Origin: Flavobacterium sp. ZT3R18
GTDB taxonomy: Bacteria; Bacteroidota; Bacteroidia; Flavobacteriales; Flavobacteriaceae
Assembly (NCBI RefSeq): GCF_007097385.1
Contig: NZ_VJZS01000014.1
Span: 1-64,000, forward strand
Reading direction: 5' to 3'
Length of the DNA: 64,000 nt
Below the pieces are notes generated by a model that made no database searches, was not told where the DNA came from, and worked only from the letters and a program-made list of their open reading frames with translations. Of the stretch, positions 1 through 64,000 are shown piece by piece. The position numbers and the translations under genes are program-made. How positions within the stretch are numbered: position 1 is the first letter of the stretch; the number at the start of each line of letters is the position of its first letter.

Positions 1-951
1 ATAGGCAATGTTATTAGTCATAATGCCATAATAACCATAGGGGCATCCCGACAACATGTCTATTTGTTGGTCATTTCCTAAGGAACGGGTAACTACAATT
101 CGATACGATTTATCACCGCCAAAAGGGGTGTAATTTGTGGTAGCCACTTCTTTTTTTTCAAAGTTAACTTCAATGGTTTCCCATGTTTTTATCAGAGCAC
201 AATGTTTTCTAAATGATTCGGAATTTACATTTCGGATATAAAAACAAGTAGCTCTTTGGCTTACCAATTCGACAACTAATTGTTGATAGGATGCTGAATC
301 TGCTCTAAAATGCCCTATCTTCACTTTATTAGCATCCAAATTATCGAAACATCTTTTCAAAGTTTCGCTTTGTTTATATTTTGCAGGAGTATTACCATTA
401 TGATTTTCGATATGTACAGGTAAGCGACCGATGAAAGCAAAGTTAGGATGATAGCCATTTGTCTTTTTGTAACTCTTTTTTGCGTCTTGTTTTGCAGTTT
501 CAACTACCACATTGTCAAAATCTAAAGTGTAATTTTTAACCATTGGGTCTAATTGTTTTGTTTTTACGCAAAGTGCTACAATAGAATCATTTAGACCGTT
601 GTTGAAATTGATTTCATGTACAATCCCCTTACTGGTTACCTCTTTAATTGTTGTTGTTTTTAATTCTTGACAAGCATATTCAACGGTGTCTGCCGATGGG
701 ATATTAGCGAAGAATTGGTCGCTAAATTTAGATTTAAACTGCTTTAAATCAGAAATATAATCCCCTTGACATACAGCGTTCCCGAATAAAGATAAGATTA
801 TGTCAGAATACGAATATTCCGCTCTAAAATGACGAAAACCTATTTTATTATCAAGGAACTGAGGGATGCCTGAGCGATTTATAGCATTATAAATTAAATT
901 TAAACCTCCAAAAGGAGTGACATTCTTCGAAGATATTATAACTTTGTCCAT
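1..951 (-). CDS. IS1380-type transposase, C-terminus cut by window edge
   Basis: An open frame starts at the ATG at 951 and runs 317 codons leftward to the window edge without a stop. The N-terminus begins MDKVIISSKNVTPFGG. A central block reads TLDFDNVVVETAKQDAKKSY followed by NGYHPNFAFIGRLPVH, which fits the DDE region of IS1380-family transposases (an acidic 'LDxD' followed by a GYxP block). Full-length members are about 430 residues, so roughly a quarter is missing only because the window ends. It would catalyse cut-and-paste movement of its own element. The element's right terminal repeat must lie between 951 and the next gene at 1093, but I could not define it. Confidence 0.8.
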   Translation of the reverse strand, partial: MDKVIISSKNVTPFGGLNLIYNAINRSGIPQFLDNKIGFRHFRAEYSYSDIILSLFGNAVCQGDYISDLKQFKSKFSDQFFANIPSADTVEYACQELKTTTIKEVTSKGIVHEINFNNGLNDSIVALCVKTKQLDPMVKNYTLDFDNVVVETAKQDAKKSYKKTNGYHPNFAFIGRLPVHIENHNGNTPAKYKQSETLKRCFDNLDANKVKIGHFRADSASYQQLVVELVSQRATCFYIRNVNSESFRKHCALIKTWETIEVNFEKKEVATTNYTPFGGDKSYRIVVTRSLGNDQQIDMLSGCPYGYYGIMTNNIAY

Positions 952-1008
952 AGTCGCATTTTGTGTTTTCGCAAAGACAATTTACACCTTTTTGGTGAGA
1001 CTATAACT

Positions 1009-1046
1009 GCCCTAAAGCTAGATTTATCAACACTTTGGGGCTTTTT
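1009..1046 (+). terminator. Hairpin plus T-run at the IS/peptidase junction
   Basis: GCCCTAAAG (1009-1017) pairs with CTTTGGGGC (1033-1041) with one mismatch and is followed by TTTTT. It reads as a plus-strand intrinsic terminator. It may belong to the insertion element's end, shielding it from or blocking read-through. No TAnnTTTG box is visible between it and the peptidase start at 1093. Confidence 0.45.
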
Positions 1047-1092
1047 ATTGCAGTAAGTTGCGACTACTGGGAGATATTTAAACTAATTTCTA

Positions 1093-3210
1093 ATGAAAAA
1101 AATTGCATTGCTAATGGCTGTATCTACTTCAATAGTATCTTTTGGCCAAAGCCCAAAAGAAAAAGGTATGAACTATCCTCAGACTCCAAAAGGAGAAACT
1201 GTCGACGTTTATTTTGACACCAAAGTCAGTGATCCCTATCGTTGGCTCGAAGATGATAAATCTACCGAAACCGCTGCTTGGGTAAAAAAAGAGAACAAAG
1301 TTACCTATGATTATTTGGACAAAATTCCCTTTAGAAATGCTTTAAAAATAAGACTTGAGAAACTCTGGAATTATGAAAAAATAAGTGCACCATTCAAAGA
1401 AGGGAATTTTATTTATTATTACAAAAACAACGGATTGCAAAATCAGTCGGTTTTGTATCGAAAAGATGGCAAAGGGAAAGAAGCCGTTTTTCTGGATCCG
1501 AATACCTTTTCAAAATTAGGAACTACTTCTTTAGGTGGAGTAGATTTCTCTAAAGACGGTTCAAAGGTAGCATATTCTATTTCTGAAGGTGGAAGCGATT
1601 GGCGAAAAGTAATGGTGATGGATGTCGATAACTTCAAGATTCTGGAAGATACTTTAGTCGATGTGAAATTTAGCGGTATCTCTTGGAGAGGAAATGAAGG
1701 CTTCTATTATTCCAGTTATGACAAACCAAAAGGAAGCGAACTCTCGGCCAAAACAGACCAGCATAAATTGTATTACCATAAATTAGGAACTGCTCAAAAA
1801 GACGATCTAGTGATCTTTGGCGCAGACCTAAAAAGACGTTACGTAAACGGTGGAGTTACCGAAGACAATCATTATTTAGTTATTTCGGCTGCCAATTCTA
1901 CTTACGGAAACGAATTGTATATTCAGGATTTAACCAAACCCAATAGCCGTATTGTTTGTATAGTTGACAATTTTAATAGTGATAATGGTGTGATTGATAA
2001 TGAAGGCGAAAAATTATTTATAGAAACCGACTTAAATGCACCCAACAAACACATTGTGAGTGTAGAGGTCAACAATCCAAAACCAGAAAACTGGAAAGAC
2101 GTTATTCCCGAAACCGAGCATGTTTTAACCGTGTCAACAGGTAGTGGGTTTATCTTTGCCAATTACATGAAAGATGCTGTATCTATTGTAAAGCAATATG
2201 ACTATTCTGGAAAATTAGTGCGTGAAATTCAATTGCCAGGTCTAGGAACTGTTAGTGGTTTTGGTGGTAAGGCAGCAGAAAAAACACTTTATTATTCGTT
2301 TACCAATTACACTACACCGGGAACTATATATTCTTTTGAACCAAAATCCGGAAAATCAGCAGTGTATCAAAAACCTGAAGTAGATTTCAAAAGCGAAGAT
2401 TATGTTTCTACCCAAGTATTTTATACTTCCAAAGACGGGACAAAAATTCCAATGATAATTACCCACAAAAAAGGATTGAAACTCAACGGAAAGAACCCAA
2501 CGATTCTTTATGGATATGGCGGATTCAACATTAGCTTGACGCCTAGTTTTGGAATTTCTAATGCTGTTTGGATGGAAAATGGTGGGATTTACGCAGTGGC
2601 CAACCTTCGTGGAGGTGGAGAATACGGTAAGAAATGGCACGATGCAGGAACCAAAATGCAAAAACAAAATGTCTTTGATGATTTCATCGCAGCAGCCGAA
2701 TACCTAATTGCCCAAAAATATACTTCTTCTGATTTTCTGGCCATTCGTGGTGGATCAAACGGAGGGTTATTGGTGGGCGCTACCATGACACAACGACCAG
2801 ATTTAATGAAAGTGGCCTTGCCAGCGGTGGGCGTAATGGACATGTTGCGTTACCACACTTTTACCTCTGGAGCGGGTTGGGCTTTTGATTACGGAACATC
2901 GGCAGACAATAAAGAGATGTTTGAATACCTAAAATCGTATTCGCCAGTTCAAAACGTAAAAGCAGGAGTTCATTATCCAGCAACTATGGTTACCACAGGG
3001 GATCATGACGATAGAGTAGTTCCTGCGCACAGCTTTAAATTTGCGGCTGAGTTGCAAGAAAAACAAACAGAATCGAATCCAGTATTGATTAGAATCGATA
3101 TCAATGCAGGCCATGGAGCTGGAAAATCGGTTGCGGCAACGATACAAGAGAATGTCGATATTCAGGCTTTTGCACTCTATAATATGGGGTTTACAGAACT
3201 GCCAAAATAA
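1093..3210 (+). CDS. Prolyl oligopeptidase (S9A), secreted
   Basis: This 705-residue serine peptidase hydrolyses peptides after proline. The first ~18 residues ([18 protein letters not shown] then Q) form a signal peptide, so it acts in the periplasm or outside. The N-terminal beta-propeller begins with the family block [11 protein letters not shown]. The alpha/beta-hydrolase domain carries the nucleophile Ser555 in GGSNGG, the acidic block GDHDDRVVP near 636-644, and His674 in AGHGAG, so the triad is complete. Length matches the S9A family. An overlapping frame at 1035 is a shadow. The gene lies 140 bp from the IS1380 transposase, and its native promoter may have been displaced. Confidence 0.95.
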
Positions 3211-3364
3211 AAATGGTTTAGTGACACAAATCCAGAAAGAGTAAACTTTTTCAGGACGAGACACTATCCTTTTCGTTTTCAGACACTTCTGTTTACACTT
3301 CAAAAAATGGCTGTATTCTTTCATAATGTTTTGCTAAAAGGAGAAAACTTTAGGAAATAATTTT

Positions 3365-3372
3365 TAACTTTG
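3365..3372 (+). promoter_or_regulatory. -7 box of the hibernation factor gene
   Basis: TAACTTTG matches the Bacteroidota -7 consensus TAnnTTTG and lies 24 nt before the ATG at 3397. It overlaps the upstream in-frame TTG at 3370, which argues against that longer start. No convincing -33 TTG was found at the usual spacing. Confidence 0.55.
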
Positions 3373-3396
3373 AGATATATCAATAAATATCAGAAT

Positions 3397-3711
3397 ATGA
3401 AAGTACAAATCAACACAGACAAGAATGTAGAAGGTAGCGAAAGACTTGATGCTTATTTTTCAAGTGAAATACAAAGAGTATTATCCCGTTTTGATGATAA
3501 GGTTACCCGCATAGAAGTGCATTTTGGAGATGAGAATAGTGTAAAATTAGGATTAAACGACAAGCGTTGTCTTATAGAAGCCCGACCAGCCAACATGCAG
3601 CCTATAGCGGTAACAGAACATGCCGAAACCATCGAAAAAGCTTTTAATGGGGCGCTGGATAAAATTAAGAAAACGTTATCTACTGCGTTTGAAAAACAAA
3701 AAGCATATTAA
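3397..3711 (+). CDS. hpf: HPF/RaiA-type ribosome hibernation factor
   Basis: A 104-residue protein starting MKVQINTDKNVEGSERLDAY. It fits the short HPF/YfiA (sigma-54 modulation protein/S30EA) family, which binds the 30S decoding centre and inactivates or dimerises ribosomes in stationary phase. Visible family features are the beta-strand TRIEVHFGDEN, the block DKRCLIEARPANMQPIAVTE, and the helical end ALDKIKKTLSTAFEKQ. A frame extending back to 3370 exists, but it begins inside the -7 box, so the ATG at 3397 is preferred. A strong terminator follows, making this a single-gene unit. Confidence 0.88.
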   Translation: MKVQINTDKNVEGSERLDAYFSSEIQRVLSRFDDKVTRIEVHFGDENSVKLGLNDKRCLIEARPANMQPIAVTEHAETIEKAFNGALDKIKKTLSTAFEKQKAY

Positions 3712-3747
3712 GACCAATCAACGCCAAAGAGCGAAAGAATATATAAA

Positions 3748-3786
3748 AGAGAGGCTGTCCCATAACGACAGCCTCTCTTGTTTTTG
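3748..3786 (+). terminator. Intrinsic terminator after hpf
   Basis: AGAGAGGCTGTC (3748-3759) pairs perfectly with GACAGCCTCTCT (3767-3778) around a 7-nt loop, followed by TTGTTTTT. Confidence 0.9.
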
Positions 3787-3790
3787 TAGC

Positions 3791-3952
3791 TATTCAGGTA
3801 GTTTTCAGTTTTTAGTCGCAGTTTTCAGTCCAAAAAGCGTGTTAATTTATAATTGACTCTCTTTTTTATAAATATTGTTAAGAAAATGAATTGCAATGTT
3901 TACAGATACCTATGAAAACTGAGACTGAGACTGAAAACTGCGACTTGAATAG
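3791..3952. repeat. Family A dispersed palindrome, long form (copy 1)
   Basis: The left arm holds GTTTTCAGTTTTTAGTCGCAG and the right arm CTGAGACTGAAAACTGCGAC, which are inverse complements in part. The ~90-nt centre contains GTGTTAATTT, ATTGACTC and a CTTTTTTATAAAT stretch that reappears in the copy at 63145-63292. It lies between two convergent genes. Confidence 0.75.
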
Positions 3953-3977
3953 TACTTGTATTTTGGGCCATAAAAAA

Positions 3978-5549
3978 CTATTCATCAAACAACAAAGGAG
4001 CCAATTGCTCATCTCTCTGGTACACATCATCATAAAAACGAATCACCCCATCGGCATCTACCCAAGTAGTAAAGTAACCAATGAACACTGGGATTTTGCT
4101 TTTTAGAGTGTACCAGTTTTCTTCTCCTTTATTCATGGCGGCGTCTATTTTTTCGGGAGTCCAGTTTGGGTCGTCTTTCAGGATTTCATTCGCCAATTGT
4201 ATGGGTTTGGCTACTCGAATGCAACCGTGGCTAAAAGCTCTTTTTTCACGGTTGAACAACCCTTTAGAAGGAGTGTCGTGTAAATAAATTGAATAGGGGT
4301 TGGGGAATAAAAATTTCACTAATCCCAACGAATTTTTTGGCCCTGGTTTTTGTCTTATAACACCGTTTTTACGTTCCATGTTGTGTTCTTCAAGATAATT
4401 TTCGTTTTCGGCTATGCCCGGCTTGATTTCTTTTTTGATAATACTAGAGGGAATGTTCCAATAAGGACTAAAAACGATATAGCGCATATTGGCACTAAAA
4501 ATCACAGTTTTGTTCAAGTCTTTCCCCACGACAACCTTTGATGTCAAAACGGTTTTCCCCTCCTTAAAATAAGTCAACTCATAGGCGGGAATATTGACTA
4601 CTATTAATTCTTTGGATGCAGCAATGTCGGCGGTTATCCAGCGGCAACGCTCCATATTGACCATAATGGTTTTGATGCGCTCTACAATAGGAGTATTCAA
4701 GGAAGCGATGGTTTTTTTGGTAATATGATTGTTTTTGAGACTTCCTGTACGGTTTTTGTATTTCAAAATTCCGGTAATAAGAGAATCGTCATAATTCGCG
4801 CTTTCAGAATCGTTCGCTAAATCGCCCAGTACAAACAAACGGTGTCTTATTTGTGCAATGGTTTGGGAAGAATCGCCAGGCTTAAAGGCGATGAAACTAG
4901 TGTCGGTCACAATAGGATCCCAAGAGTTGTCTTTTGCTATTTTTTTATATTTTTGAAGTACTTCTTTTAGACTATAATATTGCCCAAATACTTCTTTTTC
5001 GTTCTTTTCAATCAATGAAGGATTGGCCATTATAGAGTCTAAATAATTGATGTAGGATTGTTTTTTTCGAGGTAAAAACCAACCCAATTCAATAGTTTTT
5101 TTGGTATCCAGCCCTTTTAAAACTTTATGGACATATAAAAAATAAAAGGACGACATGAATAACTCATCCGTTGCATTTGGTTCTGAAACGGTTTCCGAAT
5201 TTTGAAAAATAGCATCCAATTTTTTTTTGTAAGGGATGGTGGTTTTAATCCCTTCCTCTTCCAGATGGTTGATTTTATTATACAACAAATGCCCCACTTC
5301 TAAAACTCCTTTTTTGTCATACCAAATATATTGGTAGTTGCGTTTAAGGTACAACTGGGTTACTTCTTTTTGGTATTTTTCTAATTCAGGATATTTTTTA
5401 AAAAACGGACGAACTAAGGTACTATCAAAAGAAGGGCCATTGTTGACTTTAGCGGCCTTTAGTTTAGAATCTTTAGCGTTTTTTTGTTCACAGGAGAGAA
5501 CGAGAAAAGAAAAACCAATTATAATGAGGGATAACAGTAATTTTTTCAT
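3978..5549 (-). CDS. L,D-transpeptidase (YcbB-like), lipoprotein
   Basis: Cell-wall enzyme expected to form 3-3 crosslinks or anchor proteins to peptidoglycan. Starting at the ATG at 5549 gives MKKLLLSLIIIGFSFLVLSC, a lipoprotein signal with the lipobox Cys at residue 20; the longer frame to 5606 adds 19 residues before the signal and is unlikely. The ~523-residue protein has a long N-terminal scaffold and peptidoglycan-binding region, then a C-terminal YkuD domain with HDTPSKGLFNREKRAFSHGC and IRV. The catalytic Cys is residue 443 in SHGCIRV. The architecture matches the large YcbB/LdtD type rather than small ErfK proteins. Confidence 0.92.
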   Translation of the reverse strand: MKKLLLSLIIIGFSFLVLSCEQKNAKDSKLKAAKVNNGPSFDSTLVRPFFKKYPELEKYQKEVTQLYLKRNYQYIWYDKKGVLEVGHLLYNKINHLEEEGIKTTIPYKKKLDAIFQNSETVSEPNATDELFMSSFYFLYVHKVLKGLDTKKTIELGWFLPRKKQSYINYLDSIMANPSLIEKNEKEVFGQYYSLKEVLQKYKKIAKDNSWDPIVTDTSFIAFKPGDSSQTIAQIRHRLFVLGDLANDSESANYDDSLITGILKYKNRTGSLKNNHITKKTIASLNTPIVERIKTIMVNMERCRWITADIAASKELIVVNIPAYELTYFKEGKTVLTSKVVVGKDLNKTVIFSANMRYIVFSPYWNIPSSIIKKEIKPGIAENENYLEEHNMERKNGVIRQKPGPKNSLGLVKFLFPNPYSIYLHDTPSKGLFNREKRAFSHGCIRVAKPIQLANEILKDDPNWTPEKIDAAMNKGEENWYTLKSKIPVFIGYFTTWVDADGVIRFYDDVYQRDEQLAPLLFDE

Positions 5550-5657
5550 GTCAAGGTAATATTTTTTTGTAGAATCCCGATTGTAGTTTTTTATTAGATA
5601 TGGCATAAAATTACAAAAATAAACGCACTATTAAAATCATTATGACTGCTTTATATA

Positions 5658-5703
5658 CTAAAAAAGCTACCTTAAAAAATGTATTTTAAGGCAACTTTTT
5701 TAG
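5658..5703. terminator. Hairpin upstream of the L,D-transpeptidase and after the beta-barrel gene
   Basis: CTAAAAAAGCTACCTTAAAA and TTTTAAGGCAACTTTTTTAG form a 20-bp stem with two mismatches and a 6-nt loop, with A/T runs on both sides. It lies 25 bp downstream of the minus-strand outer membrane gene ending at 5728, so it serves as its terminator. Confidence 0.8.
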
Positions 5704-5727
5704 TAGTAAGAATTGTTGAATGCTTTC

Positions 5728-6291
5728 TTAAAATTGGAAAGCAGCTCCTATTTGAAAAACTTGGCTTTTTCCTTGACTATTGTAGTCTCCCTCTTTGAAT
5801 ACGCTATTAAAACTACTAATGAAACGACCATTTATAGACAGTCCTAAAGGCAGGTTCAATGATGCACCGAATGCCCATGCTGGATCAAAAGTTTCATAGT
5901 TAAAGTCTGGATCAATAAGTTGATTTTTAGGGTCTGATTTATCACCTATTTTAAAACCGAATTGTGGTCCTGTTTCAAAACTCAACATTTTTACCACATA
6001 TACTTTCGCCAATACTGGTACAGTGATGTAGTCAATCGTGTAGTCCCCTATACTGTTACTGAAACCCTGACTAGAATACTGTAGCTCAGGCTGTATAAAA
6101 AGTAGACTTTTTATTAAAGGAATTTCCTTGTAGATACCCGCGTAATATCCCGTTTGAGTGCTTGAGTTGTAGTAATCGCCACTTATAGTCGATATATTTA
6201 CCCCTGCTCTAACTCCGAAAGCTTGTGCTGAAACTGCATTAGATGCCAATACTATAAAAGCACCTAATAATAAAATTTTTAATGATCGCAT
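5728..6291 (-). CDS. Porin-family outer membrane beta-barrel protein
   Basis: A 187-residue protein with a signal peptide (MRSLKILLLGAFIVLASNAVSA) and the start GVRAGVNISTISGDYYNS typical of the PorT/OmpW-like 'outer membrane protein beta-barrel' family of Bacteroidota. Alternating strands run to a C-terminal strand ending VFQIGAAFQF, with the aromatic last residue used for outer membrane insertion. The specific function cannot be read from sequence. A promoter box lies 48 bp upstream and a terminator hairpin follows, so it is probably monocistronic. Confidence 0.85.
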   Translation of the reverse strand: MRSLKILLLGAFIVLASNAVSAQAFGVRAGVNISTISGDYYNSSTQTGYYAGIYKEIPLIKSLLFIQPELQYSSQGFSNSIGDYTIDYITVPVLAKVYVVKMLSFETGPQFGFKIGDKSDPKNQLIDPDFNYETFDPAWAFGASLNLPLGLSINGRFISSFNSVFKEGDYNSQGKSQVFQIGAAFQF

Positions 6292-6338
6292 AGTTTTTGT
6301 TTTTAGATTAACAACCCATTTGTAGGGTTTATTGACCC

Positions 6339-6346
6339 CAAAAGTA
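6339..6346 (-). promoter_or_regulatory. -7 box for the beta-barrel gene
   Basis: On the minus strand this reads TACTTTTG, a match to TAnnTTTG, leaving a ~40-nt 5' UTR that contains a short AACCC/GGGTT hairpin. The rest of the 6292-6610 gap between two divergent genes holds nothing else I recognise. Confidence 0.6.
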
Positions 6347-6610
6347 CTATAAATTTCATTGATCTTTTGTGAATTTTGAATAAAATAGCATTAAAATCAC
6401 TTCTGGATAAGGGTAAAACCTCCATTTTAGTTTTAAAAATAGGAATACTATATTGTTAAGATTTTTCAGGTATAATCGATGGAGTTGTGTTTTATTATAC
6501 TAACTTTGATTTGTAGTGAATTATGATTTTTTTAAATAATTGTCTGATTTTATGTGATTTAAACAGGGATTTTTTACCCTATTGTACTTTTTAGAAAAAA
6601 AATAACAGCC

Positions 6611-9088
6611 ATGAATCAAATTGTAGAAAAAAGGAAAGCGTTTTTAAAAACGAATCGATTTAGAAAGGTTTTGAAAATAATTGGGTATTTCTGTATTGGT
6701 TTTATAGGGTTGTTGCTTGTCTTTTTTATCGGATTGAGGGTTTATTTTAATCAAAATAAATCGGAGATAATGACAGAAATCAATCAGAAAATCAATGATA
6801 ATATTTTGGGTCATGCCAGTATTGGCGATGTGGGTTATAAGTTCCTGATTGGTTTTCCTAATTTTACAGTGGTGCTGAACAAAGTAGAACTTCGAGACAG
6901 CTTGTATGCCATTCATAAAAGAAGCGTGCTTAAAGCAGAAGAAATTGAAGTGCGATTGAATGTGCTGAGTTTGTTGAATAAAAAAGTAGCTATAGAAAAG
7001 GTTGTATTAATTGATACTAAAATTGATTTGTTTAAGGATAAAAATGGAGTTTCAAATTCCAATATATTTAAACCAAAACCTAAAACAAATCAGCCAAAAA
7101 GCAAAACCGAGACCGAAATCGATGAGGTAGATTTTAAGAATGTGGTCTTTATTTCCCAAAATTTGCAAAGAAATAAATTATTCCATTTTGAAGTAGCGTT
7201 TTTAAAAAGTAAAATAAACTATACAGATGACGGCTGGCAAACGGATCTTTTTCTGGATGTTTTTGCCAAAAGCATGGCTTTTAATACCATCAAAGGGAGT
7301 TTTATAAAAGACAAAAGAGTACAAGGGAAGTTGGCTGTTCAATTTTCGAAAGAAAAAAATAGAATAGACGTGCTTACCGAAGGACTTGGAATTGGCGAGG
7401 ATGATTTTGACATCAAAGCAAGTTTTGGTTTGGATAAAGATCATCCTATGATGGATATCAATATCAGCACTCAAATTTTATGGCTGGATGCGGCTCATTT
7501 GTTAGACCCGAATTTGTTTAAAATTCTGAATCATTTTAATATTACCAAACCACTCGATGCTCAATGTAGCATTATTGGAGATATGAATGCCAAAGGGGAT
7601 CCCGAAATCATTGTTGATGCCCAAATAAAAGACAATGTTTTGGTTACTCAGGATGGTACTGTTACTGACTGTAATTTTTCGGGAAGATATATTAATAATT
7701 TCAAAAATGGGTTGGGATACAATGATATCAACTCTGCAGTTATTGTTAAAAACTTCACAGGAAACTACGAAGGAATTCCAGTGAATATACCAATAGCAGC
7801 GATTAATAATTTAGAGAAGCCTATAGCAACTGGAGATTTACATTCTAAATTTGATGTAGAGAAATTAGGAAGTATTTTTGGAGAGGATGTCTTTAAATTT
7901 AACGGAGGAACCGCTAATGTCGATTTTAAATTTAATGTAGATATAGTTGCATTACGTATTTCTAAACCTCGTTTTACGGGTAAAGTGAATATAATAAATG
8001 CCAACCTGCTTTATAAACCCAAAAACCTTGCTTTTCTAACGAACATTCTCCTTGATTTTACAGATGAAGCCTTGCATATTAGAAATATTAAATACCAAAG
8101 AGACAAAAACATCGTTTTCCTCGACGGAAAAATAGATAATTTTCTGAATCTGTATTATGATGATCCAGAAAATATGGTAGCGGTACTCAACCTCAAAAGC
8201 CCATTTATGGATTTAAAAAAATTAATGAGTACTTTGGCTTACAGTGAAAAAAAGGCGAGAGTTAAAAAAGTAACTGCTAAAGGAGGAAATAAAAAAAGAA
8301 TAGCTCTTCTTCAAAAATGCCAAGTGGTTTTGAATTTGAATTTGGATAAAATGGTGTACGCAAATTTGACTGCCAAAAAGGCTAAAATTATTGTAGTAGC
8401 CAAGAATAGGCAGTTTTTTATCAAGCACGGATCAATTGAAACTTGTGGTGGGGAAATTGCATTTGCTTCTCAATTGATTCCGCAAAGTGATTTTTTTAAT
8501 GTAAAAGCAAATGTAAATATTACAACTGTTGATATTCCTCAGTTTTTAACTTCGTTCAAAAATTTTGGAATTACATCATTTAAACCCAAAAATATAAACG
8601 GAAATCTTTCGGCAAACGTTGATTTATCTCTAAAAATGACAGCAAACGGCGATTTGGTAGATGAATCTGCGAATGGAAATTTGCAATACGATATCAAAAA
8701 GGGATCACTAACGGATTTTAAACCAATTATGAAAGTGGGTAAGTTTGCTTTTCCGAATAGAGATGTAAAGCATATCGTGTTTAATGATTTATCGGGACGA
8801 TTAAACATGGATGGAAGTAAAGTGAATGTTGATTACTTCAAAGTGAGTTCGAATGTTTTGAATTTTGATGTAGAAGGTATTTATTCCTTTAAAAAAGGAA
8901 CTAATTTGGGATTGACAATTCCACTGAGAAATCCAGAGGACGATTTTAAAATAAAAGATAAAAAGGAAAGAGCTGCCAAACGATACAAAGGGATAGTGTT
9001 GCATTTGTTGGTTGTGGATGGAAAAGATGGTGAAATGAAAATAAAAATGGGAAGTCTTCCAGATAAAAATAAAGTAACGGTTAAGTGA
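6611..9088 (+). CDS. AsmA-family envelope protein
   Basis: An 825-residue protein anchored by one N-terminal membrane segment (about residues 22-45, ending FFIGLRVYFNQNKSEI), followed by a long beta-rich periplasmic region. The block LNVLSLLNKKVAIEKVVL near the N-terminus and the C-terminal stretch GNLQYDIKKGSLTDFKPIMK resemble the AsmA and AsmA-C repeats. AsmA-like proteins are bridge-like proteins thought to move phospholipid between membranes and to affect outer membrane assembly. It stands alone between a divergent gene and a hairpin repeat. The assignment to a subgroup is not certain. Confidence 0.82.
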   Translation: MNQIVEKRKAFLKTNRFRKVLKIIGYFCIGFIGLLLVFFIGLRVYFNQNKSEIMTEINQKINDNILGHASIGDVGYKFLIGFPNFTVVLNKVELRDSLYAIHKRSVLKAEEIEVRLNVLSLLNKKVAIEKVVLIDTKIDLFKDKNGVSNSNIFKPKPKTNQPKSKTETEIDEVDFKNVVFISQNLQRNKLFHFEVAFLKSKINYTDDGWQTDLFLDVFAKSMAFNTIKGSFIKDKRVQGKLAVQFSKEKNRIDVLTEGLGIGEDDFDIKASFGLDKDHPMMDINISTQILWLDAAHLLDPNLFKILNHFNITKPLDAQCSIIGDMNAKGDPEIIVDAQIKDNVLVTQDGTVTDCNFSGRYINNFKNGLGYNDINSAVIVKNFTGNYEGIPVNIPIAAINNLEKPIATGDLHSKFDVEKLGSIFGEDVFKFNGGTANVDFKFNVDIVALRISKPRFTGKVNIINANLLYKPKNLAFLTNILLDFTDEALHIRNIKYQRDKNIVFLDGKIDNFLNLYYDDPENMVAVLNLKSPFMDLKKLMSTLAYSEKKARVKKVTAKGGNKKRIALLQKCQVVLNLNLDKMVYANLTAKKAKIIVVAKNRQFFIKHGSIETCGGEIAFASQLIPQSDFFNVKANVNITTVDIPQFLTSFKNFGITSFKPKNINGNLSANVDLSLKMTANGDLVDESANGNLQYDIKKGSLTDFKPIMKVGKFAFPNRDVKHIVFNDLSGRLNMDGSKVNVDYFKVSSNVLNFDVEGIYSFKKGTNLGLTIPLRNPEDDFKIKDKKERAAKRYKGIVLHLLVVDGKDGEMKIKMGSLPDKNKVTVK

Positions 9089-9114
9089 TTCGATGTACTT
9101 GGAAATTCAGGATG

Positions 9115-9262
9115 TAATTATCAATGTCGTTTCCTTAAGGTTTGTTTTTGTCATTTCGACGAAGGAGAAATCACATATAGATTGCGTAATGTGATTTCTC
9201 CTTCGTCGAAATGACAAACTGGAGCCGATTAAATTCTTAAGGAAACGACATTGATATAATTA
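9115..9262. repeat. Nested double palindrome, MITE-like
   Basis: The outer arms TCAATGTCGTTTCCTTAAG and CTTAAGGAAACGACATTGA flank an inner 28-bp perfect inverted repeat (9149-9176 with 9189-9216, core TCATTTCGACGAAGGAGAAA). The inner loop is 12 nt. The two-level fold and lack of coding capacity suggest a small non-autonomous mobile or REP-like element. Similar CATTTCGACGAAGGAG units recur widely in flavobacterial genomes as far as I recall. Confidence 0.8.
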
Positions 9263-9298
9263 GTACCAAAAGCAATCAAAAACAAATATTATCCATAT

Positions 9299-9805
9299 AT
9301 GAAAACATTTTTTTTAAGTTTAGCCCTATTGGCAGTAGTTAGTTTTGATTCTTTGCAATATAAAGAATCAGATGAAAAACAACAGGTCAATGCAACCCTT
9401 GATGCTTGGCACAAAGCCGCTGCCGAGGCCAATTATAATGCGTATTTTGGGATGATGACCGAGGATGCAATTTTCATCGGAACGGATCCAACGGAGAATT
9501 GGGATTTAAAAGCCTTTCAAGCCTTTGCAAAACCTTATTTTGACAAAGGAAAAGCTTGGGATTTTAAAGCCATGGAACGCCATGTTTATTTTGATAAATC
9601 AGGAAAATTAGCATGGTTTGATGAGCTGTTAAATACACAAATGAAAATTTGTAGAGGCTCTGGAGTGCTTGTCAAAATTGATAAAGAATGGAAAATCAAG
9701 CATTATGTTTTGTCTATGACGATCCCAAATGACAATACCAATGAAGTGATTAAAATCATTGCTCCCATTGAAGATGCCTTGATTCAAAAAGGGCGATCTA
9801 AATGA
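9299..9805 (+). CDS. NTF2-like (SnoaL/DUF4440-type) secreted protein
   Basis: A 168-residue protein with a short signal peptide (MKTFFLSLALLAVVSF). The mature part follows the NTF2-like fold: first helix VNATLDAWHKAAAEANYNAY, then FGMMTEDAIFIGTDPTENW, and the later strand GSGVLVKIDKEWKIKHYVLS. Proteins of this group are small cone-shaped barrels, often of unknown ligand. No catalytic residues are diagnostic. It is separated by the nested palindrome from the AsmA gene and by a promoter from trmB. Confidence 0.8.
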   Translation: MKTFFLSLALLAVVSFDSLQYKESDEKQQVNATLDAWHKAAAEANYNAYFGMMTEDAIFIGTDPTENWDLKAFQAFAKPYFDKGKAWDFKAMERHVYFDKSGKLAWFDELLNTQMKICRGSGVLVKIDKEWKIKHYVLSMTIPNDNTNEVIKIIAPIEDALIQKGRSK

Positions 9806-9864
9806 TAATTTTTGATTTTTTTGTTTTTAACAAAGCCTAAAGCTTTCGGTCTTATATAATTCCT

Positions 9865-9872
9865 TAATTTTG
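9865..9872 (+). promoter_or_regulatory. -7 box of trmB
   Basis: TAATTTTG matches TAnnTTTG and ends 19 nt before the GTG start at 9892, supporting that unusual start codon. Confidence 0.55.
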
Positions 9873-9891
9873 CCGAAATTGTAATTATATC

Positions 9892-10566
9892 GTGGGAAGT
9901 AAAAATAAATTAAAAAGGTTCAAAGAAAACGAAACATTTACTAATGTTTTTCAACCAACAAGAGAAGAAGTAGTAGGAGATTTGTTTCCGCTAAGAGGGA
10001 AATGGAATTCGGAATTTTTTAAAAACGAGAATCCATTGGTGTTGGAATTAGGTTGTGGTAAAGGCGAATATTCTGTTGGCTTGGCCGAGAGATATCCCAA
10101 TAAAAACTTTGTAGGAATCGATATCAAAGGTGCTCGTTTCTGGCGTGGTGCAAAAACTGCCGTAGAGACAGGATTGCATAACGTGGCTTTTATTCGAACT
10201 CAAATTGAATTGATCAACCACATTTTTGCCGAAAATGAAGTCGATGAAATTTGGATTACTTTTCCGGATCCCCAAATTAAATACAAAAGAACCAAACACA
10301 GAATGACCAATTCGGAATTTCTGCAATTGTATAAAAAAATCTTGAAAAAAGAGGGGGTTGTCAATCTTAAAACCGATAGCGAGTTCATGCACGGCTATAC
10401 ATTAGGATTACTACATGGTGAAGGTCATGAGGTATTATACGCGAACCATAATGTGTATGTAAACGAAGGAAGTCCAGAGGAAGTTACGGCTTTTCAGACA
10501 TTTTACGAAAAACAATATTTGGAAATTAACAAAGCAATTACGTATATTCGTTTTAAAATAAAATAG
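9892..10566 (+). CDS. trmB: tRNA (guanine-N7-)-methyltransferase TrmB
   Basis: A 224-residue enzyme that methylates G46 in the variable loop of tRNAs using S-adenosylmethionine. The SAM site is LELGCGKGEYSVGLAERYP followed by the acidic strand-end NFVGIDIKGAR. The family motif TFPDPQIKYKRTKHRM is present. The start is a GTG at 9892, the first initiator after the promoter box. The stop runs directly into a family A repeat, after which the LysE gene begins. Confidence 0.93.
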   Translation: MGSKNKLKRFKENETFTNVFQPTREEVVGDLFPLRGKWNSEFFKNENPLVLELGCGKGEYSVGLAERYPNKNFVGIDIKGARFWRGAKTAVETGLHNVAFIRTQIELINHIFAENEVDEIWITFPDPQIKYKRTKHRMTNSEFLQLYKKILKKEGVVNLKTDSEFMHGYTLGLLHGEGHEVLYANHNVYVNEGSPEEVTAFQTFYEKQYLEINKAITYIRFKIK

Positions 10567-10626
10567 TTTTCAGTCGCAGTTTTTCGTTTTTAAACTGAGA
10601 CTGCAAACTGAGACTGCGAACTGAAT
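10564..10626. repeat. Family A dispersed palindrome (copy 2)
   Basis: GTTTTCAGTCGCAGTTTTTC is followed by AAACTGAGACTGCAAACTGA and a second CTGAGACTGCGAACTGAATA-like unit. It fills the whole gap between trmB and the LysE start, whose ATG at 10627 follows directly. Confidence 0.75.
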
Positions 10627-11262
10627 ATGGCTATAGTATTACCCTTTTTTTTTGGATTCATCGCTGCAGCGGTTGGTATTACGCCGCCTGGATTGATTAA
10701 TATGACCGCGGCAAAAGTAAGCTTGAAAGACGGCAGAAACGAAGCGATCTCTTTTGCTATTGGTGCTACCGTAATAGTTTTTTTTCAAACTTTTTTGGCT
10801 TTGTTATTTGCTAATTTTATTGATAGTAGACCTGATATCATCAATAAACTTCAAGAATTTGGACTTTTTATTTTTTTTGCATTAACCATTTATTTTTTTT
10901 GGAAGGCGAAAAAACCAAAAATCTCAAAATCTGAAACTAAAACACGCAGTAAAACCAATCGGTTTTTCCTAGGGATGTTGCTTTCTGTTTTGAATTTATT
11001 CCCTATTCCGTATTATGTTTTTATAAGCATTACGTTATCATCTTATGGGTATTTTTTCTTCACTAAAGGATTTATTTTGTCATTTGTTTCGGGTGTAGTT
11101 ATCGGATCTTTTTTGGTTTTTTATCTTTATATTTTGTTTTTTAAAAAAAGAGAATCTAAATCTTCCTTTTTGATGGATAATGGAAATTATATTATAGGAA
11201 CTATTACGGGATTGGTTTCTTTATTCACAATATTTAAATTGATTAAGGTTTATTTAGGGTAA
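10627..11262 (+). CDS. LysE-family amino acid exporter
   Basis: A 211-residue, six-helix inner membrane protein. The N-terminal segment FFFGFIAAAVGITPPGLINM carries the P-P-G motif of the LysE/RhtB family first helix, followed by AKVSLKDGRNEAISFAIGA. These carriers export amino acids or similar small metabolites by proton exchange; the substrate cannot be told. A central charged loop (KAKKPKISKSETKTRSKTN) separates the halves. It lies 2 bp from the next gene, suggesting an operon. Confidence 0.85.
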   Translation: MAIVLPFFFGFIAAAVGITPPGLINMTAAKVSLKDGRNEAISFAIGATVIVFFQTFLALLFANFIDSRPDIINKLQEFGLFIFFALTIYFFWKAKKPKISKSETKTRSKTNRFFLGMLLSVLNLFPIPYYVFISITLSSYGYFFFTKGFILSFVSGVVIGSFLVFYLYILFFKKRESKSSFLMDNGNYIIGTITGLVSLFTIFKLIKVYLG

Positions 11263-11264
11263 AA

Positions 11265-11597
11265 ATGGAAACTACAAGTGACAATTTTTTCGAAAGGGTT
11301 TATGCAGTGGCAAGACGTATCCCATACGGGAAAGTGACTTCTTATGGAGCCATTGCCAAAGTTTTGGGGTCTGCACGTTCTGCCAGAATGGTGGGCTGGG
11401 CTATGAATGCGGCCCATAATCTAGAGGATGTCCCGGCACATCGGGTGGTGAATAGAAAAGGGTTGCTTACTGGGAAACACCATTTTGATGGAACCAATCT
11501 CATGCAACAATTACTGGAAAGTGAGGGAATTGTTGTGGTGGATAATCAAATTATAGATTTCGAGTCTGTTTTTTGGGAGCCGGAAATGGCAGTGTAA
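11265..11597 (+). CDS. Alkyltransferase-like protein (Atl), cysteine-less MGMT homologue
   Basis: A 110-residue protein of the MGMT DNA-binding fold: FFERVYAVARRIPYGKVTSY, GAIAKVLGSARSARMVGWAM and the recognition-helix region are all present. The alkyl-accepting motif PCHRV reads PAHRV here (Ala58), so it cannot act as a suicide methyltransferase. Known ATL proteins bind O6-alkylguanine and recruit nucleotide excision repair. Length (~110) also fits ATLs rather than full MGMT. It begins 2 bp after the LysE stop. Confidence 0.9.
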   Translation: METTSDNFFERVYAVARRIPYGKVTSYGAIAKVLGSARSARMVGWAMNAAHNLEDVPAHRVVNRKGLLTGKHHFDGTNLMQQLLESEGIVVVDNQIIDFESVFWEPEMAV

Positions 11598-11736
11598 CTA
11601 AATTACTGAGCCCGTTTGTACTTTGAATTTTAATGGAGTGCGTAACCTTCAAAAATGCAGTTTCTATTATAGTTTTTATTGTACAGCACTATCAATAAAT
11701 CCAATCCAAATCCTTTACAATTAGAACTTAATCCGT

Positions 11737-11744
11737 TATCTTTG
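11737..11744 (+). promoter_or_regulatory. -7 box of the mrp operon
   Basis: TATCTTTG matches TAnnTTTG. The expected transcript start near 11750 gives a ~80-nt leader before the ATG at 11833. Confidence 0.6.
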
Positions 11745-11792
11745 CAATCTAAAATCAGTTTAAATAAACATAGTCTTTTTTGCTGAACACTG

Positions 11793-11810
11793 TCCCGATA
11801 GCTATCGGGA
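11793..11810. repeat. 18-bp perfect palindrome in the mrp leader
   Basis: TCCCGATAGCTATCGGGA is a perfect palindrome lying between the -7 box and the mrp start, so it is probably transcribed and folds in the 5' UTR. It resembles short dispersed flavobacterial palindromes. Confidence 0.7.
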
Positions 11811-11832
11811 GAACACTGAAAAATTAAAAAAA

Positions 11833-12963
11833 ATGAAATTAGATAGAAAAGATATTCTTAAAGCATTAGAAACAATCACTATTGCTGGTGAAGGTAAAAA
11901 TATGGTAGAAAGCGGAGCCGTCGCAAACGTAGTCACTTTTGGAGATGAAGTTGTTGTAGACTTGGTATTGCATACACCAGCGATGCATATCAAAAAAAGA
12001 GCAGAGGACGATATCAGGAAAACGATACTTGAATTAGTTTCTCCAGAGGCCAAAATTAAAGTAAATGTAAAAGTTGAAGCTGCTGAAAATCCAAATCAAA
12101 TCAAAGGGAAAGCCATTCCTGGAATAAAAAACATTATCGCTGTAGCTTCTGGAAAAGGAGGTGTTGGAAAGTCAACAGTAACGGCAAATTTAGCGGTGAC
12201 ATTGGCTAAAATGGGATTTTCCGTGGGTGTTTTGGATGCTGATATTTATGGGCCATCCATGCCAATTATGTTTGATGTAGAGAATGAGAAGCCAATTTCG
12301 GTTGAGGTTAATGGGAAATCAAAAATGAAACCGGTTGAGAGTTATGAAGTAAAAATGCTTTCTATAGGATTTTTCACTTCGCCAAGCCAAGCCGTAATCT
12401 GGAGAGGTCCAATGGCATCTAAAGCCTTGAATCAAATGATTTTTGATGCAGATTGGGGAGAATTAGACTTTATGCTAATTGATTTGCCTCCGGGAACAGG
12501 AGATATTCATCTGTCGATTATGCAATCATTGCCGGTAACCGGAGCAGTTGTGGTTAGTACCCCACAAGCCGTTGCCCTTGCCGATGCAAAAAAAGGAGTT
12601 TCAATGTTTTTATCTGATGCCATAAACGTGCCAGTTTTGGGGATTATTGAAAACATGGCTTATTTTACACCTGAAGAATTGCCTAACAATAAATATTATA
12701 TCTTTGGGAAAGAAGGTGCAAGAGACTTGGCTCAAGATCTTGGCGTTTCCTTTTTAGGAGAAGTACCAATTGTGCAGTCTATTCGTGAGGCAGGAGATTA
12801 TGGTCGTCCGGCTGCATTGCAAACAGGATCTGTAATTGAAAGTGTTTTTGAAGAAATTACACGTAATGTAGTAAGTGAAGTAGTGAAGAGAAACGAAAAC
12901 TTAGCGCCTACTGAAGCTATAAAGATTACAACAATGGCTGGATGTTCAGCTGTTAAGAAATAA
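11833..12963 (+). CDS. Mrp/ApbC-family Fe-S cluster carrier ATPase
   Basis: A 376-residue P-loop ATPase of the Mrp/NBP35 family, which carries and transfers Fe-S clusters to apoproteins. Residues 1-100 form a MIP18/DUF59-type domain (DILKALETITIAGEGKNMVE). The deviant Walker A is GKGGVGKST at 107-115, followed by the DADIYGPSMPIM motif and the DLPPGTGD block (Walker B region). The NifU-type gene follows after 31 bp in the same orientation, so carrier and scaffold domains are co-transcribed. Confidence 0.92.
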   Translation: MKLDRKDILKALETITIAGEGKNMVESGAVANVVTFGDEVVVDLVLHTPAMHIKKRAEDDIRKTILELVSPEAKIKVNVKVEAAENPNQIKGKAIPGIKNIIAVASGKGGVGKSTVTANLAVTLAKMGFSVGVLDADIYGPSMPIMFDVENEKPISVEVNGKSKMKPVESYEVKMLSIGFFTSPSQAVIWRGPMASKALNQMIFDADWGELDFMLIDLPPGTGDIHLSIMQSLPVTGAVVVSTPQAVALADAKKGVSMFLSDAINVPVLGIIENMAYFTPEELPNNKYYIFGKEGARDLAQDLGVSFLGEVPIVQSIREAGDYGRPAALQTGSVIESVFEEITRNVVSEVVKRNENLAPTEAIKITTMAGCSAVKK

Positions 12964-12994
12964 GATTCTAAACTTCTAAAGGAGAATATAAAAA

Positions 12995-13237
12995 ATGATG
13001 AAAACAGAAGAATTAACAAACAATGTTTTAAAAGCGCTAGATGAAATCAGGCCTTTTTTGAATTCAGATGGAGGAGATATTACGCTTATTTCAATTGATG
13101 AAGGAAAACATGTGAAAGTACGTCTTGAAGGAGCTTGTACTAGTTGTAGTGTGAATCAGATGACTTTAAGAGCAGGGGTAGAAACGACTATCAAGAAGTA
13201 TGCTCCACAAATAGAAACGGTTGTTAATGTTTTGTAA
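12995..13237 (+). CDS. NifU C-terminal-domain Fe-S scaffold
   Basis: An 80-residue protein corresponding to the Nfu/NifU C-terminal domain. It carries FLNSDGGDITLISIDEGKHV and the cluster-binding pair Cys48/Cys51 in GACTSCSVNQMTL. Dimers assemble a [4Fe-4S] cluster for delivery to targets. Two adjacent Met codons allow a start at 12995 or 12998; AAAGGAGAA lies just upstream. The gene is the second in the mrp operon and is followed by a terminator. Confidence 0.9.
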   Translation: MMKTEELTNNVLKALDEIRPFLNSDGGDITLISIDEGKHVKVRLEGACTSCSVNQMTLRAGVETTIKKYAPQIETVVNVL

Positions 13238-13249
13238 AAGCATGGCAAA

Positions 13250-13284
13250 AGTGACTGTTGTTTGGTTATAGCAGTCGCTTTTTT
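13250..13284 (+). terminator. Terminator of the mrp-nifU operon
   Basis: AGTGACTG (13250-13257) pairs with CAGTCGCT (13272-13279) with one G-T pair, followed by a T-run. Confidence 0.75.
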
Positions 13285-13499
13285 ATATAGGGATACCATA
13301 GCTGTAATTTTTTAGTGAAATAAATACTACTATAAAATGATAAGATTCTGATTGTCCCTTGTTAAAGCTTTGGTTTACACTTGTTAAATCTCAATAAAAA
13401 ACGAAACTTTTTGGCAATTATCATTAGAGAATTGCCAGTAAAACAGAGGCTTTTTCTATTTTAACTAGGAATTCAAGCAAATAATTCAACTTTTTTTTC

Positions 13500-13529
13500 T
13501 TTGAAAATTCAAATAAAAATTTACATTTG
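13500..13529 (+). promoter_or_regulatory. Bacteroidota-type promoter before 13555 gene
   Basis: TTTG (13500-13503) and TACATTTG (13522-13529) with an 18-nt spacer form a complete -33/-7 pair 25 nt before the ATG. Confidence 0.8.
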
Positions 13530-13554
13530 TAAAACTAACTTACAACCTTGAATT

Positions 13555-14028
13555 ATGAAAAAACAGTACTTATTAATTATTCTATTTTTATGTTTTTATA
13601 AAAATTATGGGCAAGAGCCAATACAAGAATCATTTGTGTCCAAAACGTTAGTTAATATTGACGAAGAATGGAGTGAATTGAATTTTGGATCTATGGTTAA
13701 TGTTTCCTCAAATAGTAAAGGGCAATTAAAGATAACCAATGCTGAATTTTTGACGGATCTTAGTGGAGGTAAAGCTAAAATGTTGGAGGGAAGCGCCTAT
13801 AATTCGGCCGAATTTAGCTCACAAACATTGACTAAAGAAAAAACAGAAAAAAATGGTTTAGTAAACTTAACTTATGAAGGGAAGTTAATATTTAAAACTC
13901 ATGACGGAGTTTATGCGCCCTCTTCAAAAATTATTTTTATAGTGAATCGAGCAGATATTATTGGGTTAAGAATTCTTAATAATGAAAATAGAAAAGAATA
14001 TGTATTAAGCCTTGAAATTAAAGAATAA
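13555..14028 (+). CDS. Hypothetical secreted protein
   Basis: A 157-residue protein with a signal peptide (MKKQYLLIILFLCFYKNYG, then Q). The mature part contains beta-rich stretches such as NSKGQLKITNAEFLTDLSGG and VNLTYEGKLIFKTHDGVYAP. I do not recognise a family. A complete promoter precedes it, and the ferredoxin gene begins about 50 bp downstream in the same direction without an obvious terminator. Confidence 0.7.
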   Translation: MKKQYLLIILFLCFYKNYGQEPIQESFVSKTLVNIDEEWSELNFGSMVNVSSNSKGQLKITNAEFLTDLSGGKAKMLEGSAYNSAEFSSQTLTKEKTEKNGLVNLTYEGKLIFKTHDGVYAPSSKIIFIVNRADIIGLRILNNENRKEYVLSLEIKE

Positions 14029-14077
14029 AAAATTGGAGTTTAAACGACTTCGATAAAAAAAAACACAAATTACACGA

Positions 14078-14395
14078 ATGGACGTTTTAATAAAGATTAA
14101 AGATAGAGAAGGAGTTGTTCATGAATTGCAGGCGCCAACGGACATGGCAATGAATATAATGGAATTATGTAAAGCTTACGAGCTCCCTGTTGAGGGTACT
14201 TGCGGCGGTATGGCCATGTGTGCTTCTTGTCAATGTTATGTTCTTAATGATGTCGCTTTGCCTGAAATGGGAGATGATGAAGAAGCAATGCTCTCCGAAG
14301 CGTTTTATGTAAAATCGAATAGTAGGCTGGGATGTCAAATTCCAATTACCGAAAATCTTGAAGGCTTAGAATTAGAATTAGCACCAGAGAATTAG
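14078..14395 (+). CDS. [2Fe-2S] ferredoxin, adrenodoxin/Isc type
   Basis: A 105-residue electron carrier. The cluster ligands are Cys42, Cys48, Cys51 and Cys86 in EGTCGGMAMCASCQC and RLGCQIPI, which is the CX5CX2C...C pattern of vertebrate-type and Isc-type ferredoxins. The acidic segment LPEMGDDEEAML between them is the usual partner-docking helix. Which reductase or oxygenase it serves cannot be told; DUF3050 lies convergently beyond a repeat. Confidence 0.92.
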   Translation: MDVLIKIKDREGVVHELQAPTDMAMNIMELCKAYELPVEGTCGGMAMCASCQCYVLNDVALPEMGDDEEAMLSEAFYVKSNSRLGCQIPITENLEGLELELAPEN

Positions 14396-14457
14396 TATTC
14401 AGTTTTCAGTCTCAGTTTTCAGTAAGTAACTGGAAACTGAGACCGTGACTGAGCAGT
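14396..14457. repeat. Family A dispersed palindrome (copy 3)
   Basis: TTCAGTTTTCAGTCTCAGTT is followed after AAGTAACTG by GGAAACTGAGACCGTGACTG. It fills the whole gap between two convergent genes and may serve as a bidirectional terminator. Confidence 0.75.
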
Positions 14458-14459
14458 TT

Positions 14460-15245
14460 TTAAATTATTGCTAGATGTTGTTCGTGAATGTGCTCTTCGA
14501 TTGCATCCCAAAGGCCTATTCTTTTTTCTAAGGCTAAAATCGAAATTCCCTGTACTTCGGACCATTTTTTCGGATCCTCTCCACAAAGTTCAGTAATCAT
14601 TTTCATTGCCATTGGTCCGTGTTCATCGGCATCCAATTCGATGTGTCTTTCAAAATAATAAATTAACTTACTTAAATCGTTAGCTGGAAAATTTTCTTGA
14701 AAATTTCTCAGTATTTCAGTAAACATACTCGGAATCAAATCTTCCCTGCCAAAAGTAAATGCAGCTGCAATTTCATGTGATTTTCCTTCTTCGATTACTC
14801 TAAAAGTAAAATCAAGGAACGCTTTAATATTGGGATGAAGATCACTTTTTTTAATAGCAACAAATATATTTTGAAGTGAATGAAGCTCTTCTAAAAAATG
14901 TTCTATTGCTGTTGTACGGGCTCCGCAATCTTGCATGGCCTCTAGATACATTTCAAAATGACTCAGACGTCTGCCGTCAATGGTCAAATCACTTTCCTCT
15001 GCCAACACAATTTCGTTAATTAAATACCTAGTTTCTGGATTAGAGGTCGCAAACCATGGCGTTGTAGTACATGTTAATTTAGCTTGTAAGGCTTTTAATA
15101 AAGACATAAAATCCCATACCGCAAAGACGTGATTTTCTAAAAATCGATGTAAATCTTCAATTGTATTTACTTTTTGGTATAAAGGATGGTTTAATAATTG
15201 TTGTTTTTGGGTTTCAATACCAGTATTTATTGTTGCAATATTCAT
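14460..15245 (-). CDS. DUF3050 protein, heme-oxygenase-like fold
   Basis: Starting at the ATG at 15245 gives MNIATINTGIETQKQQLLNH, 261 residues. The frame extends to 15293, but that overlaps the upstream terminator. Blocks such as LYQKVNTIEDLHRFLENHVF, AVWDFMSLLKALQ and HIELDADEHGPMAMKMITEL recall the DUF3050 family, predicted to share the helical fold of heme oxygenase/TenA enzymes. The spaced Glu/His residues (E..H..H..D.DEHG) could bind metal. The substrate is unknown. Confidence 0.82.
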   Translation of the reverse strand: MNIATINTGIETQKQQLLNHPLYQKVNTIEDLHRFLENHVFAVWDFMSLLKALQAKLTCTTTPWFATSNPETRYLINEIVLAEESDLTIDGRRLSHFEMYLEAMQDCGARTTAIEHFLEELHSLQNIFVAIKKSDLHPNIKAFLDFTFRVIEEGKSHEIAAAFTFGREDLIPSMFTEILRNFQENFPANDLSKLIYYFERHIELDADEHGPMAMKMITELCGEDPKKWSEVQGISILALEKRIGLWDAIEEHIHEQHLAII

Positions 15246-15267
15246 TGGGGGATCTTTTTTTAGTGCA

Positions 15268-15302
15268 AAAATAAAAAAGCTTCTCGTTACCAAGAAGCTT
15301 TT
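15268..15302 (-). terminator. Terminator of the acyl-CoA dehydrogenase gene
   Basis: Read on the minus strand, AAAAGCTTCT and AGAAGCTTTT form a 10-bp stem with an 8-nt loop, followed by a T-run. It lies 39 bp after the stop at 15341. Confidence 0.85.
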
Positions 15303-15340
15303 ACTATCAATTTTATAAATACTTTAATAGTTGTTTAGAA

Positions 15341-16519
15341 CTATTTGAAAGCAGAGATTCCAGTAACATCCATTCCTGTGATTAGCAAGTGAATATCATG
15401 AGTTCCTTCGTAGGTAATTACCGACTCTAAGTTCATCATGTGACGCATAATAGAATATTCTCCAGTGATTCCCATACCGCCTAACATTTGCCTAGCTTCA
15501 CGAGCAATATGGATGGCCATGTCTACATTATTTCTTTTGGCCATAGAGATTTGAGCAGTTGTAGCTCTTCCTTCATTTCTTAAAACCCCAAGTCTCCAGG
15601 TTAACAACTGTGCTTTGGTGATTTCAGTAATCATTTCGGCTAATTTCTTTTGTTGCAATTGCGTTCCTGCAATAGGTTTGTCAAACTGAATTCTTTCTTT
15701 AGCATAACGCAAAGCAGTGTCGTAGCAGTCCATTGCGGCACCAATGGCACCCCAGGCGATTCCATAACGAGCCGAATCCAAGCATCCTAGTGGCGCTCCT
15801 AAACCTGATTTGTTCGGCAGTAAGTTTTCCTTAGGTACTTTTACATTATCAAAGATCAATTCTCCAGTAGATGAGGCACGAAGCGACCATTTATTGTGCG
15901 TTTCTGGAGTGCTAAAGCCTTCCATTCCACGTTCTACGATTAAACCGTGTATTCTTCCTTCTTCGTTTTTTGCCCAAACAATGGCTATATCTGCAAAAGG
16001 AGCATTCGAAATCCACATTTTGGCACCATTCAATAGATAATGATCTCCCATATCTTTAAAGTTGGTAATCATACTTCCTGGATCCGAACCATAGTTTGGT
16101 TCTGTCAAACCAAAACACCCCATGAATTCTCCAGTGGCTAGTTTTGGTAAATATTTCATTCTTTGTTCTTCGTTTCCGTATTTCCAAATAGGGTACATCA
16201 CCAATGAAGATTGTACAGAGGAAGTAGATCGAACACCAGAATCACCACGCTCAATTTCTTGCATGATTAATCCATAAGAGATTTGGTCTAATCCAGCTCC
16301 ACCATATTCGACAGGGATATAAGGGCCAAAACCGCCTATTTCACCCAAACCTTTTACAATTTGTTTTGGAAATTCCGCCTTTTGGGCATATTCTTCTATA
16401 ATAGGAGAAACTTCGCGTTTTACCCAAGCACGGGCAGAATCACGAACCAGTTTGTGTTCTTCACTTAATAAATCATCTAGATTGTAATAATCCGGGGCTT
16501 GAAATAAATCGGGTCTCAT
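15341..16519 (-). CDS. gcdH: Glutaryl-CoA dehydrogenase-like acyl-CoA dehydrogenase
   Basis: A 392-residue FAD enzyme. The catalytic base is Glu371 in ITYEGTHDIH, the position used by glutaryl-CoA dehydrogenase. Arg97 in GDSGVRSTSSVQSSLVMYPI corresponds to the arginine that binds the distal carboxylate of glutaryl-CoA, and GCFGLTEPNYGSDPGSM is the FAD/substrate block. These favour oxidative decarboxylation of glutaryl-CoA to crotonyl-CoA in lysine/tryptophan breakdown over a fatty acyl-CoA role. It has its own promoter and terminator. Confidence 0.88.
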   Translation of the reverse strand: MRPDLFQAPDYYNLDDLLSEEHKLVRDSARAWVKREVSPIIEEYAQKAEFPKQIVKGLGEIGGFGPYIPVEYGGAGLDQISYGLIMQEIERGDSGVRSTSSVQSSLVMYPIWKYGNEEQRMKYLPKLATGEFMGCFGLTEPNYGSDPGSMITNFKDMGDHYLLNGAKMWISNAPFADIAIVWAKNEEGRIHGLIVERGMEGFSTPETHNKWSLRASSTGELIFDNVKVPKENLLPNKSGLGAPLGCLDSARYGIAWGAIGAAMDCYDTALRYAKERIQFDKPIAGTQLQQKKLAEMITEITKAQLLTWRLGVLRNEGRATTAQISMAKRNNVDMAIHIAREARQMLGGMGITGEYSIMRHMMNLESVITYEGTHDIHLLITGMDVTGISAFK

Positions 16520-16540
16520 AGTTTATAGTTTTTAATGGAA

Positions 16541-16548
16541 CAAATTTA
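16541..16548 (-). promoter_or_regulatory. -7 box of gcdH
   Basis: On the minus strand this reads TAAATTTG (TAnnTTTG), 21 nt before the ATG at 16519. Confidence 0.6.
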
Positions 16549-16601
16549 CATAAAGAAATATAACAAAAGCAATCTAGAATGTTATATTAATTCAAATACA
16601 T

Positions 16602-16997
16602 TTAAATATAGTATTTCTTCTCTTTTTCGACCAGTAATTTTTCTTTCAATATTTGATTTTCTTTCTTTAAAGAATCGATTTCTATTTTTAAAATGTTGAT
16701 ATACTCTTGTTGATTGTCCACCATTTCTTTAGGGACGCTATAGTAGTGATTAGTATTTGTTTCAGGAGTTGTACTTATTGAATTGTCAATTGACGTACTT
16801 TCAGGTTCAAAAATGGTCTCAAAGGGAACGGATAAAATACTAGCTAATTTTTTCCATTCCTGATTGCTAATTTTGGTTTTTCCATTTTCCCTTCGTCTAT
16901 ACGAATATTCTTCTATGCACAGCAAATCTGCAATTTCTTTACAGCTTAATCCTAGGTTTTTTCGAGTTTTAATCAATTTTGATTTTTCCATAAACAT
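16602..16997 (-). CDS. XRE-type HTH regulator with C-terminal coiled coil
   Basis: A 131-residue protein. Residues 4-60 form a Cro/CI-type HTH (LIKTRKNLGLSCKEIADLLC, then EYSYRRRENGKTKISNQEWK). A polar linker rich in Ser/Thr/Asn follows, then a predicted coiled coil (INILKIEIDSLKKENQILKE). The start may be the Met at 16997 or at 16991. It is divergent from the VKOR fusion at 17229, across 231 bp of very AT-rich DNA, and is the nearest candidate regulator of the peptide locus. That link is inference from position. Confidence 0.8.
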   Translation of the reverse strand: MFMEKSKLIKTRKNLGLSCKEIADLLCIEEYSYRRRENGKTKISNQEWKKLASILSVPFETIFEPESTSIDNSISTTPETNTNHYYSVPKEMVDNQQEYINILKIEIDSLKKENQILKEKLLVEKEKKYYI

Positions 16998-17228
16998 TGA
17001 TATTTTATCACGAATGTAGGGATATTTTTTATATATGTTTAAAATATGTGCGAAAAATGTTTGCTTTGTGTAAGTATATGTTTTATTTATAAATATAAAT
17101 TTGAAAATAATTTTTTTTATTTATAGCAAAGTCAATATAAATAAAGGGATGTTTTTTTTTAAAATTAACAATAACCAACCACACTTCTTTAGCAATTGAA
17201 GTAAAGAAGCAAAATAGTAATCCGATTA

Positions 17229-18794
17229 ATGATAAAATTAGTAAACCAATATCTTAGTTTAAACTTTTATTTAAATATAAAAGAAGAGTTTGAAGAATCA
17301 TTTCTTTCCCATCCCAATTATCCAAGTGTATTCGCAATAACGGATTCTTTAGATATGTTGTCTATAGAAAATATAGCGATAAAAGTTCCGAAAGAACAGC
17401 TAGGAGAATTACCTATTTCATTTCTTGCACTTTTTGAGGGCGATTTAGTTTTAGTGACAAAAAATGAAAAGATGATCCAAATTGAGTCCGAAAGGGGAGT
17501 GAAAACCACCTTAGTTATAGATGATTTTTGCAAAGGCTGGAGTGGAGTTATAATAGCAATAGAACCCAATCAAGTTATTACAACAGAAAAGGAATCCAAT
17601 ATCAAATGGATGGCTTACAGTTTTCCTGTTTTAAGTTCAATCCTTTTATCAATTTTTTATAATAATTATAGTGTAAGCAATGCGATATTACTTTTTACTT
17701 CTTTAGTTGGTGTTCTGGTCAGTATTTTTATTGTTCAAGAAAAGTTTGGAGTGAAAAATGAAATAGTTTCAAAATTGTGCAATATCAATCCAAATGCTTC
17801 CTGTGATTCGGTTATTCAATCTCATGAAGGGGAGATTAATAAATGGATGAGTTTTACAGATTTGCCATTGCTTTTTTTTAGCGTTAATATAGTTTCGGTT
17901 TTATTGAACCCAACTTATTCCAGTAAAATAATTGCTTTACTCAGCGTTATATCATTTCCTATTATTGGTTACTCCATTTGGCTTCAAAAATTTAAAATCA
18001 AGAAATGGTGTATGCTCTGTTTGGCAGTATCGACTATACTTGTTCTGCAAGGTTTGGTGGGTTACTTTTTAGAACAGCCGTTACTGTCGAATGTGATTTT
18101 TAATGATTTTAGTTATTTGTTTTCTATAGTGGCTTGCACTTCGTTATGGTTTATGATAAAACCAGTATTAGAGTCTAAGTTTAAAGCGGAAAATGAAGTA
18201 AAAGAATTGAAGAAGTTCAAAAGGAGTTATACTGTTTTCGAATTTTTATCAAAAGAAGTTCCTGTAAAGGAAGGGTTCGCTAAGCTACAAGGCCCACAGT
18301 TCGGTAATCCTAAATCGAGTATAGCACTTACAATTATCCTTAGTCCAAGTTGTGGTCATTGTCATAAAGCATTTGAAGAAGCCATTCACTTAGTATATAA
18401 ATATCCTGAAAAAATATTTTTGAATGTTCTATTTAATATTAACCCAGAGAACAATGACAATCCTTACAGAGCTGTAGTGGAAAACTTATTAGAAATCAAT
18501 AATATATTTCCTGAAAAAATAGAAAAAGCCATTTCGGATTGGCACATCCGTAAAATTGGATTGGATCCATGGTTAAAGAAATGGAAAGTGGGTGTTATCT
18601 CCATGAAAGTGAACCAACAAATTCAGCAGCAATACGATTGGTGTTTAGAAAATGAATTCAACTACACTCCCGTTAAAATTGTAAATGGAAAATTATATCC
18701 AAATGAATACAGCATCAGTGAATTAAAATATTTTTTAAATGATTTTTCTGAGGAGAAAGATGCTGCAGAAATGGAAAGTTTAGTCCGACTTTAA
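17229..18794 (+). CDS. C39-like / VKOR / thioredoxin-fold fusion protein
   Basis: A 521-residue membrane protein. Residues 1-110 resemble a C39-peptidase-like domain without the catalytic cysteine (SHPNYPSVFAITDSLDML). Several membrane helices follow with the vitamin-K-epoxide-reductase features CNINPNASCDSVIQS and the CMLC pair in KIKKWCMLCLAVS. The C-terminal part is a thioredoxin/DsbA-like domain with C375GHC378 in SPSCGHCHKAF. Such fusions make and pass on disulfide bonds. It stands 89 bp upstream of eight cysteine-rich secreted peptide genes, so oxidation of those peptides at the membrane is the natural proposal. The C39-like part might hold the leader. Confidence 0.87.
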   Translation: MIKLVNQYLSLNFYLNIKEEFEESFLSHPNYPSVFAITDSLDMLSIENIAIKVPKEQLGELPISFLALFEGDLVLVTKNEKMIQIESERGVKTTLVIDDFCKGWSGVIIAIEPNQVITTEKESNIKWMAYSFPVLSSILLSIFYNNYSVSNAILLFTSLVGVLVSIFIVQEKFGVKNEIVSKLCNINPNASCDSVIQSHEGEINKWMSFTDLPLLFFSVNIVSVLLNPTYSSKIIALLSVISFPIIGYSIWLQKFKIKKWCMLCLAVSTILVLQGLVGYFLEQPLLSNVIFNDFSYLFSIVACTSLWFMIKPVLESKFKAENEVKELKKFKRSYTVFEFLSKEVPVKEGFAKLQGPQFGNPKSSIALTIILSPSCGHCHKAFEEAIHLVYKYPEKIFLNVLFNINPENNDNPYRAVVENLLEINNIFPEKIEKAISDWHIRKIGLDPWLKKWKVGVISMKVNQQIQQQYDWCLENEFNYTPVKIVNGKLYPNEYSISELKYFLNDFSEEKDAAEMESLVRL

Positions 18795-18820
18795 AATATA
18801 AAAAATATTCTTGCAAGGAT

Positions 18821-18856
18821 AGACTCAAACCCCAAGTGTCTTAAAACGATTAGGGT
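18821..18856 (+). promoter_or_regulatory. Conserved pseudoknot-like element 1
   Basis: Arms: S1 AGACTC/GTGTCT (one mismatch) and S2 ACCCCAA/TTAGGGT (one mismatch). The S2 5' arm lies in the S1 loop, and the S1 3' arm lies in the S2 loop. It ends 27 nt before the ATG at 18884. A near-consensus -7 box, TATTCTTG (18806-18813), just upstream would start transcription near the element's first base. Confidence 0.6.
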
Positions 18857-18883
18857 ATTAACTAAATATTAAAAACTATAATC

Positions 18884-19030
18884 ATGTTAAAAAACATTTT
18901 AAAATTAGAAGGAGCTCAAAAATTGAGTAAGAATGAGCAAAAATCAATCATTGGTGGTGGCTCATGTGAAAGGATTAATTGTGGATTGGACTTTGAATGC
19001 AGGTATGGCCGTTGTTTTCCGACAGAATAA
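18884..19030 (+). CDS. Double-glycine leader peptide precursor 1
   Basis: A 48-residue precursor. The leader MLKNILKLEGAQKLSKNEQK is followed by SIIGG, a double-glycine cleavage site for a C39 peptidase. The predicted core, GSCERINCGLDFECRYGRCF plus PTE, has four Cys. It is the first of eight such genes between the VKOR fusion and the peptidase-ABC exporter, and probably encodes a bacteriocin-like or signalling peptide exported and trimmed by that transporter. Activity is not known. It is too short for the supplied size cut-off and was found by reading the repeated leader. Confidence 0.85.
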   Translation: MLKNILKLEGAQKLSKNEQKSIIGGGSCERINCGLDFECRYGRCFPTE

Positions 19031-19112
19031 TATTTGAGTGATTTAACTCGTTGGCTTGAGTTTTAATCAGTACTTACAACAAGGGTGGGTATTTATATTT
19101 TTAAAGATAAAA

Positions 19113-19146
19113 AATGACAATGGCAATAGCTGTTGTCATTATGACT
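19113..19146 (+). terminator. Hairpin after peptide gene 1
   Basis: AATGACAA (19113-19120) pairs with TTGTCATT (19133-19140), extended by four further pairs including two wobbles around an AATA loop. A short T-run follows. Confidence 0.6.
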
Positions 19147-19161
19147 TTTTAACATTGTCAA

Positions 19162-19197
19162 AGACATAAACTCCAAGTGTCTTAAAACTATTGGAGT
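19162..19197 (+). promoter_or_regulatory. Conserved pseudoknot-like element 2
   Basis: S1 AGACAT/GTGTCT (one wobble); S2 ACTCCAA/TTGGAGT, a perfect 7-bp pairing. It ends 27 nt before the ATG at 19225. TAACATTG just upstream is one base from a -7 box. Confidence 0.65.
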
Positions 19198-19224
19198 ATT
19201 AACTAAAGAATAAAAACAATAATC

Positions 19225-19392
19225 ATGTTAAAAAACATTTTAAAATTAGAAGGAGCTCAAAAATTAACTAAAAAAGAGCAAAAGTCAATTAACGGAGCGG
19301 GAGCATGTCAAGGTATAGATATTTTTATTTGCTGTCCAGATACAGGATTGTGTTCGTGTGCTCCAAAAGGGACTCCATGCATGTTGAGTTAA
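19225..19392 (+). CDS. Double-glycine-type leader peptide precursor 2
   Basis: A 55-residue precursor with leader MLKNILKLEGAQKLTKKEQK and the junction SINGAGAC. The usual GG is GA here, which some C39 exporters also accept. The core has six Cys, including an adjacent pair (FICCPDTGLCSCAPKGTPCM), the most in the set. The stop is only 16 nt before element 3, so genes 2 and 3 may share a transcript. Confidence 0.82.
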   Translation: MLKNILKLEGAQKLTKKEQKSINGAGACQGIDIFICCPDTGLCSCAPKGTPCMLS

Positions 19393-19401
19393 ATAACATT
19401 G

Positions 19402-19436
19402 GACATAAACCTCAAGTGTCTTAAAATGATTGAGGT
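19402..19436 (+). promoter_or_regulatory. Conserved pseudoknot-like element 3
   Basis: S1 GACAT/GTGTC (one wobble); S2 ACCTCAA/TTGAGGT, perfect 7 bp. Compared with element 2, two base pairs of S2 are exchanged with pairing kept. It ends 28 nt before the ATG at 19465. Confidence 0.65.
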
Positions 19437-19464
19437 GTTAACTAAACTATAAAAAACTATTATC

Positions 19465-19623
19465 ATGTTAAAAAAGATTTTAAAATTAGAAGGAGCTCAA
19501 GAATTGACGGAATTGGAGCAAAAAGTTATTAAAGGAGGTCTTCCATATTGCGAGTTCGGATATCCAATTCGTATTTTCGAAAACGGTCGTTGGAAATGGA
19601 TCTGTAGTGGAGAAGAGATTTAA
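19465..19623 (+). CDS. Double-glycine leader peptide precursor 3
   Basis: A 52-residue precursor, leader MLKKILKLEGAQELTELEQK, junction VIKGG. The core begins LPYCEFGYPIRIFENGRWKW and has only two Cys, enough for one disulfide; it is the least cysteine-rich member and is aromatic and basic. The leader has two extra acidic residues compared with the others. A terminator hairpin follows. Confidence 0.83.
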   Translation: MLKKILKLEGAQELTELEQKVIKGGLPYCEFGYPIRIFENGRWKWICSGEEI

Positions 19624-19647
19624 TGTTTTCAAACTTATAATACAGAA

Positions 19648-19688
19648 ACTTTTTACTAAGATTACAATTGAAGTAAATAGTCTTTTTT
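19648..19688 (+). terminator. Terminator after peptide gene 3
   Basis: ACTTTTTACT (19648-19657) pairs with AGTAAATAGT (19672-19681) with one mismatch, followed by a TTTTTT run. Confidence 0.6.
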
Positions 19689-19707
19689 GAAGTTATTTTA
19701 AACATAA

Positions 19708-19743
19708 AGACTCAAACCTCAAGTGTCTTAAAATGATTGGGGT
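19708..19743 (+). promoter_or_regulatory. Conserved pseudoknot-like element 4
   Basis: S1 AGACTC/GTGTCT (one mismatch); S2 ACCTCAA/TTGGGGT with one T-G wobble. It ends 28 nt before the ATG at 19772. Confidence 0.6.
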
Positions 19744-19771
19744 ATTAACTAAACTTTTAAAACTTTAGATT

Positions 19772-19933
19772 ATGTTAAAAAGAATTTTAAAACTAGAAGG
19801 GGCTCAAAAATTAACTAAGAATGAGCAAAAACAAATTGATGGAGGTCTATTGATTAGAAAATGTCCATGGGGAACTTACGACTGTGAAGGTGATGGCAGA
19901 TTTTGTATAAAAAGTGGACAATATTGCCCATAA
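19772..19933 (+). CDS. Double-glycine leader peptide precursor 4
   Basis: A 53-residue precursor, leader MLKRILKLEGAQKLTKNEQK, junction QIDGG. The core starts LLIRKCPWGTYDCEGDGRFC and has four Cys. The spacing C-P-x-G-T-x-x-C-E, then C-x-K-x-G-x-x-C-P, is shared with precursor 5, so these two are recent paralogues with diverged cores. Processing and export would again depend on the C39 transporter at 21283. Confidence 0.84.
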   Translation: MLKRILKLEGAQKLTKNEQKQIDGGLLIRKCPWGTYDCEGDGRFCIKSGQYCP

Positions 19934-20008
19934 GAAATCAAACCTAAATTCATTTAAGTTTTAACACTAATCTGCTTTATTTTAAGCATGTATTTCATTT
20001 CGACAGAG

Positions 20009-20044
20009 GTACCCTCCCCCTAAGTGTACTGATATGATAGGGGA
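20009..20044 (+). promoter_or_regulatory. Conserved pseudoknot-like element 5, diverged
   Basis: S2 is TCCCC(C)TA/TAGGGGA with one bulged C; its end pairs are swapped relative to the other copies. The conserved loop reads AGTGTACTGATATGA. S1 is not kept in its usual form; a 4-nt GTAC/GTAC pairing could replace it. It ends 26 nt before the ATG at 20071. Confidence 0.55.
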
Positions 20045-20070
20045 TTAACCAATTTCTAAAACTTTATATT

Positions 20071-20232
20071 ATGTTAAAAAATATTTTAAAACTAGAAGGG
20101 GCTCAAAAATTAACCAAAAATGAGCAAAAAACTTTAATTGGCGGGATACTAATAGGTTGTCCGGCTGGAACACATCAATGTGAGGATTCAGGTCCTTATA
20201 GATGTGTAAAGAATGGGATGATGTGTCCATAA
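20071..20232 (+). CDS. Double-glycine leader peptide precursor 5
   Basis: A 53-residue precursor, leader MLKNILKLEGAQKLTKNEQK, junction TLIGG. The core starts ILIGCPAGTHQCEDSGPYRC and has four Cys in the same frame as precursor 4. The rest of the core has diverged at most positions while cysteines and glycines remain, suggesting selection on the disulfide scaffold. A strong hairpin follows the stop. Confidence 0.84.
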   Translation: MLKNILKLEGAQKLTKNEQKTLIGGILIGCPAGTHQCEDSGPYRCVKNGMMCP

Positions 20233-20253
20233 TTTAGATTACTATAAAGAGGG

Positions 20254-20290
20254 AGCTATGTGATAAGGAGTGTTATTGCATAGCTTCTTT
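20254..20290 (+). terminator. Terminator after peptide gene 5
   Basis: AGCTATG (20254-20260) pairs with CATAGCT (20279-20285), extended inward by TGATAA/TTATTG with two wobbles. A T-rich stretch follows. Confidence 0.7.
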
Positions 20291-20307
20291 TATTCGGAAT
20301 TTCAAGT

Positions 20308-20343
20308 GACACAAAACTCCAAGTGTCTTAAAATGATTGGGGC
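20308..20343 (+). promoter_or_regulatory. Conserved pseudoknot-like element 6
   Basis: S1 GACAC/GTGTC perfect; S2 CTCCAA/TTGGGG with one wobble. It ends 28 nt before the ATG at 20372. Confidence 0.62.
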
Positions 20344-20371
20344 ATTAACTAAATTATTAAAATTATAAATC

Positions 20372-20527
20372 ATGTTAAAAAACATTTTAAAATTAGAAGG
20401 AGCTCAAAAATTAACTAAAAAGGAGCAAAAAAGTATTTCGGGTGGGTATGTGCCGATCTGTTGTTTAAGATGGAATCCTAGAACTAGAGTTTGTTCTCTA
20501 TGGGATGACGCTTGTTTGGGACAATAA
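20372..20527 (+). CDS. Double-glycine leader peptide precursor 6
   Basis: A 51-residue precursor, leader MLKNILKLEGAQKLTKKEQK, junction SISGG. The core YVPICCLRWNPRTRVCSLWD plus DACLGQ has four Cys including an adjacent pair, with several Trp and Arg residues. It is unrelated in core sequence to its neighbours. A terminator follows. Confidence 0.84.
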   Translation: MLKNILKLEGAQKLTKKEQKSISGGYVPICCLRWNPRTRVCSLWDDACLGQ

Positions 20528-20555
20528 TATAAAGTTGTAGTAAAACAATTCATTT

Positions 20556-20590
20556 AGGAGCTATTAAATTTTCTTTATTAGCTCCTTCTT
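20556..20590 (+). terminator. Terminator after peptide gene 6
   Basis: AGGAGCTA (20556-20563) pairs with TAGCTCCT (20579-20586); a short T-rich tail follows. Confidence 0.6.
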
Positions 20591-20669
20591 GTAAAGGTAT
20601 TCTATTAATAATTCTACTTATTTAAAGTCATTGTATTAAACTCTAAATATAATAACTGCTTTTTTTAGA

Positions 20670-20700
20670 GAGAAAGTAAGTTTCTCAAAAAAAATTGGGT
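20670..20700 (+). promoter_or_regulatory. Degenerate element 7
   Basis: Only the downstream half of the conserved element remains (TTGGGTATTAATTAAA). A CTCAA/TTGGG pairing is still possible, but the AGTGTCTT loop core is replaced by an A-run. A different hairpin, GAGAAA/TTTCTC (20670-20686), lies in its place. Confidence 0.4.
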
Positions 20701-20729
20701 ATTAATTAAACTACTAAAAACGTATAATC

Positions 20730-20894
20730 ATGTTAAAAAGCATTTTAAAATTAGAAGGTACTCAAAAATTAACTAGAAATGAGCAAAAAAGCATTTGCGG
20801 TGGAGATACACCTCCAAATTGCTATGATCCTGAAACCGAAATGTATTCATGTCCACTTCGTATAGGCAGAACTTGGATCTGTGTTTATTGTTAA
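20730..20894 (+). CDS. Double-glycine leader peptide precursor 7
   Basis: A 54-residue precursor, leader MLKSILKLEGTQKLTRNEQK, junction SICGG. The leader itself carries a Cys just before the cleavage site, unlike the others. The core starts DTPPNCYDPETEMYSCPLRI and has four Cys, ending ICVYC. Its upstream element is degenerate, so this copy may be regulated differently or decaying. Confidence 0.8.
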   Translation: MLKSILKLEGTQKLTRNEQKSICGGDTPPNCYDPETEMYSCPLRIGRTWICVYC

Positions 20895-20914
20895 AACGGT
20901 TTAATACGATAGAT

Positions 20915-20950
20915 AGACACAAACCTCAAGTGTCTTAAAATGATTGGGGC
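20915..20950 (+). promoter_or_regulatory. Conserved pseudoknot-like element 8
   Basis: S1 AGACAC/GTGTCT, perfect 6 bp; S2 CCTCAA/TTGGGG with one wobble; the third loop is TAAAATGA. It ends 28 nt before the ATG at 20979. It starts 21 nt after the stop of peptide gene 7. Confidence 0.65.
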
Positions 20951-20978
20951 ATTAACTAAATTATTAAAACTATAAATC

Positions 20979-21170
20979 ATGTTAAAAAACATTTTAAAAT
21001 TAGAAGGAGCTCAACAATTAACTAAAAAGGAGCAAAAATCAATTAATGGGGGATATGGATGTATTAGAACCTTTTATTGGACAATGACAGCAGCCGAATG
21101 TGCTGATGAAGGGGGCATTTATAATGCGAGTACTGGAAAATGTCGCGTTAGTGAAAACATTTGTCTATAG
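20979..21170 (+). CDS. Double-glycine leader peptide precursor 8
   Basis: A 63-residue precursor, the longest of the set. Leader MLKNILKLEGAQQLTKKEQK, junction SINGG. The core YGCIRTFYWTMTAAECADEG continues with GKCRVSENICL; it has four Cys. It lies immediately upstream of the exporter gene, separated by a strong terminator, so the exporter needs its own promoter or read-through. Confidence 0.86.
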   Translation: MLKNILKLEGAQQLTKKEQKSINGGYGCIRTFYWTMTAAECADEGGIYNASTGKCRVSENICL

Positions 21171-21192
21171 TTCAATTTTTTCATAAAGATAG

Positions 21193-21227
21193 TAGAGAGA
21201 AGATTTATTTTTCTCTCTATTTTTTTA
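21193..21227 (+). terminator. Terminator between peptide 8 and the exporter
   Basis: TAGAGAGAA (21193-21201) pairs perfectly with TTCTCTCTA (21211-21219), followed by a run of seven T. Confidence 0.85.
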
Positions 21228-21282
21228 TAGTAGTTATATGAAATAAATGTCTTAATTTGCTTTCAAAATAATAAGTGTTACA

Positions 21283-23475
21283 TTGAAGAAATTTCCCAAC
21301 TACAAACAGGCCGATTCTAAAGACTGCGGCCCTACCTGCTTAAAAATTATTGCCAAGCATTATGGCAAAACGATAAACATTCAAGAATTAAGAGATTTTA
21401 GCGAGACCACTCGCGAAGGCAGTAATTTATTATTTCTAAGTGATGCTGCCGAGAAAATAGGCTTTAGAACTTTGGGAGTAAAACTCAATTTAAAAAGTCT
21501 AGAAGAAGTGCCTTTGCCTTGTATTTTGCATTGGAACAAAGAACACTATGTAGTCCTGTATAATGTTAAAAAAGGAAGGTATTTTATTTCAGACCCCGGT
21601 TTTGGGTTAATTGAGTATAATGAATCCGATTTTATAAAATTTTGGATAGGGAATAATGCCGATGATACTACTCAGGAGGGTATTGCTTTATTACTGGAAG
21701 CTACGCCAAAGTTCTTCCAGTCTGAATTTGACAAGGAAGAAAATAAGGGATTTGGATTTGGATTATTGTCTCAATATGTATTGCGATACAAATCCTTCTT
21801 AATGCAGTTAAGCGTTGGTTTATTAGCCAGCAGTTTGTTGCAGCTTATTTTTCCTTTCTTGACACAAAGTATTGTCGATGTTGGGATTCAGAATCAAAAT
21901 ATTCATTTTATTTATCTCATACTGTTTGCGCAATTGTTTCTTTTTGCGGGAAGAACAGGACTAGAACTCATTCGGAGTTGGATACTTTTGCATCTTTCTA
22001 CAAGAATAAATATTTCCCTAATATCAGATTTCTTTATTAAATTAATGAATTTGCCCATTTCATTTTTTGATGTTAGAATGACCGGAGATATCATGCAACG
22101 CATAAATGATCACCATCGAATAGAAAAAATTTTAACTACTTCTTCCTTAAATGTATTGTTTTCTGTAATCAATATGTTTATTATGGGAGGGGTATTGGCC
22201 TATTATAACCTTCAAATTTTCTTTGTGTTTTTTGCAGGAAGCATACTGTATTTTGGTTGGATTACCCTATTTCTTAAAAGAAGAAAAGAGTTGGATTACA
22301 AGAGATTTTCGGAAGTAAGTCAGGAACAAAGTAAAGTGATGGAGCTCATCAACGGGATGCAGGAAATTAAATTGCACAATGCCGAAAAACAAAAACGCTG
22401 GGGATGGGAATACGTACAGGCGAGATTGTTTCGGGTTTCTATAAAAGGATTGGTACTAGAACAAACACAAACGATTGGTTCATCGGTTATAAATGAGTTA
22501 AAGAACATTTTTATTATTTTCCTTTCGGCAAAATTAGTGATAGACGGATCCATTACTTTAGGGATGATGATGGCAATAAGTTCTATCGTGGGGAGTTTGA
22601 ATGGCCCAATTACCCAACTTATTGAGTTTGTCCGTGAATTGCAAGACGCCAAAATTTCCTTGGCTCGTTTGTCTGAAATTCACGAAAAAGAAGATGAGTC
22701 CCAACAAGAAATGCATCAAACACACGATATTCCAAAAGACAGTGCTATTGTTATAAAGGATTTGTGTTACCGTTATCTGGGGTCGGATATTTCTGTTTTG
22801 GACAATCTGAATTTAACGATTCCTGCCCGAAAAGTTACCGCTATCGTGGGCGTTAGCGGAAGTGGAAAGACTACCTTAATGAAACTATTGCTTAAATTCT
22901 ATGATCCGGACAAAGGGGAAATCAATTTAGGAAATACCCAACTCAAAAATATTGCACAAAAATCTTGGAGAGCCAACATAGGTGCTGTAATGCAAGAAGG
23001 CTTTATTTTTAATGATACGATCGCCAATAATATAGCCGTAGGAGTGGATTTAATTAATAAAGAGCGTCTGGTGTATGCAGCAGATGTGGCCAATATCACG
23101 GAATATATCTTAGGATTACCACTAGGATATAATACTAAAATAGGTAGTGAAGGAGTAGGGATGAGTACCGGACAAAAGCAACGATTACTTATTGCCAGAG
23201 CTGTTTACAAAAACCCTGAAATGTTGTTTTTTGATGAAGCTACTTCAGCCTTGGATGCCAATAATGAAAAAGTAATTATGGGTAAACTGGATCTTTTTTT
23301 TAAGAATAAAACGGTAGTGGTTATTGCGCATCGATTGAGTACAGTAATGAATGCCGATCAAATTGTGGTGCTAGACAAAGGGAAAATTATCGAGATGGGA
23401 AGTCATTCGGCATTGGTAGAACAAAAAGGAAATTATTTTGAATTGGTTAGAAATCAATTGCAATTAGGGAATTAA
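21283..23475 (+). CDS. Peptidase-containing (C39) ABC exporter for GG-leader peptides
   Basis: A 730-residue inner membrane half-transporter. The N-terminal C39 protease has Cys15 (SKDCGPTC), His88 (NKEHYVVLY) and Asp104 (ISDPGFG), so it should cut precursors after the double glycine. Six membrane helices follow, then the ATPase with Walker A GVSGSGKTT (523-531), signature STGQKQR and Walker B LFFDEATSALD. The only reasonable start is a TTG at 21283. It directly follows eight GG-leader genes and precedes an HlyD adaptor, giving a type I export system; no TolC partner is in the window. Confidence 0.95.
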   Translation: MKKFPNYKQADSKDCGPTCLKIIAKHYGKTINIQELRDFSETTREGSNLLFLSDAAEKIGFRTLGVKLNLKSLEEVPLPCILHWNKEHYVVLYNVKKGRYFISDPGFGLIEYNESDFIKFWIGNNADDTTQEGIALLLEATPKFFQSEFDKEENKGFGFGLLSQYVLRYKSFLMQLSVGLLASSLLQLIFPFLTQSIVDVGIQNQNIHFIYLILFAQLFLFAGRTGLELIRSWILLHLSTRINISLISDFFIKLMNLPISFFDVRMTGDIMQRINDHHRIEKILTTSSLNVLFSVINMFIMGGVLAYYNLQIFFVFFAGSILYFGWITLFLKRRKELDYKRFSEVSQEQSKVMELINGMQEIKLHNAEKQKRWGWEYVQARLFRVSIKGLVLEQTQTIGSSVINELKNIFIIFLSAKLVIDGSITLGMMMAISSIVGSLNGPITQLIEFVRELQDAKISLARLSEIHEKEDESQQEMHQTHDIPKDSAIVIKDLCYRYLGSDISVLDNLNLTIPARKVTAIVGVSGSGKTTLMKLLLKFYDPDKGEINLGNTQLKNIAQKSWRANIGAVMQEGFIFNDTIANNIAVGVDLINKERLVYAADVANITEYILGLPLGYNTKIGSEGVGMSTGQKQRLLIARAVYKNPEMLFFDEATSALDANNEKVIMGKLDLFFKNKTVVVIAHRLSTVMNADQIVVLDKGKIIEMGSHSALVEQKGNYFELVRNQLQLGN

Positions 23476-23483
23476 GAAGGAGA

Positions 23484-23574
23484 TGGAAGTTGGAAGAAGG
23501 AAGAAGGAAGAAGGAAGAAGGAAGAAGGAAGATGGAAGTTGGAAGTTGGAAGTTGGAAGATGGAAGTTGGAAGC
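23484..23574. repeat. Tandem heptamer repeat, 13 units
   Basis: Thirteen consecutive 7-bp units of the form (T/A)GGAAG(A/T) fill exactly 91 bp just after the exporter stop. The array could vary in length by slippage. An inverse-complement relative (AACTTCCAGCTCCCAGCTTC) lies at 23602-23621, and again inside the HlyD gene start. Confidence 0.85.
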
Positions 23575-23647
23575 GGGGGTGTTCTCGATATTGCGATTTC
23601 GAACTTCCAGCTCCCAGCTTCAAACTCCCCGCTAATAAACACACACT

Positions 23648-24086
23648 ATGAGTTTTAAATTTGAAAGATTAATAATCTGGCAAAGAGCAATGGATTTTGG
23701 AGGGGATATTCATAAGCTTTCGATACAATTTCCTAAAAATGAAACCCACAACAAAAGACATTTTTCTTCCGAATAAAAAAAAGTGGGTTCCTGACAACCA
23801 AATTGCAAATGTTTTTTCGGAAGAAATGTATAATCTTTCGTCACAAATTCTTAGAGCTTCAGATTCTGTAGCTTTAAATATTTCGGAAGGTTCAATTTTA
23901 CAATCTAATCTAGAATTCAATCGATTTTTAGGATATTCTGTTCGTTCATTGGCAGAAACAATAACTTGCTTATATAAAGCGGAGAGAAGAAATTACATTA
24001 GTAAAGAAATATTTGATAAACATTATAATGAAGCTTTTAATTTAATGAATATGTTAATAGCCTTCAAATCTAAAATAAAACAATAA
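23648..24086 (+). pseudogene. Four-helix-bundle (23S rRNA IVP-type) protein, frameshifted
   Basis: From the ATG at 23648 the frame reads MSFKFERLIIWQRAMDFGGD, then DIHKLSIQFPK, the start of the S23/IVP-type four-helix-bundle family. It then hits a stop (GAATAA) at about 23771-23776. The family sequence resumes in another frame at 23820 with EEMYNLSSQILRASDSVALN and runs to 24086. About 82 bp at 23738-23819, which is not a multiple of three, separates the halves. It contains a GAAACCCAC/GTGGGTTC inverted repeat. An ATG at 23739 could restart translation of the second half. The gene lies between exporter and adaptor. Confidence 0.78.
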
Positions 24087-24088
24087 AA

Positions 24089-25405
24089 ATGCCTGAATTA
24101 CCAGCTACCAGCTCCCAACTCCCAGCTCCAGACTTCCAGCTTCGCAGTGAAGAAGTACAAGATATTCTTACTCGTGTTCCGCACTGGATGATTCGCTGGG
24201 GAACCGTTTTGATTTTTGGAATCATCATGATGCTTTTTTTTGTGTCTTGGTTTTTAAAATATCCGGATGTAGTAAGTACCGAAATTGTCATTACAACTAC
24301 AATTCCACCTGAGAAAATAGTTGCTAAAACTACTGGAAGAATCGAAGCTATTTTAGTAAAAGATAAAGCAGCAGTTTTAGAAAATACGACACTTGCCATA
24401 ATTGAGAATAATGCCAATTATAAAGACGTTTTTATTTTAAAAAACGGTATCGATCATTTTGATTTAAATGGGACTGTAAAATTTCCGTTTCATTTACTGG
24501 AAAAAGCACAATTAGGAGATGTTGAAAGTGCGTATGCCATTTTCCAGAAAGAATATTCTGCCGAAGAACTCAATACACAACTGCAACCTTTTCAAATAGA
24601 AAACAAAGCGCAGCATTCTGAGAATACTCAAATAAAAGAGAGGTTGAGGCTATTAGAGCAGCAAAAAACAATAAATGAAAGCGAATTGCAACTCCAAAAA
24701 AATGATGTCAATCGTTTTGAAGTTTTGTATAATAAAGGAGTAGTTTCTACCCAGGATTTTGAAAACAAGAAATTAGGTTATCTTCAAGCTGATAAGAATT
24801 ATAAAAGTTTATTATCCTCGATTTCTCAATTAAAATCATCTTTAATTGAGAACACAAAATCAAGTCAAAGCTCTCAAATAAATGGGACTAGAGAAACAGT
24901 AAATTTAGATCGTAGTGTGATGCAAGCTTTTTATCAATTAAAAAAAGCAATAAAAGATTGGGAGTTGACCTACACTTTAAAGTCATCTGTTTCTGGAGTG
25001 GTTACTTTTTTGCAAGTTTGGACAAAGAACCAATCCATAGCCTCGGGAGACAATGTATTTTCGATCATACCCACAATAAAAGAAGGATATGTAGGCAAAG
25101 TAAAGGCTCCTGCATTGAATTCTGGAAAAATTAAGGTGGGACAAAAAGTAAATATTCGATTGTTCAATTTTCCTGACAGGGAGTTTGGTGTTTTAAGGGG
25201 GAAAGTAAGTAATATTTCATTGGTGCCAGACAAAGACGGTAATTTACTAATAGATGTGTCTTTGCCAAAGGGATTAGAGTCTTCCTATAAAAAGCAGATT
25301 CCTTTTCAGCAAGAAATGAAAGGATCTGCGGATATTGTGACCGAAGATTTGAGATTGTTAGAACGTATTCTCTACCAGTTTAGGGATGTTTTCAAAACAG
25401 AGTAG
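24089..25405 (+). CDS. HlyD-family membrane fusion adaptor
   Basis: A 438-residue periplasmic adaptor with one N-terminal membrane helix (about residues 36-53, VLIFGIIMMLFFVSWFL), a lipoyl/barrel half-motif (KIVAKTTGRIEAILVKDKAA), a long coiled-coil hairpin (residues ~170-280) and a second half-motif (YTLKSSVSGVVTFLQVW). It links the C39 exporter to an outer membrane channel. Residues 2-18 (PELPATSSQLPAPDFQL) are encoded by a CCAGCTCCCAGCT-type repeat also found in the preceding intergenic DNA, so the start of this protein appears to be repeat-derived. An alternative later start is not obvious. Confidence 0.9.
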   Translation: MPELPATSSQLPAPDFQLRSEEVQDILTRVPHWMIRWGTVLIFGIIMMLFFVSWFLKYPDVVSTEIVITTTIPPEKIVAKTTGRIEAILVKDKAAVLENTTLAIIENNANYKDVFILKNGIDHFDLNGTVKFPFHLLEKAQLGDVESAYAIFQKEYSAEELNTQLQPFQIENKAQHSENTQIKERLRLLEQQKTINESELQLQKNDVNRFEVLYNKGVVSTQDFENKKLGYLQADKNYKSLLSSISQLKSSLIENTKSSQSSQINGTRETVNLDRSVMQAFYQLKKAIKDWELTYTLKSSVSGVVTFLQVWTKNQSIASGDNVFSIIPTIKEGYVGKVKAPALNSGKIKVGQKVNIRLFNFPDREFGVLRGKVSNISLVPDKDGNLLIDVSLPKGLESSYKKQIPFQQEMKGSADIVTEDLRLLERILYQFRDVFKTE

Positions 25406-25564
25406 TATTGAGATTACCTTATATGTCAAAACAAAACTGACAATTAAAAGGTATAAGAAAGTAAGCAAGAAGTGTTGGATAGAGCGATACAATTTTGTAA
25501 TATTGGGGGATAAATTAATAGATGTTAATCAGCTGTTTTCCCCAAATCAGCCAAAATCAAAATT

Positions 25565-25969
25565 ATGAAAAAACAAATAGCGCTTATTTTATTATTATTA
25601 GCAGGGTCAATCGGGTATTCACAAACACAAACACAAACACAAGCTCTGGATTGCAGTAAACTTAAAAACTTCAAAGCGTATAATCCAGACTATCCTAAAA
25701 GGACTTTTGTGGTAAAAGGTGCCACTCAAGAAAGTTATGACAACGGAGTGCTTCAATTGGTTTGGAGTGTTAAGTGGATCAGCGACTGTGAATATGAAAT
25801 CACTTGCGTTAAAAAGCTTGGAGAATCTCAGATGGAAATAGGGGATAGAATTATTATGACAATTGTGAGTATTGACGATGACTGTTTCACTGTTAAAAGA
25901 ACTTTTTATAGTAAAAATTTTCCAGAAGGAGATGTTGATCCAGGTAGCACATACTGTCTAGCAAAGTAG
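25565..25969 (+). CDS. Small secreted protein of unknown function
   Basis: A 134-residue protein with a signal peptide (MKKQIALILLLLAGSIGYS), then a QTQTQTQ run and a mature domain with five Cys (LDCSKLKNFKAYNPDYPKRT ... SDCEYEITCVKKLG ... DDDCFTVKRTFY ... STYCLAK). I do not recognise the family. The 159 bp between it and the HlyD gene hold no gene. Its link to the export locus is only positional. Confidence 0.7.
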   Translation: MKKQIALILLLLAGSIGYSQTQTQTQALDCSKLKNFKAYNPDYPKRTFVVKGATQESYDNGVLQLVWSVKWISDCEYEITCVKKLGESQMEIGDRIIMTIVSIDDDCFTVKRTFYSKNFPEGDVDPGSTYCLAK

Positions 25970-26011
25970 TAGATCAGTTTTAAAAAAGTTGAGAAAGTTA
26001 AAGGATTTTTA

Positions 26012-26719
26012 TTACATCTTCAAATAAAAATCCTTTGTCAGCTCAATGTATTCAGGAGTATAGACGTGTCGAGCCGTTTCAATAATCAATTCATTTGTAA
26101 GTACAGTTGCGTTTTCTTTTCGGCTAAAAGCCAATAAGCTACGCTTGATTTCGGTGGTTGGAGTTCCTTTGACTCTAGTAATTTTTATAGGATACAATTC
26201 GTATTCTTTGGCAAGAGCCATAAAGTTGCCCTCTTCTTTGAATGGGATAATGACAGCGAATACACCGTTTTCCGAAAGCAATAAATCGGCAGCTTCGACC
26301 AAATCCTCAAAAGGCATAGCATCGGCGAAACGTGCGATATCGCGTTGTTCGTTTTCGGATTTGTAATCGTCGGTATAGAAAGGAGGGTTAGAAACAATTA
26401 AATCATACTCATCCTCAGGTTCTTCGACAAATTCGTCTAACCCGGCATGAAAGCAAAATAAGCGATCACTCCAAGGGGAATTTTCAAAATTGTCTACTGC
26501 TTGTTCGTAAGCTTCGTCATCAATTTCCAGTGCATCAATTTGTTGGGCGTTACTTCTTTGCGAAAGCATTAAAGCAATAATTCCAGTTCCGGTTCCAATG
26601 TCCAAAACACTAAATGGATTATTGTCTATCGGAGCCCAAGCGCCAAGTAAAACACCATCAGTTCCAATTTTCATGGCGCAACGGTCTTGTTCAATGGAGA
26701 ATTGTTTGAATTTAAACAT
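26012..26719 (-). CDS. tRNA1(Val) adenine-37 N6-methyltransferase family (TrmN6/YfiC)
   Basis: A 235-residue SAM-dependent methyltransferase. It begins FKFKQFSIEQDRCAMKIGTD, the substrate-contact block of the YfiC family, then has the SAM motif VLDIGTGTGIIALMLSQR and the amino-methyltransferase motif IVSNPPFYTDD. The NPPF motif indicates N6-adenine methylation; the expected target is A37 of tRNA-Val. It is convergent with the upstream peptide locus and close to other translation genes (rimM, rpsP). Confidence 0.9.
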   Translation of the reverse strand: MFKFKQFSIEQDRCAMKIGTDGVLLGAWAPIDNNPFSVLDIGTGTGIIALMLSQRSNAQQIDALEIDDEAYEQAVDNFENSPWSDRLFCFHAGLDEFVEEPEDEYDLIVSNPPFYTDDYKSENEQRDIARFADAMPFEDLVEAADLLLSENGVFAVIIPFKEEGNFMALAKEYELYPIKITRVKGTPTTEIKRSLLAFSRKENATVLTNELIIETARHVYTPEYIELTKDFYLKM

Positions 26720-26720
26720 T

Positions 26721-26764
26721 AGATTTTTGATTGAAGATTAACGATTGCTGATTTTTGATTTAAA
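26721..26764. repeat. Family B repeat (short copy)
   Basis: GATTTTTGATTGAAGATTAACGATTGCTGATTTTTGATT-type sequence directly upstream of the TrmN6-like start. The same GATTTTTGATT and GATTAACGATT units recur at 29400-29525 and 35146-35295. Confidence 0.6.
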
Positions 26765-26826
26765 AACATAACAACTGAGAAGTAGTATCAAAAAGTCATC
26801 CTATTTGGTTAATCAAATAAACTTTT

Positions 26827-27351
26827 CTACAAATACATCTCGATCAGCCCTTCCGGTAAATCCATCACGACTTTTTTGTTTTCACGGTCTATTTTAACCA
26901 AGAAATGATCAATCATAGGAATAAGAATTTCAACATCGCCTTTCAATACTTCAAAAAGAGGTTGGGCAGTAGTGTCGTTGATAGATTGAATTTCTCCAAC
27001 AAATCCTAGACGTTTGTCTTCTACTTCAAAACCAATAACTTCGTGAAAGTAGAATTTGTTACCTGTAAGTTTAGGCAACATTTTAAGAGGAAGGTAAAGG
27101 TCGTTGCCTATAATGGCATCGGCTTCTTCTTCGGTATTCAAATCTTCAAAACGAATTCTGAGGAAATCATTTTTGTGCAACGAGCAATTTTCAATAAAAA
27201 AAGGAACCAAGTGTTTGTTGCATTCAACAAACACTGATTCCAAGTTTTCGTATAACTCAGGTTCGTCCGTGTCTAAATAAGCCAGAACTTCTCCTTTGAA
27301 ACTAAATTTTTTGGCGATTTTACCCAAATAGAAACAATCTTCTTTACGCAT
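26827..27351 (-). CDS. rimM: Ribosome maturation factor RimM
   Basis: A 174-residue protein that helps mature the 30S head domain by binding S19 and 16S rRNA. The N-terminal barrel begins YLGKIAKKFSFKGEVLAYLD. The C-terminal PRC barrel contains YFHEVIGFEVEDKRLGFVGE and ends LIPMIDHFLVKIDRENKKVV and DLPEGLIEMYL, the standard RimM ending. It lies 14 bp downstream of rpsP, the usual gene order. Confidence 0.95.
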   Translation of the reverse strand: MRKEDCFYLGKIAKKFSFKGEVLAYLDTDEPELYENLESVFVECNKHLVPFFIENCSLHKNDFLRIRFEDLNTEEEADAIIGNDLYLPLKMLPKLTGNKFYFHEVIGFEVEDKRLGFVGEIQSINDTTAQPLFEVLKGDVEILIPMIDHFLVKIDRENKKVVMDLPEGLIEMYL

Positions 27352-27365
27352 CTTCGCCTTCTAAA

Positions 27366-27914
27366 TTATGCTTCAGTTGTTTCGTTATTTTCTTCAGCAG
27401 CAGGAGCTTCTTCAGCAACTTCTTCTTCAACAGCAGGAGTTGCAGCAGCAATAGCATCCGCTTCTGCTTGTGCAGCAGCAGCTAAACGTTTTGCGTTTAC
27501 TTCTTGTTCTGCTTTGAAAGCTTTTGCTTTATCAGCCGCTTGAGCTTTAGTCAAACCTTCTTTTTTAGCATCAACTTTTCCAGCTTTAGCTTCTAACCAA
27601 GCAGCTAATTTTGCGTCAGCTTGTTCTTGAGTTAAAGCTCCTTTACGAATACCTCCATCAAGGTGGTGTTTCAATAAAGCACCTTTGTAAGAAAGAATTG
27701 CTTTAGCAGTATCAGTAGGTTGTGCACCATTGTGCAACCATTTTACTGCGCTATCAAGGTTCAATTCGATAGTTGCTGGGTTAGTATTTGGATTGTAAGT
27801 ACCGATTTTCTCTAAGTATTTACCATCTCTTTTTGAGCGAGCATCTGCTGCTACAACCCAGTAAAAAGGTTTTTGTTTTTTACCGTGTCTTTGTAATCTA
27901 ATTTTTACTGACAT
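27366..27914 (-). CDS. rpsP: 30S ribosomal protein S16 with long Ala/Glu-rich tail
   Basis: The first ~85 residues are a clear S16 (MSVKIRLQRHGKKQKPFYWV, then ADARSKRDGKYLEKIGTYNP). The protein continues to 182 residues with a lysine/alanine helix-rich part and an acidic tail ending APAAEENNETTEA, about twice the usual S16 length. Such extensions occur in Bacteroidota S16. It heads the rpsP-rimM operon and has its own promoter. Confidence 0.96.
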   Translation of the reverse strand: MSVKIRLQRHGKKQKPFYWVVAADARSKRDGKYLEKIGTYNPNTNPATIELNLDSAVKWLHNGAQPTDTAKAILSYKGALLKHHLDGGIRKGALTQEQADAKLAAWLEAKAGKVDAKKEGLTKAQAADKAKAFKAEQEVNAKRLAAAAQAEADAIAAATPAVEEEVAEEAPAAEENNETTEA

Positions 27915-27963
27915 AATCTTGTGATTAAATTTTGAGGTACTCGACCTCGATTAATTAAGGGTG

Positions 27964-27971
27964 CAAAGATA
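27964..27971 (-). promoter_or_regulatory. -7 box of rpsP-rimM
   Basis: On the minus strand this reads TATCTTTG (TAnnTTTG), with a TTTG 15 nt further upstream. It implies a ~45-nt leader before the ATG at 27914. Confidence 0.6.
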
Positions 27972-28085
27972 CATCTTTTATCGAAACAAACTAATTTGGT
28001 TGTTACTTTAATGAGTGATAATGGGTTAGAGGCGTTTCTGTCTTTGATTTTTGATGAAAATTTAAATAATTAATTTAAAATCCTT

Positions 28086-28093
28086 TATTTTTG
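28086..28093 (+). promoter_or_regulatory. -7 box for 28112 gene
   Basis: TATTTTTG matches TAnnTTTG and contains the upstream TTG at 28091, so the true start must be the ATG at 28112. Confidence 0.6.
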
Positions 28094-28111
28094 TGTTTCA
28101 AAATCAATTGT

Positions 28112-28591
28112 ATGAGTAGATTTTTTTGGGTTATCGCCTTGTTTTTTGTTTTGGTTTCTTGCGAAGATCAAGTTCAGTTTAGCGACCCTTCTTTTCAGGG
28201 ATTGAAAGATAATGTGATATGGAGGGCGACTTTGATTGTTGCTGTTCAATATCCTGATGGATCTTTGGTTATGGATGCTTATAAAAAAAATGAGATTTTA
28301 ACGTTAAAAACGAAGTCGACAAAACCTCAAGTATATAGTCTAGGAGTGGACCTTATAAATAGAGCCACATTTGCTCAGGAAATATATGCCGAAAAAACTG
28401 CTTTTTCGACTGGTACTAATAATGGAAATGGTCAAATTGAGATTACAGAATACGATGCCGTGAATAGTACAATTACAGGCACTTTTAAATTTAATGCAAA
28501 AAATGAATCGAAAGATCCTCTAGCCAGTCCTAATGTCAATTTTCAACAAGGTGTTTTTTATCAAGTGCCGCTCACTATCATTGCAAAATAG
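28112..28591 (+). CDS. Small lipoprotein (DUF6252-like)
   Basis: From the ATG at 28112 the protein begins MSRFFWVIALFFVLVSCEDQ, a lipoprotein signal with lipobox Cys at residue 17, 159 residues in all. The mature part has beta-rich text including NVIWRATLIVAVQYPDGSLV and TGTFKFNAKNESKDP followed by FQQGVFYQVPL. This recalls the DUF6252 group of Bacteroidota surface lipoproteins; the assignment is tentative. Function is unknown. Confidence 0.75.
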   Translation: MSRFFWVIALFFVLVSCEDQVQFSDPSFQGLKDNVIWRATLIVAVQYPDGSLVMDAYKKNEILTLKTKSTKPQVYSLGVDLINRATFAQEIYAEKTAFSTGTNNGNGQIEITEYDAVNSTITGTFKFNAKNESKDPLASPNVNFQQGVFYQVPLTIIAK

Positions 28592-28716
28592 ATGGTTTTT
28601 AGGTTGAGGAAATAGTTGTCTGCATCAGACAAAACAAAGTCAGAGGCGACAACGAATGTCAGACTAATTTTTTTGAAATTTCAGGCATTGAAGATCGATT
28701 TTAAAACTTAAGGTAG

Positions 28717-28827
28717 GGGGGTCAATTTTCTATTGTAAAAAAAATAGTAGAGGGTCTTGGGAGTGCTATTCGGGTTGTTTCGGAAATTGATAAACCGACT
28801 AAAATTAGTTTTTTAGTGCCAAAATAG
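28717..28827 (+). pseudogene. Remnant of a histidine kinase C-terminus
   Basis: A 36-codon open stretch ending in TAG reads GGQFSIVKKIVEGLGSAIRV and then VSEIDKPTKISFLVPK. This matches the last part of histidine kinase ATPase domains (G2 box GLGLxIVKKIVE..., final strand GTxFxFxLP). An in-frame stop (TAG at 28714) precedes it, and no kinase body is present. The rest of the 28592-28945 gap holds no other recognisable gene. Confidence 0.65.
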
Positions 28828-28891
28828 TGATTCGCTATAAAGTTAAAAGGCTCTATATCACAAATTATTTCATAAATAAGCTAATTTATAG

Positions 28892-28920
28892 TTGTTTAGA
28901 AAAAAAATAGAGTACATTTG
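28892..28920 (+). promoter_or_regulatory. Promoter of the RRM protein gene
   Basis: TTG (28892-28894) and TACATTTG (28913-28920) with an 18-nt spacer form a -33/-7 pair 25 nt before the ATG. Confidence 0.75.
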
Positions 28921-28945
28921 CTTCAATTATTATAAATAAGTACTT

Positions 28946-29311
28946 ATGAATATTTTTGTTGGAAGCCTTCCATTCAGTATTGAGGAAGCAGATTTAAGAG
29001 AGTCTTTCGAGGCTTACGGAGCAGTTGATTCAGTTAAAATTATCACAGATAAATTTACAGGAAGAAGTAAAGGATTTGGTTTTGTTGAAATGACAAACGA
29101 TGATGAAGCTCAAAAAGCAATTGACGAATTGAACGGTGCTACTGTTCAAGGACGTGCAATCGTTGTAAACAAATCTGAACCAAAACCAGAAGGTGAAAGA
29201 AGAAGTTTTAACAATAACAGTCGTGGTGGAGATTCACGCGGTGGTTATGGTGGTGGAAACAGCCGTGGTGGAGACAACCGTGGAGGTGGAGACAGAGGAG
29301 GAAGATATTAA
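28946..29311 (+). CDS. RRM-domain RNA-binding protein with Gly/Arg-rich tail
   Basis: A 121-residue protein. One RNA recognition motif spans residues 1-80 with RNP2 IFVGSLP and RNP1 KGFGFVEM. The tail is RGG-rich (SRGGDSRGGYGGGNSRGG), a disordered RNA-contact region. Similar proteins in Bacteroidota and cyanobacteria bind mRNA and are often stress- or cold-responsive. It is monocistronic between a clear promoter and a strong terminator. Confidence 0.93.
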   Translation: MNIFVGSLPFSIEEADLRESFEAYGAVDSVKIITDKFTGRSKGFGFVEMTNDDEAQKAIDELNGATVQGRAIVVNKSEPKPEGERRSFNNNSRGGDSRGGYGGGNSRGGDNRGGGDRGGRY

Positions 29312-29332
29312 TATTCTTTTCAATCATATATT

Positions 29333-29366
29333 AAAAAGGTGTCAATGTAAATTGACACCTTTTTTG
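29333..29366 (+). terminator. Terminator of the RRM gene
   Basis: AAAAAGGTGTCAA (29333-29345) pairs with TTGACACCTTTTT (29352-29364) around a 6-nt loop, followed by T. Confidence 0.92.
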
Positions 29367-29399
29367 TTTCCTCCATCCCTACTTAATTGTAATTAAGTT

Positions 29400-29525
29400 G
29401 AGGATTTTTGATTGTGGATTAACGATTTTTGATTGTAGATTTGGTGTTAGTAAATACAAAATTACTTGTTTTCAGGGATTCACCATCAGCAATCAAAAAT
29501 CGTTAATCAAAAATCTACAATCATT
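29400..29525. repeat. Family B inverted repeat
   Basis: The left arm GATTTTTGATTGTGGATTAA is followed by CGATTTTTGATTGTAGA; the right arm reads AATCAAAAATCGTTAATCAA and ends AAAATCTACAATC. The arms flank a ~45-nt centre between convergent genes. Confidence 0.75.
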
Positions 29526-29528
29526 TTT

Positions 29529-30590
29529 TTACAAATTAGCAACTAACCAGTCACCAACTTCGCTAGTTTTGTATGCTTTTACTCCTTTGGCAACTAAATC
29601 TTCGGTTACAATTCCTTGCTCCAATGATTTGTTCACTACGGCTCTAATGGCTTTGGCTTCCTCTTTTAATCCAAATGCATCTTCAAACATCATCGCTGCA
29701 GATAGAACAGTCGCCAATGGATTGGCTATATTCAATCCCGTTGCTTGTGGATAAGAACCGTGGATTGGTTCGTATAATGAAGTATGTTCCCCTACCGATG
29801 CAGATGGCATTAATCCCATTGATCCTGAAATAACAGAAGCTTCGTCAGTCAAAATATCTCCAAATAAATTCTCTGTAATCAATACATCATAAGAGTTTGG
29901 CCATTGTACCAAACGCATCGCAACCGCATCTACGAATTCGTAGCTTACTTCAACCTCTGGGTACTCTTTTTCCATAGCTTGTACCGTTTCTCTCCACAAG
30001 CGAGACGTTTCCATTACATTGGCTTTATCAACACAACATAATTTTTTGGTACGTGTCATGGCTAATTCGAATCCTTTTTTAGCCAAACGTTGTACTTCAA
30101 CACGAGTATAAACACAGTTGTCGAAGGCCGTTTCTCCATCGTCTCTTCTTCCTTTTTCTCCAAAATAAATTCCCCCAGTTAATTCTCTCAAGAAAACCAA
30201 ATCAGTTCCTTCAATACGCTCTCTTTTTAATGGAGAATTATCAATCAAAGAAGGGAATGTAAAGGTTGGACGCACATTGGCAAACAAACCTAATTTTTTA
30301 CGCATTAACAATAACCCTTGTTCCGGACGAACGGGTGCGCTAGGATTGTTATCGTATTTTGGGTGTCCGATAGCTCCAAAAAGAACAGCATCGGCAGCCA
30401 TACAAATTTCGTGCGTTTCGTCAGGGTAAGGAACACCAACGGCATCAATGGCACAAGCTCCTGTAAGTGCAGGCGTCCAAGTAATTTCGTGGTTGAATTT
30501 TTTGGCAATGGCATCTGAAACTTTAACTGCTTCGTTAATTACTTCTGGTCCGATTCCGTCTCCGGCTAAAAGGGCAATATTGAATTTCAT
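29529..30590 (-). CDS. leuB: 3-isopropylmalate dehydrogenase LeuB
   Basis: A 353-residue NAD-dependent enzyme oxidising and decarboxylating 3-isopropylmalate in leucine synthesis. It shows the start IALLAGDGIGPEVINEAVKV, RPEQGLLLMRKKLGLFANVR, the LeuB-specific ELTGGIYFGEKGRRDD, metal-binding VDAVAMRLVQWPNSYDVLIT and NLFGDILTDE, and the cofactor block EPIHGSYPQATGLNIANP. Length is standard. It is the last gene of the leucine cluster, 240 bp after the LeuA-like gene, with a family C repeat in between. Confidence 0.97.
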   Translation of the reverse strand: MKFNIALLAGDGIGPEVINEAVKVSDAIAKKFNHEITWTPALTGACAIDAVGVPYPDETHEICMAADAVLFGAIGHPKYDNNPSAPVRPEQGLLLMRKKLGLFANVRPTFTFPSLIDNSPLKRERIEGTDLVFLRELTGGIYFGEKGRRDDGETAFDNCVYTRVEVQRLAKKGFELAMTRTKKLCCVDKANVMETSRLWRETVQAMEKEYPEVEVSYEFVDAVAMRLVQWPNSYDVLITENLFGDILTDEASVISGSMGLMPSASVGEHTSLYEPIHGSYPQATGLNIANPLATVLSAAMMFEDAFGLKEEAKAIRAVVNKSLEQGIVTEDLVAKGVKAYKTSEVGDWLVANL

Positions 30591-30674
30591 TGTTGTTTAT
30601 TTTTAATTATATTTTTTAATTGAATTTTAATTTTTTGCTTCTACTGGAAATAGTGTGAACATTCATTGTTTTTT

Positions 30675-30790
30675 TTCAAACCATTAAGATATTAAGTTTA
30701 TTAAGAAAAGCGACAAACCTTAATTTTCTTAATGTCTTAATGGTTCAAGATTTTTGAAAATTGTATTTAAATGTTTTGAGTTCTACACAA
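30675..30790. repeat. Family C inverted repeat (copy 1)
   Basis: AACCATTAAGATATTAAG and CTTAATGTCTTAATGGTT form inverted arms. The right part, continuing TCAAGATTTTTGAAAATT, reappears nearly unchanged at 51090-51150. Confidence 0.65.
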
Positions 30791-30829
30791 ATACCATAAG
30801 AATCATTTTTTTAATCAGAATTTGAAAAT

Positions 30830-32353
30830 TTAAACTACCACGACATTCAGCATTTTTTGTGTGGCAATGATAGCGGCAACCGTTTGATCGGAGTCTAATC
30901 CTCTTGTTTTAAATTCTTTTCCGTTGTGGGTCCAAGTGATGATGGTTTCGCATAGTGCATCCGAGCTACTGCCTGGAGGGATACGAACCGCATAGTCGAT
31001 CAATTTGGGCAAAATCATTTTTTTTGTTTTATAAATCTTGGAAAGTGCATTCATAAAAGCATCAAATTGACCGTCTCCTTGTGCATTTTCTTCTATAATT
31101 TCTCCGTCAATTTTTAAACAAAGAGTTGTTGAAGGGCGTAATCCTTTGGCATGAACCAATATGTATGATTCAACTACAATTTTTTCTTCATAGGACTGAC
31201 TGTCTAATACGTCTGAAATGATGTACGGCAAATCTTCTTTGGTAACCGTTTCTTTTTTGTCTCCCAATTCGATGATTCGTTGGGTAACCAATTTTAAATC
31301 TTCGGGGTTTAGTTTTAATCCTAATTCTTGAAGATTTTTTTCGATATTGGCTTTACCAGATGTTTTTCCTAAAGCATATTTTCGTTTTCTTCCAAAACGT
31401 TCCGGAAGTAAATCATTAAAATACAAATTGTTTTTGTTGTCACCATCAGCGTGAATTCCTGCCGTTTGGGTAAAAACATTATCGCCCACAATAGGTTTGT
31501 TGGCAGGGATTCTATAGCCTGTAAACGTTTCAACCAATTTGCTTACGGAGTACAAAGACGATTCTTTAATGTTTATTTTTACTTCGGGCATGAAATCATT
31601 AATCACGGCTACGGTACTCTCAAGCGGTGCATTTCCAGCGCGTTCTCCCATTCCGTTTACGGTAACATGCAGTCCGCTGATGCCTGCTTTTACGGCTTCC
31701 ATCACATTGGCAACACTCAAATCATAGTCGTTATGGGCATGGAAATCAAAATGAATGTTAGGGTATTTTGCCGTAATTTTAGAGATAAATTCAAAAGTAT
31801 CCGATGGAATAAGAACGCCTAAAGTATCGGGTAATAATATTCTTTTAACGGGTTGTGTCGCCAAAAAATCCAAATATTGAAAAACATATTCAGGGGAATT
31901 GCGCATACCGTTACTCCAATCTTCGAGATAAACATTGGTCGCAATTCCGTTTTCATTGGCCAAAGCAATAGATTGTGCTATTTCGGCAAAATGTTGTTCG
32001 GGTGTTTTTTTTAATTGATGTGTCAAATGATTTAGAGAGCCTTTGGTCAACAAATTTTGAACTTTGGCTCCTGCATTTTTCATCCACTCGATAGAAATTC
32101 CACCATCGACAAAAGCCAAGACTTCGATTCGATCGGTATATCCTTTTTCGGTAGCCCAAGACATAATTCCTTTTACCCCTTGAAATTCACCTTCGCTTAC
32201 GCGAGCAGAGGCAACTTCGATTCGGTCAATGTTTAATTCTTCCAGCAATAATTGCGCAATGGTTAATTTCTCTGCGGCAGAAAAAGATACTCCCGAGGTT
32301 TGTTCCCCATCGCGAAGTGTGGTATCCATTATTTCAATTTTTCTTTTTTCCAT
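30830..32353 (-). CDS. leuA: 2-isopropylmalate synthase-family enzyme (LeuA/CimA-like)
   Basis: A 507-residue DRE-TIM enzyme. The catalytic start is IMDTTLRDGEQTSGVSFSAA; metal site FDFHAHNDYDLSVANVMEAV; catalytic VNGMGERAGNAPLE. The C-terminal ~120 residues form the LeuA-type allosteric domain. Position among leuB, leuD and leuC argues for 2-isopropylmalate synthase. The -TSGVSF- variant and length also fit citramalate synthase-like relatives, which would feed isoleucine or leucine synthesis, so substrate is open. Confidence 0.85.
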   Translation of the reverse strand: MEKRKIEIMDTTLRDGEQTSGVSFSAAEKLTIAQLLLEELNIDRIEVASARVSEGEFQGVKGIMSWATEKGYTDRIEVLAFVDGGISIEWMKNAGAKVQNLLTKGSLNHLTHQLKKTPEQHFAEIAQSIALANENGIATNVYLEDWSNGMRNSPEYVFQYLDFLATQPVKRILLPDTLGVLIPSDTFEFISKITAKYPNIHFDFHAHNDYDLSVANVMEAVKAGISGLHVTVNGMGERAGNAPLESTVAVINDFMPEVKINIKESSLYSVSKLVETFTGYRIPANKPIVGDNVFTQTAGIHADGDNKNNLYFNDLLPERFGRKRKYALGKTSGKANIEKNLQELGLKLNPEDLKLVTQRIIELGDKKETVTKEDLPYIISDVLDSQSYEEKIVVESYILVHAKGLRPSTTLCLKIDGEIIEENAQGDGQFDAFMNALSKIYKTKKMILPKLIDYAVRIPPGSSSDALCETIITWTHNGKEFKTRGLDSDQTVAAIIATQKMLNVVVV

Positions 32354-32388
32354 GTTTGATAGTACTATTTGCTTTTGGCTAGAATATT

Positions 32389-32913
32389 CTAATCGTTTTT
32401 GTATCCAATTTTTACTCGTGGTTTTTCATCTTCCGCTTTTGCATTTAGTTCGTCTAAATAGGAAAACACCAATTCAATATTCTTATCGTGATTTTCGAGT
32501 TTCTTCTGTATTTGCACTATGTTAATCTTCATCTCACTAGTGTCCAGAAGCATTTGCTTTACTTTTGTGAAAGTACGCATGATTTGAATATTTGTTTGAA
32601 TAGCTTTGTCGCTTTTAAGTATACTAGAAAGCATCATCACACCATGTTCCGTGAAGGCAAAAGGAAGCTTTCGGGTTCCACCCCAACTTGATGTCACAAT
32701 TTGTGATATCAAGTTGTCAAATTCAACTTTTGAAACCTCAAACATAAAGTCATCAGGAAATCGCCCGATATTTCGTTTAACGGCTTGATTTAAAACTCTT
32801 GTTTCTACTCCATAAAGTGTTGCCAAGTCTCGGTCTAGCATTACTTTTTGATTTCGAATAATGTAAATCTTATCCGTAATTGTTTCTTCTGAAATTATCA
32901 AATTACTACTCAT
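32389..32913 (-). CDS. ORF6N-domain protein
   Basis: A 174-residue protein whose first ~90 residues form the ORF6N DNA-binding domain known from phage antirepressors (KIYIIRNQKVMLDRDLATLY, GVETRVLNQAVKRNIGRFPD, FAFTEHGVMMLSSILKSDKA). A helical, probably coiled-coil C-terminus follows. Stand-alone chromosomal copies are common in Bacteroidota; their role is unknown. It sits 35 bp downstream-side of leuA's start and 3 bp from the GNAT gene, inside the leucine cluster, which suggests insertion. Confidence 0.9.
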   Translation of the reverse strand: MSSNLIISEETITDKIYIIRNQKVMLDRDLATLYGVETRVLNQAVKRNIGRFPDDFMFEVSKVEFDNLISQIVTSSWGGTRKLPFAFTEHGVMMLSSILKSDKAIQTNIQIMRTFTKVKQMLLDTSEMKINIVQIQKKLENHDKNIELVFSYLDELNAKAEDEKPRVKIGYKND

Positions 32914-32916
32914 CGG

Positions 32917-33429
32917 TTATATCTTTTTCGCTTCAATTTCAAATAAGCTCAATGTTATTCCTTCATAATGTTTGGGTAAACCTTCATAATCTGGGGTAAT
33001 AATTCCAAGGAAATTAAAACCACATTTTTGATAATAGTCAATTAAAGACTGATTGTCTCCCCAAGTATCCATTCTCAAAAAATCCAAACCATTCTCTTTT
33101 GCAAATGGCAATCCCCAATCGATTATTTTTTCTACAAAATGCTGCCCTCTAAATTTCGGATGCGTTACTATTCGATGAAAATAGACGGCTTTGTCTTCAT
33201 TGTTCTCTTTCCAAATACTTTTGTCCTCAAATGTTATGGCAAAGACACAAGCAATTTCGTTATCAATTGTAATTTTCCATTGGCGATTTTCAGAGATTTC
33301 TTTTTCTACTAATGCTCTGTCAAAACCTTGCCATTGTTTGTTGAATTTGGTTTTTTGATAGTCAATCGCTATATCATAAAATTCAAAAATGGAATCTATA
33401 TCTTCAATCGTGCTGAGTTTGAAATCCAT
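32917..33429 (-). CDS. GNAT-family N-acetyltransferase
   Basis: A 170-residue acetyltransferase. The acetyl-CoA-binding region is YFHRIVTHPKFRGQHFVEKI followed by IDWGLPFAKENGLDFLRMDT, with the final strand LIDYYQKCGFNFLG. The substrate cannot be told. It forms a tight block with the ORF6N gene and the methyltransferase (3 and 8 bp gaps) inside the leucine cluster. Confidence 0.9.
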   Translation of the reverse strand: MDFKLSTIEDIDSIFEFYDIAIDYQKTKFNKQWQGFDRALVEKEISENRQWKITIDNEIACVFAITFEDKSIWKENNEDKAVYFHRIVTHPKFRGQHFVEKIIDWGLPFAKENGLDFLRMDTWGDNQSLIDYYQKCGFNFLGIITPDYEGLPKHYEGITLSLFEIEAKKI

Positions 33430-33437
33430 CGTATGTA

Positions 33438-34142
33438 TTATTTTATACCTCCAAACACGGAGAAATTACTATTTTTATGTAAAACATCTACATACGAAAA
33501 GCCTACTTTTTTCAATACATCTAATTGATACATTACAGACCGCGGTGTGTCTTCTTTGGCGACATAAGCAAATACATTTTCTTGATACGCTTTGCCTCCA
33601 ACACCTTCCAAATAGTCGGCATAACGCTTCCACATCAATTGGTCAATAGCGGGATGGTCGTGTTTAATTAAATCTGAAATCCAGAAACAACCTCCCTTTT
33701 TTAAACTTTTATATATTTTGGTAAAAACCATTTCCCATTCTTCATCTTCTCTCAAATGGTGCATCGCAGCTCCAGTTACCACAATATCAAATGTATCATT
33801 AGGCAATTCCATATTCAAAAAATCCGTTTGAATAGTAGTGATTTTCCCTTCTGAAACTTTAGAAATTCTTTCTTTTGCTTTATCCAACATCGGTTGGCTT
33901 AAATCAATCAAAGTGGAATCAAAATCAGGAATAAGCCCTAATAATTTCAAAGAATAATTACCGGCACCACAGCCCAAATCCAAAACTTGTTTGGCGTGAG
34001 GACAACAGGCACTGGCCGCTTGGGTCAATAATTCTAAACTCAAAGTCGCATCAACAGTACTGATTTGGCCCGTTTCTAAATTAGAAAAACGCTCTACTTC
34101 GTTGTCAAAACGCTGTTGTATTTCAGATAATGTTGATTTCAT
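33438..34142 (-). CDS. Class I SAM-dependent methyltransferase
   Basis: A 234-residue methyltransferase with motif I QVLDLGCGAGNYSLKLLGLI, motif II-like FDSTLIDLSQPMLDKAKERI and the block FDIVVTGAAMHHLREDEEWE. It resembles small-molecule methyltransferases of the UbiE-like type. The substrate is unknown. It is followed after 16 bp upstream by the monooxygenase-like gene in the same direction. Confidence 0.88.
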   Translation of the reverse strand: MKSTLSEIQQRFDNEVERFSNLETGQISTVDATLSLELLTQAASACCPHAKQVLDLGCGAGNYSLKLLGLIPDFDSTLIDLSQPMLDKAKERISKVSEGKITTIQTDFLNMELPNDTFDIVVTGAAMHHLREDEEWEMVFTKIYKSLKKGGCFWISDLIKHDHPAIDQLMWKRYADYLEGVGGKAYQENVFAYVAKEDTPRSVMYQLDVLKKVGFSYVDVLHKNSNFSVFGGIK

Positions 34143-34158
34143 TTTTTATAATTTAAAA

Positions 34159-34467
34159 TTATTTTTTATGTTCCAAAACCATTTCATAATGTTCCACAAC
34201 CGGGAACGGGTTATAATAATGGTGCAACAATTTTTTCCATTCTAAATAGGTTTCTGATTCTCTAAAGCCAATTGTATGATCTTCTAATTTCTCCCAATCA
34301 ACCAGTAACAGATATTTATTTTCTTCCTCGATGCATTTTCTCAAACTGTGACTCACAAAACCCGGAATGGATTGGATATACTGACTGGCAATCGCGAAGT
34401 CTTTTTCAAAATGATGTTCTTCTCCTTTTATTACCTGCAGAATGGCCATTTCTAAAATCATATTCAT
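34159..34467 (-). CDS. Antibiotic biosynthesis monooxygenase (ABM) domain protein
   Basis: A 102-residue ferredoxin-like-fold protein with LEMAILQVIKGEEHHFEKDF, IQSIPGFVSHSLRKCIEEEN and YLLLVDWEKLEDHTIGFRES, the usual ABM pattern, ending VEHYEMVLEHK. Such proteins may be cofactor-free oxygenases or heme-degrading-like dimers. A start at the second Met (34461) is equally possible. It is the first of four foreign-looking genes lying between leuD and leuA. Confidence 0.87.
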   Translation of the reverse strand: MNMILEMAILQVIKGEEHHFEKDFAIASQYIQSIPGFVSHSLRKCIEEENKYLLLVDWEKLEDHTIGFRESETYLEWKKLLHHYYNPFPVVEHYEMVLEHKK

Positions 34468-34478
34468 TTTTTATTTAT

Positions 34479-34511
34479 AAACCCGACAGATTTTAAAAAT
34501 ATGTCGGGTTT
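34479..34511 (-). terminator. Hairpin after leuD
   Basis: AAACCCGACA (34479-34488) pairs perfectly with TGTCGGGTTT (34502-34511). Lying 29 bp past the leuD stop, it probably ends or attenuates the leuC-leuD transcript before the inserted genes. Confidence 0.75.
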
Positions 34512-34539
34512 CTTACTAAAACTAAATTGTATTAATTTT

Positions 34540-35136
34540 TTAGTAAGGCAGTTTGTCTGCAAATCCGGTGATTTCTTCTTTGATGTTTTGTAAATAGTCA
34601 ATATCATCAAAACCGTTAACCATATTGTCTTTTTTATATCCAGAGATGTCAAAAGACTCTTTTTGACCCGTAGCTTTAAGCGTAATGGTTTGCTCAGGCA
34701 AATTGATCTCCAATTCTGTTTTTGGATCCGCTTCGATAGCTTTGAAAATAGTTTCGGCAAATTCAGGGCTTACTTGTACCGGTAATACACCAATGTTCAA
34801 GCAATTCCCCTTGAAAATATCTGCAAAGAAACTAGAAACAACCGCACGAAATCCATAATCGTAAACCGCCCAAGCTGCGTGCTCTCTAGAAGAACCTGAA
34901 CCAAAGTTTTTTCCGCCTACTAATATTTTTCCGCTATAAGTTGCGTCATTCAAAACGAAATCGGTTTTTGGAGTATCATCTCCATTGTATCTCCAGTCTC
35001 TAAAAAGGTTGTCTCCAAAAGCTTCCCGTTTGGTAGCTTTCAGGAAACGAGCTGGAATGATTTGATCGGTATCCACGTTTTCTATTGGTAGTGGCACTGC
35101 ACTACTAGTAAGGATGGTAAATTTATCGTATGCCAT
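34540..35136 (-). CDS. leuD: 3-isopropylmalate dehydratase small subunit LeuD
   Basis: A 198-residue swivel-domain subunit that pairs with LeuC to convert 2- to 3-isopropylmalate. It shows AVPLPIENVDTDQIIPARFL, the substrate loop GKNFGSGSSREHAAWAVYDY and the strand FADIFKGNCLNIGVLPVQVS. Length is standard. It is separated from leuC by 163 bp containing a family B repeat. Confidence 0.97.
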   Translation of the reverse strand: MAYDKFTILTSSAVPLPIENVDTDQIIPARFLKATKREAFGDNLFRDWRYNGDDTPKTDFVLNDATYSGKILVGGKNFGSGSSREHAAWAVYDYGFRAVVSSFFADIFKGNCLNIGVLPVQVSPEFAETIFKAIEADPKTELEINLPEQTITLKATGQKESFDISGYKKDNMVNGFDDIDYLQNIKEEITGFADKLPY

Positions 35137-35145
35137 GGGAATTTT

Positions 35146-35295
35146 AGATTTTAGATTAACGATTTTAGATTGTTGATTTCTGTGTAGAAATCAAATCTTG
35201 ACCGCTAATTTTTGTATAATATATATTGTAAAAAGTCACTGCAATAAAGAATTTAGTATTCCAACGAAATCTGAAATCAAAAATCGTTAATCTAC
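35146..35295. repeat. Family B inverted repeat between leuC and leuD
   Basis: TTTAGATTAACGATTTTAGA on the left and GAAATCAAAAATCGTTAATC on the right are partly inverse. It fills the whole leuC-leuD gap, so it lies inside a likely transcript. Confidence 0.7.
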
Positions 35296-35299
35296 ATTC

Positions 35300-36697
35300 T
35301 TAAATCATCAAATCTCTAGGATCTGTCAGTTTTCCAGTAACGGCAGCGGCAGCAGCCATAATTGGACTAGCCAATAACGTTCTTGAACCAGGACCTTGAC
35401 GACCTTCGAAGTTTCTGTTTGATGTACTTACCGCATATTTTCCGGCAGGAACTTTGTCATCATTCATGGCCAAACAAGCTGAACATCCCGGCTGACGCAA
35501 TACGAAACCAGCTTCAGTAAGAATATCCAAAAGACCTTCTTCTTTAATCTGCGCTTCCACAACGTGAGAACCTGGAACTAGCCAAGCCGTAACATTGTCT
35601 GCTTTTTTTCTGCCTTTAACAATTTCGGTAAAAGCTCTAAAATCTTCGATACGACCATTGGTGCAACTTCCCAAGAAAACAAAATCAATTGGTTTGCCAA
35701 TCATTACGTCATTTTCGTGGAAGCCCATGTAAGCCAAAGATTTTTTATAGGTTTCCTCGCCACCTTCCACTTGGTTGGCATTCGGAATATTTTTTGAGAT
35801 ACCAATTCCCATTCCAGGATTGGTTCCGTAAGTAATCATTGGTTCAATATCCGCTGCGTCGATATTCAATTCAGCATCAAAAACGGCGTCAGCATCAGTT
35901 TTCAAGGTTTTCCAATATTCGACTGCTTTTGTCCAAGTTTCTCCTTTTGGAGCATACAAGCGTCCTTCCAAGAAATCGAAAGTTTTTTGGTCAGGAGCAA
36001 TCATACCACCACGAGCACCCATTTCGATACTCAAGTTACAAACCGTCATACGACCTTCCATAGACATTTCTTCAAAAACATTTCCGGCATATTCCGCAAA
36101 ATATCCTGTTCCGCCCGAAGTTGTCAATTGTGCAATGATGTACAAAGCCACATCTTTAGGACCCACACCTTTGCTCAAAGTTCCGTTTACGTTGATACGC
36201 ATTTTCTTTGGTTTTGGCTGCATAATACATTGCGTAGCCATAACCATTTCCACCTCCGAAGTTCCGATACCAAAAGCAATCGCTCCAAAAGCACCGTGAG
36301 TAGAAGTGTGGGAATCACCACAAACGATAGTCGCACCAGGCAATGTAATTCCGTTTTCAGGTCCTACAACGTGAACAATACCATTTTTTTGATGTCCCAA
36401 TCCCCAGTGTGAAATACCATATTCAGCTGCATTGTCTTCCAGCGCTTTCAATTGATTGGCAGATAAAGCATCAGCAACCGGTAAGTGTTGGTTTATAGTA
36501 GGAGTGTTGTGATCGGCTGTTGCAAAAGTACGCTCAGGGTACAATACCTTGATGCCTCTTTCTTTTAAACCTAAAAAAGCTACAGGACTAGTCACTTCGT
36601 GAATAAAATGACGGTCAATAAAAAAGACATCTGGTCCATCTGCTATTTTACGCACCACGTGCGAATCCCATACTTTGTCGAATAATGTAGTACTCAT
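35300..36697 (-). CDS. leuC: 3-isopropylmalate dehydratase large subunit LeuC
   Basis: A 465-residue aconitase-family subunit. It carries [20 protein letters not shown], the [20 protein letters not shown] block, and the [4Fe-4S] ligands in FLGSCTNGR and [28 protein letters not shown] completes the family pattern. It is the first gene of the leucine cluster and has a good promoter. Confidence 0.98.
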
Positions 36698-36766
36698 TTT
36701 AACTATTTTTTAGTGTATTTCTCTTTTATAATCTGGACAATTTCCTAACAATTATATCATTGGCCA

Positions 36767-36796
36767 CAAATTTAGAAAAGAAAAGAAAGTGGTCAA
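36767..36796 (-). promoter_or_regulatory. Promoter of the leucine operon
   Basis: On the minus strand, TTG (36796-36794) and TAAATTTG (36774-36767) are separated by 19 nt, the Bacteroidota -33/-7 pattern. The leader is about 60 nt, too short for an obvious leucine-rich leader peptide. Confidence 0.75.
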
Positions 36797-37087
36797 TTTC
36801 GAAAAGTCGTTTTATACGATACCCAAAAGGTGTTTACGACTCCGTAGTACTTTAGTTGGTTGTTATGACTAAAATTCACTCTTTTCAATTTGACTTTCAA
36901 TTTCTTTTCAAAGTTGTTTCGATACTGTTTGTTGTGTTTTTGATAATTCGTAAATTTATCGTAAAAAAAGCATGTAAAACGGAGATTTGTTTAAAAAATA
37001 ACCACAAAACATTTAAAAATGGTGATTATTGTTGTGGTTTGTATCGTGGCTGTTTTGTAAAAATGAATAGAAAAATCAATTTATTGA

Positions 37088-37390
37088 GCTATAAATGATG
37101 TGTTATTGGCGTTTTTCGCCTCCCTTTTTTTTAGAAAAAACTACGACATCCAAAAAGGAGAAGAAATAAATATTAGATGTTTTGAAGAGCTGTTTTTGAA
37201 AGAAACCAAAGTTGTAAATCAGTTCAAAAATAAGTTGGGCGTGCCACCATTAGGAAAAGGGGCCAACTGATTATTGCGCTCATTCGGCCCCTTTCCCTAA
37301 TACTGTCGGGCTATCTGGGCTACTTCGGTAGCTTCCGTCTATCCCTCACGCGCTCGCAACAACATTTGAGGGACTCAAGAAGTGTTTTTT
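37088..37390 (+). other. GC-richer remnant/repeat-like block upstream of dnaE
   Basis: An open stretch reads LLAFFASLFFRKNYDIQKGE and then EINIRCFEELFLKETKVVNQ, ending at a TGA at 37268-37270, with no ATG start. A 15-bp inverted repeat (TTAGGAAAAGGGGCC 37250-37264 with GGCCCCTTTCCCTAA 37286-37300, one mismatch) follows, then a clearly GC-richer run to about 37390. I recall such 'GVPPLGKGA'-type text recurring in flavobacterial intergenic DNA. The rest of 36798-37638 shows no supported gene. Confidence 0.5.
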
Positions 37391-37638
37391 CACGAATGAA
37401 ATTTAAAACTTACACCTTAAACTTTATTTTGTGAAATGCCATTTTTGTTAATAACTTAAGGGCCTCAATCTATATAAAAAACCTAAATTTGACCCTCCAC
37501 CATTTTGTGTTTCAATACTTTTTATAGTCCATGAAATCAATATTTTAAGATTACGAAGTACTATGACTTGAACCCATTGGACGAACAGGCGAAGCAATTT
37601 GGAATTTGGAATTTTTTAATTTGTTTTTTTATAAAAGT

Positions 37639-40600
37639 ATGTACTTAATATTCGATACCGAAACCACAGGATTACCCAAGAAATGGGGTGCACCCATTTC
37701 TGACACAGACAACTGGCCAAGATGCATACAAATCGCATGGCAGTTGCACGATGATATGGGGAAACTCATTGAGCATCAGGATTATTTGGTAAAACCAGAT
37801 GGGTTTAATATTCCGTATGACGCCGAACGTATTCACGGAATCTCTACCGAGTTGGCCGAAGCCGAGGGTATTTCTTTGGGTGAAGTTTTGGAGAAATTCA
37901 ACGTGACGCTGGGCAAAGCCAAGTTTATTGTGGGTCAGAATCTAGGTTTTGATATCAATATTATGGGCTGCGAATTCTATAGAATGGGAGTCGATTCCCC
38001 TATGGGTGCGATGCCAATTTTGGATACCTGTACCGAGGTTACTGCTTCTTTATTGAAATTACCCGGAGGACGTGGAGGGAAATTTAAATTACCTACGTTA
38101 ACAGAATTACACTCTTATCTTTTTAACAAACCTTTTGCGGAAGCGCACAACGCCACTGCCGATGTCGAGGCAACTACCCGTTGTTTCTTGGAATTAATCC
38201 GTAGAGATATTTTTACCAAAGAAGAACTCGATGTTGAAGTAGGTTATTTCAAGGATTTTAAAAGTAAAAATCCGCATGAAATTGAGCTGATAGGTTTAAA
38301 ACATATCAATCTAAAAGAAGCTTCGGATAAAATCCGACTTCAATTTGGAGAGAAACAAGCTGTTTCGGTTTCCAAAGAAGAACTGAATGAGAATAAAAAG
38401 GTATTAGTCGATGCGCCTTTTGTGCATTTACACAATCATACACAGTTTTCGGTTTTGCAATCCACCATCAGTATTGCGGCATTGGTCAAAGCAGCGGCAC
38501 AACAAAAAATGCCTGCGGTGGCGATGACGGATCACGCCAATTTGATGGGTGCTTTCCATTTTGTTCGCGATATTTTGGCTCATAATAAAAATGCCAATGC
38601 CAAGAATAAAGCAGCCATAGAAAACGGCGAGGAACCTACCGAAGTTCCTATGAAACCAATTGTAGGTTGCGAATTTTTTGTCTGTGAAGACCATAAAAAC
38701 AAGTCTGTTAAGGATAATGGGTATCAAATAGTACTTTTGGCGAAGACCAAAAAAGGCTATCATAATTTGGCCAAAATGTCTTCTATCGCTTATACCGAAG
38801 GGTTTTATTATGTACCCAGAATAGATCGAAAAGTCATTCAGCAGTACAAAGAAGATATTATTGTCTTGTCTGGAAATCTCTATGGTGAAATCCCAAACAA
38901 AGTCTTAAATCTTGGAGAAAACCAAGCCGAAGAAGCTTTGCTTTGGTGGAAAAATGAATTCCAAGAGGATTTCTATATCGAGTTGATGCGTCACAATCAA
39001 GAGGATGAAAATCGGGTGAACGCTTCCTTGATTACGTTGGCAAGAAAGCACGAAGTAAAACTGATTGCGACCAATAATATTTTTTATATTGATAAAGAGA
39101 ATGCCAATGCACACGATATTTTGCTTTGTGTGCGCGATGGTGAAAAACAAACTACGCCAATAGGTCGTGGTCGTGGCTATCGTTTCGGATTGCCAAATCA
39201 GGAGTATTATTTCAAATCGGGTGATGAGATGAAACAGCTCTTTGCCGATTTGCCCGAAGCTATTTCGAATATTTCGGAGATTGTCGATAAGATAGAAATT
39301 TTCGATTTAGCACGAGAAGTATTGCTTCCTAAATTTGAAATTCCAGTTGAATTTAATGATCCCGAAGATGAAAAAGACGGCGGTGTACGAGGGGAAAATG
39401 CCTATTTGAGACACCTTACTTTTGAAGGCGCCAATCGCAGGTATCCTGAAATTACAGAAGAAATTCAAGAGCGATTGGATTTCGAGTTATTGACCATAAA
39501 GAATTCGGGTTATCCGGGGTATTTCCTGATTGTACAGGATTTAATTGCCGAGGCCAGAAGCATGGGCGTTTCAGTGGGGCCGGGAAGGGGATCTGCGGCG
39601 GGATCGGTGGTGGCGTATTGTTTGAAAATCACCAATATCGACCCCTTGATGTACAACCTGCTTTTTGAGCGTTTCTTGAATCCCGATCGTGTGTCACTAC
39701 CCGATATTGATATCGATTTTGATGATGAAGGACGTAGTAGCGTAATGGATTATGTGATTCGAAAGTACGGATCCAAGCAAGTGGCACAGATTATTACCTA
39801 TGGTAAAATGGCAACCAAATCCGCGATTCGAGATACGGCGCGGGTACTGGATTTGCCATTGTTTGAAGCCGATAAAATTGCGAAGCTGATTCCGGGAATG
39901 ATGCCATCCAAGTGGAATTTGGCTCGTTTTTTGAATGAGAAAGAAGATGTAATTAAGAAAGCGGTTCGCCCAGAAGAGTATGATAAGATTAAGGAATTAA
40001 TCGAAATTGCCGGCCAAGGAGATTTAGGAGGAGAAACCATTCAGCAGGCCAAGGTCTTAGAAGGGAATTTACGAAACACGGGGATTCACGCCTGTGGGGT
40101 GATTATCACGCCAAGCGACATTACCAATTTCGTTCCTGTAGCTACCGCCAAGGATTCGGATTTGTTTGTTACCCAGTTTGATAACTCGGTGGTTGAAAGT
40201 GCCGGTTTGTTGAAGATGGACTTCTTGGGTCTGAAGACCCTTACTCTGATCAAAGACACCGTTAAATTAGTAAAATACAGAAGCAACATAGATCTCGATC
40301 CCGACACATTTCCTATTGATGATTTAAAAACCTATGAACTTTTTCAACGTGGAGAAACGGTAGGGATTTTTCAATATGAGAGTCCGGGGATGCAAAAATA
40401 CATGAAGGAATTGAAGCCAACGGTTTTTCCCGATTTGATTGCCATGAATGCCTTGTACCGTCCAGGACCGATTGCCTATATCCCAAGTTTTGTAAAAAGA
40501 AAAAATGGCGAAGAGGAAATTATTTATGACTTGGATGCCTGCGAAGAATTACTAAAAGACACCTACGGAATTACCGTTTACCAAGAACAGGTAATGCTTT

Positions 40601-42162
40601 TGTCCCAAAAACTGGCGGATTTCTCTAAAGGGGATGCCGACGTTTTGCGTAAAGCGATGGGAAAAAAACAAAAGGATGTACTGGATAAAATGAAACCTAA
40701 ATTTGTGAATCAGGCTGTCGCCAAAGGGCATGCCGCAGACAAATTAGAAAAAATATGGAAAGACTGGGAAGCCTTTGCGGAATACGCCTTTAATAAATCG
40801 CACTCGACTTGCTATGCTTGGGTGGCTTATCAAACGGCTTATCTAAAAGCCAATTATCCTGCTGAATATATGGCGGCGGTTTTGTCTAATAATATGAGTG
40901 ACATTAAGCAGGTTTCTTTCTTTATGGAAGAGTGTAAACGTATGGGATTGCAGGTTCTTGGGCCTGATGTCAATGAATCGTTTTACAAGTTTACCGTAAA
41001 TGATGATTATGCGGTACGTTTTGGAATGGGAGCCATAAAAGGGGTGGGTTCTGGAGCTGTTGCAACCATAGTAGATAACAGAAAAGACGGAAAATACAAG
41101 TCTATTTTTGACTTGACCAAGCGTATTGATTTGCGTGCGGCGAATAAAAAAGCACTGGAGAATTTGATTCTGGCAGGTGGATTTGATTCGTTTGAAGGAA
41201 CCACAAGAGCTCAATATTTTCATGATGATGGGGACGGAATTACGTTCTATGAAAAATCGATTAAGTATGGATCTAAATTTCAGGAGAATGAAAATTCATC
41301 GCAGGTAAGTTTGTTTGGCGAAAGCAGCGATGTGCAAATTGCCGAACCCATAGTACCTCCTTGCGAAGACTGGAGCACGATGGAAAAACTAGCCAAAGAG
41401 AAAGAGGTGGTTGGGATTTATATTTCGGGTCACCCGCTGGATGACTATAAGTTTGAGATGAAATATTTTTGCAATGCCAAATTGGAAGCCTTAAAAAACA
41501 TGGAGTTTTATGTAGGGAAGGGCCTCACTTTTGGAGGGATTATTACCAATGTGCAACACCGTGTGGCTAAGAACGGAAAAGGATGGGGGACTTTTATGCT
41601 CGAAGGATATGACGAAAGTTATGAATTTAAAATTTTTGGTGAAGAGTATTTAAAATTCAGGCATTTCTTTATTCAAAACAATTTTACGTTTATGAAAGTG
41701 ATGATAAAAGAAGGTTGGGTGAATCAGGATACAGGTAAAAAAACCGATCCTAGAATGCAATTTGTATTGGTGCAATACTTGCAGGATGTGTTGAGCACTT
41801 TTGCCAAAAAGTTAATCCTTTTGTTGAATGTAAATGACTTGGAGACCGAATTTATTCATAAACTGAATCGGCTTTTTCAAGAAAACAAGGGAGATAACAC
41901 CGTAGCTTTTGAAATTATGGAGTTGGAAAAAACAAAGCGAATCGTAGAAACGGCAACGGAGTTTACTGAAAATGAAGAGGAATCTTTTGTGGATGAAAAT
42001 GAAGAAGCGGTCGAAACGACACAGACTAAAACAGTTACAGAGGTCGAAGAAATAAAAGTGGTAACCAAATTGTCGATGCCAAGCCGAAAGCTGAAAATTC
42101 AAATCTCGAACGAATTATTGTTCGAATTAGAGAAAATGCATGTTAATTTTAAATTGAATTAA
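37639..42162 (+). CDS. dnaE: DNA polymerase III alpha subunit fused to a DnaQ-like exonuclease
   Basis: About 1507 residues from the ATG at 37639 (MYLIFDTETTGLPKKWGA); the frame extends 11 codons further up, but those do not resemble the family. The N-terminal 200 residues are a DEDD 3'-5' exonuclease (FDTETTGLP, AHNATADVEATTRCF). Then come the PHP domain (VHLHNHTQFSVLQSTIS), and the polymerase core with LPDIDIDFDDEGR (Asp689 and Asp691). HhH and OB-fold parts and an acidic C-terminus follow. It replicates the chromosome, with built-in proofreading. The fusion is typical of Bacteroidota. Confidence 0.97.
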   Translation: MYLIFDTETTGLPKKWGAPISDTDNWPRCIQIAWQLHDDMGKLIEHQDYLVKPDGFNIPYDAERIHGISTELAEAEGISLGEVLEKFNVTLGKAKFIVGQNLGFDINIMGCEFYRMGVDSPMGAMPILDTCTEVTASLLKLPGGRGGKFKLPTLTELHSYLFNKPFAEAHNATADVEATTRCFLELIRRDIFTKEELDVEVGYFKDFKSKNPHEIELIGLKHINLKEASDKIRLQFGEKQAVSVSKEELNENKKVLVDAPFVHLHNHTQFSVLQSTISIAALVKAAAQQKMPAVAMTDHANLMGAFHFVRDILAHNKNANAKNKAAIENGEEPTEVPMKPIVGCEFFVCEDHKNKSVKDNGYQIVLLAKTKKGYHNLAKMSSIAYTEGFYYVPRIDRKVIQQYKEDIIVLSGNLYGEIPNKVLNLGENQAEEALLWWKNEFQEDFYIELMRHNQEDENRVNASLITLARKHEVKLIATNNIFYIDKENANAHDILLCVRDGEKQTTPIGRGRGYRFGLPNQEYYFKSGDEMKQLFADLPEAISNISEIVDKIEIFDLAREVLLPKFEIPVEFNDPEDEKDGGVRGENAYLRHLTFEGANRRYPEITEEIQERLDFELLTIKNSGYPGYFLIVQDLIAEARSMGVSVGPGRGSAAGSVVAYCLKITNIDPLMYNLLFERFLNPDRVSLPDIDIDFDDEGRSSVMDYVIRKYGSKQVAQIITYGKMATKSAIRDTARVLDLPLFEADKIAKLIPGMMPSKWNLARFLNEKEDVIKKAVRPEEYDKIKELIEIAGQGDLGGETIQQAKVLEGNLRNTGIHACGVIITPSDITNFVPVATAKDSDLFVTQFDNSVVESAGLLKMDFLGLKTLTLIKDTVKLVKYRSNIDLDPDTFPIDDLKTYELFQRGETVGIFQYESPGMQKYMKELKPTVFPDLIAMNALYRPGPIAYIPSFVKRKNGEEEIIYDLDACEELLKDTYGITVYQEQVMLLSQKLADFSKGDADVLRKAMGKKQKDVLDKMKPKFVNQAVAKGHAADKLEKIWKDWEAFAEYAFNKSHSTCYAWVAYQTAYLKANYPAEYMAAVLSNNMSDIKQVSFFMEECKRMGLQVLGPDVNESFYKFTVNDDYAVRFGMGAIKGVGSGAVATIVDNRKDGKYKSIFDLTKRIDLRAANKKALENLILAGGFDSFEGTTRAQYFHDDGDGITFYEKSIKYGSKFQENENSSQVSLFGESSDVQIAEPIVPPCEDWSTMEKLAKEKEVVGIYISGHPLDDYKFEMKYFCNAKLEALKNMEFYVGKGLTFGGIITNVQHRVAKNGKGWGTFMLEGYDESYEFKIFGEEYLKFRHFFIQNNFTFMKVMIKEGWVNQDTGKKTDPRMQFVLVQYLQDVLSTFAKKLILLLNVNDLETEFIHKLNRLFQENKGDNTVAFEIMELEKTKRIVETATEFTENEEESFVDENEEAVETTQTKTVTEVEEIKVVTKLSMPSRKLKIQISNELLFELEKMHVNFKLN

Positions 42163-42172
42163 AGGAAAAACG

Positions 42173-42247
42173 AATTATTTAACATAAAAGCACTTAGATG
42201 AAACGATACAAGGTTTTGTCTAAGTGTTTTTTTTATGTTAAATAATT
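42173..42247 (+). terminator. Terminator after dnaE with long arms
   Basis: AATTATTTAACATAAAA plus GCACTTAGA on the left matches TCTAAGTG, an eight-T run and ATGTTAAATAATT on the right. The inner CACTTAGA/TCTAAGTG stem and T-run make a standard terminator; the outer arms extend it. Confidence 0.85.
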
Positions 42248-42488
42248 GATGAAATTGTATGCGTGCATTCAATTTATTGATAAATCAAACGTTAAAAAAC
42301 ATTTTTTTGTTTTTGTTATAATATTATTCTGCTTAAACTGTAAATTTTAGATTCTAAATATTAGCAATTTACTTATGGAATTATAGTGATTTTAACTATA
42401 TTGATGCGTTATGTTAAAAACAATTAATACAAAACAATTATTTTGTGTTATTCCGTATTGCTATGTTTTAGGTATAGTGAAATAAATA

Positions 42489-42496
42489 TATTTTTG
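42489..42496 (+). promoter_or_regulatory. -7 box of the 42517 outer membrane gene
   Basis: TATTTTTG matches TAnnTTTG, 20 nt before the ATG. The remaining part of the 42248-42488 gap is AT-rich with nothing else recognised. Confidence 0.6.
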
Positions 42497-42516
42497 TTGA
42501 AATTAAAATTTCAAAA

Positions 42517-43452
42517 ATGAAAGCAAAAATATTTTTATTCGGATTATTAGTTTCTACTATGACTATGGTAGGACAAACTACAGGTACTACAGACAGTAAG
42601 CCAGAAACTTGGTATTTTAAATTAGGAGGTTCTTATTTTGTACAAACAGCTGCGACAGAGTTTCCAACTGTTTCTGGTGCATTGCCAAACACTGATGTGT
42701 ATGCTGCAAACGGGAGTACTTTAGTCTCTAGAGAAACAAATCATGGTTCTTTTGGAGAAGGATTCCGTACAGGTTTAAATGTTGGATATCGTTTTTCACC
42801 ACGTTTAGGTGTTGAGATGGGATTTAATTATTTCACTGGAAAAGACAAAACTATGGTTGAAACGGTAAATAAACTAGCAGGAGCTGGGCCTACTTTTGCA
42901 ACAGGTACAGCTGAAGGAAAAATCACTGCTTTTGATTTAGCTCCAGCAATTGTTTTGTTTTTAGGTGAAACTCATGGTTTTGAACCTTATACTAAAGTAG
43001 GAGTTATTGTTCCTATAGTTGGAGATTTGACGATTGAAACAAATAGAACGTATACTAATCCACTTGGAACTACAAATACTTATTCTAAAGATGTTGTATT
43101 GCCAAATCCAACAGTTGGATTTATGGCAGCTTTAGGTACTTCTTATAAATTAGGTAAAAACATTTCTCTTTTTGCTGAGTTGGAATACCGTAACTTTACT
43201 GTTCATGGAAAAACTAAAGAAACAAAAAAATACACAGAGAATGGTGTAGATAAATTGAACACAACTACATCTTTTAGAGATGGATCTTATTCTTCAAATC
43301 ATGTAAATTATGTTGAGCAAATTAATACTACTTCAAATACTAAGGTAACTAATTCAGCTGGTTTTGATAAAGATAAGGCTACCGATGATATTAGTTCTTA
43401 TGTTGGAATTAGTGGATTAGGTTTGACTTTTGGATTGAAATACAGTCTATAA
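42517..43452 (+). CDS. Outer membrane beta-barrel protein
   Basis: A 311-residue protein with signal peptide MKAKIFLFGLLVSTMTMVG then Q. It has amphipathic strands such as WYFKLGGSYFVQTAA, LNVGYRFSPRLGVEMGFNYF and FEPYTKVGVIVPIVGDLTI, ending LGLTFGLKYSL. The pattern is that of an OmpA/OmpW-like eight-to-ten-strand barrel with long Thr/Asn-rich loops. No peptidoglycan-binding domain is present. The function is unknown. It is flanked by a promoter and a terminator. Confidence 0.85.
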   Translation: MKAKIFLFGLLVSTMTMVGQTTGTTDSKPETWYFKLGGSYFVQTAATEFPTVSGALPNTDVYAANGSTLVSRETNHGSFGEGFRTGLNVGYRFSPRLGVEMGFNYFTGKDKTMVETVNKLAGAGPTFATGTAEGKITAFDLAPAIVLFLGETHGFEPYTKVGVIVPIVGDLTIETNRTYTNPLGTTNTYSKDVVLPNPTVGFMAALGTSYKLGKNISLFAELEYRNFTVHGKTKETKKYTENGVDKLNTTTSFRDGSYSSNHVNYVEQINTTSNTKVTNSAGFDKDKATDDISSYVGISGLGLTFGLKYSL

Positions 43453-43474
43453 TCAAATGCGATTGAAATACACT

Positions 43475-43505
43475 AAAGACCTTCTGAAAAGAGGGTCTTT
43501 TTTTT
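43475..43505 (+). terminator. Terminator after the beta-barrel gene
   Basis: AAAGACCTTCT and AGAGGGTCTTT pair around a GAAA tetraloop, followed by a T-run. Confidence 0.9.
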
Positions 43506-43535
43506 AGGAGTAAATGTCTTGAAATCCCTGATGTC

Positions 43536-43633
43536 CTAGCCCTGATAGTAGTGAAAATCCTTTTATTACCCTGTCAGGGTTCAAAACCCTGACAGGGTAA
43601 TAAAAGATTGCAACGGATAGCAGGAAATAGCTC
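43536..43633. ncRNA. Flavobacterial structured element (Flavo-1-like) with variable hairpin
   Basis: TAGCCCTGATAGTAGTGAAA is followed by a long hairpin and then GCAACGGATAGCAGGAAATA and GCTCC. The hairpin pairs 43561-43581 with 43585-43605 over 21 bp without mismatch and contains CCCTGTCAGGGTT/AACCCTGACAGGG. The outer parts (CCTGATAG/GGATAGCAGG, ...GCTCC) resemble a structured motif I recall as common in Flavobacteria, possibly the Flavo-1 RNA. The strand and identity are not certain. Confidence 0.5.
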
Positions 43634-43775
43634 CTAATCATGTAAGCCGATAGTTTACGGTAATAAAATGCAATTAGAATGAAAACCAATTATTCTGTTT
43701 GATAAAATCATAAAGAGTCTTTCGGTTCTAGAAGTGATTGACCTGAAAATAAAAAGTAAACTTAAAAAATAGCTG

Positions 43776-43783
43776 TACCTTTG
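43776..43783 (+). promoter_or_regulatory. -7 box of the MFS gene
   Basis: TACCTTTG matches TAnnTTTG, 23 nt before the ATG at 43807. Confidence 0.6.
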
Positions 43784-43806
43784 CCGCTTTTCCCAAAGAA
43801 ACCCCA

Positions 43807-45039
43807 ATGAAAACTTATATAAATACCTACATAAATAACTTTAGAGGTTTCTCTAAAGAGATTTGGATACTAGCTCTTATTACCTTTATTAACCGTGCTG
43901 GCGCAATGGTAATGCCGTTTTTGGCCAAATACTTGCACGAATATCTTTCGTTTTCTTTTGAAGATGTGGGTTGGATGATGGCTTGTATAGGACTTGGGTC
44001 TCTTGTAGGGACTTGGATTGGCGGGAAACTTACGGATAGAATTGGGTTTTATACGATCATGCTTTTGAGTTTGCTACTGGCGGGGTTTGGGTTTATATCC
44101 TTGGTGTTTCTTTATGATTTTACCGAAATTTGTATTGGATTGTTTGTAATTAGTGTCATTGCAGATATGTACAAGCCTGCAATGTATGTGGCTGTGGGGA
44201 ATTTTAGCACCAAAGAAAATCAAACAAGATCATTGACATTGATTCGTCTTGCGGTAAATCTAGGGTTGGTTTCTGGGCCTGTTTTGGGAGGACTTATTGT
44301 TGCTTCTGGTAATTATGAATACCTTTTTTGGGCGGATGGACTGACTTGTGTTATTGCAATTGTAGTTTTTATGTTACTCATTGATGAACGTAAAATTACG
44401 AATTCACAAATGCTTAAGGTCGAGGAGGCTAAGGTTAGTTTTAGTGTTTTTAGTGATTCTAATTACATCGTTTTTTTGTGTGCTAGTTTTGTTACTGCAT
44501 TTTTGTTCTTTCAATTGTTTACGACCATTCCGGTTTACAATACGACTAAATTTCACCTCAATGCAATCGAGATTGGGTTGATTTTATCTTTAAATGGGTT
44601 GCTTATTTTTTTGCTAGAAATGCCTTGTGTAAGCTATTTAGAAAAAAGAAAAATGGAACCTTCTAGAGTTATACTTTTCGGTTCGTTTTTTATGCTATCA
44701 GGTTTCTTTTGTTTGCTTGTTGCTAATTGGATTCCAGTGCTGTTATTGAGTATTGTCTTGATTACGATTGGAGAGATTTTGATTTTTTCGTTTTCGAATA
44801 CCTTTGCATTATCCCGAGCCAAAAAAGGTTTCGGCGGGCGATATATGGCAATGTACACGATGAGTTTTAGCTTAGCCCAAATCTTGAGCCCCAAAATAGG
44901 ATTTGCTGTAATTGGAAAATACAGCTTTATGACTAACTGGATACTGATGTGTGTCATTGGAATTTTGGGTATTGTTTTGTATTTTTCATTAAACAGAAAA
45001 ATTAATACCGAAAAAAGAGCTTCGGTTGTCCTTAAATAA
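43807..45039 (+). CDS. MFS transporter
   Basis: A 410-residue, twelve-helix major facilitator. It shows the loop 2-3 motif GTWIGGKLTDRIGFY (GxxxDRxG type) and, in helix 5, VNLGLVSGPVLGGLI. The two halves are joined by the charged loop LIDERKITNSQMLKVEEAKV. It resembles multidrug/sugar efflux-type carriers; the substrate is unknown. The 310 bp after it (45040-45349) hold no recognisable gene or signal. Confidence 0.9.
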   Translation: MKTYINTYINNFRGFSKEIWILALITFINRAGAMVMPFLAKYLHEYLSFSFEDVGWMMACIGLGSLVGTWIGGKLTDRIGFYTIMLLSLLLAGFGFISLVFLYDFTEICIGLFVISVIADMYKPAMYVAVGNFSTKENQTRSLTLIRLAVNLGLVSGPVLGGLIVASGNYEYLFWADGLTCVIAIVVFMLLIDERKITNSQMLKVEEAKVSFSVFSDSNYIVFLCASFVTAFLFFQLFTTIPVYNTTKFHLNAIEIGLILSLNGLLIFLLEMPCVSYLEKRKMEPSRVILFGSFFMLSGFFCLLVANWIPVLLLSIVLITIGEILIFSFSNTFALSRAKKGFGGRYMAMYTMSFSLAQILSPKIGFAVIGKYSFMTNWILMCVIGILGIVLYFSLNRKINTEKRASVVLK

Positions 45040-45349
45040 GGATATTTAGTAGTTATTCAACCTTTTGTTAGATTTGTAACTTGTTAAGAGGGCGAAATTT
45101 AGCACGGATTTAAATCCATGTAATTTCTGATTGCAATTTTCTCAAATCATTTGTATCTATAGTATAAGTAGTTATGTGTAATTTGCCTTTGAACGAGACA
45201 AAAAGCAGCAAGATCTCATTAAAAAACGGACTTAGATTGAGCTTTTTTATGTAAATTTCGGACACATTCATGCAGTGACTTACAAATCTCCGATGTTGTT
45301 TATTACTAGTTGAACGCAAGACTTATCATTAAAATAAAATCCGAAAAAG

Positions 45350-46240
45350 ATGGAAAATGAACAATTGAGCAATAATTTAATCAATAAAAGTTTCAAAACG
45401 GTTATCGTTATATTGATATTAGTACTATTAAGCGGGTTGTTTTATGTTTATAAAAGGGCGGATCGTTCTAAAAGTGTCATTGTAACACTCCAAAATCAAA
45501 AGGCATATACCTTGAAAGAGTTGCGATTATCGGAGTCGAAACTTAATAAAGTCATGGTCAACAATAACAACTTGTCTAAGCAACTAGCAACTGAACGAGC
45601 CAAATTAAAAAAACTAATCGCAGAGTATCAAAAAGCAGATGTGACTGAAAGCTTGAATTTAAAGTTTCAGAAAAAATCGCAAGACCTTCAGAACAACGTT
45701 TTTTTCTTGATGAAAGAATTGGATAGATACAAGAAAAAGGCCGACAGTACAAGCGTAGCACTAGTTACAACAAAGAAAACTAACGATAATTTACTGTCTA
45801 AGAACAGCGACTTGAAAACTCAAAACAAGAGTTTGAATACTAAAATTGAAGGAGCGGCAGTATTATCGTATCTTGATTTTAAAATTACTCCTTACAAGTT
45901 AAGAAATTCAGGAAAGCAAATAGAAACTGACAAAGCAAGTAGAGCTGATTTGTTGAAATTAAGCTTTACGATTGCCGAAAATAGATTGTCTAAAGCCAAA
46001 GAGAAAAAATATTACATTCAAGTTATAGACAACACTAATAATGTTTTGGGCGATAATAAAACCATACTTTTTGGCAAAAAAAGCCTTAGTTACAGCATAG
46101 AGAGCAACGTAAATTATAAAAACAAGTCGGTTACAATTGACACTGAAATTCCGGTAAGTGATTTGACCAAAGGAATGTATTATGCCAATGTTTTTGATGA
46201 TTCTAATATGGTTTTATCAACAAGCTTTGATTTAAAATAA
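45350..46240 (+). CDS. Membrane-anchored coiled-coil protein of unknown function
   Basis: A 296-residue protein with one N-terminal membrane helix (about residues 17-33, VIVILILVLLSGLFYVY). A long coiled coil follows (residues ~40-165, e.g. ELRLSESKLNKVMVNNNNLS). The C-terminal ~120-residue domain is beta-rich (KEKKYYIQVIDNTNNVLGDN, YYANVFDDSNMVLSTSFDLK). It is typical of Bacteroidota envelope proteins without an assigned role. I do not recognise a named family. Confidence 0.75.
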   Translation: MENEQLSNNLINKSFKTVIVILILVLLSGLFYVYKRADRSKSVIVTLQNQKAYTLKELRLSESKLNKVMVNNNNLSKQLATERAKLKKLIAEYQKADVTESLNLKFQKKSQDLQNNVFFLMKELDRYKKKADSTSVALVTTKKTNDNLLSKNSDLKTQNKSLNTKIEGAAVLSYLDFKITPYKLRNSGKQIETDKASRADLLKLSFTIAENRLSKAKEKKYYIQVIDNTNNVLGDNKTILFGKKSLSYSIESNVNYKNKSVTIDTEIPVSDLTKGMYYANVFDDSNMVLSTSFDLK

Positions 46241-46362
46241 ACGGCTGATTTCATAAAATAAAAGTGTGATAAATGAATTAAAGCTAGATCTCGAAAACCG
46301 GAGTAGGGTTGAAAATAGCTATTAGCAATGCTTTTATAATGAAAACTAATTTAGGAATGGCA

Positions 46363-46390
46363 TTTGGTTGGTTTTTAATTTCTAAATTTG
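46363..46390 (+). promoter_or_regulatory. Promoter of trxA
   Basis: TTTG (46363-46366) and TAAATTTG (46383-46390), spacer 16 nt; the -7 box lies 44 nt before the ATG at 46435. Confidence 0.6.
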
Positions 46391-46434
46391 TTCCCTAGTT
46401 AAAAATAAGTATTTAAATATAAAAAAAAAATAGT

Positions 46435-46752
46435 ATGGCATTAGCAATAACAGACGCTACTTTTGAAGAAGTAGTTTTGAAATCAGACAAACCGGTAATG
46501 GTAGATTTTTGGGCAGCTTGGTGTGGACCTTGTAGAATGGTTGGGCCAATCATTGACGAACTAAGCAACGAGTACGAAGGGAAAGTAGTTGTAGGGAAAG
46601 TTGATGTAGATGCAAACCAAGAATTTGCTGCAAAATACGGTGTTAGAAACATTCCAACAGTATTGGTTTTCCATAACGGAGAAGTAGTAGGAAAACAAGT
46701 TGGAGTGGCTCCAAAACAAACGTATGCAGATAGCTTAGACGCATTGTTGTAA
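46435..46752 (+). CDS. trxA: Thioredoxin
   Basis: A 105-residue classical thioredoxin: FWAAWCGPCRMVGPIIDEL with the redox pair Cys30/Cys33, the cis-Pro region NIPTVLVFHNGEVV, and no signal peptide, so it works in the cytoplasm. It reduces ribonucleotide reductase, peroxiredoxins and others. It is flanked by its own promoter and terminator. Confidence 0.97.
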   Translation: MALAITDATFEEVVLKSDKPVMVDFWAAWCGPCRMVGPIIDELSNEYEGKVVVGKVDVDANQEFAAKYGVRNIPTVLVFHNGEVVGKQVGVAPKQTYADSLDALL

Positions 46753-46795
46753 TTAATAGTTACAGGAAGCAACGTTGTTTTACAATATAAAGACA

Positions 46796-46826
46796 AAAGG
46801 TTTGGCGAAAGTCAAGCCTTTTTTTT
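46796..46826 (+). terminator. Terminator of trxA
   Basis: AAAGGTTTG (46796-46804) pairs with CAAGCCTTT (46813-46821) with one wobble, followed by eight T. Confidence 0.85.
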
Positions 46827-46857
46827 ATTTTTAACCAAATTTAAAGATTTTAGTACA

Positions 46858-49428
46858 ATGAGAATTCCTAGTTATTTACTTTGTTTCTTTTGGATGGCCG
46901 TTTCGGGTCAAGTGATTCAACCTTCGGATGTGTTAGCGCAGGAAGGAGTTTCTAAAGAATTGACGGGTTTTCGTAAAAAACAAGTTTCGGAAGTGTCTTA
47001 TAATTTATCTTTTGCCATTCCTAAAGATAAAGAGCAACCGATTCAATCGAAACTTATAGTAGAACTCAAAATAGCGGATATAAATCAGCCTTTGTATTTT
47101 GATTTTAATGAGAAGAAAGAGAATCTGCAATCGGTGGTAATAAATAGGCAGTCAATAGCGATACTTCATGAAAAAGAACATCTCATTATCCCGAAAAAAT
47201 GGTTGAAATTAGGGCTAAATACTATTGAAATTGCATTTGTAGCGGGGAATTTGTCATTGAATAGAAATAGTGATTATCTCTATACCTTGCTGGTACCTGA
47301 TAGGGCAAGGACTTTATTTCCTTGTTTTGACCAGCCTGATATCAAAGCTACTTATACTATGGCAATTACAGCACCCAAAGAATGGGAGGTTTTGGCTGGA
47401 GCCGAAGTGGTTAAGCAAACCAGTCAAGATGATTTTGTAACCTATCAATTTAAAAAGTCGGATAAGATGAGTACGTATTTGTTCTCGTTTGTTGCTGGGA
47501 AATTTACGAAGGCTACAATGAATCCGGGGCATTTTAATATGACAATGTTGTATCGTGAAAGTGATACCGCAAAAATAAAAGCGAGTGCTAATGTGATTTT
47601 TGATTTACACGAAAAGTCTTTGTCTTTTCTAGAAAAATACACGCAACAACCTTTTCCTTTTCAGAAATTAGACTTTGTAGCTATTCCTGCTCATCCCTTT
47701 GGAGGAATGGAACATATAGGAGCAATACAGTACAAAGAAGCTACTTTGTTCTTGGACAATAGTGCTACTAATACCGAAAAACTGGAAAGAGGGAAGCTAA
47801 TAGCTCATGAAACTGCTCATACTTGGTTTGGTAATTTGGTTACCATGAAATGGTTTGACGATGTTTGGATGAAAGAAGTGTTTGCTAATTTTATGGCCGA
47901 CAAAATTATGAATCCGACTTTTCCAGAAATTAATCACGACTTGCAATTTTTGTTGGCTCATTACCCAACAGCTTATAGTGAGGATCGTTCGGCGGGAACA
48001 CACCCTATTAAACAAACACTGCCTAATCTGAAAAACGCAGGGTCGCTTTATGGAAGTATTATTTATGATAAAGCCCCCATAATGATGCGTCAACTAGAAA
48101 CAACGATGGGGGTTGATCGTTTTCAAAAAGGAATTCAGCAATACATGCAGCGATTTGCTAATGATAATGCGGATTGGAATGATTTAGTCAAAATTTTAGA
48201 TCAAGAAACACCATTGAATATAAAAAAATGGAGCAAAGTTTGGGTTAATCAATCGGGTAGGCCTTTGCTAACTGACATTGTAGAATATGATGCTAAAAAT
48301 AAAATCAAAAGTTTTAAAATCCATCAAAAAGCCGAAGATGGTTCGTCTAATGTATGGCCACAAATTTTTGAAATAGGATTAGTATATCCCGATGGTGTTA
48401 AGGTAATAAAAGTGGCATTAGAAGGGAAAATCACTAAATTGAATGAAGCTATTGGTTTAACAAAGCCCAGCTTGATTATTTACAATTACAACGGTTATGG
48501 TTACGGTGTGTTTCCTGTGGATGCTTTCAATTTGAGTCAAATAGCTGTTATATCTAATGAAGTGGCTCGGGCATACAGCTATATAAATTTATATGAAAAT
48601 GTATTGACAGGAAAAATAACTCCTGCAATGGCTTTTGATTGTTTTTTGAAAGGAATTGAAGGGGAGAAAAACGAATTAATAGTGCGATTGTTGTCTGGTC
48701 AATTGAGAGATATTTACTGGATGTATTTTACAGAAAAACAACAACAGGCCAATCAAAAAGGGTTAGAGAATCTTGCTTATGAATCATTGAAAAAAGAGTT
48801 GCCTCCCAATATCAAAAAAATATTTTTTGGGCTATTTAATGCTGTTGCATATTCAGAAACAGGAAGGGAACGATTGTTTCGAATTTGGAATAAAGAGGAT
48901 GTTTTTGATAGCCTAAAACTTAACGAAGACGATTATACGAATATAGCAATGGATTTGGCGGTTTTTCAGCATCCGAAAGCTGTAGAAATTATGGAGAAGA
49001 CAAGGTTAGCAACTACAAACCCCGATAAACAAAAGCGATTGGATTTTTTGATGCCGTCACTGTCAAATGACCAAGGAGTTCGAGATGCTTTTATGTTATC
49101 TTTGAAAGAGGAGCAAAATAGAGTCAAAGCACCATGGGTAATATCGGCTTTAGGCTATTTAAATCATCCGTTGCGTCAGGGAAGTAGTCAAAGACACCTT
49201 CGCCTCTGTCTGGATTTAGTTGAAGAAATTCAAAGAACAGGAGATCTTTTTTTTCCTAAAAGATGGTTGTCAGCCAGTATTGGAAGATATTCTTCTGATT
49301 TTGCCTATACTGTTGTAGCGGTTTTTTTAAGAGAGAATCCAAATTTCAGCCCTGTTCTAAAAAGAAAATTATTGCAGGCTACAGACGGCTTGTACCGTGC
49401 TCAAAAAATTAAAAGAGATACCGAATGA
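46858..49428 (+). CDS. M1-family aminopeptidase, secreted
   Basis: An 856-residue zinc aminopeptidase. A signal peptide (MRIPSYLLCFFWMAVSG then Q) precedes an N-terminal beta domain. The exopeptidase motif is GGMEH (282-286; usually GxMEN, so the last residue differs). The zinc site is HETAH (317-321) with the third ligand Glu340 in WMKEVFAN, exactly 18 residues later. The C-terminal half is helical. It should release N-terminal residues from peptides in the periplasm. Its last four bases (ATGA) overlap the DUF58 gene, so the two are translationally coupled. Confidence 0.92.
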   Translation: MRIPSYLLCFFWMAVSGQVIQPSDVLAQEGVSKELTGFRKKQVSEVSYNLSFAIPKDKEQPIQSKLIVELKIADINQPLYFDFNEKKENLQSVVINRQSIAILHEKEHLIIPKKWLKLGLNTIEIAFVAGNLSLNRNSDYLYTLLVPDRARTLFPCFDQPDIKATYTMAITAPKEWEVLAGAEVVKQTSQDDFVTYQFKKSDKMSTYLFSFVAGKFTKATMNPGHFNMTMLYRESDTAKIKASANVIFDLHEKSLSFLEKYTQQPFPFQKLDFVAIPAHPFGGMEHIGAIQYKEATLFLDNSATNTEKLERGKLIAHETAHTWFGNLVTMKWFDDVWMKEVFANFMADKIMNPTFPEINHDLQFLLAHYPTAYSEDRSAGTHPIKQTLPNLKNAGSLYGSIIYDKAPIMMRQLETTMGVDRFQKGIQQYMQRFANDNADWNDLVKILDQETPLNIKKWSKVWVNQSGRPLLTDIVEYDAKNKIKSFKIHQKAEDGSSNVWPQIFEIGLVYPDGVKVIKVALEGKITKLNEAIGLTKPSLIIYNYNGYGYGVFPVDAFNLSQIAVISNEVARAYSYINLYENVLTGKITPAMAFDCFLKGIEGEKNELIVRLLSGQLRDIYWMYFTEKQQQANQKGLENLAYESLKKELPPNIKKIFFGLFNAVAYSETGRERLFRIWNKEDVFDSLKLNEDDYTNIAMDLAVFQHPKAVEIMEKTRLATTNPDKQKRLDFLMPSLSNDQGVRDAFMLSLKEEQNRVKAPWVISALGYLNHPLRQGSSQRHLRLCLDLVEEIQRTGDLFFPKRWLSASIGRYSSDFAYTVVAVFLRENPNFSPVLKRKLLQATDGLYRAQKIKRDTE

Positions 49429-50351
49429 AAATCGAATCGCAAATAGAAAAAATATCCAGTTTTCAGCATTTAGAATTGTTAGCCAATCAAGTGGTTGAAG
49501 GTTTTATTTCGGGTATGCATAAAAGTCCGTTTCATGGATTTTCGGCAGAATTTGCCGAGCATAAAGTGTATAATATTGGCGAAAGCACCAAACATATTGA
49601 TTGGAAATTATTTGCCAAAACAGATCGTTTGTACACCAAATGTTTTGAGGAAGAGACTAATTTGAGGTGTCATATTATTATAGACAACTCCTCGTCGATG
49701 CATTATCCTAAATTGAAGGGTAATCAGCCGTTTTATGAGAATAAAATAGGTTTTTCGGTATTAGCGTCGGCGGTTTTAATGAACCTGTTGAAGAAACAAC
49801 GCGATGCGGTTGGTCTAAGTGTTTTTTCGGATAGTTATGAGTATTACGCGCCAGAAAAAGGGAGTGATCGTCATCATAGAATGATATTGAACAAGCTCGA
49901 AGGGCTTTTGGAAGACACAAAAGAAAAAAAGCAAACCGATACCATTACCTATTTGCATCAGATAGCCGAGAAAATTCACAGGCGTTCGATGATTATTTTG
50001 TTTACGGATATGTTTCAGTCGGAGAATGAAGAAGCACTTTTTAATGCGTTGCAACATTTGAAGCACGACAAGCACAAAGTTGTTTTATTTCATGTGGTAG
50101 ACAATGAAACGGAGCTAAAATTTGATTTTGATAATGCACCAAGGAAGTTTATTGATGTAGAAACTGGAGATGAGGTAGTGATTTTTGCCGATAATGTGAA
50201 GGAAGAATACGAAAAACAGGTTGGGAGCTACTTCAAAAAGTTAGCTTTGACCTGTGCTCAGAACAAAATAAAGTACATTCCTGTTGGGGTTGGCGAAAGT
50301 TTCGAGAAAATTCTAATGACCTACTTGGTTGAAAAACAAAACTTTGGATAA
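49425..50351 (+). CDS. DUF58 protein
   Basis: A 308-residue protein with the DUF58 block GESTKHIDWKLFAKTDRLYT and a von Willebrand A-like fold: CHIIIDNSSSMHYP (DxSxS-type metal site), then RSMIILFTDMFQSENEE. Proteins of this kind usually accompany MoxR ATPases and act in envelope or enzyme maturation. No MoxR gene is nearby. It overlaps the M1 peptidase gene by four bases, a pairing that suggests a shared role but does not show it. Confidence 0.9.
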   Translation: MKIESQIEKISSFQHLELLANQVVEGFISGMHKSPFHGFSAEFAEHKVYNIGESTKHIDWKLFAKTDRLYTKCFEEETNLRCHIIIDNSSSMHYPKLKGNQPFYENKIGFSVLASAVLMNLLKKQRDAVGLSVFSDSYEYYAPEKGSDRHHRMILNKLEGLLEDTKEKKQTDTITYLHQIAEKIHRRSMIILFTDMFQSENEEALFNALQHLKHDKHKVVLFHVVDNETELKFDFDNAPRKFIDVETGDEVVIFADNVKEEYEKQVGSYFKKLALTCAQNKIKYIPVGVGESFEKILMTYLVEKQNFG

Positions 50352-50389
50352 TGCTATGAAAAAACATTCAAAATTCTTTAGTAAAAGGC

Positions 50390-50419
50390 TTGTGTAAACG
50401 AAAATCTATTGTATCTTTG
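50390..50419 (+). promoter_or_regulatory. Promoter of tRNA-Asp copy 1
   Basis: TTG (50390-50392) and TATCTTTG (50412-50419), 19-nt spacer: a full Bacteroidota promoter, copied almost exactly at 50891-50920. Confidence 0.85.
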
Positions 50420-50437
50420 CCACCGCAATAAAGCAGA

Positions 50438-50511
50438 GGTTTGGTAGTTCAGTTGGTTAGAATACATGCCTGTCACGCATGGGGTCGCGGGTTCGAGTCC
50501 CGTCCAGACCG
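50438..50511 (+). tRNA. tRNA-Asp (GTC), copy 1
   Basis: A 74-nt cloverleaf: acceptor GGTTTGG/CCAGACC (one wobble), D loop AGTTCAGTTGGTTAGAAT, anticodon arm TGCCTGTCACGCA with anticodon GTC, T arm GCGGGTTCGAGTCCCGT, discriminator G. CCA is not encoded. Confidence 0.97.
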
Positions 50512-50523
50512 CTAATATTGGGG

Positions 50524-50552
50524 AAGCCTTTCGTAACAGAAAGGCTTTTTTT
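50524..50552 (+). terminator. Terminator after tRNA-Asp 1
   Basis: AAGCCTTTC and GAAAGGCTT form a 9-bp stem with a 6-nt loop, then a T-run. Between here and 50890 I see nothing else. Confidence 0.92.
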
Positions 50553-50890
50553 GCCAATATACAGTATCTAAAGCTAGTTGTGTTGTTTTCTCGTCAAATG
50601 ACGAGATCGGTTTGTAGTTAGACCAATGAAAAGCTTTCCACTTTGTGGATAGCTTTTTTGATTTACAGAAGTTTGTAATTCGCTTAAATGGGATCAAGTT
50701 CAAAAGTTTGGATCCGGAATAAGAAGGATTCTGTCTTTTTTGATGCTTAAAGTCTCTTTTGATTGTCTAGATTAGCCCTGAATTAAGGGATTAATGGACG
50801 ATTGTAGGTGAATTTGTTTAAAAATTCATATCGGTATTCTTTGATTTTAAGGGAGTTGAATTTTTTTTTGATACTTGTGTTATAAAATAG

Positions 50891-50920
50891 TTGCGTAAAC
50901 GAAAATCTATTGTATCTTTG
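50891..50920 (+). promoter_or_regulatory. Promoter of tRNA-Asp copy 2
   Basis: TTG (50891-50893) and TATCTTTG (50913-50920), 19-nt spacer, in a ~45-nt block identical to that before copy 1. Confidence 0.85.
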
Positions 50921-50938
50921 CCACCGCAATAAAGCAGA

Positions 50939-51012
50939 GGTTTGGTAGTTCAGTTGGTTAGAATACATGCCTGTCACGCATGGGGTCGCGGGTTCGAGTC
51001 CCGTCCAGACCG
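50939..51012 (+). tRNA. tRNA-Asp (GTC), copy 2
   Basis: Identical 74-nt sequence to the tRNA at 50438-50511, with the same anticodon GTC. The upstream promoter block is duplicated too, so the unit arose by tandem duplication of about 500 bp; the DNA between has diverged. Confidence 0.97.
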
Positions 51013-51024
51013 CAAATATTGTTT

Positions 51025-51054
51025 AAAGCCTTTCTTAACGGAAAGGCTTTTTTT
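51025..51054 (+). terminator. Terminator after tRNA-Asp 2
   Basis: AAAGCCTTTC and GAAAGGCTTT pair around a TTAACG loop, then a T-run. Confidence 0.92.
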
Positions 51055-51082
51055 ATGGATGAAAATTAAAATCTATAGCACA

Positions 51083-51150
51083 CTACAAAACTTAATTTTC
51101 TTAATATCTTAATGGTTCAAGATGCTTGAGAATTATATTTCAAAATGTTT
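51083..51150. repeat. Family C repeat (copy 2)
   Basis: CTTAATTTTCTTAATATCTT and AATGGTTCAAGATGCTTGAG nearly match 30719-30765 between leuA and leuB. Confidence 0.65.
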
Positions 51151-51187
51151 TGATTTTTTAGGCAAATACTATAAAGAATAATAGTTT

Positions 51188-51688
51188 TTAAAACAAAGCC
51201 GTTTTATTCTGCCATACTATCCAAAGAAACAATCCCAGATACATCATGCACACCACAAACGTCATAAAGGAAGAAGCTAAGAAGCCTAATAGCGATCCTG
51301 TCGCTGCTTTCAATGCGCGTTGGTGGTCTTTGTAATCATAAATAAGTTCGCCTATCAAAGCGCCAACAAACGGACCGATAAGAAAGCCCAAGGGAATTGG
51401 GGCGAAGATGCCAACAATCAAACCGATATTGGTTCCCCAAATGCCATAGGAACTCCCGCCAAATTTTTTGGTTCCCTTCGAAGGAATGATATAATCCAGA
51501 ATAGTTAGCGCAATAGTGATCAATGCCGAAATACCAAGAATCCAATAATTGGCAGGAACGGCAGTAGTAAAGTACAGCAATACGATACCAACCCAACTGA
51601 TGCTTGGCCCGGGTAAAACAGGTAAGAAACTGCCAAAAACACCCACAACAACACAAATAAGTCCTAATAGTAAAAGTAGAATATCCAT
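51188..51688 (-). CDS. DUF456 membrane protein
   Basis: A 166-residue, four- to five-helix inner membrane protein. The opening LLLLGLICVVVGVFGSFLPV plus LPGPSISWVGI, and the central KGTKKFGGSSYGIWGTNIGL and GPFVGALIGELIY, are the DUF456 hallmarks (glycine-rich helices and a conserved K.F/Y.G.S..G motif). The function is unknown. It is divergent from the lipoprotein gene at 51801. Confidence 0.92.
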   Translation of the reverse strand: MDILLLLLGLICVVVGVFGSFLPVLPGPSISWVGIVLLYFTTAVPANYWILGISALITIALTILDYIIPSKGTKKFGGSSYGIWGTNIGLIVGIFAPIPLGFLIGPFVGALIGELIYDYKDHQRALKAATGSLLGFLASSFMTFVVCMMYLGLFLWIVWQNKTALF

Positions 51689-51800
51689 AAAAATATTTTT
51701 AGTAATTTTGAAGTCGAAAATACAACACGCATTGCATATACGAATATGAGAAAAATAATTGTATTTTTATAGCATTTTAGTCCCATTCAAAAAACAAACA

Positions 51801-52277
51801 TTGAAGCAGTATTCCCTTTTTCTAGTCTTTATACTTTTTAATTCCTGTCAATATTTTGACAAACAAGTTCCTTCTGAAAAGGAATTGTTGCAAAAGGAAT
51901 TGAAGTCAATCAATTGGAAAGAAGTCGATGAATACCCATCGGTTGTTGATTGCGATAAAATTGAAGACAAAAAGCAACGCCAGCAATGTTTTTTTGATGT
52001 TTTGACGCAATTAATACAAGAGAAATTGAGTAACGACACGCTGGCAATGCTTTATCCAGAGTTAGACACCATAGAAGTTAAAGTGACTATTTTCCCCAAT
52101 GCAACCATGCAATTTGAGCCGCAATTCCCCAAAGATTCGGTGGCTTATGATAAAATAAAAATTGACAGTATTCTAAAAGCTCGTTTGGTAGATTTCCCCA
52201 AAATAAATCCAGCCATCAAACGAGGATTACCCGTAAAAACCCAGTTTATACTTCCTGTAATTCTAAAAGTGGAGTAG
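51801..52277 (+). CDS. Small lipoprotein of unknown function
   Basis: The frame opens at a TTG at 51759, but a TTG at 51801 gives KQYSLFLVFILFNSC after the initiator, a proper lipoprotein signal with lipobox Cys, so that start is preferred (158 residues). The mature part ends with KRGLPVKTQFILPVILKVE, which resembles the last strand of TonB C-terminal-like domains seen in other Bacteroidota proteins. No ATG is available. Function is unknown. Confidence 0.65.
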   Translation: MKQYSLFLVFILFNSCQYFDKQVPSEKELLQKELKSINWKEVDEYPSVVDCDKIEDKKQRQQCFFDVLTQLIQEKLSNDTLAMLYPELDTIEVKVTIFPNATMQFEPQFPKDSVAYDKIKIDSILKARLVDFPKINPAIKRGLPVKTQFILPVILKVE

Positions 52278-52280
52278 AGT

Positions 52281-52440
52281 AGATTTTAGATTTTAGATTT
52301 TAGATTTTAGATTTTAGATTTTTGTGCGAACTCAAATTTTATACTGGGATCAGATTTTTGATTTCAAAATGTTGAAAATGAATTGTTTTCAACTGATTGT
52401 TTAGTGCGATTCATCAGAAATCTAAAATCTAAAACCTCCT
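52281..52440. repeat. Family B repeat with six AGATTTT heptamers
   Basis: Six perfect AGATTTT units span 52281-52322, and an inverse AAATCTAAAATCTAAAAC block lies at about 52421-52438. Together they flank ~95 bp between convergent genes; the right end overlaps the last codons of the glycosyltransferase gene. Confidence 0.75.
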
Positions 52441-53556
52441 CCCTTTCCACTCGTATTTCCCAAACAGGCAATATAACGCCACAGCCGTACTAAAAAAAGG
52501 ATACCATAAACTGCTTAAAAGCAAATAGCGGATTTTCTGTTTCGTCAAGAAACGATTGGTTTGTAGTATCAATACAGCGTCTATTCCAAATTTGATTAGG
52601 AAATACAATCCAAGAATCGGAAAGGAAATCAAACCAAAAACAGTAAGTCCAAAGCAACAAACCAAACCAAAATTCGCCATAAAGACAAGCAGTCCCAACC
52701 TTTTTCCAAAAGTACTTTCATAGGATGTCGTTTTAGATGCCCAGCGAACGCGTTGGTAAAACAACGATTTCCAATCATTTACTGGTTTTGTCGTTACAAT
52801 GGTATTCTTCGATTTTAAATAGGCCACTTTTTCAGGGTATTGGGCTAACGCTTTTTGTAATAGAAAAACATCATCGCCACTGGCAATTGCACCATTTCCC
52901 TCGAAACCATTGAGCTTTTGAAAAAACGATTTGGTATAAGAAAAATTAGCGCCATTGCACATAAACCCTTTTTTAATTCCAAAACTGCCTATGGTTGCAC
53001 CTTGTAAACTGGCCAAATCCAATTGCTGAAAATGATGTAAAAAGGAATTCTGACAATCGTAAGTAACCGCTCCTGCAATCATCGAAACGGGGTGCAACTG
53101 AATGAAATTATCTAACGTTAATAACCAGTTTTTAGGAACCACACAATCGGCATCGGTGGTAATGACCCAGTTGGTTTTTACGTTTTGCATGGCGGTTGTA
53201 ATAGCGTCTTTCTTGGGGGAATTAGAAACCCGAATATTGTCTATGGTAGTAATCTGAAATGCTTCGCCAGTTCGCTGTCGCTCGGGTTTAAAATCTAAAA
53301 TCTGCAATCTAAAATCGGAAGCATCATCAACCAAAATCACCTCAAACAAATCCGTTGGGTAATTCAACTTTGAAAAACTTTCTAATAAAACCGGCAAATT
53401 TTCGGCTTCATTCCGAAAAGGAACAATAATGGTAAAGCTGGTTTTTGGTGGTAAGCCAAGGTATCCAAAGGAATTTATTTTGGCAAACCCAAAAATAAGC
53501 CAACCAATAGCGATCAGATAAATAAGCAAAATCACGCTAAAAATAATTGCAATCAT
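52429..53556 (-). CDS. Family 2 glycosyltransferase, membrane-bound
   Basis: A 375-residue enzyme. One N-terminal membrane helix is followed by a GT-A domain: FTIIVPFRNEAENLPVLLES, LVDDAS, the metal-binding TTDADCVVP, and QQLDLASLQGATIGSFGIKK with the later QxxRW-type QRVRWASK. C-terminal membrane helices follow. It probably builds a polysaccharide or glycolipid. Residues ~80-95 (DFRLQILDFKPERQ) are encoded by a family B repeat (TAAAATCTAAAATCTGCAAT on the plus strand) inserted in frame. The lysylphosphatidylglycerol synthase-like gene lies 11 bp upstream. Confidence 0.9.
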   Translation of the reverse strand: MIAIIFSVILLIYLIAIGWLIFGFAKINSFGYLGLPPKTSFTIIVPFRNEAENLPVLLESFSKLNYPTDLFEVILVDDASDFRLQILDFKPERQRTGEAFQITTIDNIRVSNSPKKDAITTAMQNVKTNWVITTDADCVVPKNWLLTLDNFIQLHPVSMIAGAVTYDCQNSFLHHFQQLDLASLQGATIGSFGIKKGFMCNGANFSYTKSFFQKLNGFEGNGAIASGDDVFLLQKALAQYPEKVAYLKSKNTIVTTKPVNDWKSLFYQRVRWASKTTSYESTFGKRLGLLVFMANFGLVCCFGLTVFGLISFPILGLYFLIKFGIDAVLILQTNRFLTKQKIRYLLLSSLWYPFFSTAVALYCLFGKYEWKGRRF

Positions 53557-53567
53557 ACTTTATGGGG

Positions 53568-54536
53568 TTAATTTGTTTTGTCAATATAATCCCCATTTAG
53601 AGGGCGGGGGGTAAAATTCAACACATAATAACTCCCAATAACCACTGGTAAAACCACGTTTAGAAACCACATTAGCGTCGTGACAAAAACCACCACCCAC
53701 TCGTTTACGCCCAATATCCCGAAGAAATAAACCGCCACACTTCCCTTTACGGCAAAATCCAAAAACTGAAAAGTAGGCAAAGAAGAAGCTAGAAAGTAAA
53801 CACTGGATACAGCTGATATTAAAATTAAATAAGGTAAATCGACATCAAACGCCAAAAACAAAAAATAGTACTGATGCGAAAAAACCAAATACCTAAGAAT
53901 AGCCAGAAAGGTATTTTTTTCATGAATCGATTTTGGAATTTCGTTAGTTTTATGAATGAGTTTTTCTATAGAATAGCCTTTGATATTGACTTTCTTTGAA
54001 AAAAATAAAATTCCAAATAACAAAAAACAAGCGCCAAAAAGAATGGCAATAGTTTTTGGGGTAATCACATTGTATTGTGCATTAAAATACAACAATCCAA
54101 AAACACCAAAAATCACAGTCAAGATCATTTGTATTCCGTTGCAAACCAAGTTTAAAAACACGACTTTTTTGGTGTCTTTTTTATCAAAATACAATGCTTT
54201 TCCGGCATATTCCCCCACGCCGTTTGGAGTAAATAATCCGGCGGTTAATCCTGCCAAAACCTGCTTGGTTGCTTCTGCGAGAGAAATTGGTTTGAGATAG
54301 GAAACCAAATATTTCCATTTTAGAATTTCAAATAAGCGGTTTAAAACGCTCAAAAGAAGAATAAAACCAATTCCTAAAACCGACTGGTTTTTATGAAACA
54401 ACACCAAGAATTTCTGCCAGTCGAGTTTGTCGTTGTTGGCCAGTTGATTGTAAATAAAATAAAAGGCGCCGCCTACAATCAAAAGTTTGACTAGAAGTAC
54501 AAGGAATTGCTTAGTTTTGTGTGGAATTGAAATCAT
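53568..54536 (-). CDS. Flippase-like (LPG synthase TM region/UPF0104) protein
   Basis: A 322-residue polytopic membrane protein. It shows the family block FEILKWKYLVSYLKPISLAE and AGLTAGLFTPNGVGEYAGKA, with later helices ending VLPVVIGSYYVL. This is the membrane part of MprF-like proteins without the aminoacyl-transferase domain; relatives are thought to move lipids. Co-orientation and 11-bp spacing with the glycosyltransferase suggest a shared glycolipid role. Confidence 0.87.
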   Translation of the reverse strand: MISIPHKTKQFLVLLVKLLIVGGAFYFIYNQLANNDKLDWQKFLVLFHKNQSVLGIGFILLLSVLNRLFEILKWKYLVSYLKPISLAEATKQVLAGLTAGLFTPNGVGEYAGKALYFDKKDTKKVVFLNLVCNGIQMILTVIFGVFGLLYFNAQYNVITPKTIAILFGACFLLFGILFFSKKVNIKGYSIEKLIHKTNEIPKSIHEKNTFLAILRYLVFSHQYYFLFLAFDVDLPYLILISAVSSVYFLASSLPTFQFLDFAVKGSVAVYFFGILGVNEWVVVFVTTLMWFLNVVLPVVIGSYYVLNFTPRPLNGDYIDKTN

Positions 54537-54791
54537 ACCGCAAAGTAAAGGAAAATCGTCGTGAAAATGGTGTTTTGCGAAGATTCACGAAGGATTTGTA
54601 AAAGAAGGCAAATGTTTTATAGTGAAATTAAACTTTGTGAATCTCTGTGTTGGCAGTGATTTTCCTAGTAACCAAGAAAAATCGTTTATAAACAACCTAA
54701 ATATCTTTTTTAAATAGTTTTCTTCTATACAATTGCCTAACGTAATAAAAACAAACAATTTAGAAGCTATATTTTTTAACATTTGATATTG

Positions 54792-54799
54792 TAATTTTG
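54792..54799 (+). promoter_or_regulatory. -7 box for the 54804/54937 pair
   Basis: TAATTTTG matches TAnnTTTG but ends only 5 nt before the ATG at 54804, so the transcript would be almost leaderless for the small gene. Confidence 0.5.
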
Positions 54800-54803
54800 T
54801 CCT

Positions 54804-54953
54804 ATGAACAATAAAGTAATAAATAAAGAAGCAATTATAAAGTCCTTAACCAAAATGGTTTCAGACAAGGCTTTGGTTCGTTCATTCTTGAAAGGCAACA
54901 CTCCTATTGAAAAATTAACTGAAAAAGGAATTAAGTTTGCCAAACCTATATAA
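54804..54953 (+). CDS. Small 49-residue protein overlapping a DUF6169-type gene
   Basis: ATG to TAA encodes MNNKVINKEAIIKSLTKMVS followed by DKALVRSFLKGNTPIEKLTE and KGIKFAKPI. It is a basic, helical-looking protein with no signal peptide. The stop lies 14 bases inside the next gene, whose only start is a TTG within this one, which indicates translational coupling. It resembles the small partner of two-gene modules such as toxin-antitoxin pairs, but no known family is recognised. Confidence 0.7.
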   Translation: MNNKVINKEAIIKSLTKMVSDKALVRSFLKGNTPIEKLTEKGIKFAKPI

Positions 54954-55428
54954 CTACACTTTCAACGAATCCGCAAACACCTATACCTTCTCAACTAAAA
55001 ACAATATTGAATATAAAATAGTTTTTATTGTTGATGAAACCCTTGACTTTGCCTCCGATATTCCTATTCCAAATGTCTTTCAGATTATTATTGAAAAAGT
55101 AACTGATGATATAGAACCTTTTGACAGTTTAGTTTCAAAAACCATCGAAAATATTGTGACAATTTTCTTTATAAATGTAGAAAATTCTCTTATTTATATT
55201 TGTTCACAAGATGAAGAAAGAGCAGAAAAAAGATTCAATGTTTTCGATAGATGGTATAAAAAAAGCACTTTAAAATCTGTTAAAAAAGCGGATAATATTG
55301 TAAGGTTTGAATCTGGAGGAAATACATATATAATCTATTCCTCTTTACTATACCACGATGAAAACCCAAATATCGAATTTATTCTTAGTGCATATGAAAA
55401 TATCGAAAGAGTTGTAAATGGAAAATAA
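54937..55428 (+). CDS. DUF6169-like protein
   Basis: A 163-residue cytoplasmic protein starting at a TTG (MPNLYNYTFNESANTYTFST, with TTG read as Met). No internal Met is available before residue 100, and the start lies inside the 49-codon gene. Blocks such as EKVTDDIEPFDSLVSKTIEN and AEKRFNVFDRWYKKS recall the DUF6169 family of Bacteroidota. Function is unknown. It is coupled to the small upstream gene by a 17-base overlap. Confidence 0.75.
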   Translation: MPNLYNYTFNESANTYTFSTKNNIEYKIVFIVDETLDFASDIPIPNVFQIIIEKVTDDIEPFDSLVSKTIENIVTIFFINVENSLIYICSQDEERAEKRFNVFDRWYKKSTLKSVKKADNIVRFESGGNTYIIYSSLLYHDENPNIEFILSAYENIERVVNGK

Positions 55429-55496
55429 AAACCACTGCCAAGTGGCGTTTAGCAATTTCATGTAATAGCTACCGTGTAACAACTTAAAAACAAACC

Positions 55497-56051
55497 TTGA
55501 CAAAAGAACGCATCATATTAGGAATAGACCCCGGAACTACCATTATGGGTTTTGGATTGATAAAAATTGTCAATAAAAAAATGGAATTTTTGCAACTCAA
55601 CGAATTGCAATTGTCCAAATACGACAATCATTACCAGAAATTAAAAATTATTTTTGAACGCACTATCGAGTTAATAGAAACACATCATCCCGATGAAATT
55701 GCGATTGAGGCTCCTTTCTTTGGTAAGAACGTACAATCGATGTTAAAATTAGGTCGCGCGCAAGGTGTGGCTATGGCAGCAGGGCTTTCCAGAGATATTC
55801 CCATTACCGAATATGAGCCCAAAAAGATAAAAATGGCCATTACCGGAAACGGAAATGCCAGTAAAGAACAAGTAGCCAAAATGCTCCAACAATTATTGGG
55901 CTTGAAAGAATTACCCAAAAATCTGGATTCTACCGATGGATTGGCAGCGGCAGTTTGTCATTTTTTTAATTCTGGAAAAACGGTTGGGGAGAAAAGTTAT
56001 ACCGGTTGGGATGCTTTTGTGAAACAAAACGAAGAACGAGTAAAAAAATAG
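55497..56051 (+). CDS. ruvC: Holliday junction resolvase RuvC
   Basis: A 184-residue endonuclease that resolves Holliday junctions in recombination with RuvAB. It has ILGIDPGTTIMGFGLI (first catalytic Asp, residue 11), EIAIEAPFFGKNVQSMLKLG (catalytic Glu), YEPKKIKMAITGNGNASKEQ and the C-terminal acidic STDGLAAAVCHFF. The start is the TTG at 55497. A family A repeat and hemW follow. Confidence 0.96.
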   Translation: MTKERIILGIDPGTTIMGFGLIKIVNKKMEFLQLNELQLSKYDNHYQKLKIIFERTIELIETHHPDEIAIEAPFFGKNVQSMLKLGRAQGVAMAAGLSRDIPITEYEPKKIKMAITGNGNASKEQVAKMLQQLLGLKELPKNLDSTDGLAAAVCHFFNSGKTVGEKSYTGWDAFVKQNEERVKK

Positions 56052-56130
56052 TTTTCCGTTTTCAGTCTCAGTTGTCAGTGCATAACAGGAAGCTGAGACT
56101 GAAAACTGAAAACTGCGACTGAATACTAAA
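56049..56130. repeat. Family A dispersed palindrome (copy 4)
   Basis: GTTTTCAGTCTCAGTTGTCA and AGCTGAGACTGAAAACTGAA are inverse arms, ending CTGCGACTGAATAC. It fills the gap between ruvC and hemW and ends 2-3 bp before the hemW ATG at 56133. Confidence 0.75.
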
Positions 56131-56132
56131 TT

Positions 56133-57266
56133 ATGTCAGGAATCTACATACACATACCATTCTGCAAGCAGGCGTGTCATTACTGCGATTTTCATTTTTC
56201 GACTTCGATGAAGAAGAAAGACGAGATGGTTTTGGCTATTGCCAAAGAATTGCAAATGCGCAAAAATGAGTTTCGGAATGAACTTGTTGAAACCATCTAT
56301 TTCGGAGGGGGAACGCCATCGGTATTGACTACGGCAGAAATAGAATTCTTGATTGCCGAGGTTTATACCCATTATACCGTTGTTGAAAACCCGGAAATTA
56401 CCCTCGAAGCCAATCCTGACGATTTATCGAGTGAACGAATTGTTGAATTATCAAAAAGCCGTATCAACCGACTCAGCATCGGAATTCAATCTTTTTTTGA
56501 AGATGATTTAATTATGATGAACCGAGCGCATAATTCGGCGGAAGCCCAAAAATGTTTGGAAGAAGCTACTAAATATTTCGATACTATTTCTCTCGATTTG
56601 ATTTATGGAATTCCAGGAATGAGCAACGAGAAATGGAAGCAAAACATAGAAAGGGCTTTGTCTTTTGGGGTGCCACATATTTCGAGCTATGCCTTGACGG
56701 TGGAACCCAAAACAGCTTTGAAGAAACTCATTCAAACGGGAAAAATTGCCAAACCCAATGACGAATCGGCTCAGGAACACTTTGCGATTTTGGTAGAAAC
56801 GCTCGAAGCCAATGATTTTATCCATTATGAATTGTCGAATTTTGGGAAAGCCAATTATTTTTCTAAGAACAATTCGGCCTATTGGTTGGGGAAAAAATAC
56901 TTAGGAATTGGCCCTTCCGCTCACAGTTATGATGGGGTTTCTAGAAGTTGGAATGTTTCGAATAATGCCCTTTATTTAAAATCGATTCAGGAAGATAAAC
57001 TGCCCAATGAAATAGAAATACTATCGATTGCAGACCGTTACAACGAATACATCATGACGGGTTTGCGAACGATTTGGGGTGTCTCTTTGGTTAGAATCGA
57101 AACCGAATTCGGAAGCGAATATTTAGAGTATTTACACAAACAAGCTCAAAAGTTCCTAAACGATGATCTGCTTTCTATTGACAATAATATTCTAAAACCT
57201 ACTCCAAAAGGAAAGTTTTTGACTGATGGAATTGCAAGTGATTTGTTTTATTTAAATTTGGAGTAG
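56133..57266 (+). CDS. hemW: Radical SAM heme chaperone HemW
   Basis: A 377-residue radical SAM protein. The cluster motif is C11xxxC15xxC18 in IPFCKQACHYCDFHF; the SAM-binding GGGTPS follows, and EANPDDLSSERI and NRLSIGIQSF are family blocks. The extra Cys that oxygen-independent coproporphyrinogen oxidase HemN carries after the motif (CxxxCxxCxC) is Phe here (CDF), which fits HemW. It binds heme and inserts it into respiratory enzymes. Confidence 0.93.
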   Translation: MSGIYIHIPFCKQACHYCDFHFSTSMKKKDEMVLAIAKELQMRKNEFRNELVETIYFGGGTPSVLTTAEIEFLIAEVYTHYTVVENPEITLEANPDDLSSERIVELSKSRINRLSIGIQSFFEDDLIMMNRAHNSAEAQKCLEEATKYFDTISLDLIYGIPGMSNEKWKQNIERALSFGVPHISSYALTVEPKTALKKLIQTGKIAKPNDESAQEHFAILVETLEANDFIHYELSNFGKANYFSKNNSAYWLGKKYLGIGPSAHSYDGVSRSWNVSNNALYLKSIQEDKLPNEIEILSIADRYNEYIMTGLRTIWGVSLVRIETEFGSEYLEYLHKQAQKFLNDDLLSIDNNILKPTPKGKFLTDGIASDLFYLNLE

Positions 57267-57330
57267 AAACAATCGCAAAGAGGTTAGTTTAGAAGTAATA
57301 GATGAATTGTAACTATAATTGAAATAATAA

Positions 57331-57720
57331 ATGAAAAAATATTTTGTGTTTCTTATTTTGACAATGGCATCAAATAGTTATGGTCAAAGAACGGATGATA
57401 CTGAAATTGTACTGAAAAGTTACGAAGTCGAAAAACAACCAGTGTACAAGGGTGGAATAGGAGAATTTGATAAGTACATGAATGCAAATTTTCGGATTGA
57501 TGCAGAAAAGGGATATGAAGGAAAAATGATTCTTGAACTTATAGTAGAAAAAGACGGATCATTATCTAACATAGCAATTATTAGAGATTTTGGGTATGGG
57601 ACTTCTAGGGAAACTTTGCGCTGTTTAGAAGCGTGTCCAAAGTGGGAAGCAGGAGAAAAAAACGGAAAAACGGTTAGAACTTTATGTATGGTTTCGATTG
57701 ATATAAAGGATAATAGATAA
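57331..57720 (+). CDS. TonB C-terminal-like secreted protein
   Basis: A 129-residue protein with signal peptide MKKYFVFLILTMASNSYG then Q. The mature part has the TonB C-terminal pattern: QPVYKGGIGEFDKYMNANFR, then KMILELIVEKDGSLSNIAII and CPKWEAGEKNGKTVRT. It lacks the membrane anchor and proline linker of true TonB, so it is one of the many short TonB-like domain proteins of Bacteroidota. Function is unknown. Confidence 0.8.
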   Translation: MKKYFVFLILTMASNSYGQRTDDTEIVLKSYEVEKQPVYKGGIGEFDKYMNANFRIDAEKGYEGKMILELIVEKDGSLSNIAIIRDFGYGTSRETLRCLEACPKWEAGEKNGKTVRTLCMVSIDIKDNR

Positions 57721-57758
57721 AAATTATTGTCCTATTATAAGGCTGCAAAATACGTCAT

Positions 57759-57881
57759 AATGCGAATCAAGAGTTGGATATGCAACCTTTTGGTTTTGGG
57801 CAGAGACCTAACAGGTTTTTAAAACCTGTTAGGTCTAATTAGAAGTATAACAACATTTTATTTTTACACTTGATTCGCATT
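57759..57881. repeat. Nested double palindrome
   Basis: Outer arms AATGCGAATCAAG (57759-57771) and CTTGATTCGCATT (57869-57881) are perfect. The inner perfect 16-bp palindrome is AGACCTAACAGGTTTT/AAAACCTGTTAGGTCT (57804-57836). The design is like that at 9115-9262 but with other sequences. Confidence 0.8.
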
Positions 57882-57909
57882 CGTAATCATCAAATAAACA
57901 AATAACAAA

Positions 57910-58365
57910 ATGACAGAATATCAGCTTGCAGAAATAAATATTGCTAGAATGAAGGGTGTAGCTATTAACGACCCAATTATGAAAGAATTTGTCGATAATC
58001 TAGACAAAGTCAATGAAATTGCCGAGCAAAGCGAAGGATTTGTATGGCGATTAAAAGACGAAGACAATAATGCGACCAATTTAAACCCCTATAATGATGA
58101 ACAAATTATTGTAAATATTTCTGTTTGGGATAGCATAGAATCGTTGGAACACTATATGTATAAAACCTTTCATTCGGAGTTTTTGAAACGCAGGAAAGAA
58201 TGGTTTCAATCTTTTGGACAAGTTTCTACTGCAATGTGGTGGGTTAAAAAAGGAGAAATTCCAGACATTAATCAAGCAATGGAAAAATTAGATTACTTGC
58301 AAAAAAATGGTGTTTCGGAAATTGTTTTTAACTTTAAACAAAAATATCCTAAACCGATTGATTAG
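57910..58365 (+). CDS. DUF3291 protein
   Basis: A 151-residue cytoplasmic protein of the ABM-like DUF3291 family: YQLAEINIARMKGVAINDPI, FVWRLKDEDNNATNLNPYND, SVWDSIESLEHYMYKTFHSE and VSTAMWWVKKGEIPDINQAM. These are dimeric alpha-beta barrels of unknown substrate. It is the first of a run of closely packed genes: the cyclase-like gene begins 3 bp after its stop. Confidence 0.9.
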   Translation: MTEYQLAEINIARMKGVAINDPIMKEFVDNLDKVNEIAEQSEGFVWRLKDEDNNATNLNPYNDEQIIVNISVWDSIESLEHYMYKTFHSEFLKRRKEWFQSFGQVSTAMWWVKKGEIPDINQAMEKLDYLQKNGVSEIVFNFKQKYPKPID

Positions 58366-58368
58366 TTT

Positions 58369-59163
58369 ATGCTCGCAACAATCCAACATAACAACCAGAT
58401 TATTAAAATTGACCTATCAAAACCCATTGACATTTCAATCCCAATAACCAATACAGACGAGAATCCTATTGCGTGGTACATCGAAAAACCCGTAATAGAA
58501 CCCGTTGTTTTTGGCGATTGGATCGGTAAAGTTTCAGAAGGAAAATCATCGACCAACTTCAATAATATTTTCTTCAACCCTCATGGACACGGAACTCATA
58601 CCGAATGTTTGGGACATATTACAAGAGAATTTTATAGCATCAATCAATGTTTGAAGCAGTTTTTTTTCATGGCAGAATTGGTTTCGGTTCAACCCGAAAT
58701 ACTAGGAGAAGATTTAGTGATTACTAAAAATCAGATTCAAAGAGCATTAAGCACTGCGACTTCACTCAGTGTGACACCTGAAGCAATTATCATTAGAACA
58801 TTACCCAATTTAGAGAACAAAAAATCCCTAAAATACTCAAATACCAATCCGCCTTATCTGACAGAAGATGCTGCGCGTTTCATTCGCGAAAGCGGAATCA
58901 AACATTTATTAATAGATTTACCGAGTGTGGATAAAGAACACGATGAAGGAAAGTTATTGGCACACAAAGCATTTTGGAATGTAAAAGATGTCAATAATTT
59001 AAATGCCGATGCGAGATTGGATTGCACCATTACTGAAATGATTTATGTTGCCGAAGAAGTACAGGATGGAAGTTATTTGTTAAACCTACAAATCGCTTCG
59101 TTCGAAAATGACGCGAGTCCGAGTAAACCTATTTTGTATCGTCGTTTGAACATTAATGAGTAA
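58369..59163 (+). CDS. Cyclase-family (kynurenine formamidase-like) hydrolase
   Basis: A 264-residue enzyme with the metal-binding motif NPHGHGTHTECLGHI (HxGTHxDxxxH-type, with Glu for Asp) and the later block GIKHLLIDLPSVDKEHDEGK, then HKAFWNVKD. Relatives hydrolyse N-formylkynurenine, isatin or other amides. No other tryptophan-pathway gene is near, so the substrate is unknown. It sits between DUF3291 and a GNAT gene. Confidence 0.87.
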   Translation: MLATIQHNNQIIKIDLSKPIDISIPITNTDENPIAWYIEKPVIEPVVFGDWIGKVSEGKSSTNFNNIFFNPHGHGTHTECLGHITREFYSINQCLKQFFFMAELVSVQPEILGEDLVITKNQIQRALSTATSLSVTPEAIIIRTLPNLENKKSLKYSNTNPPYLTEDAARFIRESGIKHLLIDLPSVDKEHDEGKLLAHKAFWNVKDVNNLNADARLDCTITEMIYVAEEVQDGSYLLNLQIASFENDASPSKPILYRRLNINE

Positions 59164-59186
59164 ATAGAAATTTAAAATAAATAGGT

Positions 59187-59588
59187 ATGATTGCCGTTTC
59201 AACAGATAAGCAGAAGCTGAATATTCCTTTCATTCAGCATTTTTTGAAAGACATTTATTGGGCAGCAGGACGAACCATTGATGAAGTGCAAAGAACTATT
59301 GATAGCTCGGTTTGTTTTGGGATTTATCTCGATGACGTACAAATTGGCTTTGCCAGAGTGATTACTGATTATGTGGTTTTTGCCTATGTGATGGATGTTT
59401 TTATAAGTGAAGAACATAGAGGAAAAGGATATTCTTCGATCTTAATTTCGGCGATGATGGAAGAACCTGTTTTAAAAGAGGTTAAAATATGGAGATTGGC
59501 TACAAGTGATGCTCATTTTTTGTATGAGAAATTTGGTTTTAAAGCATTGGCACACCCAGAAAAAATGATGGAGAAAATAAAAATATGA
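59187..59588 (+). CDS. GNAT-family acetyltransferase
   Basis: A 133-residue protein with AcCoA site VMDVFISEEHRGKGYSSILI (HRGKGYS is the pyrophosphate loop) and the final strand WRLATSDAHFLYEKFGFKAL. This is the compact single-domain type. It overlaps the next gene by four bases (ATGA), showing translational coupling with the MmcQ-like protein. The substrate is unknown. Confidence 0.92.
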   Translation: MIAVSTDKQKLNIPFIQHFLKDIYWAAGRTIDEVQRTIDSSVCFGIYLDDVQIGFARVITDYVVFAYVMDVFISEEHRGKGYSSILISAMMEEPVLKEVKIWRLATSDAHFLYEKFGFKALAHPEKMMEKIKI

Positions 59589-59956
59589 ATCTAGAAACCT
59601 ATTACGAATATTGCCTTTCTAAAAAAGGAGTTACGGAACATTTTCCATTTGATGAGGATACGTTGGTCTTTAAAGTAGGCGGAAAAATGTTTGCTTTGTC
59701 CTCCTTATTGCAATGGGAAAAGGGAACTCCTGCTATGAATCTCAAGTGTGATCCGGAACGCGCACAAGAATTGCGTGCCGAGTACGATGCCATAAATCCT
59801 GGTTTTCACATGAGTAAAGTACATTGGAATACGATTGGAGTAAATAACGACGCCTCGGATTCTCTGGTTAAAGAGTTGATAGATCATTCCTATGACTTGG
59901 TTTTTAAAAGTTTAACAAAGAAAATTCAAATCGAAATTGTAGAATTAGAAAATTAG
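59585..59956 (+). CDS. MmcQ/YjbR-family protein
   Basis: A 123-residue protein of the CyaY-like-fold MmcQ/YjbR family: YYEYCLSKKGVTEHFPFDED, KVGGKMFALSSLLQWEKGTP, LKCDPERAQELRAEYDAINP and the signature HMSKVHWNTIGV. Possible DNA binding has been proposed for the family; the role is not known. It overlaps the GNAT gene by four bases. Confidence 0.93.
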   Translation: MNLETYYEYCLSKKGVTEHFPFDEDTLVFKVGGKMFALSSLLQWEKGTPAMNLKCDPERAQELRAEYDAINPGFHMSKVHWNTIGVNNDASDSLVKELIDHSYDLVFKSLTKKIQIEIVELEN

Positions 59957-60008
59957 GCATTACTTTTGTTCAACAAGTAAAAAAAACGCTCAGCAACTTT
60001 ATAAAAAA

Positions 60009-60704
60009 ATGAAAGAACAAATTAAAAAGTTTTTAAACGAAGAACAAGATCCAAAAGCGATTGAGAAAGTCACTTCAAAATTGCAGGACATCTTAATGAG
60101 AAATGAAGAAGTAGGGTATATTGCGGTTCAAAAAAAACCAGCATTGACCGTACTTCCAGATAGTATTGTGTTGACCAATAAAAGAATCATCATTTGTCAG
60201 CCCAAAAACTTGGGTTTGTCTATGAGCTTTATAGATTACACTTGGGATGATATTGACGGGACTTTTGTAAAAGAAAATATTCTAGGATCAGAATTCTCTT
60301 TTTCGACCAAAACAGATATGCAGGTGTCAATTGATTATATCCCGAAGATTCAAGCGCGTAAAATATTTACCTATGCCAAAGAACAATTGGATATTTTGAA
60401 AAATGGTGTGGCAGCCTCTGTAATAACTGAGGAAATTGCTCCATCATTAATACAAGAATCAGAATTGATTGAAGAAATGGAAACCGAAGAAGTGACTGAT
60501 TTTGCTGAAATAATGCCAGTCGTTTCTAATTACGCAGAGCCTATTATAGAAAACACAGCTACTTCTACAGAGAAAAAGTCAAATGAATTAACGCAAGACG
60601 AACTTTTTGCGAAACTTCAAAATTATAAAAAATTACTTGATAACGGTTTGATTTTGCAAGGCGAATATGACGCTCTCAAAAAAGAGATCTTAAGCTATAT
60701 GTAG
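60009..60704 (+). CDS. PH-domain (bPH) and SHOCT protein
   Basis: A 231-residue cytoplasmic protein. Residues ~30-130 form a bacterial PH-like domain (EEVGYIAVQKKPALTVLPDS, IVLTNKRIIICQPKNLGLSM, DYTWDDIDGTF). A linker with many Glu and Thr follows. The C-terminal 35 residues form a SHOCT motif (LTQDELFAKLQNYKKLLDNG, LILQGEYDALKKEIL), a short helical oligomerisation unit. Function is unknown. A terminator follows. Confidence 0.87.
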   Translation: MKEQIKKFLNEEQDPKAIEKVTSKLQDILMRNEEVGYIAVQKKPALTVLPDSIVLTNKRIIICQPKNLGLSMSFIDYTWDDIDGTFVKENILGSEFSFSTKTDMQVSIDYIPKIQARKIFTYAKEQLDILKNGVAASVITEEIAPSLIQESELIEEMETEEVTDFAEIMPVVSNYAEPIIENTATSTEKKSNELTQDELFAKLQNYKKLLDNGLILQGEYDALKKEILSYM

Positions 60705-60732
60705 TCTAAACTGCAACTGCATGCATAAAAAC

Positions 60733-60764
60733 AAAACCCGACAAATTAATTTTTGTTGGGTTTT
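60733..60764 (+). terminator. Terminator after the PH/SHOCT gene
   Basis: AAAACCCGACAAA (60733-60745) pairs with TTTGTTGGGTTTT (60752-60764) with one wobble; a long T-run follows. Confidence 0.92.
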
Positions 60765-60859
60765 TTGTTTTTTTATAATGTTTTATCCAGATTCCGCATT
60801 AGCAATCATTGGTATTTTCGATTGTTACAGGTTAAATGCCATCTTTGATGCCTTCTGGA

Positions 60860-61060
60860 AACCCTGAAAGGGTAAAATGATTATCGAAATAATTAATTTC
60901 ATCATCCCAAAACCCTGAAGGGGTGGTATTTTTATATCTGAATGTATTGATTATTAGGATGTTTTTTTTTAATAAAAAAGTTAAATAATTGCACCCCACC
61001 TTCAGGGTTTGCTCACAGATGTTATATATTTTCTATAATCATTGCACCCCTTTCGGGGTT
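60860..61060. repeat. Cluster of CCCTGAAGGGG-type short palindromes
   Basis: Four related units lie in 200 bp: AACCCTGAAAGGGT (60869-60882), AACCCTGAAGGGGTGG (60911-60926), CACCCCACCTTCAGGGTTTG (60992-61011) and GCACCCCTTTCGGGGTTTGG (61044-61063), the last two partly in inverse orientation. They fill the gap before the AraC gene's end; no gene is seen in 60765-61181. Confidence 0.7.
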
Positions 61061-61181
61061 TGGATGAGTTATACCAATTGTTTTTGGTAATCCAATAATC
61101 CCAAAAATTTCGGGACTGGTAGGATAACGATTGTAATTTGTGTTGGGCATGAAGTCTAGCGGATTTTGGGTTAAAGATTCC

Positions 61182-62027
61182 TTAGGTGTTTAACTTTCTA
61201 TATTGTAATGGAGAACTGTGTTTCAATTCTTTGAATTTTCTGTTGAAATTAGAAATATTATTAAAGCCACATAATTCGGCAATTTCTATAACAGAAAGTT
61301 CTCGATTCTTCAATAATAATTTACTTGCTCGTTCTATACGAATATCAATCAAGAACTGAAAAAAAGTTTTGTTGGTTCTTAATTTAAAATAGCGACAAAA
61401 AGCATTTTTAGTCATATTAGACAAGGAGGCAATTTCCTCTAGAGAAATGTCTCTTTGGTAATTGGTCATCACATAGTCAAAAACCAATTGCATCCTCTTG
61501 CCTTCTCTATCCGTAAAGGGTTTGTCATAGATAAAATTGGAAAGCGCTTTTTTCTCATGGAGGCAAATGCTTTTAATTAGTTTAAAAAACAGTATAAAAC
61601 GATCAAACTCATTGGCTTTTTTTAATTTATTGAATTGATTTACAGTTTTTTGCGAAATAGCATCTATTTTGAAGCCATTTTTTATAGAAGTAAAAAAGGA
61701 TTCAAGTATTTTGAATTCAGGCAGATCAAAGAAATTGTTGCCGAAAGAATCTGCTGTAAAAAACAAGGTCATCATAACAGATGTTTCATCAGTATTGATT
61801 TCGCTTCTAAATACATGGGGTAAATTGCTTCCTAATACAATAACATTTCCTTTTTGATAGCCGGTAATTGTATCTCCAACAAGAATATTCCCTTCGCCAT
61901 TGGCAATGTAGCTAATTTGGATTTCCTCGTGTTGGTGTAATTTTCCATAAAAAACAACTTCTTTATCTTCTTGATAAATCAGCGCCTCTTCTTTAGGTTT
62001 CGGTATTTTAAAGGGAAAAATTTTCAT
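61182..62027 (-). CDS. AraC-family regulator with cupin sensor
   Basis: A 281-residue transcription factor. The N-terminal cupin region (KLHQHEEIQISYIANGEGNI, KGNVIVLGSNLPHVFRSE) should bind the inducer. The C-terminal double HTH has YQRDISLEEIASLSNMTKNA and ELSVIEIAELCGFNNISNFN. It is divergent from the DHDPS-family and aldehyde dehydrogenase genes and so is their probable regulator. Confidence 0.93.
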   Translation of the reverse strand: MKIFPFKIPKPKEEALIYQEDKEVVFYGKLHQHEEIQISYIANGEGNILVGDTITGYQKGNVIVLGSNLPHVFRSEINTDETSVMMTLFFTADSFGNNFFDLPEFKILESFFTSIKNGFKIDAISQKTVNQFNKLKKANEFDRFILFFKLIKSICLHEKKALSNFIYDKPFTDREGKRMQLVFDYVMTNYQRDISLEEIASLSNMTKNAFCRYFKLRTNKTFFQFLIDIRIERASKLLLKNRELSVIEIAELCGFNNISNFNRKFKELKHSSPLQYRKLNT

Positions 62028-62061
62028 GTGGTTTTTTGTTTTTGGTTGGTTATATAGGTTT

Positions 62062-62094
62062 CAAATATAAATTAAATTTGCATATATTACTCAA
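62062..62094 (-). promoter_or_regulatory. Promoter of the AraC-family gene
   Basis: On the minus strand, TTG (62094-62092) and TATATTTG (62069-62062) with a 22-nt spacer; the -7 box lies 35 nt before the ATG at 62027. Confidence 0.55.
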
Positions 62095-62176
62095 TATTAG
62101 CGTATTTCTTTTTAAACAAGATAGTATAGTATTAGTTCTGGGTAATTTACTAAAGGTTTTATAGGGGTATAACATT

Positions 62177-62184
62177 TAATTTTG
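62177..62184 (+). promoter_or_regulatory. -7 box of the DHDPS-family gene
   Basis: TAATTTTG matches TAnnTTTG and contains the TTG at 62182, which rules that codon out as start and favours the ATG at 62206. Confidence 0.6.
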
Positions 62185-62205
62185 GAAAAAAAAATATTAG
62201 CGATT

Positions 62206-63138
62206 ATGAGTATTCAATGGAAAGGCGTAATGCCGGCAGTCACTACCAAGTTTACTGCGGATGACAAATTAGATTTCGACATGTTTGAAGTGAATGTAAA
62301 AGCACAGCTTGAAGCAGGAGTTAGCGGAATAATTTTAGGAGGGACTCTTGGAGAAGCCAGTACCTTATTAGAAGAAGAAAAAAGAGAATTAGTTAGAGGT
62401 ACTGTTGGAATTGTAGGTGGGCAAGTTCCTATTATTATGAACATAGCAGAGCAAACGACTCGTGGAGCCATTGCAGCAGCAAACCAAGCTGAAAAAGATG
62501 GAGCAAAAGGATTAATGATGCTGCCTCCAATGCGTTATGCTGCCTCAGAATATGAAACGGTTGTTTACTTTTCGGAAGTTGCAAAAAACACTTCATTACC
62601 CATTATGGTGTACAATAATCCAGTTGATTATAAAACCGAGGTTACACTGGATATGTTTGAAGAAATATTGAAGTTCGATAACATTCAGGCCGTAAAAGAA
62701 TCTACTAGAGACATTTCGAATGTGACTAGAATCATTAATCGTTTCGGCGACCGTTTGAAGATTCTTTCTGGTGTGGATACTTTAGCTTTAGAAAGTATAT
62801 TGATGGGATCTGACGGATGGGTATCTGGTTTGGTTGATGCCTTTCCGAAAGAGACCGTTGCTATTTTCAATTTAGCAAAAGCGGGACGAATTGACGAAGC
62901 TTTAGCAATCTACAGATGGTTTTTGCCTTTGTTGGAATTGGATATTAATGCCTTTTTGGTTCAGAATATCAAATTGGCTGAGGTTGCCACAGGTTTAGGA
63001 ACAGAATATGTTCGTGCCCCTAGATTGCCGCTTCAAGGAGCAGAAAGAGAAAAAGTTTTGGCTATTATTGCTGAAGGTCTTAGAACAAGACCAACATTAC
63101 CAGATTACAAAAATTGTAATGGTCAAGTGTTGGTGTAA
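62206..63138 (+). CDS. DHDPS-family lyase/deaminase (DapA-like)
   Basis: A 310-residue TIM-barrel enzyme from the ATG at 62206 (MSIQWKGVMPAVTTKFTADD). Family blocks are GIILGGTLGEASTLLEEEKR, PIMVYNNPVDYKTEVTL (Tyr of the triad) and NIQAVKESTRDISNVTRI (Schiff-base Lys). Its place beside an AraC regulator and an oxoglutarate-semialdehyde-type dehydrogenase suggests pyrroline-hydroxycarboxylate deaminase or keto-deoxy-sugar acid dehydratase activity rather than lysine synthesis. Confidence 0.88.
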   Translation: MSIQWKGVMPAVTTKFTADDKLDFDMFEVNVKAQLEAGVSGIILGGTLGEASTLLEEEKRELVRGTVGIVGGQVPIIMNIAEQTTRGAIAAANQAEKDGAKGLMMLPPMRYAASEYETVVYFSEVAKNTSLPIMVYNNPVDYKTEVTLDMFEEILKFDNIQAVKESTRDISNVTRIINRFGDRLKILSGVDTLALESILMGSDGWVSGLVDAFPKETVAIFNLAKAGRIDEALAIYRWFLPLLELDINAFLVQNIKLAEVATGLGTEYVRAPRLPLQGAEREKVLAIIAEGLRTRPTLPDYKNCNGQVLV

Positions 63139-63144
63139 TTTTTT

Positions 63145-63292
63145 TTAGTTCCCAGTCTCAGTTCCCAGTTTTCAGTCTCAGTTTTCAGTCCAAAAAAGGT
63201 GTTAATTTTTAAAATTGACTCCCTTTTTTATAAATTAATAAATTGGATTGTTTTAGACAAATTCTGAGAACTGTGACTGAAAACTGAATAAT
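63145..63292. repeat. Family A dispersed palindrome, long form (copy 5)
   Basis: TCTCAGTTCCCAGTTTTCAG and following CAGTTTTCAGTCC form the left arm; CTGTGACTGAAAACTGAATA is the right arm. The centre (AGGTGTTAATTTT, ATTGACTCCC, TTTTTTATAAATTA) matches copy 1 at 3791-3952, so the long form has a defined internal sequence. Confidence 0.78.
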
Positions 63293-63448
63293 CAATATTT
63301 TTTAATTTTAGGTTGTTGGTTTGTGGGGTAGCTTTTTTATAAGTTACCCCTTTAGTAAAAGTTTTGCAGATACAGATATAAATAATGATTTGGGTTTATG
63401 TTTTGGGAAGAAAGATAAAACAAGTGAATCAAAATTAAATAACGCACA

Positions 63449-64000
63449 ATGATAACAGGTAAAAATTATATAGGAAGCCAGTTAAAGGCTAGTGGGAATA
63501 AAACGTTTAAAACGTTTAACCCTCAGTTAAACACAGAAAATCCATGGTTATTTGTTGAGGCAACTCCAACCGAAATTGAGGAAACAGTTGCTTTGGCAAA
63601 CGAAGCTTATAAAGTGTATAAAAACTGTCCGGGTAAAGAAAAAGCAGCTTTTCTAAATGCCATAGCCGATGAAATATTGGCGCTTGGAGACGAATTGTTA
63701 GCAGTATATTGTGCAGAATCGGGTTTCCCAAAAGGCAGAGCCGAAGGGGAAAGAGGACGTACGATTTTGCAATTGCGCTCTTTTGCAGATATGGTTGCTG
63801 AAGGAAATTGGGTAGAAGCAACAATAGACACAGCATTGCCGGAAAGACTGCCTATTCCAAAAATTGATTTACGCAAAATGGTAGTTCCTTTTGGACCTGT
63901 AGTGGTTTTTGGAGCCAGTAATTTCCCTTTTGCTTATTCTACAGCAGGAGGTGATACGGCATCGGCATTAGCGGCTGGTTGTCCAGTAATTGTAAAGAGT
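63449..64000 (+). CDS. Aldehyde dehydrogenase, 2-oxoglutarate-semialdehyde type (partial)
   Basis: An ATG at 63449 opens 184 codons to the window edge without a stop. The sequence begins MITGKNYIGSQLKASGNKTF and contains PFGPVVVFGASNFPFAYSTA and GGDTASALAAGCPVIVKS, the N-terminal cofactor half of aldehyde dehydrogenases. The GASNFPFAYS form is typical of NADP-dependent 2-oxoglutarate semialdehyde (2,5-dioxopentanoate) dehydrogenases of ~520 residues. The catalytic Cys lies beyond the window. With the upstream lyase it would complete a route to 2-oxoglutarate. Confidence 0.88.
   Translation, partial: MITGKNYIGSQLKASGNKTFKTFNPQLNTENPWLFVEATPTEIEETVALANEAYKVYKNCPGKEKAAFLNAIADEILALGDELLAVYCAESGFPKGRAEGERGRTILQLRSFADMVAEGNWVEATIDTALPERLPIPKIDLRKMVVPFGPVVVFGASNFPFAYSTAGGDTASALAAGCPVIVKS

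Follow-up and report, generated by a model that had tools for sequence, protein, structure and literature searches.

The nearest described systems to the locus reported here are the bacteroidetocins, the proposed class IIf of Coyne et al. (2019), which in PMC6671954 are given a GG leader of 15–16 aa and a mature peptide of about 42 aa with cysteines, and are reported to kill Bacteroidales. The same paper places in the bacteroidetocin region a thiol oxidoreductase, a C39-peptidase ABC transporter, and a five-TM protein needed for toxin activity (PMC6671954); bacteroidetocins are also treated in PMC10352776. The region analysed here likewise combines a thiol oxidoreductase with a C39-ABC transporter; its precursor leaders, at 25 aa, fall outside the 15–16 aa range.

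The window, that is, the whole 64,000-nt stretch of Flavobacterium sp. ZT3R18 that was analysed, contains a precursor array at 18884–21170 with a fusion gene upstream and a C39-ABC exporter and HlyD gene downstream. The sequence-only reading of this DNA had described eight tandem genes for GG- or GA-leader precursors of 48–63 aa in just this setting, seven of them under 60 codons, and the ORF coordinates and lengths, the leader alignment, and the Pfam matches agreed with that description. Two features had been overlooked: a four-helix-bundle ORF between the exporter and HlyD, and a repeated RNA element 5′ of precursor genes. The features are as follows.

17229–18794, plus strand: fusion of C39-like, VKOR, and DsbA-like domains (Pfam, homolog alignment, AF2, structural matches)
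18807–18820, plus strand: palindrome ATTCTTGCAAGGAT, directly adjoining the pseudoknot element of precursor 1; resembles a promoter or operator by sequence
18821–18855, plus strand: H-type pseudoknot element 5′ of precursor 1 (model match, covariation)
18884–19030, plus strand: precursor 1, 48 aa, 4 core Cys (ORF, leader alignment, as for precursors 2–6 and 8)
19162–19196, plus strand: pseudoknot element 5′ of precursor 2 (model match)
19225–19392, plus strand: precursor 2, 55 aa, GA site, 6 Cys
19401–19435, plus strand: pseudoknot element 5′ of precursor 3 (model match)
19465–19623, plus strand: precursor 3, 52 aa, 2 Cys
19708–19742, plus strand: pseudoknot element 5′ of precursor 4 (model match)
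19772–19933, plus strand: precursor 4, 53 aa, 4 Cys
20009–20043, plus strand: variant element 5′ of precursor 5, stems CCCCTA/TAGGGG and GTAC/GTAC (by eye; no match to model R1)
20071–20232, plus strand: precursor 5, 53 aa, 4 Cys
20307–20342, plus strand: pseudoknot element 5′ of precursor 6 (model match, E 3.8e-6)
20372–20527, plus strand: precursor 6, 51 aa, 4 Cys, common to F. laiguense
20730–20894, plus strand: precursor 7, 54 aa, 4 core Cys and 1 leader Cys; element degenerate or absent
20915–20949, plus strand: pseudoknot element 5′ of precursor 8 (model match)
20979–21170, plus strand: precursor 8, 63 aa, 4 Cys, common to F. laiguense
21283–23475, plus strand: peptidase-containing ABC transporter, C39 domain with DCGPTC, TTG start (Pfam, triad motifs)
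24089–25405, plus strand: HlyD-family periplasmic adaptor (TIGR01843, homologs in relatives)

We read this region, with a probability of about 0.72, as a biosynthesis and export locus for varied small secreted disulfide peptides, many of whose genes are under pseudoknot control at the mRNA level. In the proposed pathway, the Cys-less C39-like domain of the fusion would hold the leader-bearing precursors while the DsbA-like domain oxidises the core Cys, and the VKOR part would hand the electrons to the membrane quinone. The C39 exporter would recognise the C-terminal half of the leader as a GG signal of the ComC type and would cut after GG; the cores would then leave via HlyD and a putative outer-membrane channel. 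An H-type pseudoknot about 25–30 nt before the start codon would control many of the precursor genes. A single pipeline had also been proposed by the sequence-only reading, and it is well supported by the conserved gene order, the even Cys counts, the invariant redox Cys, and the exporter triads.

The exporter matched Pfam Peptidase_C39 (E 2.1e-33), ABC_membrane, and ABC_tran, and the Cys-His-Asp triad motifs of C39 were present in all 61 full-length exporters examined, that of the window included. HlyD matched TIGR01843 with E 4.5e-20, under the curated cut-off of that model. PADLOC returned nothing beyond ATPase-type matches, all of them to the exporter. A divergent XRE gene (16602–16997) was rejected as a core part of the locus, because no more than 4 of the 79 named loci had a homolog of it. 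The fusion was present in 60 of 199 same-genus genomes, and the F. johnsoniae strain CI04 is among the carriers of the locus. Among the 79 named loci with the fusion, 77 had precursors, 72 the exporter, and 66 HlyD, the last two counts being limited to the fetched stretch; the gene order is conserved across them.

The fusion consists of a C39-like domain (residues 1–118), a VKOR domain (about 149–313; Cys 184, 192, 261, and 264), and a DsbA/ScsC-like thioredoxin domain (340–521; Cys 375 and 378). Its VKOR part matched Pfam PF07884 (E 1.1e-14) and has the loop Cys pair (C184, C192) and CXXC (C261, C264) of the family; all six redox Cys were invariant in the 39 homologs aligned. The AF2 model (pLDDT 86.6) gave Foldseek matches to the PCAT1/LahT peptidase, human VKOR, and ScsC; the VIA-align list is a re-examination of these same Foldseek matches, and most of its rows span the thioredoxin domain. 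Residues 1–120 fitted the peptidase folds of PCAT1 (Z 13.6) and leader-bound LahT (Z 13.3). The sequence-only reading had treated this part as a plain C39-like domain; it lacks the catalytic Cys. The structural alignments begin at PCAT1 residue 22, ComA residue 18, and LahT residue 28, in each case one residue after the catalytic Cys, and no alignment column of the domain had Cys in more than 2 of the 39 homologs. A profile alignment to the exporter C39 was weak (probability 39–78%), with a gap at the His and Ser at the Asp, and the C39 triad motifs were not found for the fusion in it. Since the domain begins just after the catalytic Cys, it probably reads leaders instead of cutting them.

Six hydrophobic helices were predicted in all 39 fusion homologs, a count that puts the C39-like domain and the oxidase active site on one side of the membrane. 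In addition, the short loops of the fusion carry the reverse of the charges found in the VKORs of Synechococcus and human. In the Synechococcus protein, K/R occur in the loops PDGLPLVKRWRW and GHRWLDGGK, which are cytosolic there, whereas the fusion averages 0.15 and 0.31 at these places. The large Cys loop of a vertebrate VKOR-like protein, luminal there, is likewise K/R-rich, and the argument was therefore restricted to the short loops; the helix 2–3 loop of that protein has no K/R, so the charge control is not uniform. Together, the six predicted helices and the reversed loop charges suggest that the oxidase faces the cytosol and works ahead of export. An ordinary periplasmic oxidase, in which the cores are oxidised after export and the C39-like domain only docks the exporter, comes close to an even chance. 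Characterised bacterial VKOR-thioredoxin enzymes work outside the cytosol, human VKOR and DsbA/ScsC proteins are among the structural matches, and the K/R-rich luminal loop of the vertebrate protein weakens the charge argument there. However, a periplasmic active site would share its side with the C39-like domain (39/39), where a cleaved leader is no longer joined to its core, and the short-loop charges also speak against it.

GG-type leaders have as their consensus hydrophobic residues at −4 and −12 and an acidic residue at −8. The 25-residue leaders of the window conform to it, with L(−12), E(−8), I or L(−4), and then GG (7/8) or GA (1/8); they were said to be nearly constant, and 15 columns are indeed invariant across the eight sequences. 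A leader search of the same genome (4.96 Mb, 71 contigs) returned the eight of the window and a lone copy on another contig (C1:131282). The cores behind these leaders are 23–38 aa long with 2–6 Cys. The core Cys number was even in 313 of 316 distinct precursors, drawn from 120 partly overlapping sources, and the modal number was even in all 64 core families, one of them Cys-free, that were built from 314 cores of at least 12 aa. This parity is strong evidence, at the sequence level, for disulfides in the cores. The claim that most cores share no obvious sequence was partly right: six of the eight fall in families that recur in other genomes, and the cores of 19772 and 20071 look alike by eye. 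Divergent class-B GG peptides were present in 55 of the 79 named loci; their leaders have the C-terminal half in common with the array leaders but a different N-terminal half, and 117 of 119 had no Cys. The N-terminal half (MLKNILKLEGA) appears to mark the Cys-containing class and may address the oxidase; alternatively, the split could reflect family history and not enzyme addressing.

Between the window and F. laiguense, the one genome pair compared, the flanks were about 90% identical, while six of the eight cores were replaced and the leaders kept. This replacement behind kept leaders resembles antagonistic diversification. The peptides, which the sequence-only reading had taken for bacteriocins or signals, may help bacteria to compete with one another. 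There is nevertheless an appreciable, if lesser, chance that the peptides are secreted signals, inhibitors, or binding peptides with several targets and not antibacterial toxins. Typical pore formers are cationic, whereas the average core composition is acidic (K+R 6.6%, D+E 10.1%); ComC-type leaders occur in Gram-positive pheromones; and a locus may hold up to 19 precursors. Against this stands, besides the core replacement in that close pair, the killing of related bacteria by the nearest described systems (PMC6671954).

H-type pseudoknots occur in mRNA leaders, such as those of T4 gene 32 and the preQ1-I riboswitch. The 35-nt element found about 25–30 nt 5′ of many precursor start codons belongs to this type: its stems are interleaved, both covary and include G–U pairs, loop 1 is short, loop 3 is A-rich, and the loop lengths permit coaxial stacking. 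A search with a model of sequence alone gave 89 distinct rows, in which 96.7% of cells were paired, with both-side changes in 10 of 12 pairs (0/500 shuffles); the 64 rows outside model building gave 96.2% and 9 of 12. Models R1 and R2 were built on rows first selected for pairing. Alignment A3 is biased towards pairing, because a loose pattern that itself includes pairing selected 37 of 105 upstreams, 26 of which, equal in length, formed its rows. With a structure-only pseudoknot score, 41 of 105 90-nt upstreams came out at a level that 0.4% of shuffles attained. Rfam release 15 gave no match to the element at E 1 in 16800–26000 and none at E 10 in 20900–20985; four weak matches in 16800–26000 lay outside the elements and far under the cut-offs. 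Eight sampled genera carried the element, and in the 79 named loci each of its 87 matches stood before a GG-type ORF (80 by leader HMM, 7 by inspection). At the threshold used, it preceded 43 of the 89 precursor genes that come first in an array of these loci and 37 of the 178 that follow, so that most of their precursor genes are without it. The pseudoknot may regulate many, not all, precursor genes at the mRNA level.

It is improbable that the element works instead as DNA, as an operator or recombination site with incidental pairing. Element and leader do repeat together as a module of about 155 nt, and the array replacement relative to F. laiguense ends inside or beside such modules in that one pair. 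Moreover, palindromes akin to that at 18807–18820, in which TATTCTTG resembles the Bacteroidota −7 box, abut many elements in relatives, at a frequency not controlled for chance. However, the interleaved covarying stems with G–U pairs fit RNA better, as do its almost constant distance from the start codon and the single strand on which the element lies in the named loci. That the precursor ORFs are chance reading frames, short as they are and with no Pfam match at E 0.1 for any of the eight, is refuted by the conservation of the leader in hundreds of precursors across genomes and by the Cys parity.

In Flavobacterium, these easily missed small ORFs add up to a large number of predicted disulfide peptides (316 distinct, 64 core families), and the pseudoknot can be used as a genome tag for GG-peptide genes. 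Flavobacterial mRNAs as a rule start translation without Shine-Dalgarno pairing (PMC10931766), so that translational control can be put to the test on this structure, which is conserved and keeps an almost constant distance from the start codon. A cytosolic orientation of the oxidase, if correct, would make the enzyme a leader-guided disulfide synthase of an unusual kind, which might find use in peptide engineering. A more far-reaching version, which we consider rather unlikely, is that the decapitated C39 domain acts as a leader reader feeding an inverted cytosolic oxidase before export, in the manner of RiPPs, and that a new Flavobacteriaceae class of H-type pseudoknot, placed beside the site where the ribosome lands, senses a ligand or protein and so switches the peptide regulon.

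The literature searched, outside which most subscription journals lay, yielded no relevant account of VKOR together with a double-glycine leader peptide, and the word “peptidase” is absent from the main text of PMC4555120. NCBIfam gave no match reaching a curated cut-off for the eight precursors. The “bacteriocin-like protein” leader_Chryseo (NF047798) resembles the last 12–13 residues of the window leader; six of the eight precursors scored 13.5–16.2 bits against it, under the curated 23.5, and the other two had no match at E 0.1. With the GG-leader exporters PCAT, ComA, and LahT, the locus shares a GG-type leader and an array-adjoining exporter with an intact C39 motif and triad, and it differs in the additional conserved N-terminal half of the leader and in the second, Cys-less C39 copy on the oxidase. 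The pseudoknot has the topology, short loop 1, and A-rich loop 3 of those of T4 gene 32 and preQ1-I, but is without an Rfam match and is tied to Flavobacteriaceae GG-peptide genes. The Synechococcus VKOR-thioredoxin fusion (PDB 4nv6) also has a VKOR with CXXC and loop Cys and a thioredoxin domain, whereas the fusion here has a DsbA/ScsC-type thioredoxin, the C39-like domain, an extra N-terminal helix, and reversed short-loop charges. Bacteroidetocins, compared by description and not by sequence, are likewise short Cys-bearing GG-leader peptides of Bacteroidota with an oxidoreductase and a C39-ABC transporter in one region; no separate five-TM gene was seen by eye in the ORF lists between the fusion and HlyD. 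The locus differs from them in its up to 19 precursors, 25-aa leader, HlyD, and pseudoknots, and is best filed as a new variant among Bacteroidota GG-peptide systems such as the bacteroidetocins.

The most likely reading of the locus from its sequence is a pipeline that secretes disulfide peptides, probably for use against neighbours. The sequence-only reading had placed eight small precursor ORFs between a C39-like/VKOR/thioredoxin fusion gene and the genes for a C39-ABC exporter and HlyD. The ORF list, the sequence and the domain matches recovered all of these in the window, and the leader alignment bore out a near-constant leader common to 8/8 precursors. The genes concerned are as follows.

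16602-16997, divergent from the fusion gene: XRE-type regulator gene
17229-18794, + strand: fusion gene
18884-21170, + strand: precursor genes 1-8
21283-23475: C39-ABC exporter gene
23739-24086: four-helix-bundle ORF (TIGR02436, E 3.1e-23), inside a 567-nt insert in the exporter-HlyD gap
24089-25405: HlyD gene

The insert (23497-24063) carries short GGAAGTTGGAAG-type repeats, from which the HlyD start apparently continues (by eye); its F. laiguense counterpart is 37 nt. A further leader precursor, the ninth, whose core has 4 cysteines, stands alone on another contig of the same genome (G000 contig C1:131282-131356; L059:9283).

Of 199 same-genus genomes, 60 encode the fusion protein (E <= 1e-5), as do 40 of 299 family-drawn genomes (E <= 1e-20) and, by profile search, 13 of 247 class-drawn genomes (E <= 1e-15), the own genome being counted each time. 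The closest fusion relative with a species name is that of F. laiguense (86% identity), which makes Flavobacterium the very likely genus of the own genome. Gene neighbourhoods were compared in 79 loci, representing the best 80 of 162 fusion relatives from one genome scan (76 Flavobacterium, 3 Flavobacteriaceae or Flavobacteria bacterium); some genomes contributed two loci, and some loci repeat stretches of the same-genus genomes in the other set. Within the fetched stretches, some of them cut by contig ends, leader precursors were present in 77 loci, the exporter in 72 and HlyD in 66. Homologs of the XRE-type gene occurred in only 4/79, namely the closest relative and three others. Three of the eight plasmid matches were examined. 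The Aureibacter plasmid has the same order of fusion, small cysteine peptides, exporter and HlyD, and that of Emticicia has fusion, small cysteine peptides, a TlpA-like gene, exporter and HlyD. On the Parabacteroides distasonis plasmid (L253), the fusion is followed by a cysteine peptide, DUF4369, LanC-like and two glycosyltransferase-type genes and then a C39-ABC exporter, possibly representing a further modified peptide type.

The precursor set comprised 316 distinct sequences (leader HMM E < 1e-7, M start) from 120 partly overlapping sources: the 79 loci, 40 other stretches and the window. The cut-site dipeptide was GG in 227, and the cores contained 13.3% Cys, 6.6% K+R and 10.1% D+E. Core cysteines numbered 0 in three precursors, 1 in two, 2 in 42, 3 in one, 4 in 153, 6 in 113 and 8 in two, so that the number was even in 313/316. 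As the cores are mutually related, a binomial p for even counts is no true probability; however, when 314 cores of at least 12 aa were grouped by BLAST single linkage, the modal count was even in 64/64 families (one of them Cys-free), which leaves chance little room.

A second type of peptide, termed class-B, offers a contrast. In 55 of the 79 loci, short genes on the opposite strand encode a divergent leader, approximately MKNxKLKFEDFxxEKLSKxQQKTVRGG; of 119 distinct peptides collected with a cysteine-blind pattern, 117 had no core cysteine. These minus-strand genes neighbour the fusion (e.g., L190 and L197), often stand in tandem and encode Asp/Pro/Gly-rich tails; none were seen at the window's locus. 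The C-terminal leader half, which C39 domains read, is common to both types, whereas the N-terminal halves are unlike: MLKNILKLEGA goes with cysteine cores and the FEDF type with cysteine-free cores. This pairing fits a role of the N-terminal half as an address for the oxidase, although shared descent within each class is a plain alternative explanation of the leader split.

In the AF2 model of the fusion (mean pLDDT 86.6), residues 1-120 resemble the peptidase domain of PCAT1 (8vp5_B; Z 13.6 over 120 residues, 3.1 A) and residues 1-114 resemble leader-bound LahT (6mpz_B; Z 13.3 over 114 residues); residues 151-285 match human VKOR (6wv7_A, Z 13.3) and residues 342-509 match ScsC (6nen, Z 17.0). 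All six redox cysteines (184, 192, 261, 264, 375 and 378) are invariant in 39 homologs. The C39-like alignments start at residue 22 of PCAT1, 18 of ComA and 28 of LahT; since we take the catalytic cysteines to be residues 21, 17 and 27, respectively, the domain begins one residue too late for a peptidase. Full-length neighbouring exporters have the Cys, His and Asp motifs in 61/61 cases. The C39-like domain is best read, on the model, as a leader reader that has kept the leader-binding fold and lost the catalytic cysteine.

Model helices and hydropathy gave the fusion six membrane spans (lowest segment mean 0.79 over the 39 homologs); the number being even, the C39-like domain would share one face with the thioredoxin domain and the two cysteine pairs of VKOR. 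Mean K+R was 15.4 per 83 residues on this active-site face versus 0.6 per 17 on the opposite one, with the same sign of asymmetry in 39/39 homologs. The active site of Synechococcus VKOR is periplasmic. Because K/R occur there in both short loops of the face opposite the active site, the fusion looks reversed; in this short-loop comparison human VKOR agreed with the Synechococcus pattern and the vertebrate VKOR-like protein in part only, the large loop being uninformative for orientation. We give roughly even odds to an oxidase facing the cytosol, which would explain the fused leader reader.

Upstream of the eight window genes, about 35 nt could be aligned. The element has two interleaved stems, S1 (RGACAN...NUGUCU) and S2 (YYYCAA...UUGRRR), a loop 1 of 2-4 nt and an A-rich loop 3 (UWAAAUGA), with the S2 5' arm directly abutting the 3' arm of S1; by its sequence pattern it is an H-type pseudoknot. 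Alignment A3 (26 rows, 25 distinct, selected partly by pairing) had 98.0% of cells paired and both-side changes in 9/12 pairs, versus 25-47% pairing in slid versions. In A4, consisting of 98 matches to a sequence-only model (89 distinct, from 65 sources, and including the 25 distinct rows of A3), 96.7% of cells were paired, with both-side changes in 10/12 pairs and 23-68% pairing in slid versions; 0/500 shuffles reached any of five measures, and the 64 rows outside A3 still gave 96.2% (637/662 cells) and 9/12. A5 consisted of 56 matches (50 distinct) to R1, an RNA search model that scores S2 and not S1; it was 97.1% paired, or 97.0% in the 48/50 rows outside A3. Of 500 A5 shuffles, 183 reached one counting measure and 24 another, whereas none reached the paired cells, both-side cells or covariation score. 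Across A3, A5 and a further alignment, A8, 136/142 distinct rows had at least 5/6 pairs in both stems.

In the own genome, R1 found 6/8 array genes at E < 4e-6, the next match having E 0.68 (150 of 6094 first-look candidates scored); by eye, gene 5 has a variant element and gene 7 none. None was seen upstream of the lone ninth precursor. With stricter large-search filters, which drop weak matches, the element occurred in 36/199 genomes of the genus (E <= 0.01, own genome counted); the fusion was present in 34 of these 36 versus 26 of the 163 others (Fisher p 1.3e-19, overstated as the genomes are related). In the family it occurred in 8/249 genomes, own genome counted; the other seven belong to seven further genera (E 5e-5 to 0.003), all seven have the fusion, and in 6/7 the coordinates place the element within 10 kb of it.

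All 87 element matches in the 79 loci (E <= 0.1) were on the sense strand. A leader-HMM ORF came next in 80, starting 14-22 nt past the match end in 77 of them, and by inspection the remaining 7 preceded a GG-motif cysteine peptide with a different leader. In A5, a leader-type short ORF was read after 51/56 elements, some lacking a clean GG; the exceptions had no ORF within reach (L148 and L141), a short ORF without the leader (L138:4437) or an acidic short protein lacking a clear GG leader (L134:2413 and L144). Carriage is far from universal, at 43/89 array-first and 37/178 later genes (79 loci, E <= 0.1). Element-bearing orphan genes with quite different GG leaders were observed far from their own genome's fusion in L127, L128 and L142; such orphans suggest that the element may mark a wider peptide regulon.

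A TNTTG box lay within 28 nt of the element in 66/177 upstreams (some elements counted twice; no chance control), mostly 14 or 12 nt before S1. It is part of a palindrome, TATTCTTG...CAAGAATA, whose end meets S1 and whose arms vary across the window and other loci (ATTCTTGCAAGGAT, ATTCTTGGCCAAGAAT and ATTGTTGCAACGAT). In the window, it was seen by eye at gene 1 only (18807-18820), abutting the first pseudoknot stem. The palindrome is a candidate operator, promoter box or hairpin, and its position against S1 suggests that transcription may start near or in S1.

Array evolution was compared in one genome pair, the window and F. laiguense (L158). The flanks were co-linear at 89-92% identity. From 18943, inside leader 1, to 20298, just before the gene 6 element, there was no co-linear match and only module cross-matches; the gene 6 match ended within leader 7, at 20789. 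The two genomes share genes 6 and 8, and the cores of genes 1-5 and 7 are replaced. Because the repeated element-leader modules contain or adjoin the breakpoints, this pattern fits recombination between repeats, which would swap cores behind a constant front.

The bacteroidetocins are the same broad kind of system. According to PMC6671954, deletion of their thiol oxidoreductase gene weakened toxin activity, and the peptides migrated differently in gels when reduced. We do not claim membership for the window peptides, as the leader length does not fit. Multi-precursor arrays with even cysteines are new here, as are, on sequence and model grounds, the apparently cysteine-less C39 reader on an oxidase, the likely reversed topology of that oxidase and the predicted pseudoknot element.
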